Shown here: piece by piece, positions 1 through 64,000 of the stretch
Position numbering within the stretch: position 1 is the first letter of the stretch
How the letters are laid out: every line of letters begins with the position of its first letter
From: Acidimicrobiia bacterium
GTDB taxonomy: Bacteria > Actinomycetota > Acidimicrobiia > Acidimicrobiales > AC-14
DNA length: 64,000 nt
Assembly: GCA_023265025.1 (NCBI GenBank)
Contig: JAHFUP010000015.1
Location: forward strand, 1 to 64,000
Direction: 5' to 3'
Notes under the pieces: generated by a model
Seen by the model: the letters and a program-made list of their open reading frames with translations, nothing else
The model's database searches: none
What the model was told of the DNA's origin: nothing
Made by a program: the position numbers and the translations under genes

Positions 1-36
1 GTCGGCGGCACGATCGCCCGTCAGGGGGAGCTTCAT
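1..36 (-). CDS. HhH-GPD-type DNA glycosylase-like protein, N-terminus only (runs off left edge)
   Basis: Only the first 12 codons are visible, reading MKLPLTGDRAAD from an ATG at 36. The same start is repeated at 797 and 5309, where it continues into ADQLLEDDPLALLIGMLLDQ. That sequence resembles the N-terminus of the actinobacterial HhH-GPD base-excision-repair-like family. This copy may be the intact parental gene, but the body lies outside the window, so its state cannot be judged. Confidence 0.5.
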   Translation of the reverse strand, partial: MKLPLTGDRAAD

Positions 37-115
37 CGGGGCGAGGGTAGCTCGGGCTTCCTGGGTGAGCCTCGGGTAGGCGGTCGGCGGTTGACCTCTC
101 GCCCGCTCACTGGTC

Positions 116-288
116 GCTAGTGCCTCGGCATCATTCGTTCGCTTCGCTCACTCCATTCGGTCGAAGTGATCGTGCTCCGGCGGGCGAGCGGAGCTCGCGC
201 CGCCTCCGCCCTGTCCCTCCCTCGTGTCCGCTGCCGGAGGGGCCGCCTTCGGCGGCGACGGCGGCCACGGACGGGAAACCCCACGAAC
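116..288 (+). repeat. MITE-like interspersed repeat, copy 1 (3'-truncated)
   Basis: First 173 bp of a 203-bp element found complete at 15934-16136 and, inverted, at 25715-25917. It begins with the terminal sequence GCTAGTGCC at 116-124 and stops at CCACGAAC (288), so the last 30 bp and the right terminal repeat are missing. Inside are strong hairpins, including GCGAGC-gga-GCTCGC and GCCGCC-ttc-GGCGGC. No convincing protein is encoded. The loss point lies just before the stop codon of the small gene at 303-482. Confidence 0.8.
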
Positions 289-302
289 TCTGGAGCCGTC
301 AC

Positions 303-482
303 CTACGACTTCGGTAGACCAAACTCTTTCCGAACCGCCTCGAACTGTTCTTCGACGGACGGCATCTGCCGAAATGAACCATCAGCGATCATGCGCTCGT
401 ACTGCTTCCGCCACGCGAGCACATCAGGAGATAGAGCGGGCCGACCTGGGTGCTCATTTGGGGAGTGCGGCAATGCGCTCAC
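303..482 (-). CDS. Small protein of 59 aa, second gene of a mini-operon
   Basis: GTG start at 482 overlaps the stop of the upstream 44-aa gene as GTGA; the stop is TAG at 303-305. The product is charged and looks globular: it begins VSALPHSPNEHPGRP, is Glu/Arg/Gln-rich in the middle (WRKQYERM, VEEQFEAVRKEF) and ends GLPKS. Residues about 22-56 could form helices. The family is not recognised. Base composition is less GC-rich than the neighbours. The 4-base overlap and the operator-like repeats upstream of the pair suggest a two-gene regulatory module of toxin-antitoxin size, but no toxin family signature is visible. Confidence 0.5.
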   Translation of the reverse strand: MSALPHSPNEHPGRPALSPDVLAWRKQYERMIADGSFRQMPSVEEQFEAVRKEFGLPKS

Positions 483-613
483 TCGCCCGCCTCAGCCTCA
501 TCGGGAGGAACGCTCGCCGGCCGGTCTTCGGGCTTGACCGCCAGCAGGATATCGCCGTCGAGCTTGACGGACGTGCCGCGCTCGGCTTCGGTGGGTCTAG
601 AGGAGGGTGTCAT
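479..613 (-). CDS. Small protein of 44 aa, first gene of a mini-operon
   Basis: ATG at 613, TGA at 479-481, overlapping the next gene by four bases. The product begins MTPSSRPTEAERGTSVKLDG, continues DILLAVKPEDRPA and has an acidic tail. The short strand-like segment SVKLDGDILLAV resembles the start of small beta-strand or ribbon-helix-helix DNA-binding antitoxins. That is a weak resemblance only, and no family is claimed. A purine-poor leader makes the ribosome site unclear. A palindrome and repeated CGCTAC hexamers lie 34-66 bp upstream. Confidence 0.45.
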   Translation of the reverse strand: MTPSSRPTEAERGTSVKLDGDILLAVKPEDRPASVPPDEAEAGE

Positions 614-645
614 CTGGCCCCTTGCGGTGAGGCGGCGGGCGAACC

Positions 646-676
646 TGTAGCGGGGCACAGTGTAGCGAAGCTACAC
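646..676. promoter_or_regulatory. Operator-like palindrome and repeated CGCTAC hexamers
   Basis: GTGTAGC-gaa-GCTACAC at 660-676 is a perfect 7-bp-arm palindrome. Its left half repeats the hexamer GTAGCG found 15 bp away at 647-652. The site lies directly upstream of the 613 start on the minus strand, where an autoregulatory operator would be. The same hexamer (read as CGCTAC) recurs three times with 13-bp spacing at 5062-5093. Confidence 0.5.
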
Positions 677-716
677 AGCGGACTTCGTGATTCCGCCTAG
701 CGAATGGGTTGATCGA

Positions 717-797
717 GCAGCATCCCGATCAACAGGGCGAGCCGGTCGTCCTCGAGTAGCTGGTCGGCCGCACGATGGCGGTCAGGGGGAGCTTCAT
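717..797 (-). pseudogene. Truncated, frameshifted copy of the HhH-GPD gene 5' end
   Basis: Starts MKLPLT at 797 like the copies at 36 and 5309. It lacks one base near 780 (GCCATCG where 5309 has GGGCGATCG), so the frame shifts into VRPTSYSRTTG. If the frame is restored it reads ADQLLEDDRLALLIGMLLDQ and then diverges. Homology ends at the same LLDQ point as in the 5208-5309 copy, beyond which the sequences are unrelated. Confidence 0.7.
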
Positions 798-919
798 CGT
801 CATAGGGTACCTCCGGGGCGCGCTCCGTGGGCCAAACCGCTCGCTCGCAGAGCGTAGGGAGAAGTCTGGGACAATGGCGTGGGCTGGAACTGTTCTCTCA
901 TTGAGGTGAAAGGGCCCGG

Positions 920-1282
920 TTGTCGAAGCGAGTCCGGCTGGCAGGCATCGTGGCGGTCGGGTTGCTGATTTTCGGATTCCCCGCCGTGCTCGCTGTCGTA
1001 GGTACTCGCCAGGCTGATCACGAAGCGACACGGGTCCGATTGGCGAGCACGACGGCGCGTGTCGATATCTCGAAGATGCTGGCGACTGCGTTCGACGCCG
1101 GAGCGACCGACCCCATCGCCGCGTCGCTCGGCGTGGGCCGTTCGGACGTCAGCTTTGTGCAGGTTCCCTCGGGCTGGTGTGCTCACGTCTCCATACGCCG
1201 CGTCGTGGCTGAGCGTGACGTGTTCTTGGCCCTGTCGGTAGAGGGCGAATTGCGACCAGTCCGTGGTTGCCCGACGTCGTGA
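920..1282 (+). CDS. Hypothetical membrane-anchored or secreted protein (120 aa)
   Basis: TTG start at 920, preceded by the purine-rich stretch GAGGTGAAAGGG. Residues 1-30 give a basic n-region (SKRVR) followed by a hydrophobic core (LAGIVAVGLLIFGFPAVLAVV), a signal peptide or single anchor. The remaining 90 residues contain two Cys (SGWCAHVSI and PVRGCPTS) that could form a disulfide outside the cell. No family is recognised. It is flanked on both sides by duplicated fragments. Confidence 0.5.
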   Translation: MSKRVRLAGIVAVGLLIFGFPAVLAVVGTRQADHEATRVRLASTTARVDISKMLATAFDAGATDPIAASLGVGRSDVSFVQVPSGWCAHVSIRRVVAERDVFLALSVEGELRPVRGCPTS

Positions 1283-1312
1283 GGCCGGCGAGCGGCTGAG
1301 CGAGCTCCGAGG

Positions 1313-2061
1313 CTACCCCCCGCGCCGGCGGACGGCCCGCCGGATCGGGCCGGCGAAAGCCACCGCCACCGACGCCAGGACGGCGACGGCGACGGCCAAG
1401 AGGACCCGCGTGGTGACGCTCACCGCCGGCGCCCTCCGAGGGGCGTTGCGACTCACGGCCAGGTAGTAGCCGGGGCCGTCGAGCTCGGCGAACAGGCCGT
1501 GGTCGGCGGCGAAGGGCCGGGCCGTGGTCTCAGTCCACGACGCGCCGTCCGATGAGTACAGCAGGGCCGACGCCGGCGCCGCGGCCGTCAGCGCGATGTT
1601 CCCCGGCCGGGCCAGGGTGTCGACCGCCGCCCCGGACGGGAGCGCGGTCAGCGTCACCTGGTAGGCGTTGCTCTCGGGCCGTAGACCCGCCGGCAGCGCG
1701 CCGAGCGTCGCCGGATCGACCGGGTCGACGCGCGGACGGACGCCGGTGTTCGGGGGCGGGCGGCGACCGACCCCGCCTCGATGGTGGCGGTCGCCTGGCC
1801 GTCGGAGGTGGCAGCGGCGGCGGCCGCCGAACCGCCGGCCGACAGCGCCGCCTCCACCGTCGCCGCCGGCGGCGCCGTGCTGGCCCGGGCGACCCCGGGC
1901 GGTGGATTGACCCAGTCGTAGTTCGGCGGCGGGGCGAAACCGTCGAACAGCGTCCGCGCCGGGTGGCCTGCGAGCCATGACGTCGCCAGCGCCACCAGGA
2001 CGTACACCGCGGCCAGGCCGGCGCCGGCGGCCACGAGTCGGCGTCGGGCCGGCGGGATCAA
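1313..2061 (-). pseudogene. Membrane protein of unknown function, copy 1, frameshifted
   Basis: Homologue of the intact gene at 5320-6015. Reading from a TTG at 2061 with GGAG just upstream, the N-terminal half has a hydrophobic segment (LVAAGAGLAAVYVLVALAT) and then FAPPPNYDWVNPPPG. At 1752-1756 a run of five G replaces six in the other copy. That shifts the frame, so the C-terminal half (SSDGASWTETTARPF, GYYLAVSRNAP, then a second membrane segment before a basic tail) is read in another frame. The product would be an N-terminal and C-terminal anchored extracytoplasmic protein. The shift could be real decay, programmed slippage or a homopolymer sequencing error. Confidence 0.65.
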
Positions 2062-2086
2062 CGCTCCAGCGCCGTGTACCGGCCGA

Positions 2087-2275
2087 TCACGGAGCCGACA
2101 GCATCGAGCCTGTTTCCGAAGGCGACGACGGCACGAGCCACACCCGGGCCGACCGGCCGTGGCGACGTAGCCAGCCGAGCACGGCCTCGGGGCTGTCGGC
2201 ATCAAAGAGCACCTCGTCGCCGTCCTGCGCCACCCAGCGCCCCCGGTATGCCATGACTGGCGGCTCAGGCGTCAT
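2087..2275 (-). CDS. DUF5678-like small protein (62 aa)
   Basis: ATG at 2275; an internal ATG seven codons later is an alternative start. The core (YRGRWVAQDGDEVLFDADSP, then EAVLGWLRRHG and ARVWLVPS) matches the YxGxWVAxxxxxVxxxG pattern of DUF5678-type proteins. Members are small cytoplasmic proteins of unknown role. It is divergent from the flavin-oxidase-family gene at 2330 with 54 bp between starts, and upstream of the frameshifted membrane gene. Confidence 0.55.
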   Translation of the reverse strand: MTPEPPVMAYRGRWVAQDGDEVLFDADSPEAVLGWLRRHGRSARVWLVPSSPSETGSMLSAP

Positions 2276-2329
2276 CGGTCCACGGTAGGGCCTTGCGCCG
2301 GCCGGCGGGACGGGCGCAGAGTTGCTTCC

Positions 2330-2929
2330 ATGTACCACCAGGGCAGCCGGGAGCTTCAGGACCACTTCGACAGCCGGCGCATCGCCGACCGGCTGGAACA
2401 GGTGACCGTCCACGCCGAGCTCCATGACGGTGACGTGGCGTTCATCGAGGGATCCTCGATGTTCTTCTTCGCCACCGCGGACGGTGATGGGTGGCCGGAC
2501 GTGTCGTACAAGGGCGGCCGGCCCGGCTTCGTCCGCTGCCTCGACCGCCGGACGATCGCCTTCCCCTCCTACGACGGCAACGGCATGTTCCGGTCCCTCG
2601 GCAACCTGGCGGTCAACGAGCGCGTTGCCCTGCTGTTCGTGAACTTCGCGCAGCCCGACCGGCTCCGGGTGCAGGGGCTGGCGTCGGTCGACCTCGACGA
2701 CCCGCTCGTGACGTCGTGGGAGGGAGCGCAAGCCGTCGTCAGGGTCCGGGTGGTGCGGGCCTTCCCCAACTGCCCGCGCTACATCCACCGCATGACGCTC
2801 GAGGCGCTGTCGGTGTTCGCCCCGGCACCCGGGCACGAACCGCCGGAGCCGGAGTGGAAGGCGATGGAGGTGTTCCGCGAGTTCCTGCCGGGCGTCCGGC
2901 CCGCCGATGACAACGGCGCGCCGGGGTGA
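2330..2929 (+). CDS. Pyridoxamine 5'-phosphate oxidase-family FMN-binding protein
   Basis: A 199-aa cytoplasmic protein with the PPOX split-barrel pattern. FFFATADGDGWPDVSYKGG (about 45-63) is the typical first strands. RTIAFPSYDGNGMFRSLGN (about 77-95) is the FMN phosphate-binding turn. VALLFVNF and LRVQGLASV follow. The family binds FMN or F420 and oxidises or reduces small substrates; the substrate cannot be told here. C-terminal NCPRYIHRM is common in this subgroup. The stop overlaps the next start as GTGA, so the lipoprotein gene at 2926 is probably co-transcribed. Confidence 0.8.
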   Translation: MYHQGSRELQDHFDSRRIADRLEQVTVHAELHDGDVAFIEGSSMFFFATADGDGWPDVSYKGGRPGFVRCLDRRTIAFPSYDGNGMFRSLGNLAVNERVALLFVNFAQPDRLRVQGLASVDLDDPLVTSWEGAQAVVRVRVVRAFPNCPRYIHRMTLEALSVFAPAPGHEPPEPEWKAMEVFREFLPGVRPADDNGAPG

Positions 2930-3723
2930 AATCGAGGCCGAGTCCGATCGTGACCCGCGGCCGCGTGGCCCTCGCCGGCCTCCTCGCCGTGCTCGCCGGC
3001 GGATGTGGCGGGTCGCCGAAGGCCGCGGCGCCGACGGTGACGACGGCATCGACCTCGACGGCATCGACCTCGACGACCGTGCCGACGCCGACCACCGTCA
3101 GGGCCTCGACCACGGTGAAGGCGCCGCCGTTGCCGTCCGCCGCCCAGGACGTCGCCGCGGCCAAGCGCATCCTTCTCCTGGCCGGCGACCTACCGGGGTA
3201 CACACCGAGCCCGACATCGGAGCCGGTCGGGTACTCCAGTGCCTATTTCACCTGCACGAAGAACATGCTTCTGCCCGGTGGGCGATCGCCACGGAGCGCG
3301 AGCCAGGGCGGCTTCATCCTGGACGAGACGGTTGTCGTCCGGGCCGCGCAGACCACCTCGATCTCCTCCTTCGCCGCCTTCGCGACGAGCGAGGCGGATG
3401 CGAAGCGGCTCGTCACGGAGCTGGCGAAGCCGGAGGTCGCCGACTGTGCGGCGAAAACACTGGCCGCGGCAGTGAAGGACCTCACGGGCACGGCACCCAA
3501 CGCCTCGACCGCCACGCTGCCGACGCTCGCCGCCGGCGACGAGTCGACCGGATTGCGCACGACCGCAACCGGTACCACTGCGGTGCTCCAGTACTTCGAT
3601 CTCACGGTGGTCCGCAAGGGTCGGGCTCTCGCGTTCCTCTTCGTGAGCCGACTCGGGAAGACCCCACTTCCCGAGTCGGAGCGCCAACGCCTTGTCAGGG
3701 TCCTCGCAGTCCGCCTGACCTGA
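2926..3723 (+). CDS. Predicted lipoprotein of unknown function (265 aa)
   Basis: GTG start at 2926 overlapping the upstream stop. It has a signal peptide with lipobox LAGGCGGS (cleavage before Cys about 27), then a Thr/Ser-rich stalk (VTTASTSTASTSTTVPTPTT) and a globular domain from about residue 68. Two Cys (FTCTKN, VADCAAK) may pair. The domain (KRILLLAGDLPGYTPSP to the C-terminus) resembles extracytoplasmic sensor-like domains of actinobacterial lipoproteins, but no family is claimed. The protein should sit on the outer face of the membrane. Confidence 0.7.
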   Translation: MKSRPSPIVTRGRVALAGLLAVLAGGCGGSPKAAAPTVTTASTSTASTSTTVPTPTTVRASTTVKAPPLPSAAQDVAAAKRILLLAGDLPGYTPSPTSEPVGYSSAYFTCTKNMLLPGGRSPRSASQGGFILDETVVVRAAQTTSISSFAAFATSEADAKRLVTELAKPEVADCAAKTLAAAVKDLTGTAPNASTATLPTLAAGDESTGLRTTATGTTAVLQYFDLTVVRKGRALAFLFVSRLGKTPLPESERQRLVRVLAVRLT

Positions 3724-3730
3724 CGCTGGG

Positions 3731-4860
3731 CGCCGGCCCGCACCGGTGATGAAATGCCGCGGTAGTCCAACTGTGGGGGGAGATATTCATGGGCCGGCGC
3801 GTCGTTCTTGCCGTCTTCGGGTGCCTGCTGATCGCCGCGTTCGTCACGCCGGCGACCGCTCAGCAGCAACCACGTGGCCCGGTCGTCACGCCCAACATCC
3901 AGGTGACGTCCGACATCCTGCCCGGGCGCATCCACACCGAGCCCCAGATGCTCGTCCACCCCACCGACCCCAACGTCCTCGTGATCGCCGAGGTCGACTT
4001 CAACCGGTCGGCCTGCGGGATCCACGTCAGCCTCGACCGTGGCCGTACCTGGGCCAAGGCGCCGGCGGAGGCCATGCCGCCCGGCTACAAGGCCTGCACT
4101 CGGCCGAACTTCGGCTCGTTCTTCGCGGCCAAGTTCGGCATCGACGGCACCCTCTACCTCGCCGGCACCGCCGGTCTGAACGCCTCTTCGTCCGGCCCCA
4201 ACGACCCCTACGTCGCCCGCACCAAGGACCTCGGTCGCACCTGGCAGTACTCGATCATCAAGAAGTCCGAAGAGCGTGACTTCCCGAAGGCCGACGGCAC
4301 CTCGACCCGCGACTTCGAGCGCTTCGGCTACATCCGTCTCGCCGTGCACCCCACCGACCCCAGCCGGGTCTACGTCGGCTACCGCCGCCAGGGCGCCTTC
4401 CAGCCCGTCGCCCAGGCCTCGGAGCGCTCCGTGGTGTCGGTCTCCACCGACGGTGGGGCGACGTTCAGCCTCCCCACCGACGTCCTCGAGACGAGTTACG
4501 CCCTCACCGACGTGAAGGGCTCCGACCAGCCGGCGATGGCCGTCGCCGAGGACGGCACGATCTACGCGTTCACCAAGGAGCGCCCGCCGCTGTCGACCGC
4601 CCCCGGCGTGACCCAGGCCGCCCTCCCCCTGCCTCCGGGGCCGGCGAACGCCTGCCGCGCCGCCTCCGCCAACCCCGCGGCCCAGCCGTGGGTGCCCACA
4701 CCGGTGCCGTCCAGCATCCCGACGGTCGGCCAGCCCGGCGCCGGCAGCCGCCTGTTCATGTCGAAGTCGACCGACAACGGCAAGACTTGGAAGGCGAACA
4801 CGATCGACACCAGCGGGGTGATCTGCGGACCCTGTCTCACCACACCCGAAGCGGCGATCG
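3731..4860. repeat. 1,130-bp direct repeat, copy A
   Basis: Identical as far as I can read to 8689-9818 (offset 4,958 bp). It starts at CGCCGGCCCGCACCGG and ends at GAAGCGGCGATCG. It includes 58 bp of upstream sequence with the ribosome site and the first 357 codons of the Asp-box protein. The near absence of differences implies a very recent duplication, ongoing gene conversion or an assembly artefact. Confidence 0.9.
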
Positions 4861-5045
4861 CAGCGTGGCCCCAGTGTGGGGGCCGGACAACCTGGCGCTC
4901 GGTGGACTCGACAGCTTCGCTATTCGGAAAAATTCTGAATAGGCAGCCGAAATCGCCCCGTCCCGGCTCGGGAGGGGCCACCATCGGGACTGCGCCGACG
5001 GGCGCAACGATCGCCCCAGATTCCCGTGCCCACTCCGTCGTATAG
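3789..5045 (+). pseudogene. Truncated Asp-box (BNR) beta-propeller exoprotein, copy A
   Basis: Same signal peptide (LAVFGCLLIAAFVTPATA), ribosome site and first 357 residues as the 582-aa gene at 8747. After EAAI at 4860 the sequence diverges and runs 61 unrelated residues (AAWPQCGGRTTWRS onward, Arg/Pro/Gly-rich) to a stop at 5045. The last propeller blades and the C-terminal membrane anchor are missing. It retains Asp-box motifs SLDRGRTWAKA, TKDLGRTWQYS, STDGGATFSLP and STDNGKTWKAN. If translated, it would be secreted rather than anchored. Confidence 0.75.
4920..4942. other. AT-rich imperfect palindrome
   Basis: CTATTCgGAAAAATTCtGAATAG (split as arms CTATTCgGAA and TTCtGAATAG) is nearly symmetrical about AAA. 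It lies 60 bp beyond the duplication end in otherwise GC-rich DNA. It could be a protein-binding or recombination site, or a hairpin. Confidence 0.4.
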
Positions 5046-5061
5046 GAGCAAGAGCGGGGCC

Positions 5062-5100
5062 CGCTACAGTCTCCCGCTACGGTTTTACGCTACGGGTTGC
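5062..5100. promoter_or_regulatory. Three iteron-like CGCTAC direct repeats, 13-bp period
   Basis: CGCTAC occurs at 5062, 5075 and 5088, each starting a 13-bp unit (CGCTACAGTCTCC, CGCTACGGTTTTA, CGCTACGGGTTGC). Direct repeats with close to one helical-turn spacing are typical of binding by small winged-helix or excisionase/MerR-like proteins. No gene reads away from them on either side; the nearest sequence is the HhH fragment. Confidence 0.45.
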
Positions 5101-5207
5101 GATACACCATCCGATCCACGTTGTTCCGAACCTAGGTCTCAGGTTCGTGGTTTTCGCACCACACCGGAAGTGTCGTAGAGGTTAGGCGGCAGGTTCTGGC
5201 TCCATGG

Positions 5208-5309
5208 TTAACGAACCTGCTGGTCGAGCAGCATCCCGATCAGCAGGGCGAGCGGGTCGTCCTCGAGCAGTTGGTCGGCCGCACGATCGCCCGTCAGGGG
5301 GAGCTTCAT
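5208..5309 (-). pseudogene. Truncated copy of the HhH-GPD gene 5' end (33 codons)
   Basis: ATG at 5309. It reads MKLPLTGDRAADQLLEDDPL, then ALLIGMLLDQQVR and a TAA at 5208-5210. Full-length family members exceed 180 residues, so this is a fragment. The ATG lies 10 bp after the stop of the membrane-protein gene (5320-6015) on the same strand. This suggests that the ancestral arrangement was membrane protein followed by HhH-GPD gene. The break point matches that of the 717-797 copy. Confidence 0.7.
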
Positions 5310-5319
5310 GGGGGCGAGG

Positions 5320-6015
5320 CTACCCGCGGCGCCGGCCGACAGCCCGCCGGATCGGACCGGCGAAAGCCACCGCCGCCGACGCGACGACCGCGACGGCGAC
5401 GGCCAGGAGAACCCGGGCGGTGGCGCTCACCGCCGGCGCCTTGCGTGGGGCGTTGCGGCTCACGGCCAGGTAGTACCCGGGCCTGTCGAGCTCGGCGAAC
5501 AGGCCGTGGTCGACGCCGAAGGGCCGGGCCGTGGTCTCGGTCCACGACGCGCCGTCCCGTGAGTACAGCAGGGCCGACGCCGGCCCCGCGGCAGTGAGGG
5601 CGATCGTCCCCGGCCGGGCCAGGGCGTCGACCGGCGCCCCAGACGGGAGATACGTCAGCGTGACCTGGTACGCGTTGCTCTCGGGCCGCAGACCCGCCGG
5701 CAGCGGGCCGAGCGTGGCCGGATCGACCGGGGCCGCTCGCAGCCGGACGCCCGTGTCCGGGGGGCGGGCGGCGACCGAACCCGCCTCGATGGTGGCGGTG
5801 GCCTGGCCGTCGGAGGTGGCGGCGCTGGCGGCCGCGGAACCGCTGACAGACAGCGGCGCCTCCGCCGTCGCCGCCGGCGGCGGGGTGTTGGCCCGGGCGA
5901 TCCCGGGCGGTGGGTTGACCCAGTCGTAGTTCGGCGGCGGGGCGAACCCGTCGAGCAGCGGCCGCGCGGGACGGCCCGCGAGCCATGCCGTGGCCAGCGC
6001 CACCAGGACGTACAT
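5320..6015 (-). CDS. Membrane protein of unknown function, copy 2 (231 aa, N-terminus probably shortened)
   Basis: Intact in the region where copy 1 (1313-2061) is frameshifted. The ATG at 6015 gives MYVLVALATAWLAGRPARP, a membrane segment. An extracytoplasmic domain follows (FAPPPNYDWVNPPPG about 21-35, NAYQVTLTYLPSG, SRDGASWTETTARPF, GYYLAVSRNAP), then a C-terminal membrane segment (VLLAVAVAVVASAAVAFAG) and a basic tail. Homology to copy 1 stops at about 6037, so the 15 N-terminal residues seen in copy 1 are lost or replaced. The domain after PESNAYQVTL resembles a beta-sandwich. No family recognised. Confidence 0.6.
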   Translation of the reverse strand: MYVLVALATAWLAGRPARPLLDGFAPPPNYDWVNPPPGIARANTPPPAATAEAPLSVSGSAAASAATSDGQATATIEAGSVAARPPDTGVRLRAAPVDPATLGPLPAGLRPESNAYQVTLTYLPSGAPVDALARPGTIALTAAGPASALLYSRDGASWTETTARPFGVDHGLFAELDRPGYYLAVSRNAPRKAPAVSATARVLLAVAVAVVASAAVAFAGPIRRAVGRRRG

Positions 6016-6086
6016 CGCGGCCAGGCCGGCGCCGGCGGAGAGGGCCCGGCACCGATCCCGGGTACCGGCTCGGGACAGACTGGACT

Positions 6087-7970
6087 CTACGGGCTGCAGT
6101 CCGGGAACAGCGTGTCGCCGGGGTCGCCGGCACACACGTCGCCCACCGTGTGGGGGCCTCCGGAGGCCTGATCGCCAGCCGTGACGTCGACCATGTCGAT
6201 CTGGTCGTCGCCCGGCCCGCCGCTCGCCTGATCGGCATCCGGGCCTCCGACGAGGTAGTCGTTGCCGTTGCCACCGACGAGCTTGTCCGAGCCGGCGTCG
6301 CCGAACAGCTGGTCGTTGCCGTCCCCGCCAGTGAGCTCGTCGTTGCCGTCGCCACCACAGATGATGTCGTTGCCGCCGCGCCCGTCGATCTTGTCGTTGC
6401 CACCGAAGCCGAAGATCACGTCGTCGCCGGGTGTCCCGACGAGGTTGTCGGGCCCGATCGTGCCGAGGATGGTCGGGGCGAGCCCGACCGGGCACAGGAT
6501 GCCGCGACCCGAGGAGACGGTGAAGAAGATCGGGTCCAGTTCGGCCGTGCTGTTGGGCGTGTTCGGGTGGCCGAACTGCTCGCCGCCTCCGGTGTAGGCG
6601 CCGTAGAAGAACTGGCCGACAGCCTTTGTCTGGTGGTAGTCACCAAAGATCCGCTGGCGGGAGTTCCCGTTGTCCCCGACCGGCGCCGTGAACGCCTGGA
6701 GAAGCAGCGTCGTGAAGGTGGCACCGCCGTCGAGGCTCCGGGCGAAATGCGTCGAGAACGTCGGGAAGCCCATGCCGTCGTTCCCGTCGAAGGTGTAGTA
6801 GAAGACGCCAACCGTCCCGTCACTTGTCATGGCGATCGACGGCATGGCGGCGTTCTCGGCCGTGGTGATCTGGACCGGCGCCTGCGCGGTCATCGTCCCG
6901 TTGCCGTTGTTGGTGATTCGACGCACGAAAAGGTGGTTGCCTGCTGTGCCGACCGGGTTGCTGCTGGTCCCGAACACAACCAGCACGTCACCGTTCGCGG
7001 GGTCGACGGTGAGGTGGTTTACGCCACCGATCAGGGCGTTCACGGCGCCGAACTTCATGTTGTTGACGTTTCCCTGCCGGCTCGTGCCCGACCCGACCAC
7101 CATGCCGTTGGCGTCCCCGTTGAGCGTCCAGGTGGCGCCTGCGTCGCCCGAACGGTTGAGCCGCCACGTGATGCCGGCCTGGCTCCCCTGCTGGTACATC
7201 ACGTAGACGCGGCCGGTCGTCGGATCGCCCGCCATGCGCAGGCCGGGGTTCACACCGTTCGACGTCGACGCGTCGCCGGCGTCGTTGTCGACGGTGAAGT
7301 TCGGCGGCCGGACATTGGACGACACGGACACACGGGCGTCGACGGGGTTGACGTCGAAGTTGTCGTAGGCCACGTAGGTGTTGTCGATGGCCGGGTTGAC
7401 CGGGTCGCGGTTCACGATCAGCCAGTTCTGGTCGGGGTTCTGGCTACCGGACAGCTCGGTCGCTTGTACGGGGTTCCCGTTCCACTGCCAGTGCGTCGCA
7501 TCGGTGGGGTCGTCGGTCGAGCCGCTGACGACGTTGTGGTCGGCAACCCCGCCGGCGCCGTCGGAGAGCAGGAACGAGCCGAACAGGTTGCCCTGGCGGT
7601 CGAAGTCGAAGGTCTGGTCGCACGGGCAGCCGCCGTTGGCGATCGGCTGGCCAGGGGGCTGGGTGATGGTGAACCGCTTGGTCCAGGTCACACCGCCGTC
7701 CAGGGAGTGGAACAGCGGTGCGCTGGCACCTCCGCCCCAACCCCCCGAGAAGCCGGTGATGACGATCTCGTTGGGGTTCGCGGGGTTGACGGCGATGCTG
7801 GTCTCACCATCCCCGAAAATGTCGGTATTGCGGAGGTTCACATCGGTGTTGTGGACGACCGTGTCGCGTAGGAGGACGCCGCCGGGCGGCGGCAGGGCCG
7901 AGGCCGTGGGTGCCTGGCTGATCAAGGCCGGCGACAACAGAAGCACAACGAGAAGCAGCCGCCGCACCAT
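6087..7970 (-). CDS. Secreted Asp-box beta-propeller protein with C-terminal RTX calcium-binding repeats (627 aa)
   Basis: ATG at 7970 after a G-rich ribosome site. The signal peptide is LLLVVLLLSPALISQAPTASA. The central part is a sialidase-like propeller of unknown ligand with Asp-box blades (SLDGGVTWTKRF, SGDAGATWTLN, SLDGGATFTTL). Residues about 520-600 are glycine/aspartate nonapeptides (GNDKIDGRGGND, GGDGNDELTGGDGND, GGNGNDYLVGG), i.e. hemolysin-type calcium-binding repeats that fold in extracellular Ca2+. The extreme C-terminus (CAGDPGDTLFPDCSP) has a Cys pair. RTX repeats often mark type I-secreted proteins, but here an N-terminal Sec signal is present. It lies divergent from the lipoprotein gene at 8086. 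Confidence 0.8.
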   Translation of the reverse strand: MVRRLLLVVLLLSPALISQAPTASALPPPGGVLLRDTVVHNTDVNLRNTDIFGDGETSIAVNPANPNEIVITGFSGGWGGGASAPLFHSLDGGVTWTKRFTITQPPGQPIANGGCPCDQTFDFDRQGNLFGSFLLSDGAGGVADHNVVSGSTDDPTDATHWQWNGNPVQATELSGSQNPDQNWLIVNRDPVNPAIDNTYVAYDNFDVNPVDARVSVSSNVRPPNFTVDNDAGDASTSNGVNPGLRMAGDPTTGRVYVMYQQGSQAGITWRLNRSGDAGATWTLNGDANGMVVGSGTSRQGNVNNMKFGAVNALIGGVNHLTVDPANGDVLVVFGTSSNPVGTAGNHLFVRRITNNGNGTMTAQAPVQITTAENAAMPSIAMTSDGTVGVFYYTFDGNDGMGFPTFSTHFARSLDGGATFTTLLLQAFTAPVGDNGNSRQRIFGDYHQTKAVGQFFYGAYTGGGEQFGHPNTPNSTAELDPIFFTVSSGRGILCPVGLAPTILGTIGPDNLVGTPGDDVIFGFGGNDKIDGRGGNDIICGGDGNDELTGGDGNDQLFGDAGSDKLVGGNGNDYLVGGPDADQASGGPGDDQIDMVDVTAGDQASGGPHTVGDVCAGDPGDTLFPDCSP

Positions 7971-8085
7971 TCCGCGCCCCCTGTCCCCCCAGCGCGACAC
8001 CATGCCGCGTCGGTGCGGCGAAGCTAGCACGGAGCCGAGCCGGCGCGACGGAACCATGCACGGCGCACGGGCGTACTCTGGAGTC

Positions 8086-8634
8086 ATGCGTCTACGCTCG
8101 GCGGCTTTCGTGGCAGTGGTCCTGCTCGTGCCGGCCTGCGGCGGCAGCTCGCCCAGGGCGACGGGCCAGCCCGAGTCACCGACGACGATCGGCGCGGAGC
8201 AACAGACGACGCAACCCAGTCTCGCCGCGCCGACGACGACGAGCCCGGCAACGACGGCGGCGACCACGCCGTCGCAGACCGTGAGGACCACCATCGCCAC
8301 GCAGACGACGGTCGCCACTCAGACCACCCTCGCCCCGCCCGTTCAGGCGACCGGCCTCATCCACGGCACGCTCGAGCGCGATTGCAGTGGCATCTCGGCC
8401 AGCGGCGGTGGCTGCTTCAACCAGTCCGGAGGCGTCGCGGGAGCCACGATCGAGGTTCGGACGGTCGGCGGCACGATGGTCGGCTCGGCCCGCACCGACG
8501 CCGCCGGCGTCTTCGAGGTGCGCATCCTCGCGGGGCGCTACATCATCAAGGATCCGGCGAGTGGCGTCTTCCAGGAGCGCGACGTCGTCGCCGGCCGGAC
8601 GACGTTCGTCGGCTTGGTCCTCCCAGCCGTCTGA
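8086..8634 (+). CDS. Lipoprotein with carboxypeptidase-regulatory-like (CNA-B type) domain (182 aa)
   Basis: ATG at 8086 with GGAG six bases upstream. Signal peptide and lipobox LVPACGGS give a lipidated Cys near 20. A long Thr/Ser/Gln-rich stalk follows (residues about 30-87). The final 90 residues form a small beta-sandwich: GGVAGATIEVRTVGGTMVGS, DAAGVFEVRILAGRYIIKD and RTTFVGLVL, the pattern of carboxypeptidase regulatory-like domains. Two Cys (RDCSGISASGGGCFN) sit before the domain. It is likely a surface protein with a spacer through the wall. Confidence 0.75.
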   Translation: MRLRSAAFVAVVLLVPACGGSSPRATGQPESPTTIGAEQQTTQPSLAAPTTTSPATTAATTPSQTVRTTIATQTTVATQTTLAPPVQATGLIHGTLERDCSGISASGGGCFNQSGGVAGATIEVRTVGGTMVGSARTDAAGVFEVRILAGRYIIKDPASGVFQERDVVAGRTTFVGLVLPAV

Positions 8635-8688
8635 CTTCTTGAGGTGCCGGCGTGCGCGCCGGCCCACCCGCACGACGGCACCAGTGGA

Positions 8689-9818
8689 CGCCGGCCCGCA
8701 CCGGTGATGAAATGCCGCGGTAGTCCAACTGTGGGGGGAGATATTCATGGGCCGGCGCGTCGTTCTTGCCGTCTTCGGGTGCCTGCTGATCGCCGCGTTC
8801 GTCACGCCGGCGACCGCTCAGCAGCAACCACGTGGCCCGGTCGTCACGCCCAACATCCAGGTGACGTCCGACATCCTGCCCGGGCGCATCCACACCGAGC
8901 CCCAGATGCTCGTCCACCCCACCGACCCCAACGTCCTCGTGATCGCCGAGGTCGACTTCAACCGGTCGGCCTGCGGGATCCACGTCAGCCTCGACCGTGG
9001 CCGTACCTGGGCCAAGGCGCCGGCGGAGGCCATGCCGCCCGGCTACAAGGCCTGCACTCGGCCGAACTTCGGCTCGTTCTTCGCGGCCAAGTTCGGCATC
9101 GACGGCACCCTCTACCTCGCCGGCACCGCCGGTCTGAACGCCTCTTCGTCCGGCCCCAACGACCCCTACGTCGCCCGCACCAAGGACCTCGGTCGCACCT
9201 GGCAGTACTCGATCATCAAGAAGTCCGAAGAGCGTGACTTCCCGAAGGCCGACGGCACCTCGACCCGCGACTTCGAGCGCTTCGGCTACATCCGTCTCGC
9301 CGTGCACCCCACCGACCCCAGCCGGGTCTACGTCGGCTACCGCCGCCAGGGCGCCTTCCAGCCCGTCGCCCAGGCCTCGGAGCGCTCCGTGGTGTCGGTC
9401 TCCACCGACGGTGGGGCGACGTTCAGCCTCCCCACCGACGTCCTCGAGACGAGTTACGCCCTCACCGACGTGAAGGGCTCCGACCAGCCGGCGATGGCCG
9501 TCGCCGAGGACGGCACGATCTACGCGTTCACCAAGGAGCGCCCGCCGCTGTCGACCGCCCCCGGCGTGACCCAGGCCGCCCTCCCCCTGCCTCCGGGGCC
9601 GGCGAACGCCTGCCGCGCCGCCTCCGCCAACCCCGCGGCCCAGCCGTGGGTGCCCACACCGGTGCCGTCCAGCATCCCGACGGTCGGCCAGCCCGGCGCC
9701 GGCAGCCGCCTGTTCATGTCGAAGTCGACCGACAACGGCAAGACTTGGAAGGCGAACACGATCGACACCAGCGGGGTGATCTGCGGACCCTGTCTCACCA
9801 CACCCGAAGCGGCGATCG
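8689..9818. repeat. 1,130-bp direct repeat, copy B
   Basis: Partner of 3731-4860; the downstream sequence continues into the full-length Asp-box gene, so this is the parental copy. Left of the repeat the two flanks differ (GTGGA here, TGGG at 3730). Confidence 0.9.
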
Positions 9819-10495
9819 ACGCCAAGACCGGCGACCTCTACGTCGTGTTCGAACAGAGCGACTCGCCTCCGCCGAACCCCCGTGACGACCGCAACATCTG
9901 GTTCATGAAGTCCACCGACGGCGGGAACGTGTGGTCGAAACGGGTCCAGCTCAACGACGACATCGACCCGAACCGCAAGCCCAACTACGACCAGATGTTC
10001 CCGGGCATCAGCGTCGCCCCCAACGGGCGTATCGACGTCGCCTGGTGGGACTTCCGCACCGACGCCCTCTACAACCCCGCCGGCAACGGCAACACCACCC
10101 GGCGGGACCAGACGTGCTTCGACATCTTCTACACCTCGTCATCCGACGCCGGCACCTCGTGGGCGAAGAACAGCCGCATCAGCGACCGGACCATGAACCA
10201 GAACGAGGGCTACTCGATGAACCTCTCCTCGGACCTGCGGGGACCGATCGGTGTGGCATCGACCAACGAGGAGGCGTTCATCGCCTGGAACGACTCCCGC
10301 AACGGCACCGTCGAGCTGCCGACCGAGGACGCCTACTTCGCCAAGGTGATCCACGAGGAGCCGGGGTTGGAGAGCAAGAGCGAGCCGGCGATCAAGGCGT
10401 CCTCGGTGCTGCTGGGCCTCACCATCGGGCTCGTGCTGGCCGGCCTGGCGGTGGCGACGGTCGCAGGGAACAGCGGCCGGCGGGGGTCGACTTAG
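8747..10495 (+). CDS. Membrane-anchored Asp-box (BNR/sialidase-like) beta-propeller exoprotein (582 aa)
   Basis: ATG at 8747 preceded by GGGGGGAGAT. Cleavable signal peptide ending near ATA-QQ. Six Asp-box motifs are visible: SLDRGRTW, TKDLGRTW, STDGGATF, STDNGKTW, STDGGNVW and SSDAGTSW, consistent with a six-bladed propeller. The sialidase FRIP/Arg-triad is not evident, so enzymatic function is not claimed; the family covers glycosidases and binding proteins. A C-terminal membrane helix (SSVLLGLTIGLVLAGLAVAT) with a basic tail anchors it facing outward. It is followed by a strong hairpin terminator. Truncated copy at 3789. Confidence 0.8.
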   Translation: MGRRVVLAVFGCLLIAAFVTPATAQQQPRGPVVTPNIQVTSDILPGRIHTEPQMLVHPTDPNVLVIAEVDFNRSACGIHVSLDRGRTWAKAPAEAMPPGYKACTRPNFGSFFAAKFGIDGTLYLAGTAGLNASSSGPNDPYVARTKDLGRTWQYSIIKKSEERDFPKADGTSTRDFERFGYIRLAVHPTDPSRVYVGYRRQGAFQPVAQASERSVVSVSTDGGATFSLPTDVLETSYALTDVKGSDQPAMAVAEDGTIYAFTKERPPLSTAPGVTQAALPLPPGPANACRAASANPAAQPWVPTPVPSSIPTVGQPGAGSRLFMSKSTDNGKTWKANTIDTSGVICGPCLTTPEAAIDAKTGDLYVVFEQSDSPPPNPRDDRNIWFMKSTDGGNVWSKRVQLNDDIDPNRKPNYDQMFPGISVAPNGRIDVAWWDFRTDALYNPAGNGNTTRRDQTCFDIFYTSSSDAGTSWAKNSRISDRTMNQNEGYSMNLSSDLRGPIGVASTNEEAFIAWNDSRNGTVELPTEDAYFAKVIHEEPGLESKSEPAIKASSVLLGLTIGLVLAGLAVATVAGNSGRRGST

Positions 10496-10496
10496 C

Positions 10497-10525
10497 GGGG
10501 GGAGGGGCCAAAGCCCCCTCCCCCC
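10497..10525. terminator. GC-rich hairpin terminator after the Asp-box gene
   Basis: Arms GGGGGGAGGGGC and GCCCCCTCCCCCC around a CAAA loop, starting one base after the TAG at 10495. A half-copy of the same module (GGCTTTGGCCCCTCCCCCC) follows the repeat element near 16137. Confidence 0.7.
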
Positions 10526-10545
10526 GGCCCCCTCCCGTTCGTCGA

Positions 10546-10621
10546 GCCGCCTCCGGCGGCACTCAAACTCCTCGGCGGCGGAGCCGCCTGCGGGCCACCT
10601 GTGGGGGGCAGAGCCCCCCAC
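10546..10621. terminator. Cluster of further hairpins (bidirectional terminator region)
   Basis: GCCGCC-tcc-GGCGGC near 10548, GGCGGC-gga-GCCGCC near 10574, and the perfect 9-bp stem GTGGGGGGC-aga-GCCCCCCAC at 10601-10621. The convergent response-regulator gene ends at 10683, so the cluster probably stops transcription from both sides. Confidence 0.55.
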
Positions 10622-10682
10622 ACCCCCACGTCACGTCGTTCAAGACCCTGGTGCCAAGGAGACCTAGCCGGGGGCGACCCGC

Positions 10683-11378
10683 TCAGGGCTCGAACCGGTA
10701 GCCGACGCCCCGCACGGTGTGGATCCAGCGCGGGCGGTCCGGGTCCGCCTCGATCCGGCGACGGACCCTCGCCACGTGCTCGGTGACGGTGCCGGGGCTG
10801 GGATCGTCGGACGCGGCCCAGAGCCGGTCGAGGATCTGCTGGCGGGAGAACGTCTGCTTGGGCGACGACGCCAGGAAGGCGAGCACCTCGAACTCCCGCG
10901 CCGGCAGGTCGACCGTGCGGCCGCGCACGGTGACCTCCCGCTTGGCCAGATCGATCACGAGGCCCTCGAAGGTGAGCTGACCGCCGGCCCGGGGGACGCC
11001 CGACCGCCGTAGCAGGGCGGTGATGCGGGCGAACAGCTCGGCGGTGGAGAAGGGCTTGACGACGTAGTCGTCGGCCCCGAACCGGAAGCCGAGCACGCGA
11101 TCCGCCTCGTCGCCCTTGGCGGTCAGGAGGATGACGGGCAGGTCGCTGGTGCGCCGGACGCCTTGCAGCACGTCGAGCCCGTCCTGGCCCGGCATCATGA
11201 TGTCGAGCAGCAGGAGGTCGGGGAGGCCAGCCTCGAGCTTGCTGATGGCGGTGGCGCCGTCGGGGGCCTCGTCGACCGAGTACCCCTCGATCGTGAGCAT
11301 GCGACGGAGCAGCGTGCGGATCGATTCGTCGTCGTCGACGACGAGGATGCGCGCCCCGTTTCCCGCGTCGTCGTCCAC
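10683..11378 (-). CDS. OmpR/PhoB-family response regulator, orphan (231 aa)
   Basis: Receiver domain (residues about 10-122): acidic pocket VVDDDE, phosphoacceptor Asp in LLLLDIMMPGQDG, Thr in ILLTAK, Lys in VVKPF. C-terminal winged helix (about 133-231): DLPAREFEVLAFLASSPKQT, recognition helix region TVTEHVARVRRRIEAD and wing VRGVGYRFEP. No histidine kinase gene is adjacent, so its partner is elsewhere. Expected to be a cytoplasmic DNA-binding transcription factor. Confidence 0.92.
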   Translation of the reverse strand: MDDDAGNGARILVVDDDESIRTLLRRMLTIEGYSVDEAPDGATAISKLEAGLPDLLLLDIMMPGQDGLDVLQGVRRTSDLPVILLTAKGDEADRVLGFRFGADDYVVKPFSTAELFARITALLRRSGVPRAGGQLTFEGLVIDLAKREVTVRGRTVDLPAREFEVLAFLASSPKQTFSRQQILDRLWAASDDPSPGTVTEHVARVRRRIEADPDRPRWIHTVRGVGYRFEP

Positions 11379-11573
11379 GGAGCCCAGCGTACGGCCCGCC
11401 GCCGGTATGGACAGCCAGACAACCGAACATCAACGTCTGACTACGAATGCACAACTTCTCACAACATTTTCCTTCAGTGAGCCTCTTGGGTGCCGATACA
11501 TCAACTACCGGCGCAAACAGCCCGGAAATCCCCCCGAAAGCGGCGGGGAACGAACCCAAACGGAGGCAATTCC
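11379..11573. other. Intergenic leader, lower GC, upstream of a small membrane peptide
   Basis: About 195 bp between the divergent response regulator and the 31-aa gene. 11420-11500 is AT-richer than anything nearby (ACAACTTCTCACAACATTTT), as expected for promoters. 11520-11565 (CCCCCCGAAAGCGGCGGGG, then AACGAACCCAAACGGAGGC) can form a hairpin just before the ribosome site. No known riboswitch could be assigned. Confidence 0.35.
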
Positions 11574-11669
11574 ATGCGCAAGCTCATCCCCGTCGTTGGT
11601 CCCCTGCTGGCCGCCGTGGTGGCCATGGTCCCCATCGTCGGCGCCCTGCTCGCCGGCATCGTGGCCTGA
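11574..11669 (+). CDS. 31-aa hydrophobic membrane peptide
   Basis: ATG at 11574 with a good ribosome site (CGGAGGCAATTCC). The peptide is MRKLIPVVGPLLAAVVAMVP followed by IVGALLAGIVA and TGA. It has a basic start and one continuous transmembrane helix, ending 13 bp before the GTG of the metalloprotease gene. The size and composition fit a small membrane-active or regulatory peptide. A function, such as modulating the adjacent membrane protease, is only a guess from position. Confidence 0.6.
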   Translation: MRKLIPVVGPLLAAVVAMVPIVGALLAGIVA

Positions 11670-11682
11670 CGGACACTTCATC

Positions 11683-12825
11683 GTGGCGACGTCCACCATC
11701 GACACCAGGACCGGTGCGCCGGTCCAGGATGCAGGGCAGCCGGTTCTGACCGGCGGGTACCACGACACACCCCGACCGACGGCTCCGTCCGGCGGAACAC
11801 CTACGAGCGGAACAGCAGCGCTGCTGGCGAGCGGCCTGTCCGTGGTGGTGTGTGTCGTGGCCCGACTGCCCCACCGCATCCTGGACACTACGGACGTCCG
11901 GTCCTGGGGTCTGGCGGTGGTCGTCGCCGTGGCGGTCGTGGCCGGCGCCCGGGCAATGGCCCGGGCACCGTTCACCCTCCGCCACAAGCGGCTCCGCCAA
12001 TGGGCCGTCGGCGAGGTCAAGACGTCGTTGGCGAGCCTCGTCGCCGGCGTCCTGGCCACCCTCCCGCTCTACGCCCTCCTGCGGTCCACGCCGAACTGGT
12101 GGCTCGCGGCCTGGCTCATCTTCGCCGGTGTCACTGTCCTCTGGCAGGTGGCCACACCGGCCGTGCTGCGGGCCCGGGCGGGTGCCGCGACAACTGGCTC
12201 ACCCGCGCTCATCGCCCAGGTGCACGCGGTCGCCGAGAAGGCGGGCGTCGACGTCGGCGAGGTGATCGTCGCCGGGAAGGCGGGTGCCCGGTGCGGCAAC
12301 GCCTACGTCGTCGGACTCGGCCGGACGCGGCGCCTCGTCATCGAGCAGGCGCTCTCGGCCTGGCCGCCGGAGCTGGTCGACCAGGTCGTCGCCCACGAGC
12401 TCGGCCATTGGCGCCTGGGCCACACCGCCCGCCGCCTTCCCCTCACCCTCCTTGCCGAGCTGGCCGCCCTCGGGGCCGCGGCCGCCGTGCTGACCTTCGC
12501 CCCCCTGCTCGACTGGGCCGGCGTCAGTAGCGCCGGCGATCCCCGCTCGTACCCGCTCCTGCTCGTGGTCGGCGCAGTCGTCGCCTTCCCGGTCCGGTGC
12601 CTGCTGGCCTGGCGGGACCGGGCCCAGGAACGGGCCGCCGACCGGTTCGCCCTCGACCTTCTGGACCAGCCCGACCGCTTCGACGCCATGCTCCAGCGGG
12701 CCGCCGACGACAGCGGCGTCCCCCGGACCCTGCCCTGGTGGCGGTACCCGACCGCCGGCCACCCCCCGATCGACCAGCGGGCCGCGGCCTGCCACCCGAA
12801 CGCTTCCCACCCGAAAGGCAGCTGA
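11683..12825 (+). CDS. Membrane M48-like zinc metalloprotease (380 aa)
   Basis: Zinc motif HELGH in VVAHELGHWRLGH (about residues 237-249) and a downstream Glu ligand in ERAADRFAL fit the Ste24/HtpX-type gluzincins. Hydrophobic segments lie at about 45-60, 70-87, 110-128 and 132-148, with two more between the zinc helix and the ERAAD motif (LLAELAALGAAAAVLTFAPL; PLLLVVGAVVAFPVRCLLAW). The active site should face the cytoplasm. The GTG at 11683 is my best start; it has no clear ribosome site, so a later GTG (about 11844-11868) is possible. It lies 2 bp before the next gene, so the two are co-transcribed. Confidence 0.75.
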   Translation: MATSTIDTRTGAPVQDAGQPVLTGGYHDTPRPTAPSGGTPTSGTAALLASGLSVVVCVVARLPHRILDTTDVRSWGLAVVVAVAVVAGARAMARAPFTLRHKRLRQWAVGEVKTSLASLVAGVLATLPLYALLRSTPNWWLAAWLIFAGVTVLWQVATPAVLRARAGAATTGSPALIAQVHAVAEKAGVDVGEVIVAGKAGARCGNAYVVGLGRTRRLVIEQALSAWPPELVDQVVAHELGHWRLGHTARRLPLTLLAELAALGAAAAVLTFAPLLDWAGVSSAGDPRSYPLLLVVGAVVAFPVRCLLAWRDRAQERAADRFALDLLDQPDRFDAMLQRAADDSGVPRTLPWWRYPTAGHPPIDQRAAACHPNASHPKGS

Positions 12826-12827
12826 CC

Positions 12828-13472
12828 GTGTCCCTCGCCACGAAGCGCACCAAGGCCCTCGCGGGAGCGATCGCCGGCGCCGTGCTCCTCCTGACCCTCG
12901 CCGCCGCCGCCCTCGCCCTCGGCGGTGACGCGGGTCCGCCGGCGGCGATCGGCTCGTCGGCGGCGGCGGCGGCGGCCGAGCCGCCGGCGCCCGAGCCGCA
13001 GGCCGGGACCACCTCGCTGCCCGCGCCGTTCGCCGCACCGGCCACCACCACCCCCACGACCTCCGCGCCGACGACCGCGACGGCCCCGTCAACTACGCCG
13101 ACCACCGCCAAGAAGGCCACGCCGTCGACCACCCGGGCCACCGCCGCGCCGACCACCGCGGCGCCGGCGACCACTGTGGCGCCGGCCAAGCTGCCCCCCG
13201 GCCAGCGGGTCGAGTACACCACCGCCACCGTGCAGGCTGCGATCACCGCTCTCCACCAGCGCATCCCCCTGTTCGCCCCGACCGATCCCCAACTGCGGAC
13301 CTTCGCCGACGCCGTGTGCACGTCGTTCGACCAGGGCCAGACGAAGGCGCAGGTCCAGGCGACGGTGCGCGACGCGGTCTCCCGCATCCAGGGGGCGTCG
13401 CTGTCCGAGGCCGACGCCGAGTTCGCGGTGCGCACCGTCACCCAACTGCGCTGCCCGGGCTATTTGGCCTAG
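12828..13472 (+). CDS. Secreted DUF732-like protein with Pro/Thr/Ala-rich spacer (214 aa)
   Basis: GTG at 12828, two bases after the protease stop. N-terminal membrane segment (AGAIAGAVLLLTLAAAALAL). Residues about 45-125 are low-complexity Ala/Thr/Pro. The C-terminal 85 residues resemble DUF732: FADAVCTSFDQGQTKAQVQA and AEFAVRTVTQLRCPGYLA, with two Cys expected to pair. Small DUF732 domains are common in secreted actinobacterial proteins; their role is unknown. Confidence 0.65.
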   Translation: MSLATKRTKALAGAIAGAVLLLTLAAAALALGGDAGPPAAIGSSAAAAAAEPPAPEPQAGTTSLPAPFAAPATTTPTTSAPTTATAPSTTPTTAKKATPSTTRATAAPTTAAPATTVAPAKLPPGQRVEYTTATVQAAITALHQRIPLFAPTDPQLRTFADAVCTSFDQGQTKAQVQATVRDAVSRIQGASLSEADAEFAVRTVTQLRCPGYLA

Positions 13473-13636
13473 TGCAAGTAGCGCACGAGTAACCCCAAGA
13501 CGGTGGCTTGCCGTACGATGGTGGGTGTTCCGTGAGGTACGGAGCGCTCACCCCGGACGAAAGTCTGGAGGCTCGGGGAACATGGATACCTTCAGCGGCC
13601 TTCGGCGGCGGAAAGGCCGGCGAGTGCCGGTGCCCG
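13473..13636 (+). other. Potentially structured leader of the GGDEF-EAL gene, with a 20-codon upstream ORF
   Basis: TCCGT-gaggt-ACGGA near 13530 lies inside longer GTGGGTG/GCGCTCAC complementarity. It is followed by CCGGAC-gaaa-GTCTGG (about 13552-13567), a stem with a GNRA tetraloop. A 20-codon ORF (MDTFSGLRRRKGRRVPVPGD) begins at 13582 and ends at 13644, overlapping the GTG at 13637. The structure does not match the c-di-GMP-I or -II riboswitch consensus as I know them. Confidence 0.35.
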
Positions 13637-15928
13637 GTGACTGATCTCGCGCTCCGGGAGGCGACGACACCGGCGGCGGCCTCGCTCCACCCCTCCGTTC
13701 GCACCGTCGTCCGGGCCCTCCTCGTCGCCACCGGCGGGCTGGTCGTCCTGTACCTGGGTTCCACCATCTTCCGGGAGCACCCGTCCACCATCAGCCTCTA
13801 CGACGGCTGGGTCGGCAACCTGGCCTACTTCGGCTGCGCCGTGCTCGCCGGCCTCCGGGCTGCGCTCGTCCGTGACCGCCAGCGGGCGGGATGGACGGCG
13901 ATCGCCGTGGCCCTGGCCCTCTTCGCCGCCGGCAACCTGGCCTGGACGACCTACGTCCAGTTCATGGACCCCGTGCCGTTCCCGTCTCTGCAGGACGCCC
14001 TCTTCCTCCCGTTCTATCCGGTGGCGTATGCCGGCATCGTCCTGCTGGCCCACGACGCGCTCCCCCGCCGCGGGTCGTCGGCCATCTGGCTCGACGGCAT
14101 CATCGCCGCCCTGGGGGTGGCGGCCCTCGGCGCGGTCACCATCATCGCCATGGTCGACCGGGCCAACACCGGCGACAGGGGCGACATCGCCACCAACTTC
14201 GCCTACCCGGTGGGCGCGCTCGTGCTGGTCACCATGCTGGTCGCGGTGTTCGCAGTGCAGGGCTGGCGGCCGGGCCGGGGGTGGTGGGCCCTCGGGGGTG
14301 GGCTCGCCCTCTTCGGCGTCGCCGACAGCGTCTACAGCGTGCAGGCGTTGCAGGAGACCTACGTCACCGGCACCGTGCTGGACAGCCTCTGGATGATCGG
14401 CACCTTCCTCATGGCGACCGCGGCGTGGCAGTCGTCGGGCGCACTCACGCCGGACGTGCGCAAGACGCAGCCGGTGGTCGTGCCAGGCGCCTTCCTCATG
14501 ACCTCGTTGTGCATCGTGGTTTACGGGACGTTCCACGACGTCCTGCCCCTCGGCGTCCTGCTCGCCACGGCCACGCTGCTGCTGGCCATCGTCCGTATGG
14601 GTTCCGCCTTCCGGCAGCTCCAGAGCCTGGCCGAGAGCAAGCGCGAAGCCCGCACCGACGAGCTGACCGGCCTGCCCAACCGGCGGCTCTTCTACGAGAC
14701 CCTGCACACGAGCCTGGAGCTGGGTTCGGGGCGCCAGCACCTCGCCGTGCTGATGATCGACCTCGACCGCTTCAAGGAGATCAACGACAGCCTGGGCCAC
14801 CACGTCGGCGACGAGGTGCTCCGCCAGCTCGGCCCCCGGCTGGCCACCGTGGTCGGCGCCGACGGCACGGTCGCCCGGCTGGGCGGCGACGAGTTCGGCC
14901 TCCTCGTCTCCCCCCTCTACGACGACTTCCAGGCCATCCGGGTGGCGGAGCGCGTCCGCGAAGACCTCCGCCGGAGCTTCCTCCTTGAGAACATCACGCT
15001 CCACGTCGACGCCAGCATCGGCATCGCCATCGCGCCCGACCACGGCGACGCCGCCGCCACCCTCCTCCAGCGGGCCGACGTCGCCATGTACGAGGCCAAG
15101 CGCAACCACGACCCCTGGCAGCTCTACTCGCCCTTCCGCGACCGCCACACGCGCGACCGGCTGGAGCTCATGGAGGACGTCCGCGACGCCATCGGCCGGC
15201 GGGAGATGGTGCTCTTCTACCAACCGAAGCTCGACCTGGCCAGCGGGCTCATCACCGGTGTGGAGGCCCTGGTGCGGTGGCAGCACCCGACACGGGGCCT
15301 GCTCACGCCCGACCGGTTCCTGACGCTGTTCGAGCAGAGCGGGCTGATGGGTCCCTTGGCCATGACAGTGCTGGAACTGGCCATGATCCAGCAGGCGGAG
15401 TGGGCCCGCGACGGGGTCAAGGTCAGCATGGCGGTGAACCTCTCCGCCGCCAACCTCGCCGACGAGCAGCTGCCCCAGAAGGTCGCCGAGGTCTTCGAGC
15501 GCCTCGGCGTGGACCCGTCCAACGTCGTCCTGGAGATCACCGAGGACAGCCTCATGGTCGATGCCCAGCAGAGCCTCGAAGTGTTGGAGCGACTGCACGC
15601 CGGCGGCGTCCAGCTCTCCGTGGACGACTACGGGACGGGCTTCTCCTCGCTCGCCTACCTGCGCGACCTCCCGGTCAACGAGCTCAAGCTCGACCGGGCC
15701 TTCCTGGCCGCCGCCGCCTCCGACGAGCGGGCCGTCGCCATCATCCGCTCCACCATCGACCTGGCCCACGCGCTGCACCTGCGCATCGTCGCCGAGGGCG
15801 TCGAGACCCACGCCAACCTGGCCCTGATCTCCGAGCTCGGCTGTGACACCGCGCAGGGATATCTCCTCGGACGTCCGGCGCCGGCCGACCTGCTGTTCCC
15901 TGCGGCGCCCTCCGCCGGCGTCCTCTAA
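13637..15928 (+). CDS. Membrane GGDEF-EAL bifunctional c-di-GMP enzyme (763 aa)
   Basis: The N-terminal 300 residues contain about eight hydrophobic segments, an integral membrane sensor module. The GGDEF domain has DELTGLPNRR, MIDLDRFKEINDSLGHHVGD and an intact RLGGDEFGLL. The EAL domain has EALVRWQHP, VNLSAANL, EITEDSL, DDYGTGFSSLAYL, LKLDRAF and AEGVET. All metal and catalytic residues I can check are present in both halves, so synthesis and hydrolysis of c-di-GMP are both possible. I prefer the GTG at 13637; an in-frame ATG at 13508 would add 43 unlikely residues. It is followed by a MITE-like repeat six bases after the stop. Confidence 0.9.
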   Translation: MTDLALREATTPAAASLHPSVRTVVRALLVATGGLVVLYLGSTIFREHPSTISLYDGWVGNLAYFGCAVLAGLRAALVRDRQRAGWTAIAVALALFAAGNLAWTTYVQFMDPVPFPSLQDALFLPFYPVAYAGIVLLAHDALPRRGSSAIWLDGIIAALGVAALGAVTIIAMVDRANTGDRGDIATNFAYPVGALVLVTMLVAVFAVQGWRPGRGWWALGGGLALFGVADSVYSVQALQETYVTGTVLDSLWMIGTFLMATAAWQSSGALTPDVRKTQPVVVPGAFLMTSLCIVVYGTFHDVLPLGVLLATATLLLAIVRMGSAFRQLQSLAESKREARTDELTGLPNRRLFYETLHTSLELGSGRQHLAVLMIDLDRFKEINDSLGHHVGDEVLRQLGPRLATVVGADGTVARLGGDEFGLLVSPLYDDFQAIRVAERVREDLRRSFLLENITLHVDASIGIAIAPDHGDAAATLLQRADVAMYEAKRNHDPWQLYSPFRDRHTRDRLELMEDVRDAIGRREMVLFYQPKLDLASGLITGVEALVRWQHPTRGLLTPDRFLTLFEQSGLMGPLAMTVLELAMIQQAEWARDGVKVSMAVNLSAANLADEQLPQKVAEVFERLGVDPSNVVLEITEDSLMVDAQQSLEVLERLHAGGVQLSVDDYGTGFSSLAYLRDLPVNELKLDRAFLAAAASDERAVAIIRSTIDLAHALHLRIVAEGVETHANLALISELGCDTAQGYLLGRPAPADLLFPAAPSAGVL

Positions 15929-15933
15929 CCGCC

Positions 15934-16136
15934 GCGAGTGCCTCGACCTCATTCGTTCGCTTCGCTCACTCCATTCGGTCGAAGTGATCGTGCTCCGGCG
16001 GGCGAGCGGAACTCGCGCCGCCTCCGCCCTGTCCCTCCCTCTTGTCCGCGGCCGGAGGGGCCGCCTTCGGCGGCGACGGCGGCCACGGACGGGAAACCCC
16101 ACGAACGCGGCGAACGTTTGTGGTCAGGGCGCTAGC
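15934..16136 (+). repeat. MITE-like interspersed repeat, copy 2 (full length, 203 bp)
   Basis: Starts GCGAGTGCC (one change from GCTAGTGCC) at 15934 and ends GGGCGCTAGC at 16136, giving imperfect terminal inverted repeats. Identical in length to copy 3 and nearly identical in sequence. It sits between the end of the GGDEF-EAL gene and the lipoprotein gene at 16196. No clear target-site duplication. Confidence 0.8.
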
Positions 16137-16195
16137 GGCTTTGGCCCCTCCCCCCGCTGAGGGAACCGTGGCCGGCGCCCGGTCGTCGTACTGAC

Positions 16196-17008
16196 ATGAG
16201 ACGCCCCCGGTACGTCGTTGCCATCCTCGGTTTCGCAGTGGCGTCGGCCGCCGGCGCCTGCGGCGACGACACGACCGACGTGGGCAGTGGTGCGCCCGAT
16301 CGACCCACCGGCGCCGGCGAGGTGGTCGTGCAGGTGCTGGTGGACGGCGGCTTCGTCCCCCGTGAGGTGGCGCTGGCGTCCGTGCCGGCCACGACCGTCC
16401 TGGGCGACGGCACGGTCGTGACCCAGGCCCCGACGCCGGCGATCTATCCCGGGCCGGCGCTGGCGCCGCTCCAGGCGGTGAAGGTCGACGTCGCCACCGT
16501 CGACGGGCTCGTCGCCCGAGCGGCCAGGCTCGGGCTCCTCGCCGGCCCGCTGGAGTTCGGCCGGCCGCCGGTGGCCGACGCCCCGAACACCACCGTGACG
16601 ATCGTCGCCGGCGGCCAGACCCATCGGCATGTCGCCGCCGCCCTCGGGATCAGCGACGAGACGACCGGCGGGGCGCCCCGTCGGGCACTACGGGAGTTCC
16701 TCGCCGCCATCGAGCAGCTGCCGCCCGGCACCCAGGCCTGGGAGCCGAGCGCCATCGCCGTCCGGGTCGCCGGCCCGTACCGGTCCGACCCGCAGCTCCC
16801 CCAGCCCCCCGTCGCCTGGCCCCTTGCCCGAGTCCCCGTCGATGCCGGCGCCGGCACCCCCTGCCTGGTGGTCGAGGGCGACGACCTCCGGCTCCTGCGC
16901 ACCGCCCTGGCCCGGGCCAACGCCCGCACGCCGTGGCTGATCGGTGGGTCGGCTCGGTCGGTGGCCTTCGTGCCGGTCGTCCCCGGCCCACCTCCCTGCC
17001 CGGCGTAG
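16196..17008 (+). CDS. Predicted lipoprotein of unknown function (270 aa)
   Basis: ATG at 16196. Signal peptide RYVVAILGFAVASAAGACGD with a lipidated Cys near 22. There is almost no stalk. The mature part contains GEVVVQVLVDGGFVPREVAL and an internal ATTVLGDGTVVTQAPTPAIY segment, a pattern I associate with actinobacterial lipoproteins of unknown function. Three further Cys lie near the C-terminus (GTPCLVV, PPPCPA). It converges on the monooxygenase-like gene at 17016 with a 7-bp gap. Confidence 0.7.
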   Translation: MRRPRYVVAILGFAVASAAGACGDDTTDVGSGAPDRPTGAGEVVVQVLVDGGFVPREVALASVPATTVLGDGTVVTQAPTPAIYPGPALAPLQAVKVDVATVDGLVARAARLGLLAGPLEFGRPPVADAPNTTVTIVAGGQTHRHVAAALGISDETTGGAPRRALREFLAAIEQLPPGTQAWEPSAIAVRVAGPYRSDPQLPQPPVAWPLARVPVDAGAGTPCLVVEGDDLRLLRTALARANARTPWLIGGSARSVAFVPVVPGPPPCPA

Positions 17009-17015
17009 CCCGCAG

Positions 17016-17285
17016 TTACCCCTCGACGTAGATCGTCAGCGGCGGGACAACGCCGTGCCTCTGCATGATTTCGCCGATCTCCGGCGGCGGCGACGCAAGG
17101 ACCGCCTGCATGGCTTCCACGTCGCTCACATCGGCCGCGATCGCGACGGCGTTGCTTCCGTCCTGGGCCACATGATCGACGACGTTGCTGCCTCCGATCA
17201 TGCCGATCGCGTCGGCCCGCTCGGCCTTGAACCCCAGCCACGTGCCAACGTCGACAACGCCATGGGTGACAACGATCCTGGGCAT
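17016..17285 (-). CDS. Small alpha-beta barrel-like protein (89 aa), function unknown
   Basis: ATG at 17285 with a near-ideal ribosome site (AAGGAGGT). Sequence MPRIVVTHGVVDVGTWLGFK has the HxVxDxxxW pattern of small dimeric ferredoxin-like proteins related to antibiotic-biosynthesis monooxygenases and cyclases. Later blocks are SNVVDHVAQDGSNAVAIAAD and VEAMQAVLASPP. The protein at 40668 has the same overall pattern ([14 protein letters not shown]). Single-domain and cytoplasmic; no substrate can be inferred. Confidence 0.65.
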   Translation of the reverse strand: MPRIVVTHGVVDVGTWLGFKAERADAIGMIGGSNVVDHVAQDGSNAVAIAADVSDVEAMQAVLASPPPEIGEIMQRHGVVPPLTIYVEG

Positions 17286-17335
17286 TCGGGACCTCCTTCG
17301 TTTGGCGGCCGAGAATGCGGCGCGGGGCGACATTT

Positions 17336-18604
17336 CTAGCCCGAAGCCCCGGCCAGCGCGTGCTCGGGCTCGGAGGCCGGCAAGCGGTCCACTGCCCGGA
17401 CCCCGGGGACGAAGAGGAAGGCCAGCGTCACCGCCGCGCCGAGGCCGCCGGCGATCATCAGGGTGTGCCGGGCGCCGATGGCGGCGGTCACCGGCGCCAC
17501 GATGGCGAAGGAGAGCGGGACCAGCCCGGTGGAGATGAACCAGTCGAAGCTGGACACCCGGCCGAGCAGGGCGCGGGGCACGAGGCGCTGCTTGGTCGTG
17601 AGCCACACCACCGTGCCGGCGGTCTCGAGGGCGTTGAACACGAAGCTGACGAGGGCGGCCTGCCAGGCGGCCCGGGCCAGGCCGTAGCCGACCAGGGTGA
17701 GCGTTGAGGTGGTCCACGCCAGGTAGATGAACGTCATCCCCCGCTTCGGGGTGCCGAGCGTCCCGACGGCGAGGGCGGCGCCGATGGCGCCGATACCACC
17801 GACGGCGAGGATCAGGCCCAGCGCGCCGGGGCCGGCGTGCAGCTCGTTCTTGACCAGGAAGGGCAGCAGCACGTCGACGGGGCCGGTGAACAGCAGGTAG
17901 GCGAACGTCGCCGCCAGCAGGGTCGCCCACAGCCAGGGGTTGGCCCGGACGTACCGGAACCCCTCCTTCACGTCGTCGAGCACGGCAACCTCGACGGCCG
18001 GGGCGACGACCACCGGCGGGCGGACCCGGAGCAGGCACGCCATGGAGACACCGAAGGTGCCGGCGTCGACGAGGAAGGCCACGCCAGTGCCGCCGGCGGC
18101 GATGAGGAGCCCGCCCAGGGCCGGTCCGGCCAGGCCGTGGGCCGCCGGGCGGGCGAACTGCTCGATGGCGTTGGCTTGGGTCAGGTGGTCGTCGTGGACG
18201 ATGTCGGGGACGAGGGCGTCGAACGCCGGCCCGAAGAAGGCGGTGCCGGCGCCGTAGACCGCCACGAGCACGAACACGTGCCAGAGGACTAGGTGGTCGG
18301 TGACGGCGAGCACGCCAAGGACACCGATCGCGCTGCCCCGGACGGCGTCGGAGGCGACCATCACCCGCCGGCGGTCGAAGCGGTCGCTCACCACGCCCCC
18401 GAGGAGCAGGAGCGCCACATGGGGGATCGTCATGGCCAGCCCGACGACCGCCATGGACGACGGCGTGTTGGACAGCTCGTAGACCTTCCAGGCCAGCGCG
18501 ATCAGCAGGATGCCGTCGCCGACCAACGACACCGTCATGCCCGTCCACAGAAGGGCGAAGTTCCGCTCCCTGAACGGGGCCAGGACCCGCCCGGCCGACC
18601 TCAT
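17336..18604 (-). CDS. MFS transporter, transmembrane secretion effector type (422 aa)
   Basis: About 12 hydrophobic segments across 422 residues. The N-terminus FRERNFALLWTGMTVSLVGD and loop 2-3 GGVVSDRFDRRRVMVASD carry the MFS signature (GxxxDRxxRR). These features fit the MFS_3/enterobactin exporter-like group that exports small molecules or drugs. It starts 7 bp downstream of the alpha-oxoamine synthase stop on the same strand, so co-expression is likely and its cargo may be the synthase product (inference). Confidence 0.85.
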   Translation of the reverse strand: MRSAGRVLAPFRERNFALLWTGMTVSLVGDGILLIALAWKVYELSNTPSSMAVVGLAMTIPHVALLLLGGVVSDRFDRRRVMVASDAVRGSAIGVLGVLAVTDHLVLWHVFVLVAVYGAGTAFFGPAFDALVPDIVHDDHLTQANAIEQFARPAAHGLAGPALGGLLIAAGGTGVAFLVDAGTFGVSMACLLRVRPPVVVAPAVEVAVLDDVKEGFRYVRANPWLWATLLAATFAYLLFTGPVDVLLPFLVKNELHAGPGALGLILAVGGIGAIGAALAVGTLGTPKRGMTFIYLAWTTSTLTLVGYGLARAAWQAALVSFVFNALETAGTVVWLTTKQRLVPRALLGRVSSFDWFISTGLVPLSFAIVAPVTAAIGARHTLMIAGGLGAAVTLAFLFVPGVRAVDRLPASEPEHALAGASG

Positions 18605-18610
18605 CCGGCC

Positions 18611-19996
18611 CTAGCCGGCGTGGGTGACCGCCGGCGCGGCGTGCCAGGCGCCGGCCAGCCCGAACCGGTCGTCGGCCTCGGCCAGCACGGCGAGGAGCAG
18701 GTCGACGTCCTCGTGGGTATTGGCCGCCGTCACCTGCACCCGGAAGCCGACCTCGTGCCGGGGCACCAGGGGAAAGGCGGCCAGGGTGACGTAGATGCCC
18801 CTCGCGAAGAGGAAGCGGCCGACGTCGTCGATCTTGTTCGGGTCGCCGATGGGGATCTCGACGATCGGGAAGCCGGACGTGTTCGGCGTGGCGATGCCGA
18901 GCTCGTCGAGCCCGTCCAGCACCCGGATGGTCTTGGCGTAGAGGTCGGCGCGGATCTCGTCACCCCGCCGGCGGTTGACGTCGAGCCCGGCCAGCACGGT
19001 GGCCAGCGACGCCGTGGGCGACGGGCCGGAGTAGAGGTACGGCGGTGCGGCGATCTTGATGACGTTCTTGACCCGGGTGGGCAGGGCCAGGAAGGCCAGC
19101 AGCGAGGAGTAGGCCTTGGAGAAGCCGCCCACGAGGATGACGTTGTCGTAGGTCTCGCCGTAGTGGCGGACGATGCTGTTGCCCTTGCTGCCCCAGTTGG
19201 AGGGCTCGTCGGGGCTGCGCTCGCCGATCACGCCGAAACCGTGGGCGTCATCGACGTAGAGGAGGGCGTCGTGGTCGCGGGCCAGCTCGGCGAAGGCGGT
19301 CAGGTCGGGGGCATTGCCGGTCATGCTGTTGACCCCGTCCATGCAGATCAGCCGGTGGCCGCCGGGGGCGTCCTTCAGCAGCTGCTCGAGGTGGTCGAGG
19401 TCGTCGTGCTCGTAGCGCTTGACCCGGGCGCCGTTGCTCGTCGCCACCTTGGTGCCGTCGTAGATGGTCTTGTGGGCGCGGCGGTCGAGGAAGACGGTGC
19501 CACCGCCGGCCAGGACGGGGATCACCGACATGTGGATGTGGGTGATGGTGGGCAGGACGAGGGTGTCGGGCGCCCCGAGGAGCTCGGTGAGCTGGTCCTC
19601 GATGTCGATGTAGAGCTGGGGACTGCCCAGGAGGCGGGACCAGCTCGGGTGGGTGCCCCACCGCTGTACCTCGGGCTCGATGGCAGACTTGATCTCCGGG
19701 TCCAGGTCGAACCCGAGGTAGTTGCAGGAGGCGAAGTCAGAGAGCCACTGATCGCCGATGCGGATGCGCCGGCCGTCGATCTCGTCGATGACGGCGTCCA
19801 GCATCGGGTTGGTGGCCTGGAGGCGGGCCAGGTCGCTACAGGTGTCGAGCCACCGGTCGAGCCACCCGTCGTCCCGCCGCCGGCGCTCCGGCGGAGTGCC
19901 GGGTGCTGTGGGGAGCGATTCCAACTCTCGCAACAGCGAGATCTGCCGGATCTTTCCAGCCTCCGGCACCTGCGGTACGACGTCCAGTATCGTCAT
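18611..19996 (-). CDS. PLP-dependent alpha-oxoamine synthase family enzyme (461 aa)
   Basis: ATG at 19996 after AGGGGAG. Fold type I PLP enzyme of the AONS/KBL/serine palmitoyltransferase group, which condenses an amino acid with an acyl-CoA. Visible motifs: NYLGFD, cofactor Asp/His in VDDAHGFGVIGE, PLP lysine in VGGFSKAYSS. The usual GSGGSR motif is replaced by WGTHPSWSRLLGS, so it is not a standard biotin BioF. It is about 70 residues longer than typical BioF at the N-terminus. No other biotin gene is nearby; the adjacent MFS exporter suggests a secreted lipid or amine product. Confidence 0.8.
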   Translation of the reverse strand: MTILDVVPQVPEAGKIRQISLLRELESLPTAPGTPPERRRRDDGWLDRWLDTCSDLARLQATNPMLDAVIDEIDGRRIRIGDQWLSDFASCNYLGFDLDPEIKSAIEPEVQRWGTHPSWSRLLGSPQLYIDIEDQLTELLGAPDTLVLPTITHIHMSVIPVLAGGGTVFLDRRAHKTIYDGTKVATSNGARVKRYEHDDLDHLEQLLKDAPGGHRLICMDGVNSMTGNAPDLTAFAELARDHDALLYVDDAHGFGVIGERSPDEPSNWGSKGNSIVRHYGETYDNVILVGGFSKAYSSLLAFLALPTRVKNVIKIAAPPYLYSGPSPTASLATVLAGLDVNRRRGDEIRADLYAKTIRVLDGLDELGIATPNTSGFPIVEIPIGDPNKIDDVGRFLFARGIYVTLAAFPLVPRHEVGFRVQVTAANTHEDVDLLLAVLAEADDRFGLAGAWHAAPAVTHAG

Positions 19997-20173
19997 GGCT
20001 CCCCTGCCTCTCCCCTGTAGGAGTTGTGGAGGGCGCCGCCAGGCTCGGGTCTCGTGGCAGATGCCGGCGCTCAGATAGATCTTCGGCATCTCGCGGCCCG
20101 ACTTGATGGCGCGTTCGTGCCAGCCGCAAGGCCCGAGCGGAGCTGGGAGCGGGGTGGCTGACAAGCTGTCCCC

Positions 20174-21301
20174 GTGACGAGCCCCCCGGAGCTACCGGTC
20201 GGCAACGACGAGGGCCGAGTGAAGGTCCCCGTGCTGCTGGCCGGCGCGGCGGCCTGGTCGTGGCGGCTCCTGGTGATCGGTGCGGCGGCGGCGATGGTCG
20301 TCTTTGTCCTCATCCAGCTCTACGTCGTGGTGGTGCCGGTGATCCTCGCCCTGTTCCTCGCCGCCGTGCTGGAGCCCCCAGTGGCCCGGCTACGGGCGAA
20401 GGGATGGCCGCCGGCGCTGGCCGCGGCGGCCGTGTTCTTCGCCGCCCTCGCAGTCATGATCCTGCTCGTCGGCTGGATCGGGACCTCCGTCGCCGACCAG
20501 CTCACCGACGTCGGCGACCGTGTCGACCAGGGCGTCGAGGAGATTCGCGACTGGCTCCAGGGGGATCCGCTTAACCTCTCGCCCGAGCGGCTCGACTCGC
20601 TGGAGAGCGACCTCCGGAGCAGCGTCGGCTCGGGCGGCACGGGGCTGGTGAAGCAGGCGCGGGTGGCGACGGAGGTCCTGGGCGGGTTCGTGCTCCTCCT
20701 CTTCACCCTCTTCTTCGTGATGAAGGACGGGTTCCGCATGGCGGACTGGTTCAAGGAGCGCATCTCCCCCGCCCAGCGCGACGACGCCGTCGCTGTCGCC
20801 GGCCGGGCGCGACGGATCATGCGCCTCTACCTGATGGCCACGGCGGCGACCGGGCTGATCGACGGCATCCTGATCGGCATCGCCCTGGTCGTCCTCGGGG
20901 TCCCACTCGTGCTGCCGCTGGCCGTGCTGACGTTCCTCGGCGGGTTCTTCCCCCTGGTGGGCGCCACCCTGGCCGGGCTGGTCGCCGCCCTGGTCGCCCT
21001 GGTCGACGGCGGCTTCACCACCGCCCTGTTCGTGGTCGGCGCCACGATCCTGGTCCAGCAGATCGAGGGCAACCTGCTCCAGCCGCTGATCCTGGAGCGG
21101 GCCGTGCGCCTCCACCCGTTGGTGACGGTTGTGGCGGTCGGCGCCGGCCTACTGGTCGGCGGGCTCCTCGGGGCGTTCCTTTCGGTCCCCCTTGTGGCCA
21201 TCGCGGCCCAGACCGCCAACTACTACCGGACCCGCGACCTTCCCGGTCCGGCCGGGGTTCAGGAAGTCAGCGGATCGACCGCGTCCGGGTCGATCCCGTA
21301 G
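20174..21301 (+). CDS. AI-2E family transporter / PerM-like permease (375 aa)
   Basis: GTG at 20174. Hydrophobic segments at about 19-40, 42-60 and 70-97, then a long soluble helical region (DVGDRVDQGVEEIRDWLQGD), then five more membrane segments. It has the family pattern FTLFFVMKDGFRMADWF, GFFPLVGATLAG and QQIEGNLLQPLILERAVRLH. The family includes quorum-signal and ion exporters; the substrate is unknown. Its 3' end overlaps the convergent aceE 3' end by 43 bp. Confidence 0.88.
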   Translation: MTSPPELPVGNDEGRVKVPVLLAGAAAWSWRLLVIGAAAAMVVFVLIQLYVVVVPVILALFLAAVLEPPVARLRAKGWPPALAAAAVFFAALAVMILLVGWIGTSVADQLTDVGDRVDQGVEEIRDWLQGDPLNLSPERLDSLESDLRSSVGSGGTGLVKQARVATEVLGGFVLLLFTLFFVMKDGFRMADWFKERISPAQRDDAVAVAGRARRIMRLYLMATAATGLIDGILIGIALVVLGVPLVLPLAVLTFLGGFFPLVGATLAGLVAALVALVDGGFTTALFVVGATILVQQIEGNLLQPLILERAVRLHPLVTVVAVGAGLLVGGLLGAFLSVPLVAIAAQTANYYRTRDLPGPAGVQEVSGSTASGSIP

Positions 21302-23952
21302 CGGGCGATGGCGTCGGCCACCTCCTGGGGTTTGGCGTCGTCGGTCTGGGCCAGGGCCGTCAGTACGGCAACCACCACGTGGGCGGCGTCGGTCTCGAAA
21401 TGGCGACGGAGCTTCGCCCGGGTGTCGGATCGCCCGTACCCGTCGGTGCCGAGGGACAGGTAGGTGCGGGGCACCCAGCGCGCCACCTGGTCGGGCACCG
21501 CCTTCATGAAATCGGTGACGGCCACGACCGGCCCCGACGCTCCCCTGAGGGCCTCGGTGACGTAGGCGCTGCGGGGGGTCTCGGTCGGGTGCAAACGGTT
21601 CCACCGTTCCACGCCCAGGGCGTCCTCGCGCAAGGCCTTGTACGAGGTGGCGCTCCACAGCTCGGCGGCCACGTCGTGGTCGGCGGCCAGCAGCTCCTGG
21701 GCCTCTCGGGCCGCGCCCTGGGCCGTGCCGCTGAACACGATCGTCGCCCGGCGCGACGGGCCCTCGGGGGCGGGTGCGAACCGGTACAGGCCCTTGAGGA
21801 TGCCGTCCTGGGCCCCTTCGGGCATGGGCGGCATGACGTAGTTCTCGTTGTAGAGGGTCAGGTAGTAGAAGACGTCCTCGGGGTCGGCGCCGTACATGCG
21901 CCGCATCCCGTCCTCCACGATCACGCCCAGCTCGTAGGCGAACGCCGGGTCGTAGGCGGCCAGGTTGGGCACCGTCGACGCCAGCAGCAGGCTGTGCCCG
22001 TCCTCGTGCTGGAGTCCCTCGCCGTTCAGCGTGGTCCGGCCGGCGGTGGCACCGCACAGGAAGCCCTTGCCCCCGGAGTCGCCGAAGGCCCAGATGAGGT
22101 CGCCCACCCGCTGGAACCCGAACATCGAGTAGAAGACGAAGAACGGCACCATCGGCTTGCCGTGGACGATGGCCGACGTGCCAGCGGCGGTGAACGACGC
22201 CATCGAGCCCGCTTCGGTAATGCCCTCCTCGAGGATCTGCCCCTTCTGGGACTCCTTGTAGGACAGGGGGAACGCGGCGTCGACCGGCTCATAGAGCTGG
22301 CCGAACGGGGCGTAGATCTTGACCTCGGGGAAGAGGGCGTCCATGCCGAACGTGCGGGCCTCGTCGGGGATGATCGGCACGATGTGGGCCCCGATCCCCG
22401 TGTCCCGCAACAGGTCCCGAAGGATGCCGGTCATGGCCATCGTGGTGGAGAACTCCCGCTTGCCGGAGCCCATGTGCGTGCCGGCGAACACCTTGGGGTC
22501 GGGCGCCGGCAGCGTCCGCTGGCGGATCACCCGCTTGGGCAGCGAGCCGGCCAGCGCCCGCCGGCGCTCCATCATGTACTCGTACTCCACCGAGCCCGGG
22601 GCCGGCCGGTAGTACGGGGGCTCGGGCGCGTCGAGGGCCTCCTCGGGGATCTCCTCCTGCAGGTGGAGGCGCTCCCGGAACGTCGCCAGGTGTTGCTTGG
22701 ACATCTCCTTGATCTGGTGGGCCGAGTTCACGGCTTCGAACCCGGGACCGAGCGTCCAGCCCTTGATGGTCTTGGCCAGGATCACGGTGGGCGCGCCGTT
22801 CGTCTCGATGGCCGCCGAGTAGGCGGCGTACAGCTTGCGGTAGTCGTGGCCGCCACGGGGCAGGTTGCGGAGGTCGTCGTCGGACAGGTGCTCGACCATG
22901 GCCCGCAGCCGGGGGTCGGGGCCGAAGAAGTGCTCGCGGATGTAGGCGCCGCTCTCCAGTGCGTACTTCTGGAACTCGCCGTCGAGCGTGGTGTTCATCT
23001 TGTTGAGCAGCACGCCGTCGACGTCGCGGGCCAGCAGCGGGTCCCAGCCCGAGCCCCAGATGACCTTGACGACGTTCCAGCTGGCCCCCCGGAACAGGGC
23101 CTCCATCTCCTGGATGACCTTGCCGTTGCCGCGGACAGGCCCGTCGAGGCGCTGGAGGTTGCAGTTCACGACGAAGATCAGGTTGTCGAGCTGTTCCCTC
23201 GCCGCCAGCGTCAGGGCCGCCATGCTTTCGGGCTCGTCGAACTCCCCGTCGCCGACGAAGCACCACACCCGGGACTTGCTGGTGTCGGCCATCTCCCGGT
23301 TGAGCAGGTACCGGTTGAAGCGGGCCTGGTAGACGGCGTTGATCGGGCCGATCCCCATGGACACCGTGGGGAACTCCCAGAAGTCCGGCATGAGGCGGGG
23401 GTGGGGGTAGCTCGACAGGCCGCCCCCGCCGATCTCCTGGCGGAAGTTGTCGAGCTGGTGCTCGTCGAGGCGGCCCTCCAGGAAGGCCCGGGCGTAGATG
23501 CCGGGGGCGGCGTGGCCCTGGAAGTACACCTGGTCGCCGGCCTGGCCGTCGTCCTTGCCCCGGAAGAAGTGGTTGAAGCCGACCTCGTAGAGCGCGGCCG
23601 AGCTGGCGTAGGTGGCCAGGTGCCCGCCGATGCCCTTCGCCTTCTTGTTGGCCCGGCTCACCATCACCGCCGCGTTCCAGCGGATGAAGGCCCGGATGCG
23701 CCGCTCGATGTGCTCGTCGCCGGGGAACCAGGGCTCCCGCTCCGGCGGGATGGTGTTGATGTACGGGCTCGACACGGTGTTCGGCAGCCCCACGCCGAGC
23801 TCACGGGCCCGCTCGAGCATCTTCATCAGGAGGAACCGGGCGCGAGTCCGGCCGCGCGCGTCGGCCACCACCTCGAGTGAGTCGACCCACTCCGCCGTCT
23901 CCTGCGGATCGATGTCGGGCAGCTGTTGGCTGAAGCCGTCGAAAATCACCAT
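21259..23952 (-). CDS. aceE: Pyruvate dehydrogenase E1, homodimeric type (897 aa)
   Basis: Decarboxylates pyruvate with thiamine diphosphate and passes acetyl to the lipoyl group of E2. The ThDP-binding motif runs from GDGEFDE (234-240) to NCN (263-265). Conserved blocks include YFQGHAAPGIYARAFLEGRL, HSLLLAST and YYLTLYNENY. Length fits the 880-920 range of actinobacterial/proteobacterial AceE. The ATG at 23952 is divergent from the RNase H gene (63 bp between). E2, E3 and lipoylation genes are at 46.8-51.1 kb. The 3' end overlaps the AI-2E transporter gene by 43 bp in antisense. Confidence 0.96.
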   Translation of the reverse strand: MVIFDGFSQQLPDIDPQETAEWVDSLEVVADARGRTRARFLLMKMLERARELGVGLPNTVSSPYINTIPPEREPWFPGDEHIERRIRAFIRWNAAVMVSRANKKAKGIGGHLATYASSAALYEVGFNHFFRGKDDGQAGDQVYFQGHAAPGIYARAFLEGRLDEHQLDNFRQEIGGGGLSSYPHPRLMPDFWEFPTVSMGIGPINAVYQARFNRYLLNREMADTSKSRVWCFVGDGEFDEPESMAALTLAAREQLDNLIFVVNCNLQRLDGPVRGNGKVIQEMEALFRGASWNVVKVIWGSGWDPLLARDVDGVLLNKMNTTLDGEFQKYALESGAYIREHFFGPDPRLRAMVEHLSDDDLRNLPRGGHDYRKLYAAYSAAIETNGAPTVILAKTIKGWTLGPGFEAVNSAHQIKEMSKQHLATFRERLHLQEEIPEEALDAPEPPYYRPAPGSVEYEYMMERRRALAGSLPKRVIRQRTLPAPDPKVFAGTHMGSGKREFSTTMAMTGILRDLLRDTGIGAHIVPIIPDEARTFGMDALFPEVKIYAPFGQLYEPVDAAFPLSYKESQKGQILEEGITEAGSMASFTAAGTSAIVHGKPMVPFFVFYSMFGFQRVGDLIWAFGDSGGKGFLCGATAGRTTLNGEGLQHEDGHSLLLASTVPNLAAYDPAFAYELGVIVEDGMRRMYGADPEDVFYYLTLYNENYVMPPMPEGAQDGILKGLYRFAPAPEGPSRRATIVFSGTAQGAAREAQELLAADHDVAAELWSATSYKALREDALGVERWNRLHPTETPRSAYVTEALRGASGPVVAVTDFMKAVPDQVARWVPRTYLSLGTDGYGRSDTRAKLRRHFETDAAHVVVAVLTALAQTDDAKPQEVADAIARYGIDPDAVDPLTS

Positions 23953-24015
23953 CCCAGTCTCTCACCCCCCGAAATCCGACCTCCAACCGAGGGGGGCTGT
24001 TACAGATGGGCCCGT

Positions 24016-25023
24016 ATGACGACCGAGGTGTACACCGACGGTGCCTGCCTGGGGAACCCCGGGCCGGGCGGATGGGCCTGGGCGGTGCCCGGCGGTCGCT
24101 TCGCCAGCGGGGCGGCGCCGGCGACGACCAACCAGCGCATGGAGGTGCAGGCCGCGCTGGAGGCGGTCCGGTCGCTGGACGGGCCGCTGGTGGTCGTCAG
24201 CGACTCCACCTATGTCGTGAACTGCTTCCGGGACCGGTGGTGGGAAGGGTGGCTGGCCCGGGGGTGGCTCACGTCGGCCAAGAAGCCGGTGGCCAACCGG
24301 GATCTGTGGGAGCCGCTGATCGCGGCGGTCCAGGCCGACCCGACCCGGGTGGCGTTCCGGTGGGTCAAGGGCCACAGCGACGATCCGATGAACGACCTCG
24401 TGGACCGGCTGGCGGTCGAGGCGGCCCGCACCCAGGCCGGGCGTACCGGCGACCGGCCGCCCGAGTCGTTGGGGCCGGCGGACATTCCGGGCGCGGATGT
24501 CGACCCGCGCCTGCCGGCGGGCCGGCTGCTGGCGGTCATCGGCCACAAGCCCCCCGAACTGGGCGGCTACGACGCCAACCCGGTGTCGGAGTCCGTCCGG
24601 GCCAAGCTGGCCGAGGTGCTGGCGGCCAAGCGCCAGGTCGACGGGGACCTTGTCGTGCTCACCGGGCTGGGGCTCGGTGCGGAACAACTCGCGGCTGCGG
24701 CGGCGGCGGACGCCGGCGTCCCGTATGTCGCGGTGCTCCCCTATCCCGATCCCGACTCGCAGTGGCCCTCCGGGTCGCGCAAGGCGTTCCAGGCCCTGGC
24801 CGACGGGGCGCAGTCGACCGTGCTCCTGCAGTCGAAGGCGCCGGCCACCAAGCAGCTGGCCGGCGCCGCGCTGCGCCGGCGGGACGCCTGGTTGGCCCGC
24901 CACGCCAACGAGGCCATCGCCGTCTGGGACGGCACCGACCCGGCCGTGGGCCGCTCGGTCCGGGCCCTGCAGGACGCCCTGGGCGAGGACGACGTCTGGA
25001 TCGTCAGCCCGCCGGCGGGCTGA
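24016..25023 (+). CDS. Ribonuclease HI fused to a SLOG (YpsA/DUF1273-like) domain (335 aa)
   Basis: Residues 1-137 are RNase HI, which removes RNA from RNA-DNA hybrids. The catalytic carboxylates are D8 (VYTDGACLGNPGPGGW), E43, D63 (VVVSDSTYVV) and D130, with the H120 loop KGHSDDPMNDLVDRLA. After a linker (about 138-175), residues 176-335 form a Rossmann-like SLOG domain. It starts LAVIGHKPPELGGYD, followed by VVLTGLGLGAEQLAAAAAA, VAVLPYPDPDSQWP and EAIAVWDGTD, as in YpsA/DprA relatives that bind nucleotide-type ligands. The 3' end overlaps the convergent glycosylase gene by 20 bp. Confidence 0.88.
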   Translation: MTTEVYTDGACLGNPGPGGWAWAVPGGRFASGAAPATTNQRMEVQAALEAVRSLDGPLVVVSDSTYVVNCFRDRWWEGWLARGWLTSAKKPVANRDLWEPLIAAVQADPTRVAFRWVKGHSDDPMNDLVDRLAVEAARTQAGRTGDRPPESLGPADIPGADVDPRLPAGRLLAVIGHKPPELGGYDANPVSESVRAKLAEVLAAKRQVDGDLVVLTGLGLGAEQLAAAAAADAGVPYVAVLPYPDPDSQWPSGSRKAFQALADGAQSTVLLQSKAPATKQLAGAALRRRDAWLARHANEAIAVWDGTDPAVGRSVRALQDALGEDDVWIVSPPAG

Positions 25024-25648
25024 CCTTCGCCCGGTCGGCCTCGCACCCGTCGCGGACCGCGCAGCCGGCGAGGTGGTCGTTGACGACGCCGAGTGACTGC
25101 ATGGCGGCGTGGGCGGTCGTCGGCCCGACGAAGCGGAAGCCCAGCTCCTTGAGGGCTTTGGACAAGGCGGTCGACTCCGGCGTGACCGACACGAGGTCGC
25201 CCATCACCTGCGGTACCGGCCGGGCCGCCCGGTCCGGTTCGAACGACCACACCAGCGCGGCCAGGGAACCGTGGCGCTCCTGGGCCTCCATGGTGGCGCC
25301 GGCGTTGGCGATGGTCGCCTCGATCTTGCCCCGGTGGCGCACGATGCCGGCGTCGGCCAGCAGCCGCTCGACGTCGGTGGCCCCGAAGCCGGCGACGACC
25401 TCGGGATCGAAGCCGGCGAAGGCCCGCCGGAAACCCTCCCGCTTGCGCAGGATGGTCAGCCAGGAGAGCCCGGACTGGAACCCCTCCAGGCAGATCTTCT
25501 CGTACAACCGGACGTCGTCGAGGACGGGACGGCCCCATTCGTCGTCGTGGTACGCCCGGTAGTCGTCAGTTCCGACGCACCAGCCGCACCGGGCACGGCC
25601 GTCGTCGCCGGCGACGACGCCGACCTGCGCCCAGTCTGTCACCGCCAC
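25004..25648 (-). CDS. tag: DNA-3-methyladenine glycosylase I (214 aa)
   Basis: Excises 3-methyladenine from alkylated DNA. Motifs: ARCGWCVGTDDYRAYHDDEW (zinc Cys/His and substrate pocket), RLYEKICLEGFQSGLSWLTI, ILRKREGFRRAFAGFD, VRHRGKIEATIANA and C-terminal GFRFVGPTTAHAAMQS. The C-terminal Cys/His zinc cluster (CAVRDGCEAD) is present. I chose the GTG at 25648 (VAVTDWAQVG); a GTG two codons on is equally possible. The partial repeat at 25655 begins seven bases upstream of the start, so the native promoter may have been displaced. Confidence 0.92.
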   Translation of the reverse strand: MAVTDWAQVGVVAGDDGRARCGWCVGTDDYRAYHDDEWGRPVLDDVRLYEKICLEGFQSGLSWLTILRKREGFRRAFAGFDPEVVAGFGATDVERLLADAGIVRHRGKIEATIANAGATMEAQERHGSLAALVWSFEPDRAARPVPQVMGDLVSVTPESTALSKALKELGFRFVGPTTAHAAMQSLGVVNDHLAGCAVRDGCEADRAKVSPPAG

Positions 25649-25654
25649 GACCTG

Positions 25655-25714
25655 GTGCCCTGACCACAAATGCTCACCGCGTTCGTGGGGTTTCCAGTCC
25701 GTAGCCGCCGTCGC
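25655..25714 (-). repeat. MITE-like interspersed repeat, partial copy 3b
   Basis: About 60 bp (GTGCCCTGACCACAAATGCT through GTCCGTAGCCGCCGTC) matching the first 60 bp of copy 3, directly abutting it in the same orientation. It carries several substitutions relative to copy 3, so it is an older remnant or a tandem duplication. Confidence 0.7.
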
Positions 25715-25917
25715 GCTAGTGCCCTGACCACAAACGTTCGCCGCGTTCGTGGGGTTTCCCGTCCGTGGCCGCCGTCGCCGCCGAAGGCGGCCCCTCCGGC
25801 AGCGGACACGAGGGAGGGACAGGGCGGAGGCGGCGCGAGCTCCGCTCGCCCGCCGGAGCACGATCACTTCGACCGAATGGAGTGAGCGAAGCGAACGAAT
25901 GAGGTCGAGGCACTAGC
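25715..25917 (-). repeat. MITE-like interspersed repeat, copy 3 (full length, inverted)
   Basis: 203 bp bounded by perfect 9-bp terminal inverted repeats: GCTAGTGCC at 25715-25723 and GGCACTAGC at 25909-25917. It is the reverse complement of copies 1 and 2. The right terminal repeat supplies the TAG stop codon (25913-25915) of the neighbouring lipoprotein gene. It encodes no transposase and contains two strong internal hairpins. Confidence 0.85.
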
Positions 25918-26707
25918 AGGGGATACCGAGGATGAGGGTGCACTTCGTGGTCGTGGTCGCCGGCACCGTGGTGGTCGTGGCCCGGGTCGTCGTCGTGGTC
26001 GACGCCACGGTGGTCGTCGGTTTCGTCGTCGTGGTCGTCGGCTTCACGCTCGTCGTGGTCGCCCCGGCGACCGTGGGCGTGGTCGCTGCCGTCGGCGTCC
26101 CGCTCGCCGGCGAGACCCGGAACGTGACCTCGATCGGGTTGGAGACCACGTCGAGGTTGGCCTGGCTCGGCGGGATCTCATCGGGTGCCTTCCCGGCCAG
26201 CACGAACGCCACCAGGGTCACGTCGACGTCGCTACCGAAGTCGGGTGCGTTGTTCGTCCACACCGCTGTCACCGCCTTGGAGCCGTCGAGCTGCACCGCC
26301 GGGCTGACGATCTGGAAGAGGTTGGCCAGGTTGGCCGTCGGGCCGCCGAGGGCCGAGCTGGTCGTGCTGAGGCCGACCACGAGCCCGGGAAACGAGGGGT
26401 TGGCCCCGACCTTGGCCGTGGGCGCGGGGGCGGGCAGGGCCCCACCGAAGCGGAAGTCGGCCGGGAGCGCCGCCGGGTCACGGGCGGTGAAAGTGAGGGC
26501 GACCACCAGCCCCCGCCCACCACTGCCCTGCACCGAGCCCCGCTCCGGTGACAGCAGGCGGGCCAGGACGGGGGTCGTCGGCAGGGCGGAGGTCGTGGTC
26601 GTCTCGAAGATCGGGAGCGTGGTGAGAGGCGACGCTCCCTCCTTGTCGGACGAGCAGGACACCAGGAGCGCAGCCGCAAGGCCGGCCGTGACGAATCGAC
26701 GCAGCAT
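25913..26707 (-). CDS. Lipoprotein with long Thr/Val-rich C-terminal tail (264 aa)
   Basis: ATG at 26707. Lipobox LLVSCSSD (Cys about 18). A short Thr-rich stretch is followed by a globular domain (about 45-195; LVVALTFTARDPAALPADFR, NLFQIVSPAVQLDGSKAVTA) that looks like an immunoglobulin-type beta-sandwich. The last 65 residues are TTTxxK-type low-complexity repeats ending KCTLILGIPC. The stop codon lies within the terminal inverted repeat of the MITE-like element, so the original C-terminus may have been altered. It is divergent from the FKBP gene with 55 bp between starts. Confidence 0.7.
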   Translation of the reverse strand: MLRRFVTAGLAAALLVSCSSDKEGASPLTTLPIFETTTTSALPTTPVLARLLSPERGSVQGSGGRGLVVALTFTARDPAALPADFRFGGALPAPAPTAKVGANPSFPGLVVGLSTTSSALGGPTANLANLFQIVSPAVQLDGSKAVTAVWTNNAPDFGSDVDVTLVAFVLAGKAPDEIPPSQANLDVVSNPIEVTFRVSPASGTPTAATTPTVAGATTTSVKPTTTTTKPTTTVASTTTTTRATTTTVPATTTTKCTLILGIPC

Positions 26708-26762
26708 CCCCGGACCCTACCGCCGCGACCGGAGGGGTGGCCCGGCTTGGTACGTTGCCGCC

Positions 26763-27395
26763 ATGCCCGAGACCAAGCGAGACCGCCAGAAGGCCCAGCG
26801 CCAGGCCCGGCTGGCACGGGAAGCGGCGGCCGCCAAGGCCGCGGCCCAGCGCCGGCGGATGATCCGTTTCGCGGTCATCACGCTGGCGGTGATCGGCCTC
26901 GTCGCCTTCATCACCACCCGCGGGGACGACTCGACCGACGTGGAGACCGCGGGATCGAGCACCACGGTCCCCGGCGGCTCCTCGGCTGCCGGCAAGCCCT
27001 GCGTGCCCGTCGCCGACCCGCTACCCGCCAGCGCGCCCGCCGTGCCGGTGAAGTTGGGCCCGCCCCCCACCCAGCTCCTCAAGGAGGACCTCAAGGAGGG
27101 GACGGGCGCGACCGTCGGGGCGAAGGACACCGTCACCGTGAACTACATCGGCGTCGCGTGCTCGACGGGCAAGATCTTCGACTCGTCCTACTCCCGCGGC
27201 CAGCCGGCGACGTTCGCCCTCAGCGGCGTCATCAAGGGCTGGACCGACGGCATCCCGGGCATGAAGGTCGGCGGCCAGCGCCTGCTCGGCATCCCGCCCG
27301 ACCAAGGCTACGGGGCGCAAGGCTCGCCGCCCGATATCGGCGCCAACGAGACGCTGTGGTTCGTCGTGGAGATCGTCGACACCAAGGCCGGCTGA
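26763..27395 (+). CDS. Membrane-anchored FKBP-type peptidyl-prolyl isomerase (210 aa)
   Basis: The ATG at 26763 starts a positively charged coiled n-region (ETKRDRQKAQRQARLAREAA), then one membrane helix (MIRFAVITLAVIGLVAFI, about 34-51) and a short linker. The FKBP domain occupies about 100-210: DTVTVNYIGV, FDSSYSRGQPATFAL, VIKGWTDGIPGMKVGGQRLL, IPPDQGYG and NETLWFVVEIVD. Active-site aromatics (Tyr of VNYIG, Phe of IFDSS, Trp of KGWTDG) are present. It acts outside the membrane on exported proteins. Confidence 0.92.
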   Translation: MPETKRDRQKAQRQARLAREAAAAKAAAQRRRMIRFAVITLAVIGLVAFITTRGDDSTDVETAGSSTTVPGGSSAAGKPCVPVADPLPASAPAVPVKLGPPPTQLLKEDLKEGTGATVGAKDTVTVNYIGVACSTGKIFDSSYSRGQPATFALSGVIKGWTDGIPGMKVGGQRLLGIPPDQGYGAQGSPPDIGANETLWFVVEIVDTKAG

Positions 27396-27478
27396 GCCGC
27401 CCACAAACCCCTTCAGCTTCCGCGCTCCTCGGCCGACACTCGCTTCACCCCCGCGTGCCGGGGCTGGAAGGAGGGCCG

Positions 27479-28780
27479 ATGGCCACACAGGCCGAGCGCC
27501 AGGTGGCGCACATCTGGAAGCGCCTCGGCTTCGGGCCGACGGGGACCGATATCGATAACGGCGTCGCCGTCGGTCCCCAAGCGCTGATCGCCGACCTCCT
27601 GGGCCGGCCCCTCACCACCGCCGGCGAGTGGAACTTCACCACCGGCACCGACTGGATCGGCCAGGGGAAGTTCATGGGTCAGCAGCTGCGTCTCATGGGC
27701 GTCGCCGCCAACCCGGCCCAGGAACGGCTGGCGTGGATACTCCAAGGCCTGGTCGTCGTCGGCATCGACGGGACGGTGTACTTCCCCGACCTGCGCGACC
27801 ACATCCTCCGCCTCCGGGCCAACCCGTTCGGCTCCTACAAGCAGCTGCTCACCGACGTCACGACGATGACCGGGATGATGAAGTACCTGAGCGGTTACCA
27901 GAACTCCAAGTACCACCCGAACCAGAACTACGCCCGGGAGCTCATGGAGCTGTTCTCCCTGGGCCCGACCCACCCCAAGACGGGCGCGGTCAACTACACC
28001 GAGACCGACGTCGCGGAGGTGGCCCGGGCCCTGACCGGCTACGCCCTCAACTGGACGACCGGCACCATCGGCTTCAACGCCAGCCTCTTCGACTCGGGCG
28101 CCAAGACGTTCCTGGGCCAGGCCCGGGGCAACGCCGGCATCCCCCAGGTGATCGACGCCCTGACGACGCATGCGTCCTGGGGCTACCACGTCCCGCGGCG
28201 CATGTTCCGGGAGCTGGTCGGTCTCGAGCCCGACGCGCCCACCCTCGACGCCCTGGCCGCGGCGTACGGCCCGACGGGCGACATGAAGGCCCTGGTCACC
28301 GCCATCGTCAACCTTCCCGCCTTCCTCTCCGACGCCGCCATCGGCGCCAAGGCCAAGACCCCTGTCGAGCTGGTGGTCGGCGGGGCCAAGGTGCTCGGCT
28401 TCGACCTGTCGACGGTGGACCTGAGCTGGCAGCTCCGCGACCTCTTCGGCCAGCACCCGTTCCTCCCACCGAACGTGTCGGGCTGGCCCGCGGGCCAGCG
28501 TTGGCTCAACACCGCGGTGGCCATGACGTGGTGCGCGCTCGTCCAGCAGTTCCTGTCGGCGACGCGCAGCCTCGCCGGCGGGGCCGTCCAGAAGCTGTTC
28601 ACGTCGACGTCGCCCGCCGGCGCCCCCACCGCCGCGGCCCGCATGTGCGGCATCGTCGAGCTCTCGCCGGCGACCGCGTCGAGCCTCGCCGCCTTCGTGG
28701 CCGGCGGCTCGTGGACCGTCGACCGGGCCGCCGGCACGCTCGGCCTCGCGCTGCTCTCGCCCGAGTTCTCGGTGAACTAG
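27479..28780 (+). CDS. DUF1800 domain protein (433 aa)
   Basis: ATG at 27479 after GGAAGGAGG. DUF1800 hallmarks: HIWKRLGFGPT, DHILRLRANPFGSYKQLL, NQNYARELMELFSLGP, EVARALTGY and PNVSGWPAGQRWLN. The family is almost always encoded beside a DUF1501 protein, as here (9-bp gap). The function is unknown; large bacterial clusters pair them with exported or surface proteins. No signal peptide is evident in this one, so it may travel with its Tat-exported partner (inference). Confidence 0.88.
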   Translation: MATQAERQVAHIWKRLGFGPTGTDIDNGVAVGPQALIADLLGRPLTTAGEWNFTTGTDWIGQGKFMGQQLRLMGVAANPAQERLAWILQGLVVVGIDGTVYFPDLRDHILRLRANPFGSYKQLLTDVTTMTGMMKYLSGYQNSKYHPNQNYARELMELFSLGPTHPKTGAVNYTETDVAEVARALTGYALNWTTGTIGFNASLFDSGAKTFLGQARGNAGIPQVIDALTTHASWGYHVPRRMFRELVGLEPDAPTLDALAAAYGPTGDMKALVTAIVNLPAFLSDAAIGAKAKTPVELVVGGAKVLGFDLSTVDLSWQLRDLFGQHPFLPPNVSGWPAGQRWLNTAVAMTWCALVQQFLSATRSLAGGAVQKLFTSTSPAGAPTAAARMCGIVELSPATASSLAAFVAGGSWTVDRAAGTLGLALLSPEFSVN

Positions 28781-28789
28781 GAGGATCCC

Positions 28790-30154
28790 ATGGCCCTCGA
28801 CCGTCGTGACTTTCTGAGGAAGGTCGGCATGCTCGTCGTGGCGACGAGCACGGGCCGGATCGGCCTCGACGTGTTCACGCCCCTCGGCCAGGCCGCGCGC
28901 GCTGCGTCGCTCCCCCTCGCCGGCCCGCTTCCGGCCGGCGTGCCGATCATGGTGCTGATCGACCTCCAGGGCGGCAACGACGCCACCAACATGCTGATCA
29001 ACCCGAGCGACCCCTGGTACTACGACGCGGCGCAGGGCCACGGCAACATCGCCATCAAGCAGTCGACGATCCTACCGCTGGCCGGCACGCCGTACGGGCT
29101 CCACCCGAGCCTGGTCTGGCTGGCCAGCCGGTGGGCCAACAACGGCGACCTGGCCTTCGTCCACGGGTCCGGCGAGAACGTCAAGCACGAGTTCTCCCAC
29201 TTCTCGGCCGGCTACTTCCGCAACGTCGCCGACTTCTCGGGCTCCGAAGGCCGCGGCTGGCTCGGGCGCTACAACGACATCGTGGCGCCGGCGTCGCCGT
29301 TCGCATCCGTGTCGCTCAATGGCGTGCAGCCGGCGCTGATCGGCGCCAAGACGCCGGTGTTGACGGTCAACGACGTCAGCTCGTTCGTGTTCCAGGTCGA
29401 CTGGCGCTGGCGCACCGGCTTCCTCGGTGCGTGGCAGGGCATGGGCGCCGGCGGCGCCGTGGGCGGCTCGATGGCGGCGGCCGCGGCCCAGAACGTCACC
29501 GACTCCTTCGCCACCCAGGCCGCGGTGGCCAAGACGGTGAATCCCACCTACGCCAGCACATTCGGGCCCGGCCTCGGCCGCCAGCTCGCCGGCGCGGCCA
29601 TGCTCATCCAGGCCGGCTTCCCGAGCCAGACCTACGTCGCCACGCTGTCGGGCTTCGACACCCACGGCAGCGAGTCCTGGATCCACGGCGACCTGCTCAA
29701 GCAGCTCGACGCCGCCCTGAAGAACTTCTTCACGGTCATCAACGCCGGCCCCCGGGCCCAGGACGTCTTCGTGCTTGTCACCAGCGAGTTCGGCCGCCAG
29801 CAGACCGCCAACGCCTCCGCCGGCTGCGACCACGGCCAGGCCGGCGTGAACATCCTCCTCGGCGGCGGCGTCGGCGGCGGGATGTACGGCCAGCAGCCGC
29901 TCACCGACCCGGCCCACCGGCTCAACGACGCCCTCATCCCGACCGTCGACTTCCGCTCGGTCTACGCCACCGCCCTCAACCGCCTGGCCGGCGACTCCAA
30001 CACCGGCGCCACCGTCCTGAACCAGCCGTTCGCCGACCTCGGCATCTTCAAGAACCCGCAGGTGCCGGCGGGTGGCGGTTCGACGACGACGTCGACGTCG
30101 ACCACCGTGCCGCCGGCCGGCGGGACGACCACCACGACGATGGTGCGGAAGTAG
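28790..30154 (+). CDS. DUF1501 protein with Tat-type signal (454 aa)
   Basis: Starts LDRRDFLRKVGMLVVATSTG, a twin-arginine signal (RRDFLRK), implying export of a folded, possibly metal-containing protein. It has the alkaline phosphatase-like DUF1501 core: MVLIDLQGGNDATNMLIN, SFVHGSGE-type FVHGSGENVKHEFSHFSAGY, SGFDTHG (metal-type Asp/His), VTSEFGRQ and CDHGQAG. The C-terminus is a Thr/Pro-rich tail, GGGSTTTSTSTTVPPAGGTT, as in other surface proteins here. Pair partner of the DUF1800 gene. Confidence 0.88.
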   Translation: MALDRRDFLRKVGMLVVATSTGRIGLDVFTPLGQAARAASLPLAGPLPAGVPIMVLIDLQGGNDATNMLINPSDPWYYDAAQGHGNIAIKQSTILPLAGTPYGLHPSLVWLASRWANNGDLAFVHGSGENVKHEFSHFSAGYFRNVADFSGSEGRGWLGRYNDIVAPASPFASVSLNGVQPALIGAKTPVLTVNDVSSFVFQVDWRWRTGFLGAWQGMGAGGAVGGSMAAAAAQNVTDSFATQAAVAKTVNPTYASTFGPGLGRQLAGAAMLIQAGFPSQTYVATLSGFDTHGSESWIHGDLLKQLDAALKNFFTVINAGPRAQDVFVLVTSEFGRQQTANASAGCDHGQAGVNILLGGGVGGGMYGQQPLTDPAHRLNDALIPTVDFRSVYATALNRLAGDSNTGATVLNQPFADLGIFKNPQVPAGGGSTTTSTSTTVPPAGGTTTTTMVRK

Positions 30155-30155
30155 C

Positions 30156-30219
30156 CCGGGTGTGTTCTTGGTCGTGATTTTGGCGATTTTGGGCGGAATC
30201 ACGACCAGAAACACACCGG
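30156..30219. terminator. Long inverted repeat between convergent genes (bidirectional terminator or palindromic repeat)
   Basis: Arms CCGGgTGTGTTctTGGTCGTGATT and AATCACGACCAgaAACACACCGG (about 23 bp, two mismatches and one bulge) around a T-rich loop. It fills the whole gap between the DUF1501 stop (30154) and the aat stop (30220). Confidence 0.7.
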
Positions 30220-30942
30220 TCACACGAGACGGCTGACCGGGAGCGGATCGAGCACCACGGGCGTGTGGCGGTCGCGCACCGCCTCGAGGCGGGAGAGGAA
30301 CTCGGCGCGCGGCACCTCTACGGCGCCGAGCGAGGTCAGGTGGGGCGTCGGCAGCTGCACGTCGACGAAGGCGCCGCCGGCCTCGGACCAGCGGGCGAGG
30401 AGATCGGCCAGCGCCACCTTGGAGGCATCGGTGGAATGGTGGAACATCGACTCGCCGGTGAAGCAGCCGCCGATGGCCACCCCATAGAGGCCGCCGACCA
30501 GCTCGTCGCCGTCCCAGACCTCCAGGCTGTGCGCCCACCCGAGGCGCCAGAGCCGGCCATAGGCCTGGCGCATGTCGCGGCCGATCCACGTGCCCTCGCC
30601 GCCGGGACGGTCGGCGCACGCGTCGACGACCGCCTCGAAGGCGGCGTCGACCGTCGTCGCCCAACGGCTACGCCGTATGCGCTGGCGCAGCGACCGGGAG
30701 ACCCTCATCTCCTCCAGCGGCAGGACGGCACGCGGGTCGGGCGAGAACCACGGCACGGCGACGCCGGGATGGGGCCACGGGAAGATGCCGCGCCGGTAGG
30801 CGTCGACCAGGGTCGCCGGCTTCAGGTCGGCGCCGAAGCCGACCACCCCGCCGGCGTCGAGATCCGCCGTCGACGGGTCGGGGATCCGCCACGGCGTTCG
30901 CCCGACGGGCTCGGGCGGCGGGGCCCGGCGGAGGTCAGCCAC
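30220..30942 (-). CDS. aat: Leucyl/phenylalanyl-tRNA-protein transferase (240 aa)
   Basis: Adds Leu or Phe to proteins with N-terminal Arg/Lys, marking them for ClpS/ClpAP-type degradation. Motifs: GVVGFGADLKPATLVDAYRR, GIFPWPHPG, PWFSPDPRAVLP, TWIGRDMRQAYGRLW, GWAHSLEVWDGDELVGGLYG and GESMFHHSTDASKVAL. I chose the GTG at 30942, which overlaps the upstream membrane-protein stop by eight bases, indicating translational coupling. Confidence 0.93.
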   Translation of the reverse strand: MADLRRAPPPEPVGRTPWRIPDPSTADLDAGGVVGFGADLKPATLVDAYRRGIFPWPHPGVAVPWFSPDPRAVLPLEEMRVSRSLRQRIRRSRWATTVDAAFEAVVDACADRPGGEGTWIGRDMRQAYGRLWRLGWAHSLEVWDGDELVGGLYGVAIGGCFTGESMFHHSTDASKVALADLLARWSEAGGAFVDVQLPTPHLTSLGAVEVPRAEFLSRLEAVRDRHTPVVLDPLPVSRLV

Positions 30943-32098
30943 CGGAGCCGGAGCGCGACGCCAGGTACACCGCCCGCACGGCGAAGGCCTGGCGCAGCTC
31001 GACGAGCACCTCCTCGAGGAACTCCTTGCGGTACGTCGCATCGGTGAGGACGTAGACCGTGAAGTAGAAGCCCGAGAAGGCGGTCAGGAAGCCGGCGACC
31101 TGCAGTAGCTCCGACGTGAGGACGACGGGCCGGCCCCACAGCTCCCACTCGACGAGGAGGTGGACGGGCCCACCGACCCACACCGTCGAGGTGTCCGGGG
31201 TGACGGTCAGCAGGCCGAAGCCGACGAAGAAAACGCCGATCATGAGGCTGACGACGAGGATCTGCAGGCCCTGGGTGAACAGGACGACCAGGCCGACGTT
31301 GCCCCACTGCCGACGACCGAGGCGGGGCGTCGTCGCCGGCGAGGCGTCGGCCGGCGGCGACAGCGCGGCCGCCGGCGTGTCGCCAACCAGCGCAGCCACG
31401 TCGGCCCACGACTCGAAGCGGGCCAGGGCGCCGACCTCCAGCGGGATGCGGGCGACGACGAAGACGATGCCGACGAGCACGAACAGAGCCATGGTCACGG
31501 CCAGGAACGGCCCGTCGAGCGACGCCGAGATCTGCCAGACCTCGGCCGTCAAGAACAGGAACGTGACGAACAGCAGGAGCAGCGGGAGAGCACGCACGAG
31601 CAGACCGAGGACGTCGCCGACCTGGCGCCACAGCCGACCGCCGGCCCACCGGGTGATGGGCAGGAGGGCGTAGCTGGTGCCGAGGTAGATCACTCCGAGA
31701 AGGGCGAGGTTGCCGATGAGGGTGTTCAACGCGGTCAGGCGCTGGCCGCCGGCGACCAGGTCGAGCGCCGGAACCAGCAAGACGAAGATGGCCAGCTCGG
31801 TTCGCCCCACCCGGTCGGGCCGGGCCAGCGCCGGCCGCTTTCGTGCCGCGTTGACCAGGGCCCAGACCACGAGCAGCGCGCCGAGGCTGGCGGCGGCCAC
31901 GCCCACGTTCACCCACCACGCCCAACGGAAGTTCAGCGCCCCGAGCAGCTCCAGCACGAGGACGAGGGTCAGGGCGGGCAGGGCCCTCGTGAAGACGTCC
32001 CGCGTCGCGCTGTAGTCGCCGATGAAGTGGGGGATGCCCCGCGACCGGAACCAGCGCTCGACGTCGTCGAGAGTGTCGTCGGCGGCCACGGTGGCCAT
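30935..32098 (-). CDS. Polytopic membrane protein of unknown function (387 aa)
   Basis: ATG at 32098, divergent from the hydantoinase A GTG at 32111 with only 12 bp between. It has about 8 hydrophobic segments, notably ALTLVLVLELLGALNF, LLVRALPLLLLFVTFLFL and LVVLFTQGLQILVVSLMIG. A soluble loop (about 220-260, AALSPPADASPATTPRLGRR) separates the halves. The N-terminus DDVERWFRSRGIPHFIGDYS resembles actinobacterial membrane proteins found by me only as hypotheticals. Co-transcribed with aat by overlap. Confidence 0.75.
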   Translation of the reverse strand: MATVAADDTLDDVERWFRSRGIPHFIGDYSATRDVFTRALPALTLVLVLELLGALNFRWAWWVNVGVAAASLGALLVVWALVNAARKRPALARPDRVGRTELAIFVLLVPALDLVAGGQRLTALNTLIGNLALLGVIYLGTSYALLPITRWAGGRLWRQVGDVLGLLVRALPLLLLFVTFLFLTAEVWQISASLDGPFLAVTMALFVLVGIVFVVARIPLEVGALARFESWADVAALVGDTPAAALSPPADASPATTPRLGRRQWGNVGLVVLFTQGLQILVVSLMIGVFFVGFGLLTVTPDTSTVWVGGPVHLLVEWELWGRPVVLTSELLQVAGFLTAFSGFYFTVYVLTDATYRKEFLEEVLVELRQAFAVRAVYLASRSGSGG

Positions 32099-32110
32099 AG
32101 TGTCGCCTGC

Positions 32111-33871
32111 GTGCGCTGCGGGGTGGATACAGGCGGCACCTTCACCGACGTGGTGACGGCGGACGGCCGCGTCGCCAAGGTCCTGTCGACGCCCGACGAC
32201 CCCGGCCGGGCCGTTCGCGAGGGACTCTTCGGGGCTCGTCCCGACCTGCTGGCCCACGGGACGACGGTCGCCACGAACGCACTGCTGGAGCGCCGCGGGG
32301 CGACCGTCGCGCTCATCACGACGCGGGGCTTCACCGACGTCATCGAGATCGCCCGCCAGGACCGGCCGTCGCTCTACGACATCTGGGCCGACCGGCCGGA
32401 ACCGCTCGTGCCTCGACACCTGCGGCTGGAGGTCGACGGCCGCATCGACGCCGCCGGCCGCGAGATCGAGCCGGTCGGGGCGCCGCCGGCGATCCCTGCC
32501 GGCGTGCAGGCGGTGGCCGTCTGCCTGCTGCACGCCGACCTCGATCCGGCACAGGAGCGGTCGGTGTGCGCCGCGCTGGCGGACACCGGGCTCGACGTGT
32601 CGGCGTCGCACGAGGTGTCGCCGGAGTTCCGCGAGTACGAGCGCACCGTGACGACGGTTGTCAATGCCTACCTACGGCCCACCTGCCGTTCGTACCTCCG
32701 GGGCCTGTCGGACGTGGCGACGAAGGTGCTGGTGATGACCTCGGCCGGCGGGCTGATCCCGGCGGGCGACGCCGCCGACCTGCCCGTCGCCCTCCTGCTG
32801 TCGGGCCCCGCCGGCGGCGTCATCGCCGCGTCCGCGGCGGCGGCGGCCGCCGGCTTCGACGGCGCCATCACCTTCGACATGGGCGGCACCAGCACCGACG
32901 TCTGCCTCATCCGGCATGGTGTGCCCGCGCCCGCGCCCGGCCGGCGGGCCGCAGGGTTCCCGATCCGCCTGCCGTCGCTCGACATCCACACCATCGGCGC
33001 CGGCGGGGGCTCGATGGCCCGGATCGATCCCGGCGGCGCGCTGGTCGTGGGCCCGGAGAGCGCCGGCGCCGAGCCGGGACCGGCGTGCTACGGCCGGGGT
33101 GGCACCCGTCCCACCGTCACCGACGCCGACCTGGTGCTCGGTCGCATCCCGGACGGGGCGACGTTCCCCGGCCTCGGCGAGCTCGACGTAAGGGCGGCCC
33201 GGCGGGCGCTGGACGGCGCCGGCACGAGCGCCGAGGGCGTGGTGGCCGTCGTCGACGCGGCGATGGAGCGGGCGCTGCGCGCCGTGTCGGTCGAGCGGGG
33301 GGTCGACCCATCGGACCTGGCGCTGGTGGCCTTCGGCGGCGCCGGCCCGCTGCACGCCTGCGCGCTGGCCGAAGCGCTCGGGATGGCCGCGGTCGTGGTG
33401 CCGCCCCGGGCCGGCGTGCTGTCCGCCGTGGGCCTGCTGTGCGCGCCGCGCCAGCGCAGCCTGGTGCGCTCGTGGCCGGCGCCGGCGGACGTCGCCGGCC
33501 TCGACGACGCACGGTCGGAGCTGGCCGGGCACGCCTCGGCGCTCGTCGGCGCCGGCGCCGAGGTGACCACCTCGATCGACTGCCGCTACGCCGGCCAGAG
33601 CCACGAGCTGACCGTCGCCACCGTCGACGATTTCGCCGACGAGCACGCCCGCCGCAACGGGTACTCGCGACCGGGTGCACCGGTCGAGGTCGTCGCCCTG
33701 CGGGCGTCGGCCCGGACGCCGCCGATGGTCCGTGCGGAAGACCTTCCGCCGGTCGAACGGCTGCCGGCGAAGGGACCGTGCGTGATCGCCGAGCCGGACT
33801 GCACCATCTGGATCCCCGAGGGGTGGTCGGCTGCAGTCGGCCCCGACGGCAGCTTCGTGATCACCCGGTGA
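32111..33871 (+). CDS. Hydantoinase A / 5-oxoprolinase-type ATPase subunit (586 aa)
   Basis: Starts at a GTG reading VRCGVDTGGTFTDVVTADGR, the ATPase nucleotide-binding motif of HyuA/OplA/acetone carboxylase subunits. Further blocks: LLAHGTTVATNALLERRGA, SPEFREYERTVTTVVNAYLR, TSAGGL, DMGGTSTDVCLI, GAGGGSMARID and AFGGAGPLHACALAEALG. Shorter than the usual 680-720 residues because the C-terminal portion is compact. The product joins with the B subunit to cleave cyclic amide (hydantoin or 5-oxoproline-like) substrates using ATP; the substrate cannot be told. Confidence 0.9.
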   Translation: MRCGVDTGGTFTDVVTADGRVAKVLSTPDDPGRAVREGLFGARPDLLAHGTTVATNALLERRGATVALITTRGFTDVIEIARQDRPSLYDIWADRPEPLVPRHLRLEVDGRIDAAGREIEPVGAPPAIPAGVQAVAVCLLHADLDPAQERSVCAALADTGLDVSASHEVSPEFREYERTVTTVVNAYLRPTCRSYLRGLSDVATKVLVMTSAGGLIPAGDAADLPVALLLSGPAGGVIAASAAAAAAGFDGAITFDMGGTSTDVCLIRHGVPAPAPGRRAAGFPIRLPSLDIHTIGAGGGSMARIDPGGALVVGPESAGAEPGPACYGRGGTRPTVTDADLVLGRIPDGATFPGLGELDVRAARRALDGAGTSAEGVVAVVDAAMERALRAVSVERGVDPSDLALVAFGGAGPLHACALAEALGMAAVVVPPRAGVLSAVGLLCAPRQRSLVRSWPAPADVAGLDDARSELAGHASALVGAGAEVTTSIDCRYAGQSHELTVATVDDFADEHARRNGYSRPGAPVEVVALRASARTPPMVRAEDLPPVERLPAKGPCVIAEPDCTIWIPEGWSAAVGPDGSFVITR

Positions 33872-35391
33872 ACGCCGCCGACCTGCAGATCCTGATCTCC
33901 CGGCTGACCGGCGTCGCCGAGGAGATGGGGGCGGTCCTGCGCCGGGCCGCGTTCAGCCCCAACATCAAGGAGCGGGCCGACTGCTCGGCCGCCCTGTTCA
34001 CGCCGGCGGGCGAGCTGCTCGTCCAGGCCGAGCACATCCCGGTGCACCTGGGGTCGATGCCGGCGTCGGTGCAGGCCGCGCTCGACGTCTTCGGCGATCA
34101 CATCCGTCCGGGCGACCAGGTCGTCCTCAACGACCCCTTCGCCGGCGGCACCCACCTCAACGACCTCACCCTCGTCGCCCCCTGCTTCGTCGACGGCCGC
34201 CTCGTCGGGTGGGCCGCCAATCGGGCCCACCACGCCGACGTCGGCGGTATGGCGCCGGGATCGATCCCGGCGGCGGCGACCGAGGTCTACCAGGAAGGCC
34301 TGCGCATCCCGCCAGTGCTCCTCACCGACGCGGTCGAGGCCATCCTGTGCGCCAACTCCCGCACCCCGGACGAGCGCCGGGGCGACCTCGACGCCCAGCG
34401 GGGGGCGAACGTCGTCGGTGTCGCCCGCCTGGCCGAGTTCGCCGGCGCGCCCCTCGACGAGATCACGGGCTACGGCGAGCGTCGCATGCGGGCTGCATTG
34501 TCCGAGATGCCCGACGGCACGTGGACGTTCACCGACCGGATGGACTCCTGCGGCCCGGAGCCCGATCAACAGCAGCCGGCCCGCATCGTGCTGACCCTGG
34601 CCATCGCCGGCGACGAGGCCACGTTCGACTTCACGGGCACCGACGACCAGCGGCCGGGAAACGTCAACGCGGTCGAGGCGGTGACGCTGAGCGCGGTGTC
34701 GTTCGCGCTGCGCTCCGCGGCCGACCCCACGATCCCGGCCAACGGCGGCGCCATGCGGCCGGTGCGGGTCATCGCACCTCCGGGGTCGATCGTCGCCGCC
34801 CGGCCGCCGGCGGCGGTGGGCGCCGGCAACGTCGAGGTCAGCTCGCGGGTGGCCGACGTCTGCCTCGGCGCGCTCGCCGCCGCGTGCCCCGGTCGGGTCG
34901 GCGCCGCTAGCCAGGGGACGATGAACAACACCCTCATCGGTGGGAACGGCTGGGTGTACTACGAGACCGTCGCCGGCGGGCAGGGCGGCCGACCGGGGCG
35001 AGCCGGCATGAGCGGGGTCCAGACCGGCATGACCAACACCCAGAACACGCCGACCGAGGCCCTGGAGCGGTCCTACGCCATGCGGGTGCTCCGGTACCGG
35101 CTCCGCCGGGGCAGCGGCGGCGCCGGCGCCGCCGCCGGCGGCGAGGGCATCGAGCGCGACCTGCTGATGCTCGAGGACGTGACCGTGTCGCTCATCACCG
35201 ACCGGCGTGTGTCCCGCCCGTGGGGGCTGGCCGGCGGCGGCCCGGGTGCGCCTGGGGAGAATTGGCTGCTGCCTGCCGGCGATGAGAGCCGAGCCGAGCG
35301 CCTCCTCGACAAGTGCACGATCCAGCTGAAGGCAGGAGACGTCCTGCGGATGCTGACGCCCGGCGGTGGCGGATGGGGCACTCCGAACTAG
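33868..35391 (+). CDS. Hydantoinase B / 5-oxoprolinase-type subunit (507 aa)
   Basis: GTG at 33868 overlapping the A-subunit stop as GTGA. Motifs: LISRLTGVAEEMGAVLRRAA, SPNIKERADCSAALF, EHIPVHLGSMPASV, GDQVVLNDPFAGGTHLNDLT, NRAHHADVGGMAPGSIP and YETVAGGQGGRPG. Metal-binding Asp/His residues of the GGTHLND and HHADVGG loops are intact. It forms a heteromeric enzyme with the adjacent A subunit. Confidence 0.92.
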   Translation: MNAADLQILISRLTGVAEEMGAVLRRAAFSPNIKERADCSAALFTPAGELLVQAEHIPVHLGSMPASVQAALDVFGDHIRPGDQVVLNDPFAGGTHLNDLTLVAPCFVDGRLVGWAANRAHHADVGGMAPGSIPAAATEVYQEGLRIPPVLLTDAVEAILCANSRTPDERRGDLDAQRGANVVGVARLAEFAGAPLDEITGYGERRMRAALSEMPDGTWTFTDRMDSCGPEPDQQQPARIVLTLAIAGDEATFDFTGTDDQRPGNVNAVEAVTLSAVSFALRSAADPTIPANGGAMRPVRVIAPPGSIVAARPPAAVGAGNVEVSSRVADVCLGALAAACPGRVGAASQGTMNNTLIGGNGWVYYETVAGGQGGRPGRAGMSGVQTGMTNTQNTPTEALERSYAMRVLRYRLRRGSGGAGAAAGGEGIERDLLMLEDVTVSLITDRRVSRPWGLAGGGPGAPGENWLLPAGDESRAERLLDKCTIQLKAGDVLRMLTPGGGGWGTPN

Positions 35392-35394
35392 CCG

Positions 35395-36150
<756 letters not shown>

Positions 36151-36178
36151 GGGCCCTACCGCCGGGACCTCGCCGTAG

Positions 36179-39100
36179 TCACTCCCCTACCGTCCACGCT
36201 CGTCGTGCCAGGACGGCAACGTCTGGAATCGGATGGGAGCGTAGCGCCCGCAGCCGGGTCCGCCACCGCTCGGGCCATTGGAAGCGACCGCCGGCGGACT
36301 GGACCACCTGGAGGGCGAGCACGCCGGCGCCCGGTGAACCGAGGCCGATGAGGTGGTCGGCGGCGTCACCGAGGGTGTCCGGGCCCCACGCGGCCTGATC
36401 ACGGTCGAGCGCTGACTCGGTGGCATGGACGGCGAGGGCAGCCAGGAGAGGACGATCGTCCAAGCCTCGGGCGATTGTGGCGAGTGTCGCCGTCGCCGCG
36501 GTCCAATCCACGGCCGCGAGGCGGACGGTTACCTCGTCGGGACCGCCGCCCACGAGGACCGCGACACGGAGGAGGTCGTCCCGGTGCTCGCCACGCTCGA
36601 GGCGGGGCAGTTCCGCCATGGTCCGCAAGAGGGCCTGCAGGCGCTGGTCGGACGGCCGGTCCCGCTCGGCGCCGGCGTCGTGGTCGGGCGCGTCGACCCG
36701 CCGGGCAAGCTCGGCCACCAACGACGAGGCCTGGCGCCACCCAGCGCCGTCCTGGAGCATCACGCCCAGGGATCGCAGTGCCGGCCACACTTCGGGCCCG
36801 GTGTCGAGATCACCGATCGCACGACAGGCGACCTCCGGCGCCCGGTCGGACCACCGGGCCCACGACGCAAGCGCGGCGAATGCCTGCGCTCGCACGCGTT
36901 GCGAGCTTGACATGGCCGCGTCGAGCACGAGCCCCGACCACCGGGCGCGGTGGCGCTCCGCCAACTGATCGGGAACGGTCTCGAGGAGCGATCGCACCTC
37001 GTCCTCAGCGGTAGCCGGGCTCACGGCGAGCAGACGCCAGACACGCTCGTCGTCGAGGAAGTCACGGAGCGACCTCCAGATTGCGATCCGGAGGTCGCGG
37101 TGGATGGCGTCACCGGCAGCAACGTCGAGGAGGACGTCGACCGCGCCCGCCGGGCGGTGCGCACCGAGGAGGCGTGCGGCCTCCTTCTTCGACGTGACCT
37201 TGGCCGTGCTTGAGCGTAGGACCGCTTCGAGCGGACGTCGCAGGTCGTTGCGGGAAACGAACCGTGCGCAACGCGTCGCCGCGTACATCGCGACCCGCGC
37301 CCGGTCGGTCCCCGAATGCTGAAGGAGCCGGTCGAGGGCTCGACCTGGTTCATCCGTCCAGGCCAGGCCGGACAGCGCCGCCTCCTGCACCGCCACGTCG
37401 GGGACGGCGAGATACGGCTCCAGCGCGTCGGGACCGATCTCAGGCAGGCGCGCCAGGGATCGGATCGCCGCGGTGCGCGTCCACTCGGGTGTCCCCCTCG
37501 TGGCGATCAGCGCGTCGAGCGCAGCCCTGTACGCCTCGTGCTGCCTCGGGAGCCATCGGTCGAAGCCGCCGGTGATGACCGGTACGAACCGGACGTCACC
37601 CTTCAGGAAGCGACCCTTGAGCGGGCGCGCCCTGAGCAGCACGTCGAGCAGGTCCTGGCGCGATCGCAGGACGGTGGCGAGCACCGCGGGCACGGCGACG
37701 ACCGACTCGTCGGCGGCGATGGCGCTCGCGACACGTGCCGATCGCGTGCCGGGGTTGGCGAGCCACAGTGTCAGCGAGGTTCGCACCACCGAGTCGCTTG
37801 CGGCCGTCGTGGCTCGCTGGAGCAGCTGTTGGAGACGGCCATCTCGCCAAGCCCGCTGGCCGAGCGCGCGGGCCAGCGAGAGGGTCATCTCGTAGCGGTT
37901 CAGGGCCGCATCACGTTCGAGTCGTGGCATGAGGACGTCGATCAGCGGCGCCTCGGCCCCGGCGGGGAGGAGGCGGTCGAGCGGGGGAAAGGAGAGGGAC
38001 CCGGCCGGCCCGGCGATCTGGTCGAGCACACGGAGCCCGAACCCGAGACGCAAGGACGCCGGATCGCCGCCGGCGTCGCCCACGAGCTTGAAGGCGAGGT
38101 GACCGACCTGGCGCAACGTCGCCGGCGAGGTGTCGCGCGCCTCGACGACGGCCTGAACGAGCGGTTGCAGTAGCTCCAGGCTGTCGCCGCCGAACATTGC
38201 GGCCGGCGCCATCGCCACTGCCCGGAGGGCCGAGAGGCGCACCGGATCCTGATCGTTCCTCAGCCGGCCGCAGAGCTGGAGGGCCGTGGTCATGGCCTCG
38301 GGTGACCGTTCCCGGCGGGCACAGGAGATCAGCAGGTCGTAGCCCAGCGCCCGATCCTCGGCCTTCGGGCGCCCGATGTGCGCAGCGAGCGGCTCGCGGG
38401 CCTCGTCGAAGGAAAGGAAGGACCGGTACTGGAGCGTGAGTGCGTCGGACTCTCGGATCGAACGTACCCCCAGGATCCGGCGGGCCTCGACGTGGCGCAC
38501 GCCGCGGGGCAGCACGTCGAGGAAGCCCGGAGCCCAGACCTTGTTCGACGAGTCGAGGTCGTCGAGCGCCCGGGAGAAGACGTCCGCCCGGTCGCCGGGC
38601 GCCAGTGACCCGACCCAGGCAAACAGCAGGTGCTCTCGCTCGCGGAGCGCCCGTGCGACGGCGACCCGGTCACCGGCGGCAAAGTGGCGTGCGTTGCGCA
38701 ACAGCGACGGTGGGAGCCACCTCCCCACGCCGCCGACGAACTCGTCCCTGACGATGAGCCGGGCAACCCGCGAGGCATCGAACCGGACCAGGAAACCGAG
38801 AACCGGCCGCAGGCCCCACGGCACGACCCAGGAGGGGCCGGACGCCTCGACCAGTGCCAGGACGCGGTCCGGCTCGGCGAGCGCGAGCCCACGGAGCGCG
38901 CCGTCCACGCGCGACCAGAGCTGGTCGCGCTGCCGGCGCGAGAGCGCCGGACACTCGTCCTCGATGTGGTCGAGCAGGACGCGCGGATGGCGTACGGCGA
39001 GCGATCGAAGGTTGGGCACCGCGTACAACAGCTCGGGGAGGAGCCGGCGGACGGCAGCCTCGCCGCAGGCGGGGAGCAGCGAGGCGGCCTCGCGATCGCC

Positions 39101-39511
39101 CAGCTCGCGCCGGATGTCGTCGATCACGGCTTCGGCCACCTCTGTCAGCCGGTGGCGGTTGACGAATCGGCGAAGCCGGCGCCGATCCTCGGCGCTGCCG
39201 CGCCGCACAGCGTCGACGACATCCTCGGCTGGGAGGTGCGCCAGGGGGATAGTGGCAAGGGCGAAGGACCGGATGTGGGGTGACGGATGGCGGAGTGCGG
39301 ATCTCAGCCGTTCGCCATCGCCCGCGGCGGACGCAGCGACGAGCGCCAGCCGGTGGTGATAGCCGCTCTGGGCCGACAGCTCGTCGAGGAGCGCTCCGAG
39401 CCCTTGGTCGCCGGCGTTGTCGCGTCCCAGGACGGCCATGATCTGTACCCGCCCGGCGTGGTGACTGCCGTCGAACTGGTCGAGAAGCCGCCGTAGGCCT
39501 GGCAAGGGCAC
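36179..39511 (-). CDS. Large HEAT-repeat-like alpha-solenoid protein (1,110 aa)
   Basis: GTG at 39511 with GAGGA seven bases upstream; starts VPLPGLRRLLDQFDGSHHAG. The whole length is made of helical pairs with HEAT-type spacing, for example LRSALRHPSPHIRSFALATI, LRSLAVRHPRVLLDHIEDEC, VQEAALSGLAWTDEPGRALD and RVRAQAFAALASWARWSD. No enzymatic motif, signal peptide or membrane segment is seen, so it should be a cytoplasmic scaffold or binding protein. Such giant solenoids sometimes accompany defence or regulatory systems, but no partner with an effector domain is adjacent (LuxR regulator upstream, receiver pseudogene downstream). Confidence 0.7.
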   Translation of the reverse strand: MPLPGLRRLLDQFDGSHHAGRVQIMAVLGRDNAGDQGLGALLDELSAQSGYHHRLALVAASAAGDGERLRSALRHPSPHIRSFALATIPLAHLPAEDVVDAVRRGSAEDRRRLRRFVNRHRLTEVAEAVIDDIRRELGDREAASLLPACGEAAVRRLLPELLYAVPNLRSLAVRHPRVLLDHIEDECPALSRRQRDQLWSRVDGALRGLALAEPDRVLALVEASGPSWVVPWGLRPVLGFLVRFDASRVARLIVRDEFVGGVGRWLPPSLLRNARHFAAGDRVAVARALREREHLLFAWVGSLAPGDRADVFSRALDDLDSSNKVWAPGFLDVLPRGVRHVEARRILGVRSIRESDALTLQYRSFLSFDEAREPLAAHIGRPKAEDRALGYDLLISCARRERSPEAMTTALQLCGRLRNDQDPVRLSALRAVAMAPAAMFGGDSLELLQPLVQAVVEARDTSPATLRQVGHLAFKLVGDAGGDPASLRLGFGLRVLDQIAGPAGSLSFPPLDRLLPAGAEAPLIDVLMPRLERDAALNRYEMTLSLARALGQRAWRDGRLQQLLQRATTAASDSVVRTSLTLWLANPGTRSARVASAIAADESVVAVPAVLATVLRSRQDLLDVLLRARPLKGRFLKGDVRFVPVITGGFDRWLPRQHEAYRAALDALIATRGTPEWTRTAAIRSLARLPEIGPDALEPYLAVPDVAVQEAALSGLAWTDEPGRALDRLLQHSGTDRARVAMYAATRCARFVSRNDLRRPLEAVLRSSTAKVTSKKEAARLLGAHRPAGAVDVLLDVAAGDAIHRDLRIAIWRSLRDFLDDERVWRLLAVSPATAEDEVRSLLETVPDQLAERHRARWSGLVLDAAMSSSQRVRAQAFAALASWARWSDRAPEVACRAIGDLDTGPEVWPALRSLGVMLQDGAGWRQASSLVAELARRVDAPDHDAGAERDRPSDQRLQALLRTMAELPRLERGEHRDDLLRVAVLVGGGPDEVTVRLAAVDWTAATATLATIARGLDDRPLLAALAVHATESALDRDQAAWGPDTLGDAADHLIGLGSPGAGVLALQVVQSAGGRFQWPERWRTRLRALRSHPIPDVAVLARRAWTVGE

Positions 39512-39549
39512 GCCGCATCCTCGCACGACCGTCGACCAGACGGCCCCCT

Positions 39550-40590
39550 CTAGCCGGCGCCGGTGGCGCGGGCCACCAGAATTCGGCGGTTGCCGGCGCC
39601 GGTCTTGGCGAAGACCGACTTGAGGTGGTCCTGGACGGTGTGCTCCGAGACGAACAGCCGTGCCGCCAGCTCGCGGGTGTCGGCGCCCCCGACGAGGTAG
39701 CGAAGGAGCTCGGTCTCGCGTCCGGTCAGGCCGGCGGCGCTCGCGTACACCGACGTCCGCTCGGCGGGTGGCGTCGGCTCGATGCTTACGGCGATGGCCG
39801 CCGGGCCGGCGCCGGCGGGAGCCGCCATCCGCGCCGCCCGGAGCGTCACCCACAGCCCGTCACGAAGGTGGACCCGCGCCCACGGCGGGTTGTCGTCGAC
39901 GCCGGCCTCCCGGGCGAGGAGCTGGGCGGCCACGTTGTAGGCGCCGGCCGGCACGGGCGCCCGGCCGGCGTCGGTAGGGAGGAGGGCGCGCAGGTGGGGG
40001 ACGGTCTCCGGGGTCTGCGTCAGCGGCTCCAGGTCCGGCGACAACAGCAGCAGGACCGGCTCCGTCCGGTGCACCGGCGTCTCGGGGGCGAGGGCGAAGG
40101 TGGCGAACAGGCTGCGGCGAAGGGCCGGCGTCACGATGGCCGCGACCCGCGCCAGGAAAGCCCGATCGGTGGCCGTGAACGGGCCGTCGCGACGCCACAG
40201 GTCGAGGAAGCCCCAACAGCCGTACTGGTCACGGAACACCGTCGAGGCCACATCGGCGATGCCGTAGCCGGACAGCAGCTCGGCCCACAACCGGCTCTGC
40301 GAGCGGTCGCCGGCGGTCGCCTCGATCAGGGAGGCCGCGCTGCCGGCGGCCATCGTCGTCCACCGGTTCGTCGATGTGAGGTACTTCAATCGGATGAGCG
40401 CCGGCAGGTCGGCCAACGACGGCGTCTCGGCCAGGGGCGCCGACCCGACGGACGTCTCCGGGTCGGTCAGCAGCCAGGCGTAGGCGTCGCACGGCACCCG
40501 GGCCCGGATCTCCTCAAGCAGGGCGATCCGCAGCTCGCGCTCGCCGAGGTCCCGGCGGCAGGTCCGCTCGATGCGGTCGAGCGTCGGCAC
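39550..40590 (-). CDS. LuxR-family transcriptional regulator with N-terminal sensor region (346 aa)
   Basis: GTG at 40590 ([15 protein letters not shown]). Residues about 15-180 look like a GAF-type sensor ([37 protein letters not shown]). The C-terminal HTH (about 283-346) is canonical: [51 protein letters not shown]. No receiver Asp is visible, so it is probably ligand-responsive. The divergent gene at 40668 starts 77 bp away, and a small palindrome CCCAG-aaac-CTGGG lies at 40618-40631 between them. Confidence 0.82.
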
Positions 40591-40617
40591 CGCGGCAACA
40601 GTACGCGCCCCGAGAAA

Positions 40618-40631
40618 CCCAGAAACCTGGG
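40618..40631. promoter_or_regulatory. Small palindrome in the divergent luxR/monooxygenase-like promoter region
   Basis: CCCAG-aaac-CTGGG lies about 30 bp upstream of the luxR-type gene start and 37 bp upstream of the divergent gene. Position is right for a regulator site; evidence is only symmetry. Confidence 0.3.
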
Positions 40632-40667
40632 ATGGGCGTGGCCGGCGCGCCGCCGTACGGTCCGCAC

Positions 40668-40961
40668 ATGGCAACCCTCCACATCGAACACCCGATCACC
40701 GACTACGGCACCTGGCGCACCGCGTTCGACCGCCTGGCTGACGTCCGCCGCAACGCCGGCGTGGTGGACGGGCGCGTCTCACGTCCGGTCGACGACCCCA
40801 ACTACATCGTGGTCAGCCTCGACTTCGACACGACGGAGCACGCGACGGGCTTCCTCCGGTTCCTCGAGACCCGGGTGTGGGCGTCGCCGGCCGCCGCCCC
40901 GGCCCTCGGTGGCCGCCCGAGGACGGCGATCCTCGAGCCGGAGGCGCTCACGATCGTCTGA
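40668..40961 (+). CDS. Small dimeric alpha-beta barrel-like protein (97 aa)
   Basis: ATG at 40668. Sequence [20 protein letters not shown], then [20 protein letters not shown], fits the small antibiotic-monooxygenase/cyclase-like fold, as does the 89-aa protein at 17016. The final block LEPEALTIV has no catalytic signature I know. Cytoplasmic. Divergent from the LuxR gene and 15 bp upstream of the HAD gene, so likely co-expressed with it. Confidence 0.6.
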
Positions 40962-40976
40962 ATAAGCTTCTCCTGC

Positions 40977-41690
40977 ATGGTCGCCGCGGTCATCTTCGAC
41001 TGGGGCGGGACACTCTCGGAGTTCGTCAACGCCGAGCTGGTCGACGCCTGGCGGCTCGCCGCCCGCCACATCGACCCGGCCCACGAGGACGAGATCGCCG
41101 CCCAACTGGTGCAGGTGGAGGCGGACTTCTGGGCCACCACGTCGAGCCACCAGCGCAGCGCCACCCTGGCCGACCTGCTGGCGCAGGCCGCCACCGAGCT
41201 CGGCCTCGACGTGGCCGAGGCGCTTCTGGAGGAGGCGGCCGTCCGCCACCTCGACGCCTGGACGCCCCACATCAGCCACGACCCCGACGCGGCGCCGGCG
41301 CTGGCCGCCCTGCGGGCCGCCGGCCTGCGGGTCGGGATGCTGTCGAACACCCACTGGCCCCGGACGTTCCACGAGCGCTTCCTCGAGCGCGACGGGCTCG
41401 TCGAGCTCATCGACGCCCGGCTCTACACCAGCGAGATGCCGTTCCAGAAGCCGCACCCGTCGGCCTTCCTGGCCGCCGCCGAGGCCCTCGGCGTGGCGCC
41501 GGCGGATGCGGTGTTCGTTGGCGACCGGCCATGGGACGACATCGCCGGCGCCGGCTCGGTCGGTATGCGCACCGTCCTGCGGCCCAACCCGTTCGCGCCG
41601 GACATCGAAGGCATCGAGCCCGACGCCCGCATCGCCGGGCTGCCCGAGCTGGTCGACCTCATCCGCTCGAAGTGGCTGCCAGAACGATGA
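40977..41690 (+). CDS. HAD-family hydrolase with altered motif I (237 aa)
   Basis: Nucleophile Asp in VIFDWGGTLSEF, motif II LSNTHWPRTF (Ser/Asn), motif III Lys in FQKPHPSAF, motif IV FVGDRPWDDIAGAGSVGM. Cap domain at about 18-90, as in phosphoglycolate phosphatase-like enzymes. Motif I is DWGGT rather than DxDGT, so the general acid/base Asp at position +2 is Gly. This occurs in some subgroups and may mean a different reaction or weak phosphatase activity. Confidence 0.85.
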   Translation: MVAAVIFDWGGTLSEFVNAELVDAWRLAARHIDPAHEDEIAAQLVQVEADFWATTSSHQRSATLADLLAQAATELGLDVAEALLEEAAVRHLDAWTPHISHDPDAAPALAALRAAGLRVGMLSNTHWPRTFHERFLERDGLVELIDARLYTSEMPFQKPHPSAFLAAAEALGVAPADAVFVGDRPWDDIAGAGSVGMRTVLRPNPFAPDIEGIEPDARIAGLPELVDLIRSKWLPER

Positions 41691-41697
41691 GGGGCGT

Positions 41698-42093
41698 TCA
41701 GCCGACGCGGATCGTCCCGTGCATGCCGTAGGCCCAGTGTCCGGGAAGGTGGCAGCCGAAGAGGACGGCGCTGCCGGCGCCGGCGAAGCGGTAGGTCGTG
41801 ACCGCGGTGGCGCCGGGCGCCACCGACACCTCGCCGGCCCGCGCACCGTGATAGGACTCGGTGCCCACCTCGTGGACGTCCTGGACCGACTGGTCGCCGA
41901 CGATGAGCTCGTGGGCGATCGGGTCGGTGTTGCGGACGACGAAGCGGACCGTCTCGCCCGGTCGCACGTGCAGCTCGGCGAGGGAGAACTGCGAGTGATG
42001 GACGGTGAGCTCGATCGTCCGCTCCGGGGGGCCGCCGGCGCAGCCGCTCAACGTGAGCAGGGCGGCGACGGCGACCCCGGCGAGCAGCTTCAC
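41698..42093 (-). CDS. Cupredoxin-domain lipoprotein (131 aa)
   Basis: GTG at 42093 overlapping the DUF2330 stop as GTGA. Lipobox LTLSGCAG (Cys about 18). The plastocyanin-like fold has candidate type-1 copper ligands His in PIAHELIVGD, then Cys, His and Met in LFGCHLPGHWAYGMHGTIRV. It also has HSQFSLAELHVRPGETVRF. It would bind copper and shuttle electrons, or store copper, at the outer membrane face. Last gene of the thiG-thiH run. Confidence 0.85.
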   Translation of the reverse strand: MKLLAGVAVAALLTLSGCAGGPPERTIELTVHHSQFSLAELHVRPGETVRFVVRNTDPIAHELIVGDQSVQDVHEVGTESYHGARAGEVSVAPGATAVTTYRFAGAGSAVLFGCHLPGHWAYGMHGTIRVG

Positions 42094-43145
42094 CGCCGGC
42101 GGGTGGCCACAACGACGCCGCCGGCGGTGGCGGCCAGGGCGAGGCCGGCGACCGCCCAGGGCCACACCGGCATGCCGGCGGGGGTGGCGGCGGCGACCGG
42201 ACCGGGTGCCGGCGCCGGCGTCGGCTGGGCGAGCTCCAGTCCGGCAGCCACCGGCGACGGGCGGTCGGCGCCGGTGGCGTCGACGGCCAGGTCGTAGGTG
42301 AGCTGGCCCGGTGCGGCGTCGATCTTGAGGTAGCTCAGCCACGCCGACTGGGGCACCCACTCCATGCCCTTGTCGGTGCGCAGGTCGGTCAGCAGGGTGA
42401 TGGAGGCCGGCGCCTGGCGGTCGAGGACCATGCCGGGGGCGGTCTTGCCGGGAAGCAGCGCGGGTCGCTTGTCGGTCAGCAGGAAGACGTCGGCGTTGAC
42501 CCGCTCGCCGGCCTTGAGGCCGACGCCCAGGATGCGCAGCGGGACCCACGGGTTCGGCGTCGGGATGGTGAGGTGGACGGGCGTGCCGTCGCCCAGGGCC
42601 ACGCCCTTCTGGCGGGCGGCGTCGGCGTTGAAGCGGGCGGCGAGGAAGATCGGGCTGCGCTGGGCGTAGAAGTCGAGCACCTCGGGCACCTCCGGCGTGA
42701 GCAGGAAGCCGTTCTTGGTGGCCCACTCCCCGACCGCCTGGCCGCCGCCCTTGAGGACCGTGATGTCGAGGGCGTCGATGCGGGTCTCGAGGAGGACTTG
42801 GGCCGCGTCGAGGGCGGCCGCACCGGAGGCGGCCGACGACCGGGCGAACTGCGGCTGCGGCGTCACCTCACGCACGAGGCGTTGCAGTGTCCAGTCGCCA
42901 CCCCGCTCGACAGAGGTCGGCACGTCGGGCAGCGGGATGATCGACCCGAACTCCCCGCCGGCGCCGGCGAACTTGAAGGCGGTGACGTAGTGCTCGACGC
43001 CGTCGTGCCAGGCGGCCAGCGTGGTGGTGCGGACGAGGTTGACCGATCCGTTGCGGCCGATCAGGCCTCCGCATGCGAGCGCCGGGCCGGCGCCCAGCAC
43101 GGTGACGAACAGTCCGGTCACGACCGCCAGCAGGGCCTTGCGCAT
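42090..43145 (-). CDS. DUF2330 exported protein with C-terminal anchor (351 aa)
   Basis: ATG at 43145 with GGAGG upstream. Signal peptide LLAVVTGLFVTVLGAGPALA, then CGGLIGRNG, the N-terminal Cys typical of DUF2330 proteins. Core blocks: VNLVRTTTLAAW, FGSIIPLPDVPTSVERGG, ITVLKGG, LRILGVGLKAGERVNADVFL. A proline-rich spacer leads to a C-terminal helix (PWAVAGLALAATAGGVVV) and RRR stop-transfer. The family is of unknown function. Overlap with the cupredoxin gene suggests the two work together at the surface. Confidence 0.82.
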   Translation of the reverse strand: MRKALLAVVTGLFVTVLGAGPALACGGLIGRNGSVNLVRTTTLAAWHDGVEHYVTAFKFAGAGGEFGSIIPLPDVPTSVERGGDWTLQRLVREVTPQPQFARSSAASGAAALDAAQVLLETRIDALDITVLKGGGQAVGEWATKNGFLLTPEVPEVLDFYAQRSPIFLAARFNADAARQKGVALGDGTPVHLTIPTPNPWVPLRILGVGLKAGERVNADVFLLTDKRPALLPGKTAPGMVLDRQAPASITLLTDLRTDKGMEWVPQSAWLSYLKIDAAPGQLTYDLAVDATGADRPSPVAAGLELAQPTPAPAPGPVAAATPAGMPVWPWAVAGLALAATAGGVVVATRRR

Positions 43146-43187
43146 CGTCCACCTCCAGTGGTTCGGGAACTGGAGATGGGACGTCCG

Positions 43188-44372
43188 TCAGGACCGGTCT
43201 GGTTCCGGGATCCGCACCTTTCTCCGGTTGTGAACGAAGAACAGGATGAAACCGCCGCCGACGATGACGCCGGTGACGACAGCCAGCACGGCGACGCCCA
43301 TGCCGCCCGCCCGCGGGATCGGCGGCGGCGCCGGCCCGAGGATGACCGTGACGTGGCCCTCGATGTGGCCGTTCGGCGCATCGCCGAAGGGGAACGTGCG
43401 GCACGTCGCCCGGCAGCGGATCACGACCGATCGTCCGGCCTCGGTGACGACGACCAGGTCGTTCTCGTCGATCCGGACCTGGCTGAACGACTGGGGCGTC
43501 ATCCGCCAGATGCTGTTCGTGCCCTCCGTCGGCGACCCCGGCGAGCGCCGGTCGGCGACATACGCGGTCCCGCCCCGCCCGATGAACCCCGGCGGCGTGA
43601 ACCCGACGCTCTCGACGCCGATGTCGGGGCCGGCGGGGAGGCCGGGGTTGATGAGCACGCCGCTGGTCCCGTCGAAGCGGATGAAGATCACGTCGCCGGT
43701 GTTCTCGTCGGCGGCGATGAGGTCGCCGCCGTGCTCGCCGAAGAGCTGCGGGGCGACCTCCATGCCGCCCTCGATCAGCGGGGCGTTCTCGGTGACCGTC
43801 CGCAGGCGGCCCCGGCAGTCGATGGCGAAGAGGACCGTCCTGGTGCCCCGGCGGCCGGCGACGAGCAGCTGGTTCCCGAACCGGCCGGTGGCGTCGAAGG
43901 CGATGCCGGTGAGCAGGTCGGTGGGCGGCGTCTCGACCCAGCGCGACGCCTGGCCGTCGACGGTCACCCTGACCACAGCCTGCGGCGGCGTCCCGAGCTC
44001 CATGGCGTAGACCTCGCCGGCCTCGAAGCGGCAGCCGGCGCCGGCGACGTCGAGCCCCGGCGACATGGCGATGTAGCTCTCGGGCCCTGGATCGGTCGAG
44101 TAATTGCCGAACGGGGTGGCCTGGCCACTGTCGGGATTGACCAGGAACAGTTTGCCGGCGGCCGCCGCCACCAGCGCGCCGTCGGGTCGGGGGCCGACGA
44201 CGTCGACCACGCCGGGCAGCGACGCCCAGCGCTCCCAATTGGGCGGCGTCGGCGCGGTGGTCGGCGTCGCCTGGGCGGCGAACAAGCCCAGGGCGAGGAG
44301 GAGGGCGGCGATCAGGAGACGGACTGCGCTGGTTTGGCGTCGATGACGCGTGCGCCGATGGTGTCTTTCCAA
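43188..44372 (-). CDS. Membrane-anchored six-bladed-propeller-like protein (394 aa)
   Basis: ATG at 44372 lies inside the thiH 3' end (61-bp overlap); no other good start is in frame. Arg/His-rich n-region, then signal/anchor [19 protein letters not shown]. Repeated blade-like units: WERWASLPGVVDVVGPRPDG, GVLINPGLPAGPDIGVESVG, SIWRMTPQSFSQVRIDENDL. Two Cys pairs (CRFEAGEV/CRGR and CRATCRTF). C-terminal helix GMGVAVLAVVTGVIVGGGFI and a basic tail give a type I topology. Possibly a surface binding protein; no catalytic residues recognised. Confidence 0.65.
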   Translation of the reverse strand: MERHHRRTRHRRQTSAVRLLIAALLLALGLFAAQATPTTAPTPPNWERWASLPGVVDVVGPRPDGALVAAAAGKLFLVNPDSGQATPFGNYSTDPGPESYIAMSPGLDVAGAGCRFEAGEVYAMELGTPPQAVVRVTVDGQASRWVETPPTDLLTGIAFDATGRFGNQLLVAGRRGTRTVLFAIDCRGRLRTVTENAPLIEGGMEVAPQLFGEHGGDLIAADENTGDVIFIRFDGTSGVLINPGLPAGPDIGVESVGFTPPGFIGRGGTAYVADRRSPGSPTEGTNSIWRMTPQSFSQVRIDENDLVVVTEAGRSVVIRCRATCRTFPFGDAPNGHIEGHVTVILGPAPPPIPRAGGMGVAVLAVVTGVIVGGGFILFFVHNRRKVRIPEPDRS

Positions 44373-45505
44373 ACCGGCTCGTAGCCGGCGGCCCGGAGCG
44401 CGGCGGCCACCTGGGCCGGCGACCGCGTGTCGCTGACCTCGAACTGGGGCTCGGCCGCGCCGGGGTCGGCGTACCCGCCGGGCTCGGTCTGGGAGCCGGC
44501 GGACATCTGCGTCACGCCGAGCTTGAACGCCGCGTCGCGGAAGGACGGTGACTCACGGGTCGAGAGGGTGATGCCGACGTCGGGCAGCGCCAGGCGGAGG
44601 GCGCACAGGATCTGGACGTACTCCCGGTCGGTGACGGGGCGCACCGGCTGGTAGCCGCCGGCGGCCGGCCGCATGCGGGGCAGCGAGACGGCCACGTCGC
44701 ACCGCCACCACCGGCGGACGAGCGCCGATGCGTGGGCGGCGAGGGCGACGACGTCGGAGCGCCAGTCCGGGTCGAGGCCGAGGAGGGCGCCCAGCGAGAG
44801 CGATCGCATGCCCGCCTCCGCGGCCCGGTCGGGCGCGCCCAGCCGCCAGTCGTAGTTGCGCTTCTTGCCTTTCAGGTGGACCGCGGCGTAGGTGTCGCGG
44901 TTGTAGACCTCCTGGTAGACGACCAGCCCCTCGCAGCCGGCCTCAACCAGTCGCCGGTAGGTAGCGGTGTCCCAGACCTGGGTCTCCAGCGAGATCGAGG
45001 GAACCTCGCCGGCCAGGGCGCCGACGCAGTCGACCAGGTAGTCCTTCGACACGATCCGGGCGTGCTCGCCGGCGACGAGCAAGAGGTGGCGGAAGCCCCG
45101 GTCGGTCAGCGTGCGCGCCTCGGCGGCCACCTCGGCCGGCGACAGGGTGCGGCGGGCGATCTCGTTCCCGGCGGAGAACCCGCAGTAGGTGCACGTCGAG
45201 ACGCACTCGTTCGAGAGGTACAGCGGCGCGAACAGGCGCACCACCCGTCCGAACCGGCGGACGCTGGCGGCGTGGGCGAGGGCGGCCATCTCCTCCAGCC
45301 GGCCGGCGGCCACGGGCGACAGCAGGGCGCCGAGGTCGGCCAACGACCGGCGGGTGGCACGTAGCGCCCGGTCGACGTCGGCGTCGGTCGCCATGGTCGC
45401 GAGCGTCCGGGCAGTGTGCAGGTCGGTGGCCAGGAAGTCGGCGGCGGCGGTGTTGTCCGGCACGCCGTCAGGGCGGGAATCCAGCAGGACGGGGACCGCC
45501 GTCAT
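44312..45505 (-). CDS. thiH: 2-iminoacetate synthase, radical SAM (397 aa)
   Basis: Makes dehydroglycine from tyrosine for thiazole synthesis. The ATG at 45505 overlaps the thiG stop (ATGA). The radical SAM cluster is in [20 protein letters not shown] (CxxxCxxC). Further blocks: [57 protein letters not shown] and [13 protein letters not shown]. Slightly longer at the N-terminus than the E. coli enzyme. An anaerobic-style ThiH rather than ThiO is used here. Confidence 0.93.
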
Positions 45506-46269
45506 GTCAAAAAGCCGGTGAGGGGCGACGACGCCTCGGCCGTCCCGCCCACCGCCGGCAGGCCGGCCAGCACGGCCCGCCGGCCGGCTTCCACCGCCAG
45601 CCGGAAGGCGGCGGCCATGGCCGCGGGGTCGCCGGCGGTGCCGATGGCGGTGTTGACCAGGACGGCGCCGGCGCCCATCTCGATGGCCTCGGCCGCCTGC
45701 GATGGAGCGCCGATGCCGGCGTCGACCACCACCGGCACCAGGGACTGCTCGATGATGATCTCCAGCGCGGCGCGCGTGCGCAGGCCCTGGTTCGACCCGA
45801 TCCACGAGCCGAGGGGCATGACGGTGGCGCAGCCGACCTCTTCCAGGCGCTTGCACAGGACAGGGTCGGCGTTGACGTAGGGCAGGACGGTGAAGCCCTC
45901 GCGGCAGAGGATCTCGGCCGCCTTGAGCGTCTCCACCCCGTCGGGCAGGAGGTAGCGGGGCTCAGGGGTGATCTCGAGCTTGATCCAGGTCGGGTAGCCG
46001 CCGCTGCGGGCCAGGCGGGCCAGGCGCACGGCCTCCTCGGCGTCGTCGGCGCCGCTGGTGTTGGTCAGGAGCAGGACCGACGACATGTCCACCGCGTCGA
46101 GGATGTCTTCGTCGGCCGTGGCATCAATGCGCCGGAGGGCGACCGTCACCATCTCGGTACCGGACGCCACGATGGCGGCGGCCAGCGAGGCGTTCGAGGG
46201 GAACTTGCCGGTACCGAGGAAGAGGCGGCTGTGGAACTCCCGGCCGGCGATCACGAGGGGGTCATGCAT
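45502..46269 (-). CDS. thiG: Thiazole synthase (255 aa)
   Basis: Forms the thiamine thiazole from deoxyxylulose phosphate, ThiS-thiocarboxylate and dehydroglycine. Blocks: [119 protein letters not shown]. The Schiff-base Lys (WIKLEI) is present. No thiS or thiF is adjacent, and no TPP riboswitch is possible in the 19-bp gap to the divergent gene at 46289. Confidence 0.95.
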
Positions 46270-46288
46270 CCCGACCTACCTTACGTGG

Positions 46289-46630
46289 GTGCGCTACTGG
46301 ACCGTCAGCGAGGCCCGGGAGTACCTCCCGAGGGTCCGGGAGCTGGCCGAGCGCATCCGCCACGCGGCCAAGCTGAGGGCCGGCGAGGCCGGGTCGACCA
46401 ATGGGAACCGGGCCCCGATCCTCGAAGCCCAGGAGGCGCTCGACGAGCTCCAGGCGGGTGACATCATCTTTCGCGACGCCATGACCGGTCTCCTCGACTT
46501 CCACGCCAGGGGCGCCGACGGCGTCATCTACTTTCTCTGCTGGCGCCTCGACGAGGACGACCTGGGCTTCTGGCATCTCCCGTCGGAGGGCTTTCCCGGC
46601 CGCAAGCCCCTCCCGAGGGACCCCGAATGA
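46289..46630 (+). CDS. DUF2203 family protein (113 aa)
   Basis: GTG at 46289; leaderless or nearly so because the divergent thiG start is 19 bp away. Sequence VRYWTVSEAREYLPRVRELA at the N-terminus and FHARGADGVIYFLCWRLDED, DLGFWHLPSEGFPGRKPL at the C-terminus are the DUF2203 signature. Cytoplasmic, helical N-terminus, function unknown. Followed by the 30-aa membrane peptide and the lpd operon on the same strand. Confidence 0.85.
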   Translation: MRYWTVSEAREYLPRVRELAERIRHAAKLRAGEAGSTNGNRAPILEAQEALDELQAGDIIFRDAMTGLLDFHARGADGVIYFLCWRLDEDDLGFWHLPSEGFPGRKPLPRDPE

Positions 46631-46658
46631 GCCCGGTCCTGTCCGAACTGGCTGGGCC

Positions 46659-46751
46659 GTGAAGACCCGCACCCTTATCATCCTGGCCATGATCGCCGGC
46701 CTCGCCATCCTGATCGCCTTCACCCTGCAGGTCACCCTGGCAGCCAGGTAG
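46659..46751 (+). CDS. 30-aa single-helix membrane peptide
   Basis: GTG at 46659, TAG at 46749-46751, 24 bp before the lpd start. Reads VKTRTLIILAMIAGLAILIA then FTLQVTLAAR. A basic start, one uninterrupted helix of about 20 hydrophobic residues and a basic end: the shape of a genuine small membrane protein rather than chance. No function assigned. Confidence 0.55.
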   Translation: MKTRTLIILAMIAGLAILIAFTLQVTLAAR

Positions 46752-46775
46752 CCAGGCGCCGGTAGGCTCCACGCC

Positions 46776-48149
46776 GTGGCCGAGGACTTCGACCTTGTGG
46801 TGATCGGTGGGGGCCCGGGAGGGTACGGGGCCGCCCTGTACGCGGCCGGCGCCGGCATGTCGGTGGCCGTGGTCGAGAAGGACAAGGTGGGCGGGACGTG
46901 CCTGCACCGGGGGTGCATCCCGGCCAAGCACTACCTGGAGACGGCGTCGGTGTTCCGCGCGGTCGCCGGCGCCAAGGAGTTCGGCGTGCAGGCCGACCAG
47001 CCGCAGCTCGACCTCGGCATCTCCCGCGCCCGCAAGCAGAAGGTGGTCGACCAGCTCTGGAAGGGCCTCCAGGGCCTCATGAAGAAGCGCAAGATCACGA
47101 CCTACACCGGCACCGGCAGCCTCGGCGCCGGCCACCTGGTGACGGTCGACGACGCGACGGAGCTGCACGGCAAGCATGTCGTCCTTGCCACCGGCTCCGT
47201 TCCCCGCACCATCCCCGGCTTCGAGCCCGACGGCACGACGATCCTGACCTCCGACCATGTGCTCGAGATCGACAAGCTGCCGGCGTCGGCCGCGGTCATC
47301 GGTGGCGGGGCCATCGGCTGCGAGTTCGCCTCCATGCTCAGCGACCTGGGCTGCGACGTCACCCTGCTCGAAGCCCTGCCCAAGCTCCTGCCGGGCTGCG
47401 ACGCCGACGTAGTCGACGTGGTCGTCCGGTCGTTCAAGAAGCGGGGCATGACGGTCCGCGCCGGGGTCACCGTCGAGGGCCACGAGGAGTCCAACGGGCA
47501 GGTGACGGTCAAGCTCGGCGACGGCGAGTCGGTCACGGTCGACGTCGTGGTCGTCTCCGTCGGCCGCAAGCCGCTCACCGACGGGCTCGGGCTGGAAGGA
47601 ACGAACGTGGAAGTCGACGGGAAGGGCTTCATCACCGTCGACAGCCACCATCGCACGGGCGAGGAGGGCGTCTACGCCGTCGGCGACGTGGTCGCCACGC
47701 CCCAGCTGGCCCACGTGGGATTCGCCGAGGCCATCGTGGCCGTGCGGGACATGCTCGGCGAGGACCTCGAGCCGGTCGACTACGGCAAGGTCCCGTGGTG
47801 CATCTACTGCCACCCCGAAGTGGCCTTCGCCGGCATGACCGAGCAGGCCGCCCGTGACGCCGGCCACGACGTCACCGTGTCGAAGCACTCGTTCAACTCC
47901 AACAGCCGGGCCATGATCATCGGCGAGACCGAGGGCATGGTGAAGGTCATCGCCGCCAAAGGTGGCCCGATCCTCGGTGTGCACATGGTCGGGCCGTGGG
48001 TGACCGAGCAGATCGGCGCGGGTTGGCTGTCGGTGAACTGGGAGGCCACTCCCGACGACATGGGCCAGCTCATCCACGCGCACCCGACGCTGTCGGAGAC
48101 GTTCGGCGAGACCGTCCTGTCGCTCACTGGAAGGGGACTGCACGGCTGA
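46776..48149 (+). CDS. lpdA: Dihydrolipoyl dehydrogenase, E3 (457 aa)
   Basis: Reoxidises dihydrolipoamide on E2 with NAD+. FAD-binding VVIGGGPGGYGAALYAAGAG; redox disulfide in VGGTCLHRGCIPAKHYLETA (the usual LNVGCIPSK is here LHRGCIPAK); NAD motif AAVIGGGAIGCEFASMLSDL; second FAD motif GVYAVGDVVATPQLAHVGFA; catalytic His/Glu in HAHPTLSETF. GTG at 46776. Its stop overlaps the E2 start (TGATG), so E3 and E2 are translationally coupled. Confidence 0.95.
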   Translation: MAEDFDLVVIGGGPGGYGAALYAAGAGMSVAVVEKDKVGGTCLHRGCIPAKHYLETASVFRAVAGAKEFGVQADQPQLDLGISRARKQKVVDQLWKGLQGLMKKRKITTYTGTGSLGAGHLVTVDDATELHGKHVVLATGSVPRTIPGFEPDGTTILTSDHVLEIDKLPASAAVIGGGAIGCEFASMLSDLGCDVTLLEALPKLLPGCDADVVDVVVRSFKKRGMTVRAGVTVEGHEESNGQVTVKLGDGESVTVDVVVVSVGRKPLTDGLGLEGTNVEVDGKGFITVDSHHRTGEEGVYAVGDVVATPQLAHVGFAEAIVAVRDMLGEDLEPVDYGKVPWCIYCHPEVAFAGMTEQAARDAGHDVTVSKHSFNSNSRAMIIGETEGMVKVIAAKGGPILGVHMVGPWVTEQIGAGWLSVNWEATPDDMGQLIHAHPTLSETFGETVLSLTGRGLHG

Positions 48150-49501
48150 TGGCCGACATCACCATGCCGCAACTCGGCGAGACGGTCACCGAGGGCACCA
48201 TCACTCGGTGGTTCAAGAAGGTGGGCGACCAGGTCGCCCAGGACGAGCCGCTCTTCGAGGTCTCCACCGACAAGGTCGACTCCGAGGTGCCGGCCGCCTC
48301 CGCCGGCTACCTCAAGGAGATCCTGGTCGAGGAGGGCGAGACGGTCGACGTGGGCGCCAGGCTGGCCGTGATCGACGACGGGCCGCCGGCGGACAACGGC
48401 ACGGCGGCGCCGGCCAAGGAGGCCGAGCCCGAAGCGAAAGCCACGCCAGAGCCGGAGCCCGAGCAAGAGGCCCCGGAAGCCGAGGTCGACACCGTCGTCC
48501 CCGAGCCCGAGTCTGAGCCGGAGCCTGCATCGCAGCCCGCGCCTGAGCGCCAACAGGCGCCGGCCCCGCCGGCGGCCGCCGCGGGCCGCAAGGTGCTGTC
48601 GCCGCTCGTGCGCCGGCTCCTGACCGAGAACGACCTCGACGCCGACGACATCCAGGGCACGGGGATCGAGGGTCGCGTCACCCGCAATGACGTCATGACC
48701 CACCTCGACAAGGGCGGCGGCCGTACGGCGGCGCCCAAGCCCGCGGCGGCCAGCCGGCCCGCCGCCGCCGCGCCGGCGGCGCGGGCCGGCGCCGACGAGG
48801 TCATCCCGTTCTCGAACATCCGCAAGCGCACCGCCGAGCACATGGTCCGGTCCCAGGCCACGTCGGCGCACGTGCTGACGGCAATCGAGGTCGACTTCGA
48901 GGCCGTCGACCGCGTCCGGCTGGCGCAAAAGGACGCGTTCAAGGCCGACGAAGGCTTCTCCCTCACGTACCTGCCATTCGTCGCCCGGGCCGTGATCGAG
49001 GCCATCCGCGACTTCCCCCACGTCAACGCCTCGGTCGGCGACAACGAGCTCATCGTCCATCGTGCTGTCCACCTGGGCTTCGCCGTCGACATCAACTTCC
49101 AGGGCCTAATCGTGCCGGTCGTCCATGACGCCGACGGCAAGCGGATGCGCGCCATCGCCCGCGAGCTCGCCGACCTCGCCGCCCGGGCTCGGAACAAGAA
49201 GCTCAACGCGGACGAGATCTCGGGGAGCACGTTCACCATCACCAACCCCGGCGGGTTCGGGACGTTCATCACCGCGCCGGTCATCAACCAGCCCCAGGTG
49301 GCCATCCTGTCCACCGACGGCGTCAAGAAGCGGCCCGTCGTGGTCGAGCTTGCCGACGGGAGCGACGCCATCGCCATCCACCCGGTCGGCCTGCTGGCCC
49401 TGAGCTTCGACCACCGGGCCTTCGACGGCGCCTACGCGTCGGCGTTCCTCGCCCGCTGCCGCGAGATCATCGAGACCCGGGACTGGTCCCAGGAGCTGTG
49501 A
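48149..49501 (+). CDS. Dihydrolipoamide acyltransferase, E2 of a 2-oxoacid dehydrogenase (450 aa)
   Basis: One lipoyl domain (1-77) with lipoyl-Lys 42 in EVSTDKVDSEVPAASAG. A Glu/Pro-rich linker follows (about 80-145), then a peripheral-subunit-binding domain (about 148-188, KVLSPLVRRLLTENDLDADD). After an Ala/Pro linker comes the catalytic domain (about 215-450), with active-site His 422 and Asp 426 in LSFDHRAFDGAYAS. With aceE and lpdA it can form a PDH complex; whether it also serves 2-oxoglutarate dehydrogenase, as in mycobacteria, cannot be decided. Only one lipoyl domain, while many actinobacterial E2s have two or three. Confidence 0.93.
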   Translation: MADITMPQLGETVTEGTITRWFKKVGDQVAQDEPLFEVSTDKVDSEVPAASAGYLKEILVEEGETVDVGARLAVIDDGPPADNGTAAPAKEAEPEAKATPEPEPEQEAPEAEVDTVVPEPESEPEPASQPAPERQQAPAPPAAAAGRKVLSPLVRRLLTENDLDADDIQGTGIEGRVTRNDVMTHLDKGGGRTAAPKPAAASRPAAAAPAARAGADEVIPFSNIRKRTAEHMVRSQATSAHVLTAIEVDFEAVDRVRLAQKDAFKADEGFSLTYLPFVARAVIEAIRDFPHVNASVGDNELIVHRAVHLGFAVDINFQGLIVPVVHDADGKRMRAIARELADLAARARNKKLNADEISGSTFTITNPGGFGTFITAPVINQPQVAILSTDGVKKRPVVVELADGSDAIAIHPVGLLALSFDHRAFDGAYASAFLARCREIIETRDWSQEL

Positions 49502-51087
49502 CCCGCCTCCGCCCACTGGGCGGCACAGCGGCGCCGCTGCGGGCCCGGTGGCTCGGTCGGGTGCGCTTCGGCGACGCCCACGCCCTGCAGCGGGCCCTCT
49601 TCCGGGGCACCACCAACTCCTACCTCCTCCTTCTGGAGCACCACCCCGTCTACACGGTGGGGCTCCGGGGCGCCGGCGACAACCTGCGGGTGCCGGCGGC
49701 CGACCTCGGTGCCGAGCTGATCGCCACCGACAGGGGTGGCGAGGTCACCTGGCACGGGCCGGGGCAGCTGGTCGGCTACCCGATCCTGTCGACGACGGAC
49801 TCCCCCAAGGAGCACGTGCGCTCGGTCGAGCAGCTGGTAATCGACGTCTGCGCCGGCTTGGGCCTGCCCGGCCTCGGCCGAGTCGAGGGCTCCCCCGGCG
49901 TCTGGGTGGACGCGGAGGGGCCGGCGCCCCGGAAGATCTGCGCCATCGGCGTCCGCCGGTCGCGGGGCCGGACGATGCACGGCTTCGCCCTCAACGTCGA
50001 CCCCGACCTGTCGTGGTTCGACAGGATCATCCCCTGCGGAATCGCCGGCAAGGGCGTGACGTCGTTGGCCGCCGAGGGGATCGGCGCCGGCATGCGCGAG
50101 GTCGTCGACGCTGTCATGGAGGCCGCCAGCGAGCGGTGGGGCGAGGCCGGCGTGGAACGGGTGGACGTCTCGTGGGAACGCGAGGACCCGGTCGGGATGC
50201 CGGTGGCCACCCGCAAGCCCGAGTGGCTGCGGGTCAAGGTCGACCTCGGCCCGGCCTACCGCGACGTCAAGCGGACCATGCGCAGCCTCAAGCTGGTCAC
50301 GGTGTGCGAGGAGGCCGGCTGCCCCAACATCTACGAGTGCTGGCGGGACGGCACCGCCACCTTCATGATCAACGGCGAGCAGTGCACCCGGGCGTGCGGG
50401 TTCTGCCAGGTCGACACCAGTAAGCCCATGCCCGTCGACCCCGCCGAGCCGGAGCGGCTGGCCGAGGCGGTGGCCGACATGGGACTGGCGTATGCGGTCA
50501 TCACCGCGGTCGCCCGCGACGACCTCCCCGACGGCGGAGCGGCCGGGTTCGCCGAGGCGATCCGCGCCGTCCGCGCCAGGTGCCCGGGGACCGCGGTCGA
50601 GGTCCTCATCCCGGACTGCAAGGGCAGACCAGAGGCGTTGGCCACCATCTTCGACGCCCGGCCCGACGTCCTCAACCACAACCTGGAGACCGTCGCCCGC
50701 CTGCAGCGCCACGTGCGGCCCTCCGCCTCCTACGCCCGCAGCCTCTCGGTGCTGGCCCGCGCCGCGGCCGCCGGCCTGGTCACCAAATCGGGCCTCATCC
50801 TCGGCCTGGGCGAGACGGAGGGCGAGGTCCTGGCCGCCATGGCCGACCTCCAGCGGGTGGGCGTGTCGATCCTCACCCTCGGCCAGTACCTCCGGCCCTC
50901 CGCCGGCCACCTGCCGGTGGACCGGTGGTGGACGCCGGCGGAGTTCGACCGGCTGGCCGAAGCCGGCCGTTCACTCGGCTTCGCCCACGTCGAGGCGTCG
51001 CCGCTGACCCGCTCCAGCTACCACGCCCGCCAGGCGGCGAGCGCGGTAGCCGGCGCCCTCGATCTGGCTGCACTGACGTGCCCATAG
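49498..51087 (+). CDS. Fused octanoyltransferase LipB and lipoyl synthase LipA (529 aa)
   Basis: GTG at 49498 overlaps the E2 stop as GTGA. LipB half (about 1-228): HHPVYTVGLRG, RGGEVTWHGPGQLVGYPI (79-96), catalytic Lys 146 in PRKICAIGVR and Cys 180 in IIPCGIAGKGVTSL. LipA half (about 235-529): auxiliary cluster Cys 270/275/281 in CEEAGCPNIYEC, radical SAM Cys 296/300/303 in CTRACGFC, VDPAEPERLAEAV, LNHNLETV, and the C-terminal Ser ligand in TRSSYHA. All residues for both activities are present in one open frame, so octanoyl transfer and sulfur insertion onto E2 would occur on one polypeptide. Confidence 0.95.
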   Translation: MTRLRPLGGTAAPLRARWLGRVRFGDAHALQRALFRGTTNSYLLLLEHHPVYTVGLRGAGDNLRVPAADLGAELIATDRGGEVTWHGPGQLVGYPILSTTDSPKEHVRSVEQLVIDVCAGLGLPGLGRVEGSPGVWVDAEGPAPRKICAIGVRRSRGRTMHGFALNVDPDLSWFDRIIPCGIAGKGVTSLAAEGIGAGMREVVDAVMEAASERWGEAGVERVDVSWEREDPVGMPVATRKPEWLRVKVDLGPAYRDVKRTMRSLKLVTVCEEAGCPNIYECWRDGTATFMINGEQCTRACGFCQVDTSKPMPVDPAEPERLAEAVADMGLAYAVITAVARDDLPDGGAAGFAEAIRAVRARCPGTAVEVLIPDCKGRPEALATIFDARPDVLNHNLETVARLQRHVRPSASYARSLSVLARAAAAGLVTKSGLILGLGETEGEVLAAMADLQRVGVSILTLGQYLRPSAGHLPVDRWWTPAEFDRLAEAGRSLGFAHVEASPLTRSSYHARQAASAVAGALDLAALTCP

Positions 51088-51108
51088 GCACGTAGCGGCA
51101 GCCAAATC
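51061..51108. repeat. 48-bp palindromic repeat, copy 1 (REP-like / terminator)
   Basis: Arms GATCTGGCTGCACTGACGTGCC and GGCACGTAGCGGCAGCCAAATC around CATA; its left arm encodes the last residues of the LipB-LipA fusion and the loop contains its stop. A second copy is at 53562-53609. Confidence 0.75.
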
Positions 51109-51124
51109 GGGAGGGGCGGCGGGA

Positions 51125-51649
51125 TTAGGTCACGGCAAAGCTGACCGGCAGGCACGCCTGCCGGGCGCCGGCGGCGCCACCGGGAGCGGTCGGCAGGGCG
51201 TGGATGACCATGGACTGCGCCGCGCCAGGGGCAATGACGAACGGCACCGTTGTGGTGGCGTACCCGTACCCGCCGGCCCGGACGGTGAAGTCCAGCCACA
51301 CCTCGGTCGAGGTGCTGGCCGGACCGCCGGTGTTGTAGTGCGGGCCGGCGGCGGTTCCGTTGCCGGCGACGCAGGGCCCGACGTGGATGTGGACACCGAA
51401 CCTTGCGCCCGCCGCCGCCGGGTCGAGCCCGGTGAAGAACACCCGGAAGGCCGTGCTGCCATCGGAAGCCACGCCCCAGAGCTCGGCGCTGGCGCCGTCG
51501 GTGGCGTTGTAGGAGGACAGCTGGAAATCGACCAGGTCTCCTTGGGCGTGGACGTAGGACGTCGCCGCCCCGACTGCTGAACTACCCGTGACAAGCCCAG
51601 CGGTCAGCAGTGCCGCCGTGAGCCATCCGAACTTCCTTCTCGTGCGCAA
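51125..51649 (-). CDS. Secreted Cu/Zn-superoxide-dismutase-like protein lacking some metal ligands (174 aa)
   Basis: TTG at 51649 after GGGGGGTT. Signal peptide WLTAALLTAGLVTGSSAVGA. The fold markers are FGVHIHVGPCVAGNGTAAGP then HYN, and a late SMVIHALPT. HxH, the bridging-loop GPHYN and the final His are kept. The zinc-loop His and Asp after GPHYN are replaced by a TEVWLDF strand, and the Cys pair CVAG / ACLP could replace the SOD disulfide. Possibly a copper-only or non-catalytic SOD-like or CHRD-like protein. Confidence 0.6.
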   Translation of the reverse strand: MRTRRKFGWLTAALLTAGLVTGSSAVGAATSYVHAQGDLVDFQLSSYNATDGASAELWGVASDGSTAFRVFFTGLDPAAAGARFGVHIHVGPCVAGNGTAAGPHYNTGGPASTSTEVWLDFTVRAGGYGYATTTVPFVIAPGAAQSMVIHALPTAPGGAAGARQACLPVSFAVT

Positions 51650-51715
51650 AGAACCCCCCAGGTTTGTGGAGTGCGCAGCTTGTCACAACGCGCGGGTGAC
51701 TACCCTGACCCCCAG

Positions 51716-52825
51716 ATGGTCACCACCGCAGCCCTGGCCGCCCGCAACGACGCTGTCCGGGCACAGATGCGGCGGCTGGGTGTCGACACCCTCCTGCTCT
51801 CCCTCGGCGCCGAGCTGCCGTGGCTCACCGGGTACACGGCCATGCCCCTGGAGCGGCTCACGATGCTGGTCCTGTCGCTGGATGCCGAAGCCATCCTCGT
51901 CGTCCCCGCCCTCGAGGCGGCACGGGTCGAGCCCCGCCCCGAGCTGTTCGCGCTGCGCCCGTGGGCCGAGACCGAGAACCCGATCGACGTGGTCACGGGT
52001 GTCGTCGGACGGTCGCGCCGCCGGCTCGGGATATCAGAGCGCACCTGGGCGAGGTTCCTGCTCGCCCTCCAGACCGAGCTGCCCCGGTCGACGTGGATGA
52101 ACTCGTCCCGGATCACCAGCCCGCTCCGGGCGGTCAAGGACCCCGACGAGGTCACCGCCCTCCGCCGGGCGTCCGCCGCCGCCGACCGGGTGGCCGCCGA
52201 GTTGCTGACGAGCCAGATTCCCCTGATCGGCCGGACGGAAGCCGACGTCTCACGGGAGCTGGGCCAGCGCCTCGTCGACGAGGGCCACGACACCGTCAAC
52301 TTCGCCATCGTGGCCAGCGGTCCGAACGCGGCCAGCCCCCACCATCATCCCGGAGGCCGCACCATCGGCGCCGGCGAGGCCGTCGTCTGCGACTTCGGCG
52401 GCACCATGGACGGCTACTGCTCGGACATCACCCGGACGATCTTCACCGGCGAGCCGCCCGAGGAGTTCCTCGACCTCTACGCCGCCCTGGCCGGCGCCCA
52501 GGCCGCCGCCGTCGACGCCGCCCGGGTCGGCACGCCGTGCGAGGACGTGGACGCTGTGGCCCGAGACCTCATCACCGACGCCGGCTACGGCGACCAGTTC
52601 ATCCACCGCACCGGCCACGGGATCGGGTTGGAGGAGCACGAGGACCCCTATCTGGTCCGCGGGAACCGCGACCCCCTCGCCGCCGGCCACGCCTTCTCCG
52701 TCGAGCCCGGCATCTACGTCGACGGCCGGTGGGGCGCCCGCATCGAGGACATCGTGGTGGCCACCGACGCCGGCCCCGAGCCGCTCAACCGGGCCGACCA
52801 CGCCCTCGCCATCGTGGAGCACTGA
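51716..52825 (+). CDS. M24-family Xaa-Pro aminopeptidase-like protein (369 aa)
   Basis: N-terminal creatinase-like domain (about 1-130, LGVDTLLLSLGAELPWLTGY) and C-terminal pita-bread domain. All five dinuclear metal ligands are seen: two Asp in VCDFGGTMDGYCSDITRT, His in HRTGHGIGLEEHEDPYL, Glu in SVEPGIYVDGRWGARIEDIV (first and last Glu). It removes N-terminal residues before Pro or acts on related amide substrates. The SDR gene begins six bases after its stop. Confidence 0.92.
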   Translation: MVTTAALAARNDAVRAQMRRLGVDTLLLSLGAELPWLTGYTAMPLERLTMLVLSLDAEAILVVPALEAARVEPRPELFALRPWAETENPIDVVTGVVGRSRRRLGISERTWARFLLALQTELPRSTWMNSSRITSPLRAVKDPDEVTALRRASAAADRVAAELLTSQIPLIGRTEADVSRELGQRLVDEGHDTVNFAIVASGPNAASPHHHPGGRTIGAGEAVVCDFGGTMDGYCSDITRTIFTGEPPEEFLDLYAALAGAQAAAVDAARVGTPCEDVDAVARDLITDAGYGDQFIHRTGHGIGLEEHEDPYLVRGNRDPLAAGHAFSVEPGIYVDGRWGARIEDIVVATDAGPEPLNRADHALAIVEH

Positions 52826-52830
52826 GCCGC

Positions 52831-53550
52831 TTGGATCTGGGCGTCGCCGGCCGGGTGGCGCTGGTCACCGCGGCCTCGAAGGGCCTGGGGCGGGCATCGG
52901 CGGTCGCACTGGCCCAGGAGGGGGCGAAGGTCGTCATCTGCGCCCGGGGCGCCGAGGCACTCGACTCGGCCCGGGCGGAGTTGGAGGGCTACACCGAGGT
53001 AGTGGCCATCTCGGCCGACGTGACCAACCCGACGGTGCCGGCGGACCTGATCCGAGCTGCCGTCGACCAGTTCGGCCGGCTGGACATCCTCGTCGCCAAC
53101 GCCGGCGGCCCGCCGGCGGCCCGGTCGCTCGACGTCGACGACGCCCAGCTCGAGGCGGCGCTGAACGCCAACCTGCTCACCTCCGTACGCCTGGTGCGGG
53201 AGGCCGTCCCCCACATGCGGGCCGGCGGGTGGGGGCGGATCTGCCTCCTCACCTCGTCGTCCATCAAGCAGCCCATCCCGACGCTGGCGCTGTCGAACAC
53301 GGCCCGCACCGCCCTGTGGGCCTGGGCCAAGACCGCCGCCACCGATCTCTTCGACGACGGCATCACCATGAACCTCATCTGCCCCGGCTCCCACGCCACC
53401 GACCGCATGAAGGACATCAAGCTGAGCGGTCCCATAGGAGACCCCGCCGCCTTCGGTCAGGTGGTGGCGTTCCTCTGCTCGGAGCCCGCCAACTTCATCA
53501 GCGGCTCAACCGTCCTCGTCGACGGCGGCCGCGCCGTAGGCCTGGTCTAA
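52831..53550 (+). CDS. SDR-family protein without the catalytic Tyr and Lys (239 aa)
   Basis: TTG at 52831. Rossmann NAD(P) site VALVTAASKGLGRASAVALA, then DVTNP, LVANAGGPP and C-terminal FLCSEPANFISGSTVLVDGG fit FabG-like oxidoreductases. The active-site stretch reads LLTSSSIKQPIPTLALSNTA followed by RTALWAWAK. The Ser is present, but the YxxxK positions are Ser and Arg (SNTAR). It belongs to an atypical subgroup whose activity is uncertain. Co-transcribed with the M24 peptidase. Confidence 0.85.
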   Translation: MDLGVAGRVALVTAASKGLGRASAVALAQEGAKVVICARGAEALDSARAELEGYTEVVAISADVTNPTVPADLIRAAVDQFGRLDILVANAGGPPAARSLDVDDAQLEAALNANLLTSVRLVREAVPHMRAGGWGRICLLTSSSIKQPIPTLALSNTARTALWAWAKTAATDLFDDGITMNLICPGSHATDRMKDIKLSGPIGDPAAFGQVVAFLCSEPANFISGSTVLVDGGRAVGLV

Positions 53551-53561
53551 CGCCGCCGCTC

Positions 53562-53609
53562 GATCTGGCTGCAGTGGCGTGCCTAGAGGCACGTCAGTGC
53601 AGCCAATTC
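53562..53609. repeat. 48-bp palindromic repeat, copy 2 (REP-like / terminator)
   Basis: Arms GATCTGGCTGCAGTGGCGTGCC and GGCACGTCAGTGCAGCCAATTC around TAGA. The right arm carries the same 17-bp core GGCTGCACTGACGTGCC (as its complement) as copy 1. Located between the SDR stop and the convergent small gene at 53617. Confidence 0.75.
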
Positions 53610-53616
53610 GGATGTG

Positions 53617-53847
53617 TCAATCGTCGGTGTGCTCGGGGTAGCGCTGCTCGCGGCGCCGATTCTCGTCCTGGGCCTTGATCTCGTCGGTCCAGCTCGCCAT
53701 GACCTGGTCGAACTTGCCCAGCCGCCGGCGGAAGCGGCGGGCCTCGACCTTCGGCGCCAGCTTCGGCCAGAACAGCCGGACGACCAGGAGCGACATGGCC
53801 ACGGTCAAGGAGCAGTAGGCCGCAATCTCCAAAGCGCCGTTCAACAC
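53617..53847 (-). CDS. Small single-helix membrane protein (76 aa)
   Basis: GTG at 53847 after GGGAGGAG. N-terminal helix (LEIAAYCSLTVAMSLLVVRL), then a basic amphipathic tail (RRFRRRLGKFDQVMASWTDE, RRREQRYPEH). Type II-like orientation with a charged cytoplasmic tail. No family recognised. It is convergent with the SDR gene across the palindrome at 53562. Confidence 0.6.
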   Translation of the reverse strand: MLNGALEIAAYCSLTVAMSLLVVRLFWPKLAPKVEARRFRRRLGKFDQVMASWTDEIKAQDENRRREQRYPEHTDD

Positions 53848-53993
53848 TTGTCGCTCCTCCCGGGTCGAAAAGAACTACCCCTGTACACTATCTCGGCTGT
53901 CACGACAACGACCTTGAGCCTTGACGGTGTCTTTTCCGTGCCGGTCCGGATCTGAAACCCTATGCCTTTGAAACGGCGTGCGAAACTCGCCGG
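53848..53993. promoter_or_regulatory. Divergent promoter region between two membrane-protein genes
   Basis: About 146 bp, locally AT-richer (GAAAAGAACTACCCCTGTAC, CACTATCTCGGCTGTCACG), between starts at 53847 and 53994. No specific operator is recognised. Confidence 0.35.
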
Positions 53994-54854
53994 GTGATCC
54001 GCCTCGACGCTGCGACGGTCCTCTTGCAGTGGGCGACGGGCGGGTTGCTGTTCTTGTGGGTCACCACCCGCCGGCGAGAGGTGGGCATCGGCTACGGCTG
54101 GCTGCTGCGGGGCGTGTACGGGATCCTGGCCCTCGGGGCGTTCGCGGCCGGCGTGGTGGTCGACCCGGTAGGTGTCCGGGACGCCTGCTCGTTGGGCGTG
54201 GGGGCGGCCTCGGCCGTGGCCCTGACGTCCTCGATCGTGCGCCGCAAGGCCGGCGTGGCCGGCGAGCGGGCCCGGAGGGAGCGCAAGGCCACGCGGGTGG
54301 CGGCGATGGCCGGAAAGGTCGCCCCTGAGGTCGCCGCCGGCCCCGACACCGGCCCCGTCCGTGAGTTCCCGCCGGCGCTCGACATCGTGGCCCCGGCCAT
54401 CGGCCTGGTCGGGCTGGTGGCGGCCGGGATGGCCGCCGGCGGCCCGGACGCCCTGGCCGTGGCCCGCACCCTCGCCGGCGCGCTGTTCCTCGGGGCGGTC
54501 TCCGACGCCATGCTCCTGGGCCACTGGTATCTCGTCCAGCCGGGCCTCGGCCGGGGCCCGCTCCTCGAGCTCAATCGCTGGCTGGCCCTCACCTGGCCGC
54601 TGGAGGTCGGACTGCTCCTCTGGCCGACCGGGATGCTGTCGGTGCTGTCGGGCTCGGTCGACGACGGCTGGGACGGCACCCTCGGCTGGTTCTGGGTGGC
54701 GTGCGCGGTGACCACGCTCGTCCTGACGGCCGTCACCAAGGCCGCCCTGAAGGAGAAGGCGTACTCCGCCGTCATGGCCGCCACCGGCCTGCTCTACCTG
54801 GCCATCCTCACCGCCTTCGGCACCGACCTGGTGGCCCGCGCCATCCTGGCCTGA
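53994..54854 (+). CDS. Polytopic membrane protein of unknown function (286 aa)
   Basis: GTG at 53994. About eight hydrophobic segments in two groups of three and five (TVLLQWATGGLLFLWVTTRR; LDIVAPAIGLVGLVAAGMAA; VACAVTTLVLTAVTKAALKE; VMAATGLLYLAILTAFGTDL). They are separated by a basic cytoplasmic loop (RARRERKATRVAAMAGK). The motif LGHWYLVQPGLGRGPL with conserved His/Trp looks like a ligand or heme-binding turn, but that is only a resemblance. Confidence 0.7.
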   Translation: MIRLDAATVLLQWATGGLLFLWVTTRRREVGIGYGWLLRGVYGILALGAFAAGVVVDPVGVRDACSLGVGAASAVALTSSIVRRKAGVAGERARRERKATRVAAMAGKVAPEVAAGPDTGPVREFPPALDIVAPAIGLVGLVAAGMAAGGPDALAVARTLAGALFLGAVSDAMLLGHWYLVQPGLGRGPLLELNRWLALTWPLEVGLLLWPTGMLSVLSGSVDDGWDGTLGWFWVACAVTTLVLTAVTKAALKEKAYSAVMAATGLLYLAILTAFGTDLVARAILA

Positions 54855-54855
54855 T

Positions 54856-56094
54856 TCAGGGGCCGAACGTGACCGGCAACCAGGTCCGGCCGGAGTCGGT
54901 GGTCAGGAGCAGGCGCCCGTCACCCGCCGGCCCGCGGGTCACCACAAACCCACGGGCGGCGTCGGTGAAGGTCAGGTCATCGAGCGGGGTGCCTCCCCCC
55001 AGCTCGGTGTAGACGGTGGCCCAGGTCTGGCCCCCGTCGTCGGTCCGGTACAGCCACGATGCGCCACTGACGGCAGCGACGACGATCGTCGTGCGGGAAG
55101 CGGCGGCGACGCCGCGGACTGACCCCCCGGAAGGGGGTGCGCCTGCTGCCGTCCAGGTCCGCCCTCCGTCGGACGAGCGGACGAGCGTTTTGAAGGACGA
55201 TCCGGCCGCGGCGCCATGGGTGCATACCGCAACGATGTCGCTGCCGGCGCCGGCCAGTTCGACGCCCGCCTGTGGGCACGGCAGGCCCCGCCGTTCGAGC
55301 CCGGCTGGGGAGATGGCCAACAGGACGCCGTCGGCGCCGGCGATGTAGGCGATGGGGCCCTGCAGCACGACGCCGGTGCCGAACATCGGCTCGGAGCCTG
55401 CTGACCGCCAGTCGTCGGTGCCGACCGTGCTGGTGTACACGTAGGAGGCAGTGGAGCGGGCCACGGCCCAGACCCGTCCGGCGCCAGCCTCCAGGCTCGA
55501 GACCTCGCCGGGCGGTGTGTCCAGATGGCGCCACGTCGCCCCGCCGTCGTGGGTGGCCCAGACGCCGATGGCGTTGATCCCGTAGATCCATCCGTTTCTT
55601 TCGTCGGCGAAGCGCACTCCCGTGATCCCATCGACGCCGGCCGGCGGAGCAGGGATGCCCGCCCAGCTCGATCCGCCGTCGGTGGTGCGGATCAGCGCCG
55701 GGCAGCGCCGGTCGGCGCACGGTGCGGTCCCCAGCACCCAACCCTGACGAGTCGACACCCATGTCACCGAGACCGGTTGGAACCCCGCCGGCACCGGGCC
55801 GGAGCTCGGGGCCAGTGCCGGCGCCGGCCGGGCCGACGGCGACTCGGGGACCGTCGTCGCCGGCGTCCCGGCGGTGCGGACCTCCTGAGGCCGGTCGGAG
55901 CCCCCACGGGTCGAGACGAGCACGGCTGCGACGACGACGACAACGGCCCCAACGACAGACGTGACGCCGGCCCGCCGACGCCGCCGCGCGGGCGGGACGA
56001 AGCGGCCGGCGACGCGTGACCACTCCGGTTGGGACGGAACCACGGCGTCGGCTCGGCGGTGGAGCGCGTCGCGCAGCCGGTCGTCGACCGTCAC
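54856..56094 (-). CDS. Membrane-anchored Asp-box propeller protein coupled to an ECF sigma factor (412 aa)
   Basis: GTG at 56094 overlaps the sigma-factor stop (GTGA). Short cytoplasmic part of about 47 residues (DDRLRDALHRRADAVVPSQP), one helix (GAVVVVVAAVLVST, about 50-63), then an outward propeller. Its Asp-box blades are RTTDGGSSWAGI, THDGGATWRHL, SSDGGRTWTAA, RTDDGGQTWAT and TTDSGRTWLPV. The position is that of an anti-sigma factor, so the cytoplasmic stub may bind the sigma factor. It lacks a zinc-binding HxxxCxxC motif. Confidence 0.8.
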   Translation of the reverse strand: MTVDDRLRDALHRRADAVVPSQPEWSRVAGRFVPPARRRRRAGVTSVVGAVVVVVAAVLVSTRGGSDRPQEVRTAGTPATTVPESPSARPAPALAPSSGPVPAGFQPVSVTWVSTRQGWVLGTAPCADRRCPALIRTTDGGSSWAGIPAPPAGVDGITGVRFADERNGWIYGINAIGVWATHDGGATWRHLDTPPGEVSSLEAGAGRVWAVARSTASYVYTSTVGTDDWRSAGSEPMFGTGVVLQGPIAYIAGADGVLLAISPAGLERRGLPCPQAGVELAGAGSDIVAVCTHGAAAGSSFKTLVRSSDGGRTWTAAGAPPSGGSVRGVAAASRTTIVVAAVSGASWLYRTDDGGQTWATVYTELGGGTPLDDLTFTDAARGFVVTRGPAGDGRLLLTTDSGRTWLPVTFGP

Positions 56095-56561
56095 GCCTCC
56101 ACCACCTTCCGAAGGCGGGCCAGGCCGCGGGAGATCAGCGACTTGACGGTGCCCGGCCGACAACCGAGGACGACGGCGATGTCGGCCTCGGGAAGATCGT
56201 CGTAGTAACGTAGGACCAGCGCGGCCCGCTGGCGGGCCGGGAGCCCGGCCAGGGCGTCCAGGATCTCGTCGGCCCCCAGCTCGACGGACGCCGGCCGGTC
56301 AGTCCGGAGCAGCGCCCGTTCCAGCGTCCGCCGTCGGCCAGCGGACCGGCACGCGTTCACGACCGACCGGCGCAGGTAGGCGGCCGGGTCGTCGATACGG
56401 TCGAACCGGGGATACAGCCGTACGAAGCAGTCCTGCACCACCTCCTCGGCGGTGTCCTGGGAGTCGACGAGCAGCGTGGCCAGGCGCACCATGGCCGCGT
56501 ACCGGTCCCGGTGCAGTGCGGCCAAGGTCGCCGGTCGGGGCTCCACCGCAACAGACTGCAC
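56091..56561 (-). CDS. ECF sigma factor, SigE-like (156 aa)
   Basis: GTG at 56561 (a second GTG at 56546 is possible). Region 2: RDRYAAMVRLATLLVDSQDT, AEEVVQDCFVRLYPRFDRID, DDPAAYLRRSVVNACRS. Region 4: LPARQRAALVLRYYDDLPEA, then DIAVVLGCRPGTVKSLISRG. It should direct RNA polymerase to stress or envelope promoters. Coupled to the downstream membrane Asp-box protein. Oriented away from the TetR gene. Confidence 0.92.
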   Translation of the reverse strand: MQSVAVEPRPATLAALHRDRYAAMVRLATLLVDSQDTAEEVVQDCFVRLYPRFDRIDDPAAYLRRSVVNACRSAGRRRTLERALLRTDRPASVELGADEILDALAGLPARQRAALVLRYYDDLPEADIAVVLGCRPGTVKSLISRGLARLRKVVEA

Positions 56562-56607
56562 ACATCAAGGACGCAGAGCCGGCCCGGAAGGTTGCACCCG
56601 AAACTCC

Positions 56608-57237
56608 TCAGGCGCCCCGCAACGTCACCAGCTCCAAGAGCGGGCCCACCTTGGCGCCGGTGCGGAACAGCGACTCGGCCGGCGCCGGATCCTCGGTGAG
56701 GTGGGTGAGCATGGCCGCGCCCAGGTAGAGCGACACGATGGCGAAGGCCAGGTCGCGGCTGGGCACCAGCGGGCCGACGCTCGACCGCGCCATGACGCGG
56801 ATCACCGCATCCTCGGTGAATGTGATCCAGGGCTGCATGCGGGCGGCGATGGCCGGCCCGAGCTCGGGCATGGCCGACGCGCCGGCGATCATCTCGGCCA
56901 GCACTTTGATATGCCCGCCGGCCAGGTCCTCCTGATACGCCTCGCTGGCGACGGCGAGCAGCTCGGGCATGGAGTCGACCGAGTCGATGGCGGCCCGGTA
57001 GCGGGCCATACGCAGCTCGCTGGTGTGGTCGAGGGCGGCGATCAGCAGGTCGTTGACGCTGCCGAAGTGGTAGAAGACCAGGGCCTGGTTGAACCCACCG
57101 GTGGCGGCGATGGCCCGGGCGCTGGTGGCGGCGAAGCCCCGCTCCTTGATCGTCTGGACCGCAGCCTCGACGATCCGCGAGCGGGTGCCTTCACGGATGG
57201 AACGGGCGACCGCCCCGGTCGGTCCCGATTTGGCCAC
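56608..57237 (-). CDS. TetR-family repressor (209 aa)
   Basis: GTG at 57237. N-terminal HTH: SRIVEAAVQTIKERGFAATS, ARAIAATGGFNQALVFYHFG, SVNDLLIAAL, typical of TetR regulators. The C-terminal ligand domain (about 60-209) has AIDSVDSMPELLAVASEAYQ. A quasi-palindrome at 57260-57277 lies 23 bp upstream of its start. The targets may be itself and the gene ending at 57317. Confidence 0.92.
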   Translation of the reverse strand: MAKSGPTGAVARSIREGTRSRIVEAAVQTIKERGFAATSARAIAATGGFNQALVFYHFGSVNDLLIAALDHTSELRMARYRAAIDSVDSMPELLAVASEAYQEDLAGGHIKVLAEMIAGASAMPELGPAIAARMQPWITFTEDAVIRVMARSSVGPLVPSRDLAFAIVSLYLGAAMLTHLTEDPAPAESLFRTGAKVGPLLELVTLRGA

Positions 57238-57259
57238 GGCAGTCGCTCCGATCAGTCGG

Positions 57260-57277
57260 TTTGATCAACTGCTCAAA
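57260..57277. promoter_or_regulatory. Candidate TetR operator
   Basis: TTTGATCA-ac-TGCTCAAA is an 18-bp quasi-palindrome (7 of 8 positions match) directly upstream of the TetR start; TTGAGC within it could also be a -35 element. Confidence 0.5.
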
Positions 57278-57316
57278 TCCTCGCGCCACGCGGTAGGGCT
57301 TTCAACCGCCTGCCTC

Positions 57317-57787
57317 TCAACCGCCCAGTTCGAGGGCAGCCATGCGTTGTGCGACGTCGGCCATCGCCTGCTCGACACCACTGCGCTCCGGCGAGCTCAC
57401 CAGGGCGGCGACCGCCGCCTCCACCGCGTCGACCGCCGGCGCCAGGCGGGCGAGCGGCTCGGCCCGCACGCCCTCGGGCAGCGCCGCGGTCGCGATCAGC
57501 CGCTCGTCGACCGATACGGCCTGCTCCTCGAGCGACACCCGGGCATCGAGCATGAACGCGTCCTCCATGGCCGGGTTGGCCCGGAGGGCCTCCACCGCAG
57601 CCCGGAGCCGCCGGTGCATCCGGGCCTCGGGCGTGTGGGCGCCGGCCCATTCCGCCGGCGCCTTGGTGGCTCGGCCAGGCACGACCTCGTTGGCCCGGGC
57701 GTAGGACTTCTTCTGGGAACGGACGACCATTGTGGCGGCGACCGCGGCGGCCGCCACAAACAGCACCAGCACGAGGACAACAGTCAT
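57317..57787 (-). CDS. Membrane-anchored helical protein (156 aa), third gene of SPFH operon
   Basis: The ATG at 57787 overlaps the zinc-ribbon gene stop (ATGA). One N-terminal helix (TVVLVLVLFVAAAAVAATMV), then a soluble, Ala/Glu/Arg-rich region likely to be coiled helices (MHRRLRAAVEALRANPAMED, LARLAPAVDAVEAAVAALVS). It has an internal repeat-like periodicity. No family recognised. Probably a partner of the two upstream proteins. Confidence 0.6.
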   Translation of the reverse strand: MTVVLVLVLFVAAAAVAATMVVRSQKKSYARANEVVPGRATKAPAEWAGAHTPEARMHRRLRAAVEALRANPAMEDAFMLDARVSLEEQAVSVDERLIATAALPEGVRAEPLARLAPAVDAVEAAVAALVSSPERSGVEQAMADVAQRMAALELGG

Positions 57788-58944
57788 TGCGTCTCCCCGC
57801 CCCCCGAGCTCCGCCACACGACGGCCACGATCACGAGGAGGATCACCGCCAGCGTGATGGCGACCGCCAGCTTCACCTTGCTCCACGGCCGCTGGCCCTG
57901 CACCTCACCGGTGATGCCGTTGATGAACACCTGGAACGGCCGGCCGGCGTAGACGACGGTCAGCAGCCAGATCGGCAGCAGCAGGTGCTTGAAGGTGAGC
58001 GACTGGAACGTCGTCTCCTTGCGGTTGATGTCTTGGCGGTCGCCACCGATGTCGCTGCGGATCGTGCCCTCGATCTCGGCGTCCATGCGCCGGCGGGCCT
58101 CGCCGAGGCAGGCCTCGACGTCGCGGTCGTAGGTCCGGCTCAGGTGGCCGGCGACGTACTCGGCGGAGAAGGGCTTGGCCTGCTGTGTCGGCCACGGCTC
58201 CAGGGCCGTCACCTTGTCGTGGTCGAAGCCGTCGTTGGCCAGGACGGCGACGTCGTCGAAGGAGTTGTGGACCTCGCCCGACACGTCGTACCAGTTGACC
58301 CGGGTCTCTGTGCGCTGCTTGTCGCCCGAACCGACGGTGACGGTGTACTCCTCGCCCCGCCGGCCCTCGTACCAGGTGTCGGTCTCGGCGTCGTAGGTGA
58401 AGTACGACGAGTAGACGCTGGCGAACGAGCCCGTCTGCTTGTACTTCTTGAACTCACTCGGTGCGAACCACCGGTTGTTGATCCAGGCCTCCAGCGACTC
58501 CCGCGCCCGACGCTCGTCGACCTGGAACGGCAGGACGCCGTCGACGGGCAGCCTGGCCGGCGCATCGTGGACGTCGTCGCGCTGGATGGGCGTGGCGCAG
58601 TAGGGGCAGCGGGTCGAGGTCAGGGTGCCGGTGAAGGTGGTGTGCCCGCCGCAGTTCTGGCAGACGACCTCCTTCTCGCCAACGAGCTGGGGGCCGGCGT
58701 CGGCCGCCTGGGCGTGCAGCCGGGCAACCGCGGCCCGGAAGTCCTGCTCGGCGGTGACCCGGCCGGCGTCCTCGATGATGTCCTGCACGTTGCCGCAGTT
58801 GGGGCACTTGAGCTTCTGGGTGCCGATGTCGAACACCAGCTGGCCACCGCAGTTCGTGCAGGGGTAGGTGCGGGTCTCCTCCGTCTTGTGGTGGATCGCC
58901 CGCTCGGGCAGGGGCGGCGGCGCCCCGGCGTCGGCGTCGCTCAC
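57784..58944 (-). CDS. Zinc-ribbon membrane protein, TFIIB/primosome-like cysteine clusters (386 aa)
   Basis: GTG at 58944 overlaps the SPFH stop (GTGA). Two Cys4 zinc ribbons: TYPCTNCGGQLVFD with KLKCPNCGNV (about 29-55), and VVCQNCGGHTTFTG with TRCPYCATPI (about 92-122). A beta-rich domain follows (ESLEAWINNRWFAPSEFKKY, YSSYFTYDAETDTWYEGRRG). A C-terminal membrane pair or amphipathic stretch sits at about 320-375 (LLLPIWLLTVVYAGRPFQV, VKLAVAITLAVILLVIVAVV). Homologues are annotated as zinc-ribbon or primosomal-like proteins next to SPFH genes; their role is unknown. Confidence 0.8.
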   Translation of the reverse strand: MSDADAGAPPPLPERAIHHKTEETRTYPCTNCGGQLVFDIGTQKLKCPNCGNVQDIIEDAGRVTAEQDFRAAVARLHAQAADAGPQLVGEKEVVCQNCGGHTTFTGTLTSTRCPYCATPIQRDDVHDAPARLPVDGVLPFQVDERRARESLEAWINNRWFAPSEFKKYKQTGSFASVYSSYFTYDAETDTWYEGRRGEEYTVTVGSGDKQRTETRVNWYDVSGEVHNSFDDVAVLANDGFDHDKVTALEPWPTQQAKPFSAEYVAGHLSRTYDRDVEACLGEARRRMDAEIEGTIRSDIGGDRQDINRKETTFQSLTFKHLLLPIWLLTVVYAGRPFQVFINGITGEVQGQRPWSKVKLAVAITLAVILLVIVAVVWRSSGGGETQ

Positions 58945-60125
58945 GGGGCCGGCGGCGCCGACGGCGGAACCGGCGGCGGCCCGCCGGCGCCGGGCATGGG
59001 CGGCGGGGCGGCGAACAGCGCCTGAAGCGCCGGCACGGTGCCCGCCGGCGCCCACGCGGCCATGCCGGGCGCCCAGACCAGCGTCGACGCGTTCACCTGG
59101 CCGTTGGCGATGCCGGCCTGGATCTGGCCCACGTTGAACGGCCCGCCCTGCTGCCCGTTGCCCATGTCGACGTGGAACGCGACCTGCCCCGGGAGCGGCG
59201 GTGGCGCTGACGAAGGCGCCTGGGCCGCGCCCGGCGCCATCGCCCCCTGGAGGGCGCCGGCCATCTGACCGGCCATGGCCATGCCCATGCCCGCCTGCAT
59301 GAAGTCGCCCATCGCGCTGCCGCCGGGGTTGCCGGCGGCAGCCACCATGGCGTCGGCCGCGGCCACCTGCTGGTAGCGGTCGATGGGGCCGAGGTTCTGG
59401 AGGTAGCCCTTCTGCTCCACGCCGCGGGCCACGCCGGCGGTCATGGCCTGGGTGATCTCCTCGGGCAGGGAGATGTTCATGGTGACGTCGGTCACGCTCA
59501 GCCCGAACTCGTTGTCGACCCGCTCCTCGACGAAGTCCTTGAGCTTGCCGGACAGCTCGACCTGCCGGCCCTGGAGGTCGATGGCGCCGAGGCCCGTCGC
59601 CAGGACCATGTCTGAGAAGGCCAGGGTGATGACCCGGCGCAGCAGCTCGGCGATCTCCTCGGCCTGGACTTCGCTGTCGGTGCCGATCACCTGGCGAAGG
59701 AACACCTCGATGTCGGCGATCTTGACCACACAGAGGCCGTTGGCCCGCACCTGGACCATGCCGAAGTCGGGATCGCGGACGGTCACGGGTTGCGGCGTGC
59801 CCCACCGGAGGTCGGTGACGGGCCGGGTGTTGATGAAGTAGACCTCGCTGCGGAACGGGCTCTTGAACCCGTGCTTCCACCCCTGGAGCGTGCTCAGGAT
59901 GGGCAGGTTCTCGGTGGTCAGCTCGTGGGGGCCCGGGTCGAAGCTGTCGGCCAGCGCGCCCCGGTACACGAAGACGGCCCGCTGGCCCTCCCGCACGATG
60001 AGCTGGGCGCCGTTCTTGATCTCGTTGTTGTAGCGGGGGAACCGCCACGCCAGCGTCGAGTGGGAATCGTCGATCCACTCGATGATGTCGACCAGTTCGC
60101 CCTTGAGCTTGTCGATCAGCCCCAT
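58941..60125 (-). CDS. SPFH/band-7 domain protein with C-terminal GYF_2-like domain (394 aa)
   Basis: ATG at 60125. N-terminal amphipathic segment and SPFH domain (about 30-225; QLIVREGQRAVFVYRGALAD, DSEVQAEEIAELLRRVITLA, FGLSVTDVTMNISLPEEITQ), then a Met/Gly/Ala-rich linker (MGDFMQAGMGMAMAGQMAGA). A GYF_2-like C-terminal module follows (about 320-370: VDMGNGQQGGPFNVGQIQAG, TLVWAPGMAAWAPAGTVP). It lacks a membrane helix, unlike flotillin. It may coat membranes or recruit proline-rich or zinc-ribbon partners. First gene of a three-gene overlapping operon. Confidence 0.85.
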   Translation of the reverse strand: MGLIDKLKGELVDIIEWIDDSHSTLAWRFPRYNNEIKNGAQLIVREGQRAVFVYRGALADSFDPGPHELTTENLPILSTLQGWKHGFKSPFRSEVYFINTRPVTDLRWGTPQPVTVRDPDFGMVQVRANGLCVVKIADIEVFLRQVIGTDSEVQAEEIAELLRRVITLAFSDMVLATGLGAIDLQGRQVELSGKLKDFVEERVDNEFGLSVTDVTMNISLPEEITQAMTAGVARGVEQKGYLQNLGPIDRYQQVAAADAMVAAAGNPGGSAMGDFMQAGMGMAMAGQMAGALQGAMAPGAAQAPSSAPPPLPGQVAFHVDMGNGQQGGPFNVGQIQAGIANGQVNASTLVWAPGMAAWAPAGTVPALQALFAAPPPMPGAGGPPPVPPSAPPAP

Positions 60126-60152
60126 GCCTGCCCCCTCACTCGCCCGTCCGGC

Positions 60153-60596
60153 TCAACCCGCTCCAATGTACGGCTCGAGGACCACGAGCGGGATCCGTCG
60201 ATCGGTCCGCTGCTGGTACCGCTCGTAGCCCGGATAGGCGGCGACGACCCGGGGCCACAGCTCCAACCGCTCCACCGGTGTCGCGACCCGGGCCCGCATC
60301 CGGCGCTCCGGCCTCCCGGCGATGGTGAGGCCGACCTCGGAGTGGATCAGCAGGTTCTGGAACCAGTGCGGGTTGTGGCTGTGGCCGCCATATGACGCCA
60401 CCAGCACGACCCGGTCACCGTCGACCACGGGCGCGGTGAGCATCGTCCGCCGGCGCCGGCCGCTGCGGTGACCGGTCGTCGTCAGGATCACGACCGGCAT
60501 GCCGGCGGCCCGGCCCAGGAGCCGGCCGCGACTGCCACGGAAGACGGCCGCGTGCATGCCCGTGACGGCCCGGAACAGACTGGCCCTCAATCGCAC
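60153..60596 (-). CDS. Nitroreductase/deazaflavin (F420)-family protein, Ddn-like (147 aa)
   Basis: Blocks MPVVILTTTGHRSGRRRRTM, LTAPVVDGDRVVLVASYGGH, SHNPHWFQNLLIHSEVGLTI fit the Ddn-type flavin/deazaflavin-binding split-barrel family. Many members use F420H2, a hint that the organism makes F420. The Arg-rich RSGRRRR segment and SHNPHWFQN loop are where the cofactor phosphate binds in relatives. Its start is 15 bp from the divergent lipoprotein gene. Confidence 0.85.
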   Translation of the reverse strand: MRLRASLFRAVTGMHAAVFRGSRGRLLGRAAGMPVVILTTTGHRSGRRRRTMLTAPVVDGDRVVLVASYGGHSHNPHWFQNLLIHSEVGLTIAGRPERRMRARVATPVERLELWPRVVAAYPGYERYQQRTDRRIPLVVLEPYIGAG

Positions 60597-60610
60597 AGCA
60601 CAATGGTGAC

Positions 60611-61777
60611 GTGCGAGCGAGGATCCGGACAGCCGTCGCCACCGTGGTGCTGATCATGCTTGCCGCGTGCGGTGGCGGCGGCGACAGCGACGGCGGCCCC
60701 AAGGAGACCGCCACCGGCACCTGGCAGGACATGGCGCCGGCCCCGATCGCGGCTCGGAGCCCGGCGGCGACCGTATGGACCGGCAAGGAGATGGTCGTCT
60801 GGGGTGGCGGGAACTGCAAGGCCAACCCGTGCCAGTTCGACAACGTCGAGCCCCTCAACGACGGCGGCGCCTACAACCCGTCATCCGACACCTGGCGCAA
60901 GATCGCCCCGAGCCCCCTCGCGGCCCGAACGGGAACCGTCGCGGAATGGACCGGGAAGGAGGTGCTGCTGTGGGGCGGCGGCGTCGGCACGACCCAGGCC
61001 TACGGCGACGGGGCCGCCTACGACCCCGCCGCCGATACCTGGCGCCTCCTGCCGCCGTCCCCGCTCGGCGCCCGCCGGACCGCCGGCGTGTGGACTGGCA
61101 AGGAGCTGGTCATGTGGGGCGGGCGCAACATCGTCGACACGAAGTACTTCGCCGAGGGCGCCGCCTACGACCCGGTCACGGACCGGTGGCGGATGCTGCC
61201 CTCCGTGAACCTCGCCGCCCGCGACCGCATCGGCATCGAGTGGACCGGCAAGGAGGTCGTCGTCTGGGGCGGCGGCACCAGCAACGAGGCGTTCGGCGAT
61301 GGGGCGGCGTACGACCCGGTCGCCGACCGGTGGCGGCCCGTGTCGCCCTCACCGTTGGCCGCCCGCTTCGTCGGTGCCCGCTGGACAGGCAAGGAGCTGC
61401 TGCTGTGGGGCGGCGAGGACTGGGCCCAGGTGTTCAACGACGGGGCCGCCTACGACCCCGCCGCCGACACCTGGCGGCAACTGCCGGCCACATCGCTCAG
61501 CGGGCGGGTGGGGATCGCCCAGGTGTGGACAGGGAAGGAGCTGCTGATCTGGGGCGGCACACCCGGCACCTTCAACAACTACCTCGCCGACGGGGCCGCC
61601 TACGACCCCGCGAGCAACCGGTGGCGGCCGATCCCCACCTGGACAGGGCGCTTCGTGGCGTCCGACGTCTGGACCGGCCGGGAGCTGATCGTGTGGGGCG
61701 GGATCGTGCCGACGGGCGCGCCCGGCCGCACCGTGGAGATCACCAGCGTCGCCGACGGCCGGCGCTACGTGCCGTAA
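60611..61777 (+). CDS. Kelch-like beta-propeller lipoprotein (388 aa)
   Basis: GTG at 60611. Lipobox LIMLAACGG (Cys about 20). Six to seven Kelch-type repeats each carry a core such as VWTGKEMVVWGG and GAAYDPAADTWR: TWQDMAPAP, GAYNPSSDTWRKI, AAYDPAADTWRLL, AAYDPVTDRWRML, AAYDPVADRWRPV, AAYDPAADTWRQL and AAYDPASNRWRPI. A surface-anchored propeller, probably binding polymer or protein; no enzymatic residues recognised. The pseudoprotease gene follows after 7 bp. Confidence 0.85.
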   Translation: MRARIRTAVATVVLIMLAACGGGGDSDGGPKETATGTWQDMAPAPIAARSPAATVWTGKEMVVWGGGNCKANPCQFDNVEPLNDGGAYNPSSDTWRKIAPSPLAARTGTVAEWTGKEVLLWGGGVGTTQAYGDGAAYDPAADTWRLLPPSPLGARRTAGVWTGKELVMWGGRNIVDTKYFAEGAAYDPVTDRWRMLPSVNLAARDRIGIEWTGKEVVVWGGGTSNEAFGDGAAYDPVADRWRPVSPSPLAARFVGARWTGKELLLWGGEDWAQVFNDGAAYDPAADTWRQLPATSLSGRVGIAQVWTGKELLIWGGTPGTFNNYLADGAAYDPASNRWRPIPTWTGRFVASDVWTGRELIVWGGIVPTGAPGRTVEITSVADGRRYVP

Positions 61778-61784
61778 ACCTGCG

Positions 61785-62375
61785 ATGGGGATCGAGCGGG
61801 CCCGCGTCGTGGAGGTGCACTCCGCCGGCTCGGCGACGCGCCGGGTCGGGGCGGGCTACCTCATCGGCGAGCGGCTCGTCCTGACCGCCGGCGGGGTCGT
61901 CGACCGTCGGGGATCGACCGGCGTGCGGCCCGCCGGCACCGCCGTCTGGTACGAGTCATCGGCGGTGTGGGCAGCCGGCGACGTCGCCCTACTGGAGGTT
62001 GACGAGGTGCTGGCACCGCCCGGGGCGATGCGCTGGGGCCAGGTGTCCGGGCACCGGCCGGTGCCGGTGGCGGCGATGGGCTTCCCGCCGGCGACGTCCC
62101 GACCCGACCGCTTCCGTGACGCCGGCCAGTTCTTCGGTCACCTCCAGCCCGACTTCGCCGTCGAAGCGTCGGGCGCCAGCCGCCTCGCCGGCGAGGGTCT
62201 GCACGGCGCCGCCCTCTTCGCCGGTGCCGAGCTGGTCGGCGTCCTGCTCGCCGCCGGCGGCCATCGCGCGGTGGCGGTGGCGGCCTTCGCCGGCGATCCG
62301 CGATTCGTCGCCATCGCCGGAGACGTCGATCTCATACCCGTCAGCGCGCCGGCGTCAGGGCTCTCGATCCTCTAG
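61785..62375 (+). CDS. Trypsin-fold pseudoprotease (196 aa)
   Basis: ATG at 61785. Chymotrypsin-like landmarks can be aligned: VGAGYLIGERLVLTAGGVVD at the His-57 position (normally TAAHVV, here Gly-Gly), AAGDVALLEVDEVL with the Asp kept, and GEGLHGAALFAGAELVGVLL at the Ser-195 position (normally GDSGGP/GxSGGxxF, here His). Two of three triad residues are therefore missing. No signal peptide, so it is likely cytoplasmic or needs another anchor. It may bind peptides or act as a regulator of a true protease. Confidence 0.7.
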   Translation: MGIERARVVEVHSAGSATRRVGAGYLIGERLVLTAGGVVDRRGSTGVRPAGTAVWYESSAVWAAGDVALLEVDEVLAPPGAMRWGQVSGHRPVPVAAMGFPPATSRPDRFRDAGQFFGHLQPDFAVEASGASRLAGEGLHGAALFAGAELVGVLLAAGGHRAVAVAAFAGDPRFVAIAGDVDLIPVSAPASGLSIL

Positions 62376-62659
62376 CCGCTCCAGGTCGAGATGTCCCTCG
62401 GTATGCCGCTCTCCCGGAGCCGGCGTTCGAGCTCGTAGGACTGCGCACCGGTCCAGTGCTGCTCCAAGAGGTCCAGCACGTCGGTCCCGGGCTCGCCGTC
62501 GAGAAGGGCGACCACCCGGGAAACGTCGCCGGCGGCGATCGTCTCGAACCACTCGTACTCACCGTCGGAGCTCACCATCTCCGTGCCGGGGCCCAGGTCC
62601 TGGCCGTTGATCCGCAGCGCGCCGGCCTCGTCGACGTACGCGCCGAGGTAGCGCATCAT
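62372..62659 (-). CDS. Small conserved-looking protein of unknown function (95 aa)
   Basis: ATG at 62659 (a second ATG follows at 62656). Begins MMRYLGAYVDEAGALRINGQ, continues EYEWFETIAAGDVSRVVALL and GTDVLDLLEQHWTGAQSYEL. Two-layer composition with acidic centre. A possible earlier start inside metH is unlikely. Its stop overlaps the pseudoprotease stop through a shared CTAG. It is the last gene of the metH strand. Confidence 0.55.
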   Translation of the reverse strand: MMRYLGAYVDEAGALRINGQDLGPGTEMVSSDGEYEWFETIAAGDVSRVVALLDGEPGTDVLDLLEQHWTGAQSYELERRLRESGIPRDISTWSG

Positions 62660-62699
62660 CGGCCCGTCGCGCTCCTGGCGGAGGGTGACAGTCCGTGGC

Positions 62700-64000
<1,301 letters not shown>

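Follow-up and report, generated by a model that had tools for sequence, protein, structure and literature searches.

A putative membrane-anchored anti-sigma factor with an Asp-box propeller ectodomain, encoded in overlap with an ECF sigma factor gene of an Acidimicrobiia bacterium

Introduction

What is the function of a membrane-bound propeller protein whose gene overlaps that of an ECF sigma factor? The question is raised by a locus in a soil actinobacterium of the class Acidimicrobiia, represented by a 5.45 Mb MAG. The locus lies in a window (the whole stretch of DNA that was analysed) of 64,000 nucleotides. The original prediction took the pair for a sensor/anti-sigma design, in which an extracellular propeller controls the sigma factor. 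In this study, the two proteins, their neighborhood and their relatives in the order and in other phyla were analyzed computationally.

Sigma factor gene and local setting

The sigma factor gene (56091..56561, minus strand, GTG start) was defined from its ORF and from Pfam and NCBIfam profiles, and encodes a SigE-like ECF sigma factor of 156 aa. Sigma70_r2 and Sigma70_r4_2 both score above their Pfam cut-offs, and the protein has sigma2 and sigma4 as its sole sigma regions, as is characteristic of ECF sigma factors. The match to the SigE-fam_strep profile TIGR02983 (E 1.2e-40, 139.1 bits) narrowly misses the curated cut-off of 141.55; judged from its sequence, the protein is closely related to the SigE family, with a score just below membership. 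The second gene (54856..56094, minus strand, GTG start) encodes a membrane protein of 412 aa, composed of a stub, one transmembrane (TM) segment and an Asp-box propeller. The overlap by GTGA claimed for the two genes was found as described, with ORFs 56561-56091 and 56094-54856 sharing these four bases (56091..56094, minus strand).

The sigma gene is preceded, at a distance of 46 bp, by a TetR-type regulator gene (57237-56608, minus strand) in the same orientation. The gap between them holds an ECF-type promoter-like site, GCAACC-N16-CGTC (56570..56595, minus strand), directly before the GTG start of the sigma gene. The pattern AACC-N15-17-CGTC, taken first from the window, was found upstream at 37 of 125 related loci, several of which are close relatives so that the counts are not independent; 1.6 were expected from shuffles (maximum 4), and the reverse strand gave 2. 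Five variants of the pattern were tried, one of them giving 1/125. Across the own genome 91 matches were obtained versus 37 in the backward control, most of them indistinguishable from chance.

On the other side, a gene for a hydrophobic protein of 286 residues (53994-54854, plus strand), convergent with the propeller gene, has no match in Pfam or NCBIfam. A second secreted propeller, a Kelch-type protein with a lipobox-like start, is encoded some 4 kb away from that regulator gene (60611-61777, plus strand). Further away, an ORF of 529 residues (49498-51087, plus strand) appears by eye from its translation to consist of a LipB-like octanoyltransferase part followed by a LipA-like lipoyl synthase part. 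A separate anti-sigma gene had been named in advance as the finding that would speak against the design; none, of zinc-finger or other type, was recognisable among the neighbouring genes scanned at the locus.

Stub, membrane segment and topology

Hydropathy analysis of the 412-residue protein reveals a single strong membrane segment starting at about residue 42. The one membrane helix of the original prediction is thus retained, and its 47-residue stub is shortened to about 41 residues. A second hydropathy window, at 243, falls within the propeller and is barely over a lowered threshold of 1.4. The net charge is +7 in the 15 residues preceding the TM segment and +1 after it, and on this basis the protein is predicted to be oriented N-in. 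The stub (residues 1-41; 55972..56094, minus strand) is predicted to be cytoplasmic. An N-terminal segment followed by one TM segment in N-in orientation is the layout of membrane-anchored ECF anti-sigma factors, and the protein is predicted to have it; its gene also adjoins the sigma gene, by the GTGA overlap, as is expected of such factors. No recognised anti-sigma or zinc-finger domain was matched by Pfam or NCBIfam in this protein.

An AlphaFold2 model built with 11 sequences has a mean pLDDT of 79. A helix is predicted at residues 3-18, residues 20-94 are below a pLDDT of 50, and the propeller is modelled confidently, mostly above 85 across about residues 95-410.

The Asp-box propeller

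The propeller domain extends from about residue 104 to the C-terminus (54856..55785, minus strand). Five Asp boxes were read, at 137 (TTDGGSSW), 181 (THDGGATW), 307 (SSDGGRTW), 351 (TDDGGQTW) and 398 (TTDSGRTW), and PSII_BNR and BNR are both above the Pfam cut-off. Together with the charge pattern and the modelled fold, these boxes agree with the outward five-box propeller first proposed, its placement and fold being predictions. Foldseek ranks Ycf48 structures highest, with TM-scores of 0.63-0.69 by target; the VIA-align rows contain general propellers with tied Z, and Ycf48 is not listed among them. On the model, the ectodomain is best described as a Ycf48-like Asp-box propeller. Identity as the Ycf48 photosystem II assembly factor itself was rejected, as the PRK13684 equivalog scores 41.2 bits against the 326 needed.

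In the first set of related propellers, all seven that adjoin a sigma gene have a stub and a TM segment, and ten located away from sigma genes bear a lipobox or signal peptide, not a stub. The closest propellers to the window protein (L013-L015) are standalone lipoproteins. In a tree of 18 propellers the N-terminal form switches five times, three of these switches being forced by well-supported branches. One further protein (L024, 957-2640) has a stub-like N-terminus and a TM segment followed by an Ig-like part and a propeller; no sigma gene was detectable upstream of its stub-like start, and it is possibly a decayed sigma/propeller pair.

Distribution of the gene pair

A total of 125 distinct sigma genes were collected from a sigma-factor search of 397 genomes of the order, from own-genome paralogues and from loci reached via the propeller. 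An ORF with stub and TM segment follows the sigma gene at 118 of the 125 loci, a count biased upward by an ORF choice that favoured TM-containing ORFs. The overlap is exactly 4 bp, as in the window, at 101/125, a count less affected by this choice. At four loci (L046, L047, L099, L116) no ORF is listed after the sigma gene, and the sigma matches are near a contig end. Behind two of the sigma genes in the own genome, L007 and L011, lies instead a gene whose product resembles, by eye, a zinc-finger anti-sigma factor. The closest own-genome sigma paralogue (57%; L002:35-1498, C60) is paired with a stub-TM protein whose terminal part is SecD/SecDF P1-like, and a stub-TM Kelch protein lies behind another ECF gene of this genome (L003).

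The ectodomains in the order range over BNR, Kelch, TolB, RCC1, SecD-like, LysM and ABC substrate-binding types. Among 110 proteins, Kelch (6), PD40 (5), RCC1 (4), Gmad2 (4), SecDF P1 head (2), FtsX ectodomain (2), LysM (2) and OpuAC (1) were assigned. BNR was found in eight, a number inflated by selection: six of these loci were found via the propeller (L017, L018, L021, L022, L035 and L037), and L022 alone is also in the sigma search listing.

An ECF gene followed by a stub-TM-Asp-box propeller was also found in two Chloroflexi MAGs (L181, spacing -4 bp; L260, +7), Phycicoccus sp. Root101 (L198, -4), an Actinomycetes MAG (L241, -8) and Gorillibacterium timonense (L195, -4). The layout of sigma factor, stub and propeller thus spans Chloroflexi, Bacillota and other Actinomycetota, and the search for the same pair in other genomes, proposed as a check of the design, turned out in its favour both across the order and in other phyla.

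Stub conservation and proposed ectodomain exchange

A helix pattern, acidic-x-L-R-x-x-L-x-A, is present in 95 of 111 N-termini versus 14.1 in shuffles; it was written after the sequences were seen, and all four versions tried are well above shuffles. The net charge in the stub-TM set is +3.8 before the TM segment and -1.1 after it. Matches to the CU044_5270 family (NF038083), all below its cut-off, were obtained for eight proteins of the wider set. In the four matches examined in detail (L002, L005, L008 and L027) the matched part falls in the N-terminal stub/TM region. The window protein has no NF038083 match, and none of the papers searched names the family.

All 12 closest relatives of the window sigma factor within the set are paired with ectodomains without blastp similarity to the window propeller. 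This is what one would expect of an exchangeable ectodomain and of a stub that is the sigma factor's partner. For sigma pairs with 50-60% identity, the ectodomains have no blastp match in 254 of 271 cases. The similarity matrix of the sigma factors correlates with those of the stub (0.459), the TM segment (0.388) and the ectodomain (0.438), all above shuffled pairing. Partner covariation does not single out the stub: the sigma factor tracks it no better than it tracks the ectodomain.

Proposed function and alternatives

From the gene overlap, the topology, the recurrence of the layout and the analogy with the Tt-RpoE1/Tt-TolB pair (PMC3397946), the 412-residue protein is likely to serve the overlapping ECF sigma gene as its membrane-anchored anti-sigma factor. 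The short stub at its N-terminus, which contains a conserved helix, would tether the sigma factor to the membrane. Release would follow a change in the propeller outside the cell, caused by ligand, damage or proteolysis, and the released sigma factor would transcribe its own operon from GCAACC-N16-CGTC, plus further genes. The sensor/anti-sigma design is supported in this way, the contact of stub and sigma factor and the sensing by the propeller being inferred. Speaking against it are L024, whose stub-like N-terminus lies at a locus with no sigma gene detected upstream, the covariation, which fails to favour the stub, and the missing match to any curated anti-sigma profile.

The membrane protein might instead be a target of the sigma factor or a co-transcribed partner, such as a co-induced envelope protein, and not an inhibitor. 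Operons are often shared by co-regulated genes, and the relatives of the propeller also occur as standalone lipoproteins; against this, the stub, the TM segment and the overlap persist while the ectodomains vary widely, and Tt-TolB, laid out in the same way, acts as an inhibitor of its sigma factor (PMC3397946). We regard this explanation as unlikely. Still less probable, to the point of being a marginal candidate, is a stub that recruits the sigma factor to the membrane, or keeps it there, in the role of activator or dual-function regulator and not of plain inhibitor. Its precedent is RskA, for which a dual activator-inhibitor role with SigK is reported (PMC7509140), but the sequence gives no sign of such a role here, and the inhibition by Tt-TolB was seen in vitro (PMC3397946).

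If the anti-sigma reading is extended to the whole set, the chances appear evenly balanced that these loci represent a large, hardly described ECF family. In it, the anti-sigma domain would be a stub of minimal size, about 40 residues, and the extracellular part would be exchanged freely (propellers of Asp-box, Kelch, TolB and RCC1 type, SecD-like, LysM and substrate-binding domains), with one inhibition unit wired to many sensors. Should the stub act as the anti-sigma domain in every case, dozens of membrane proteins of the order that now lack annotation could be read as sensors whose partners are known. It would also become possible to study and use the swapping of outside domains on an unchanged inhibitor, and proteins so far named solely after their propellers would gain a likely role.

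Comparison with known systems

A search of titles and abstracts, with the 2021 ECF reclassification outside its scope, found no Asp-box anti-sigma factor. The Ycf48 structures (PDB 5oj3, 2xbg) share the Asp-box propeller with the window protein; Ycf48 is a photosystem II assembly factor without a link to sigma factors, and the identity is 16-20%.

Three classes of anti-sigma domains are known (PMC7406223, PMC8103513). Compared by features, not sequences, the putative anti-sigma segment of the window protein is short and lacks a zinc finger, as does CnrY of class II. However, two helices of CnrY wrap CnrH, whereas in the stub the first helix alone is confidently predicted.

The closest parallel is Tt-TolB of Thermoanaerobacter tengcongensis, whose gene is downstream of Tt-RpoE1 and which has a TM segment at 39-61 and a TolB-domain ectodomain outside (PMC3397946). 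Its residues 1-39 bind Tt-RpoE1 in yeast two-hybrid, and it inhibits Tt-RpoE1 transcription in vitro, as established by yeast two-hybrid, EMSA and in vitro transcription; Tt-RpoE1 is autoregulated from the promoter tGTTAC-N16-CGTC (PMC3397946). Both pairs have the anti-sigma gene (putative in the window) directly after the ECF gene, a similar stub length and TM position, a large ectodomain, and a CGTC -10 element with an N16 spacer, which in the window belongs to the promoter-like site. Tt-TolB differs in its TolB-type ectodomain, in its size of 645 residues, in its Firmicutes host and in genes 2 bp apart without overlap (PMC3397946). The scheme is thus known as a kind from Tt-TolB, and what is new is the propeller of Asp-box type and the range over which ectodomains are exchanged.
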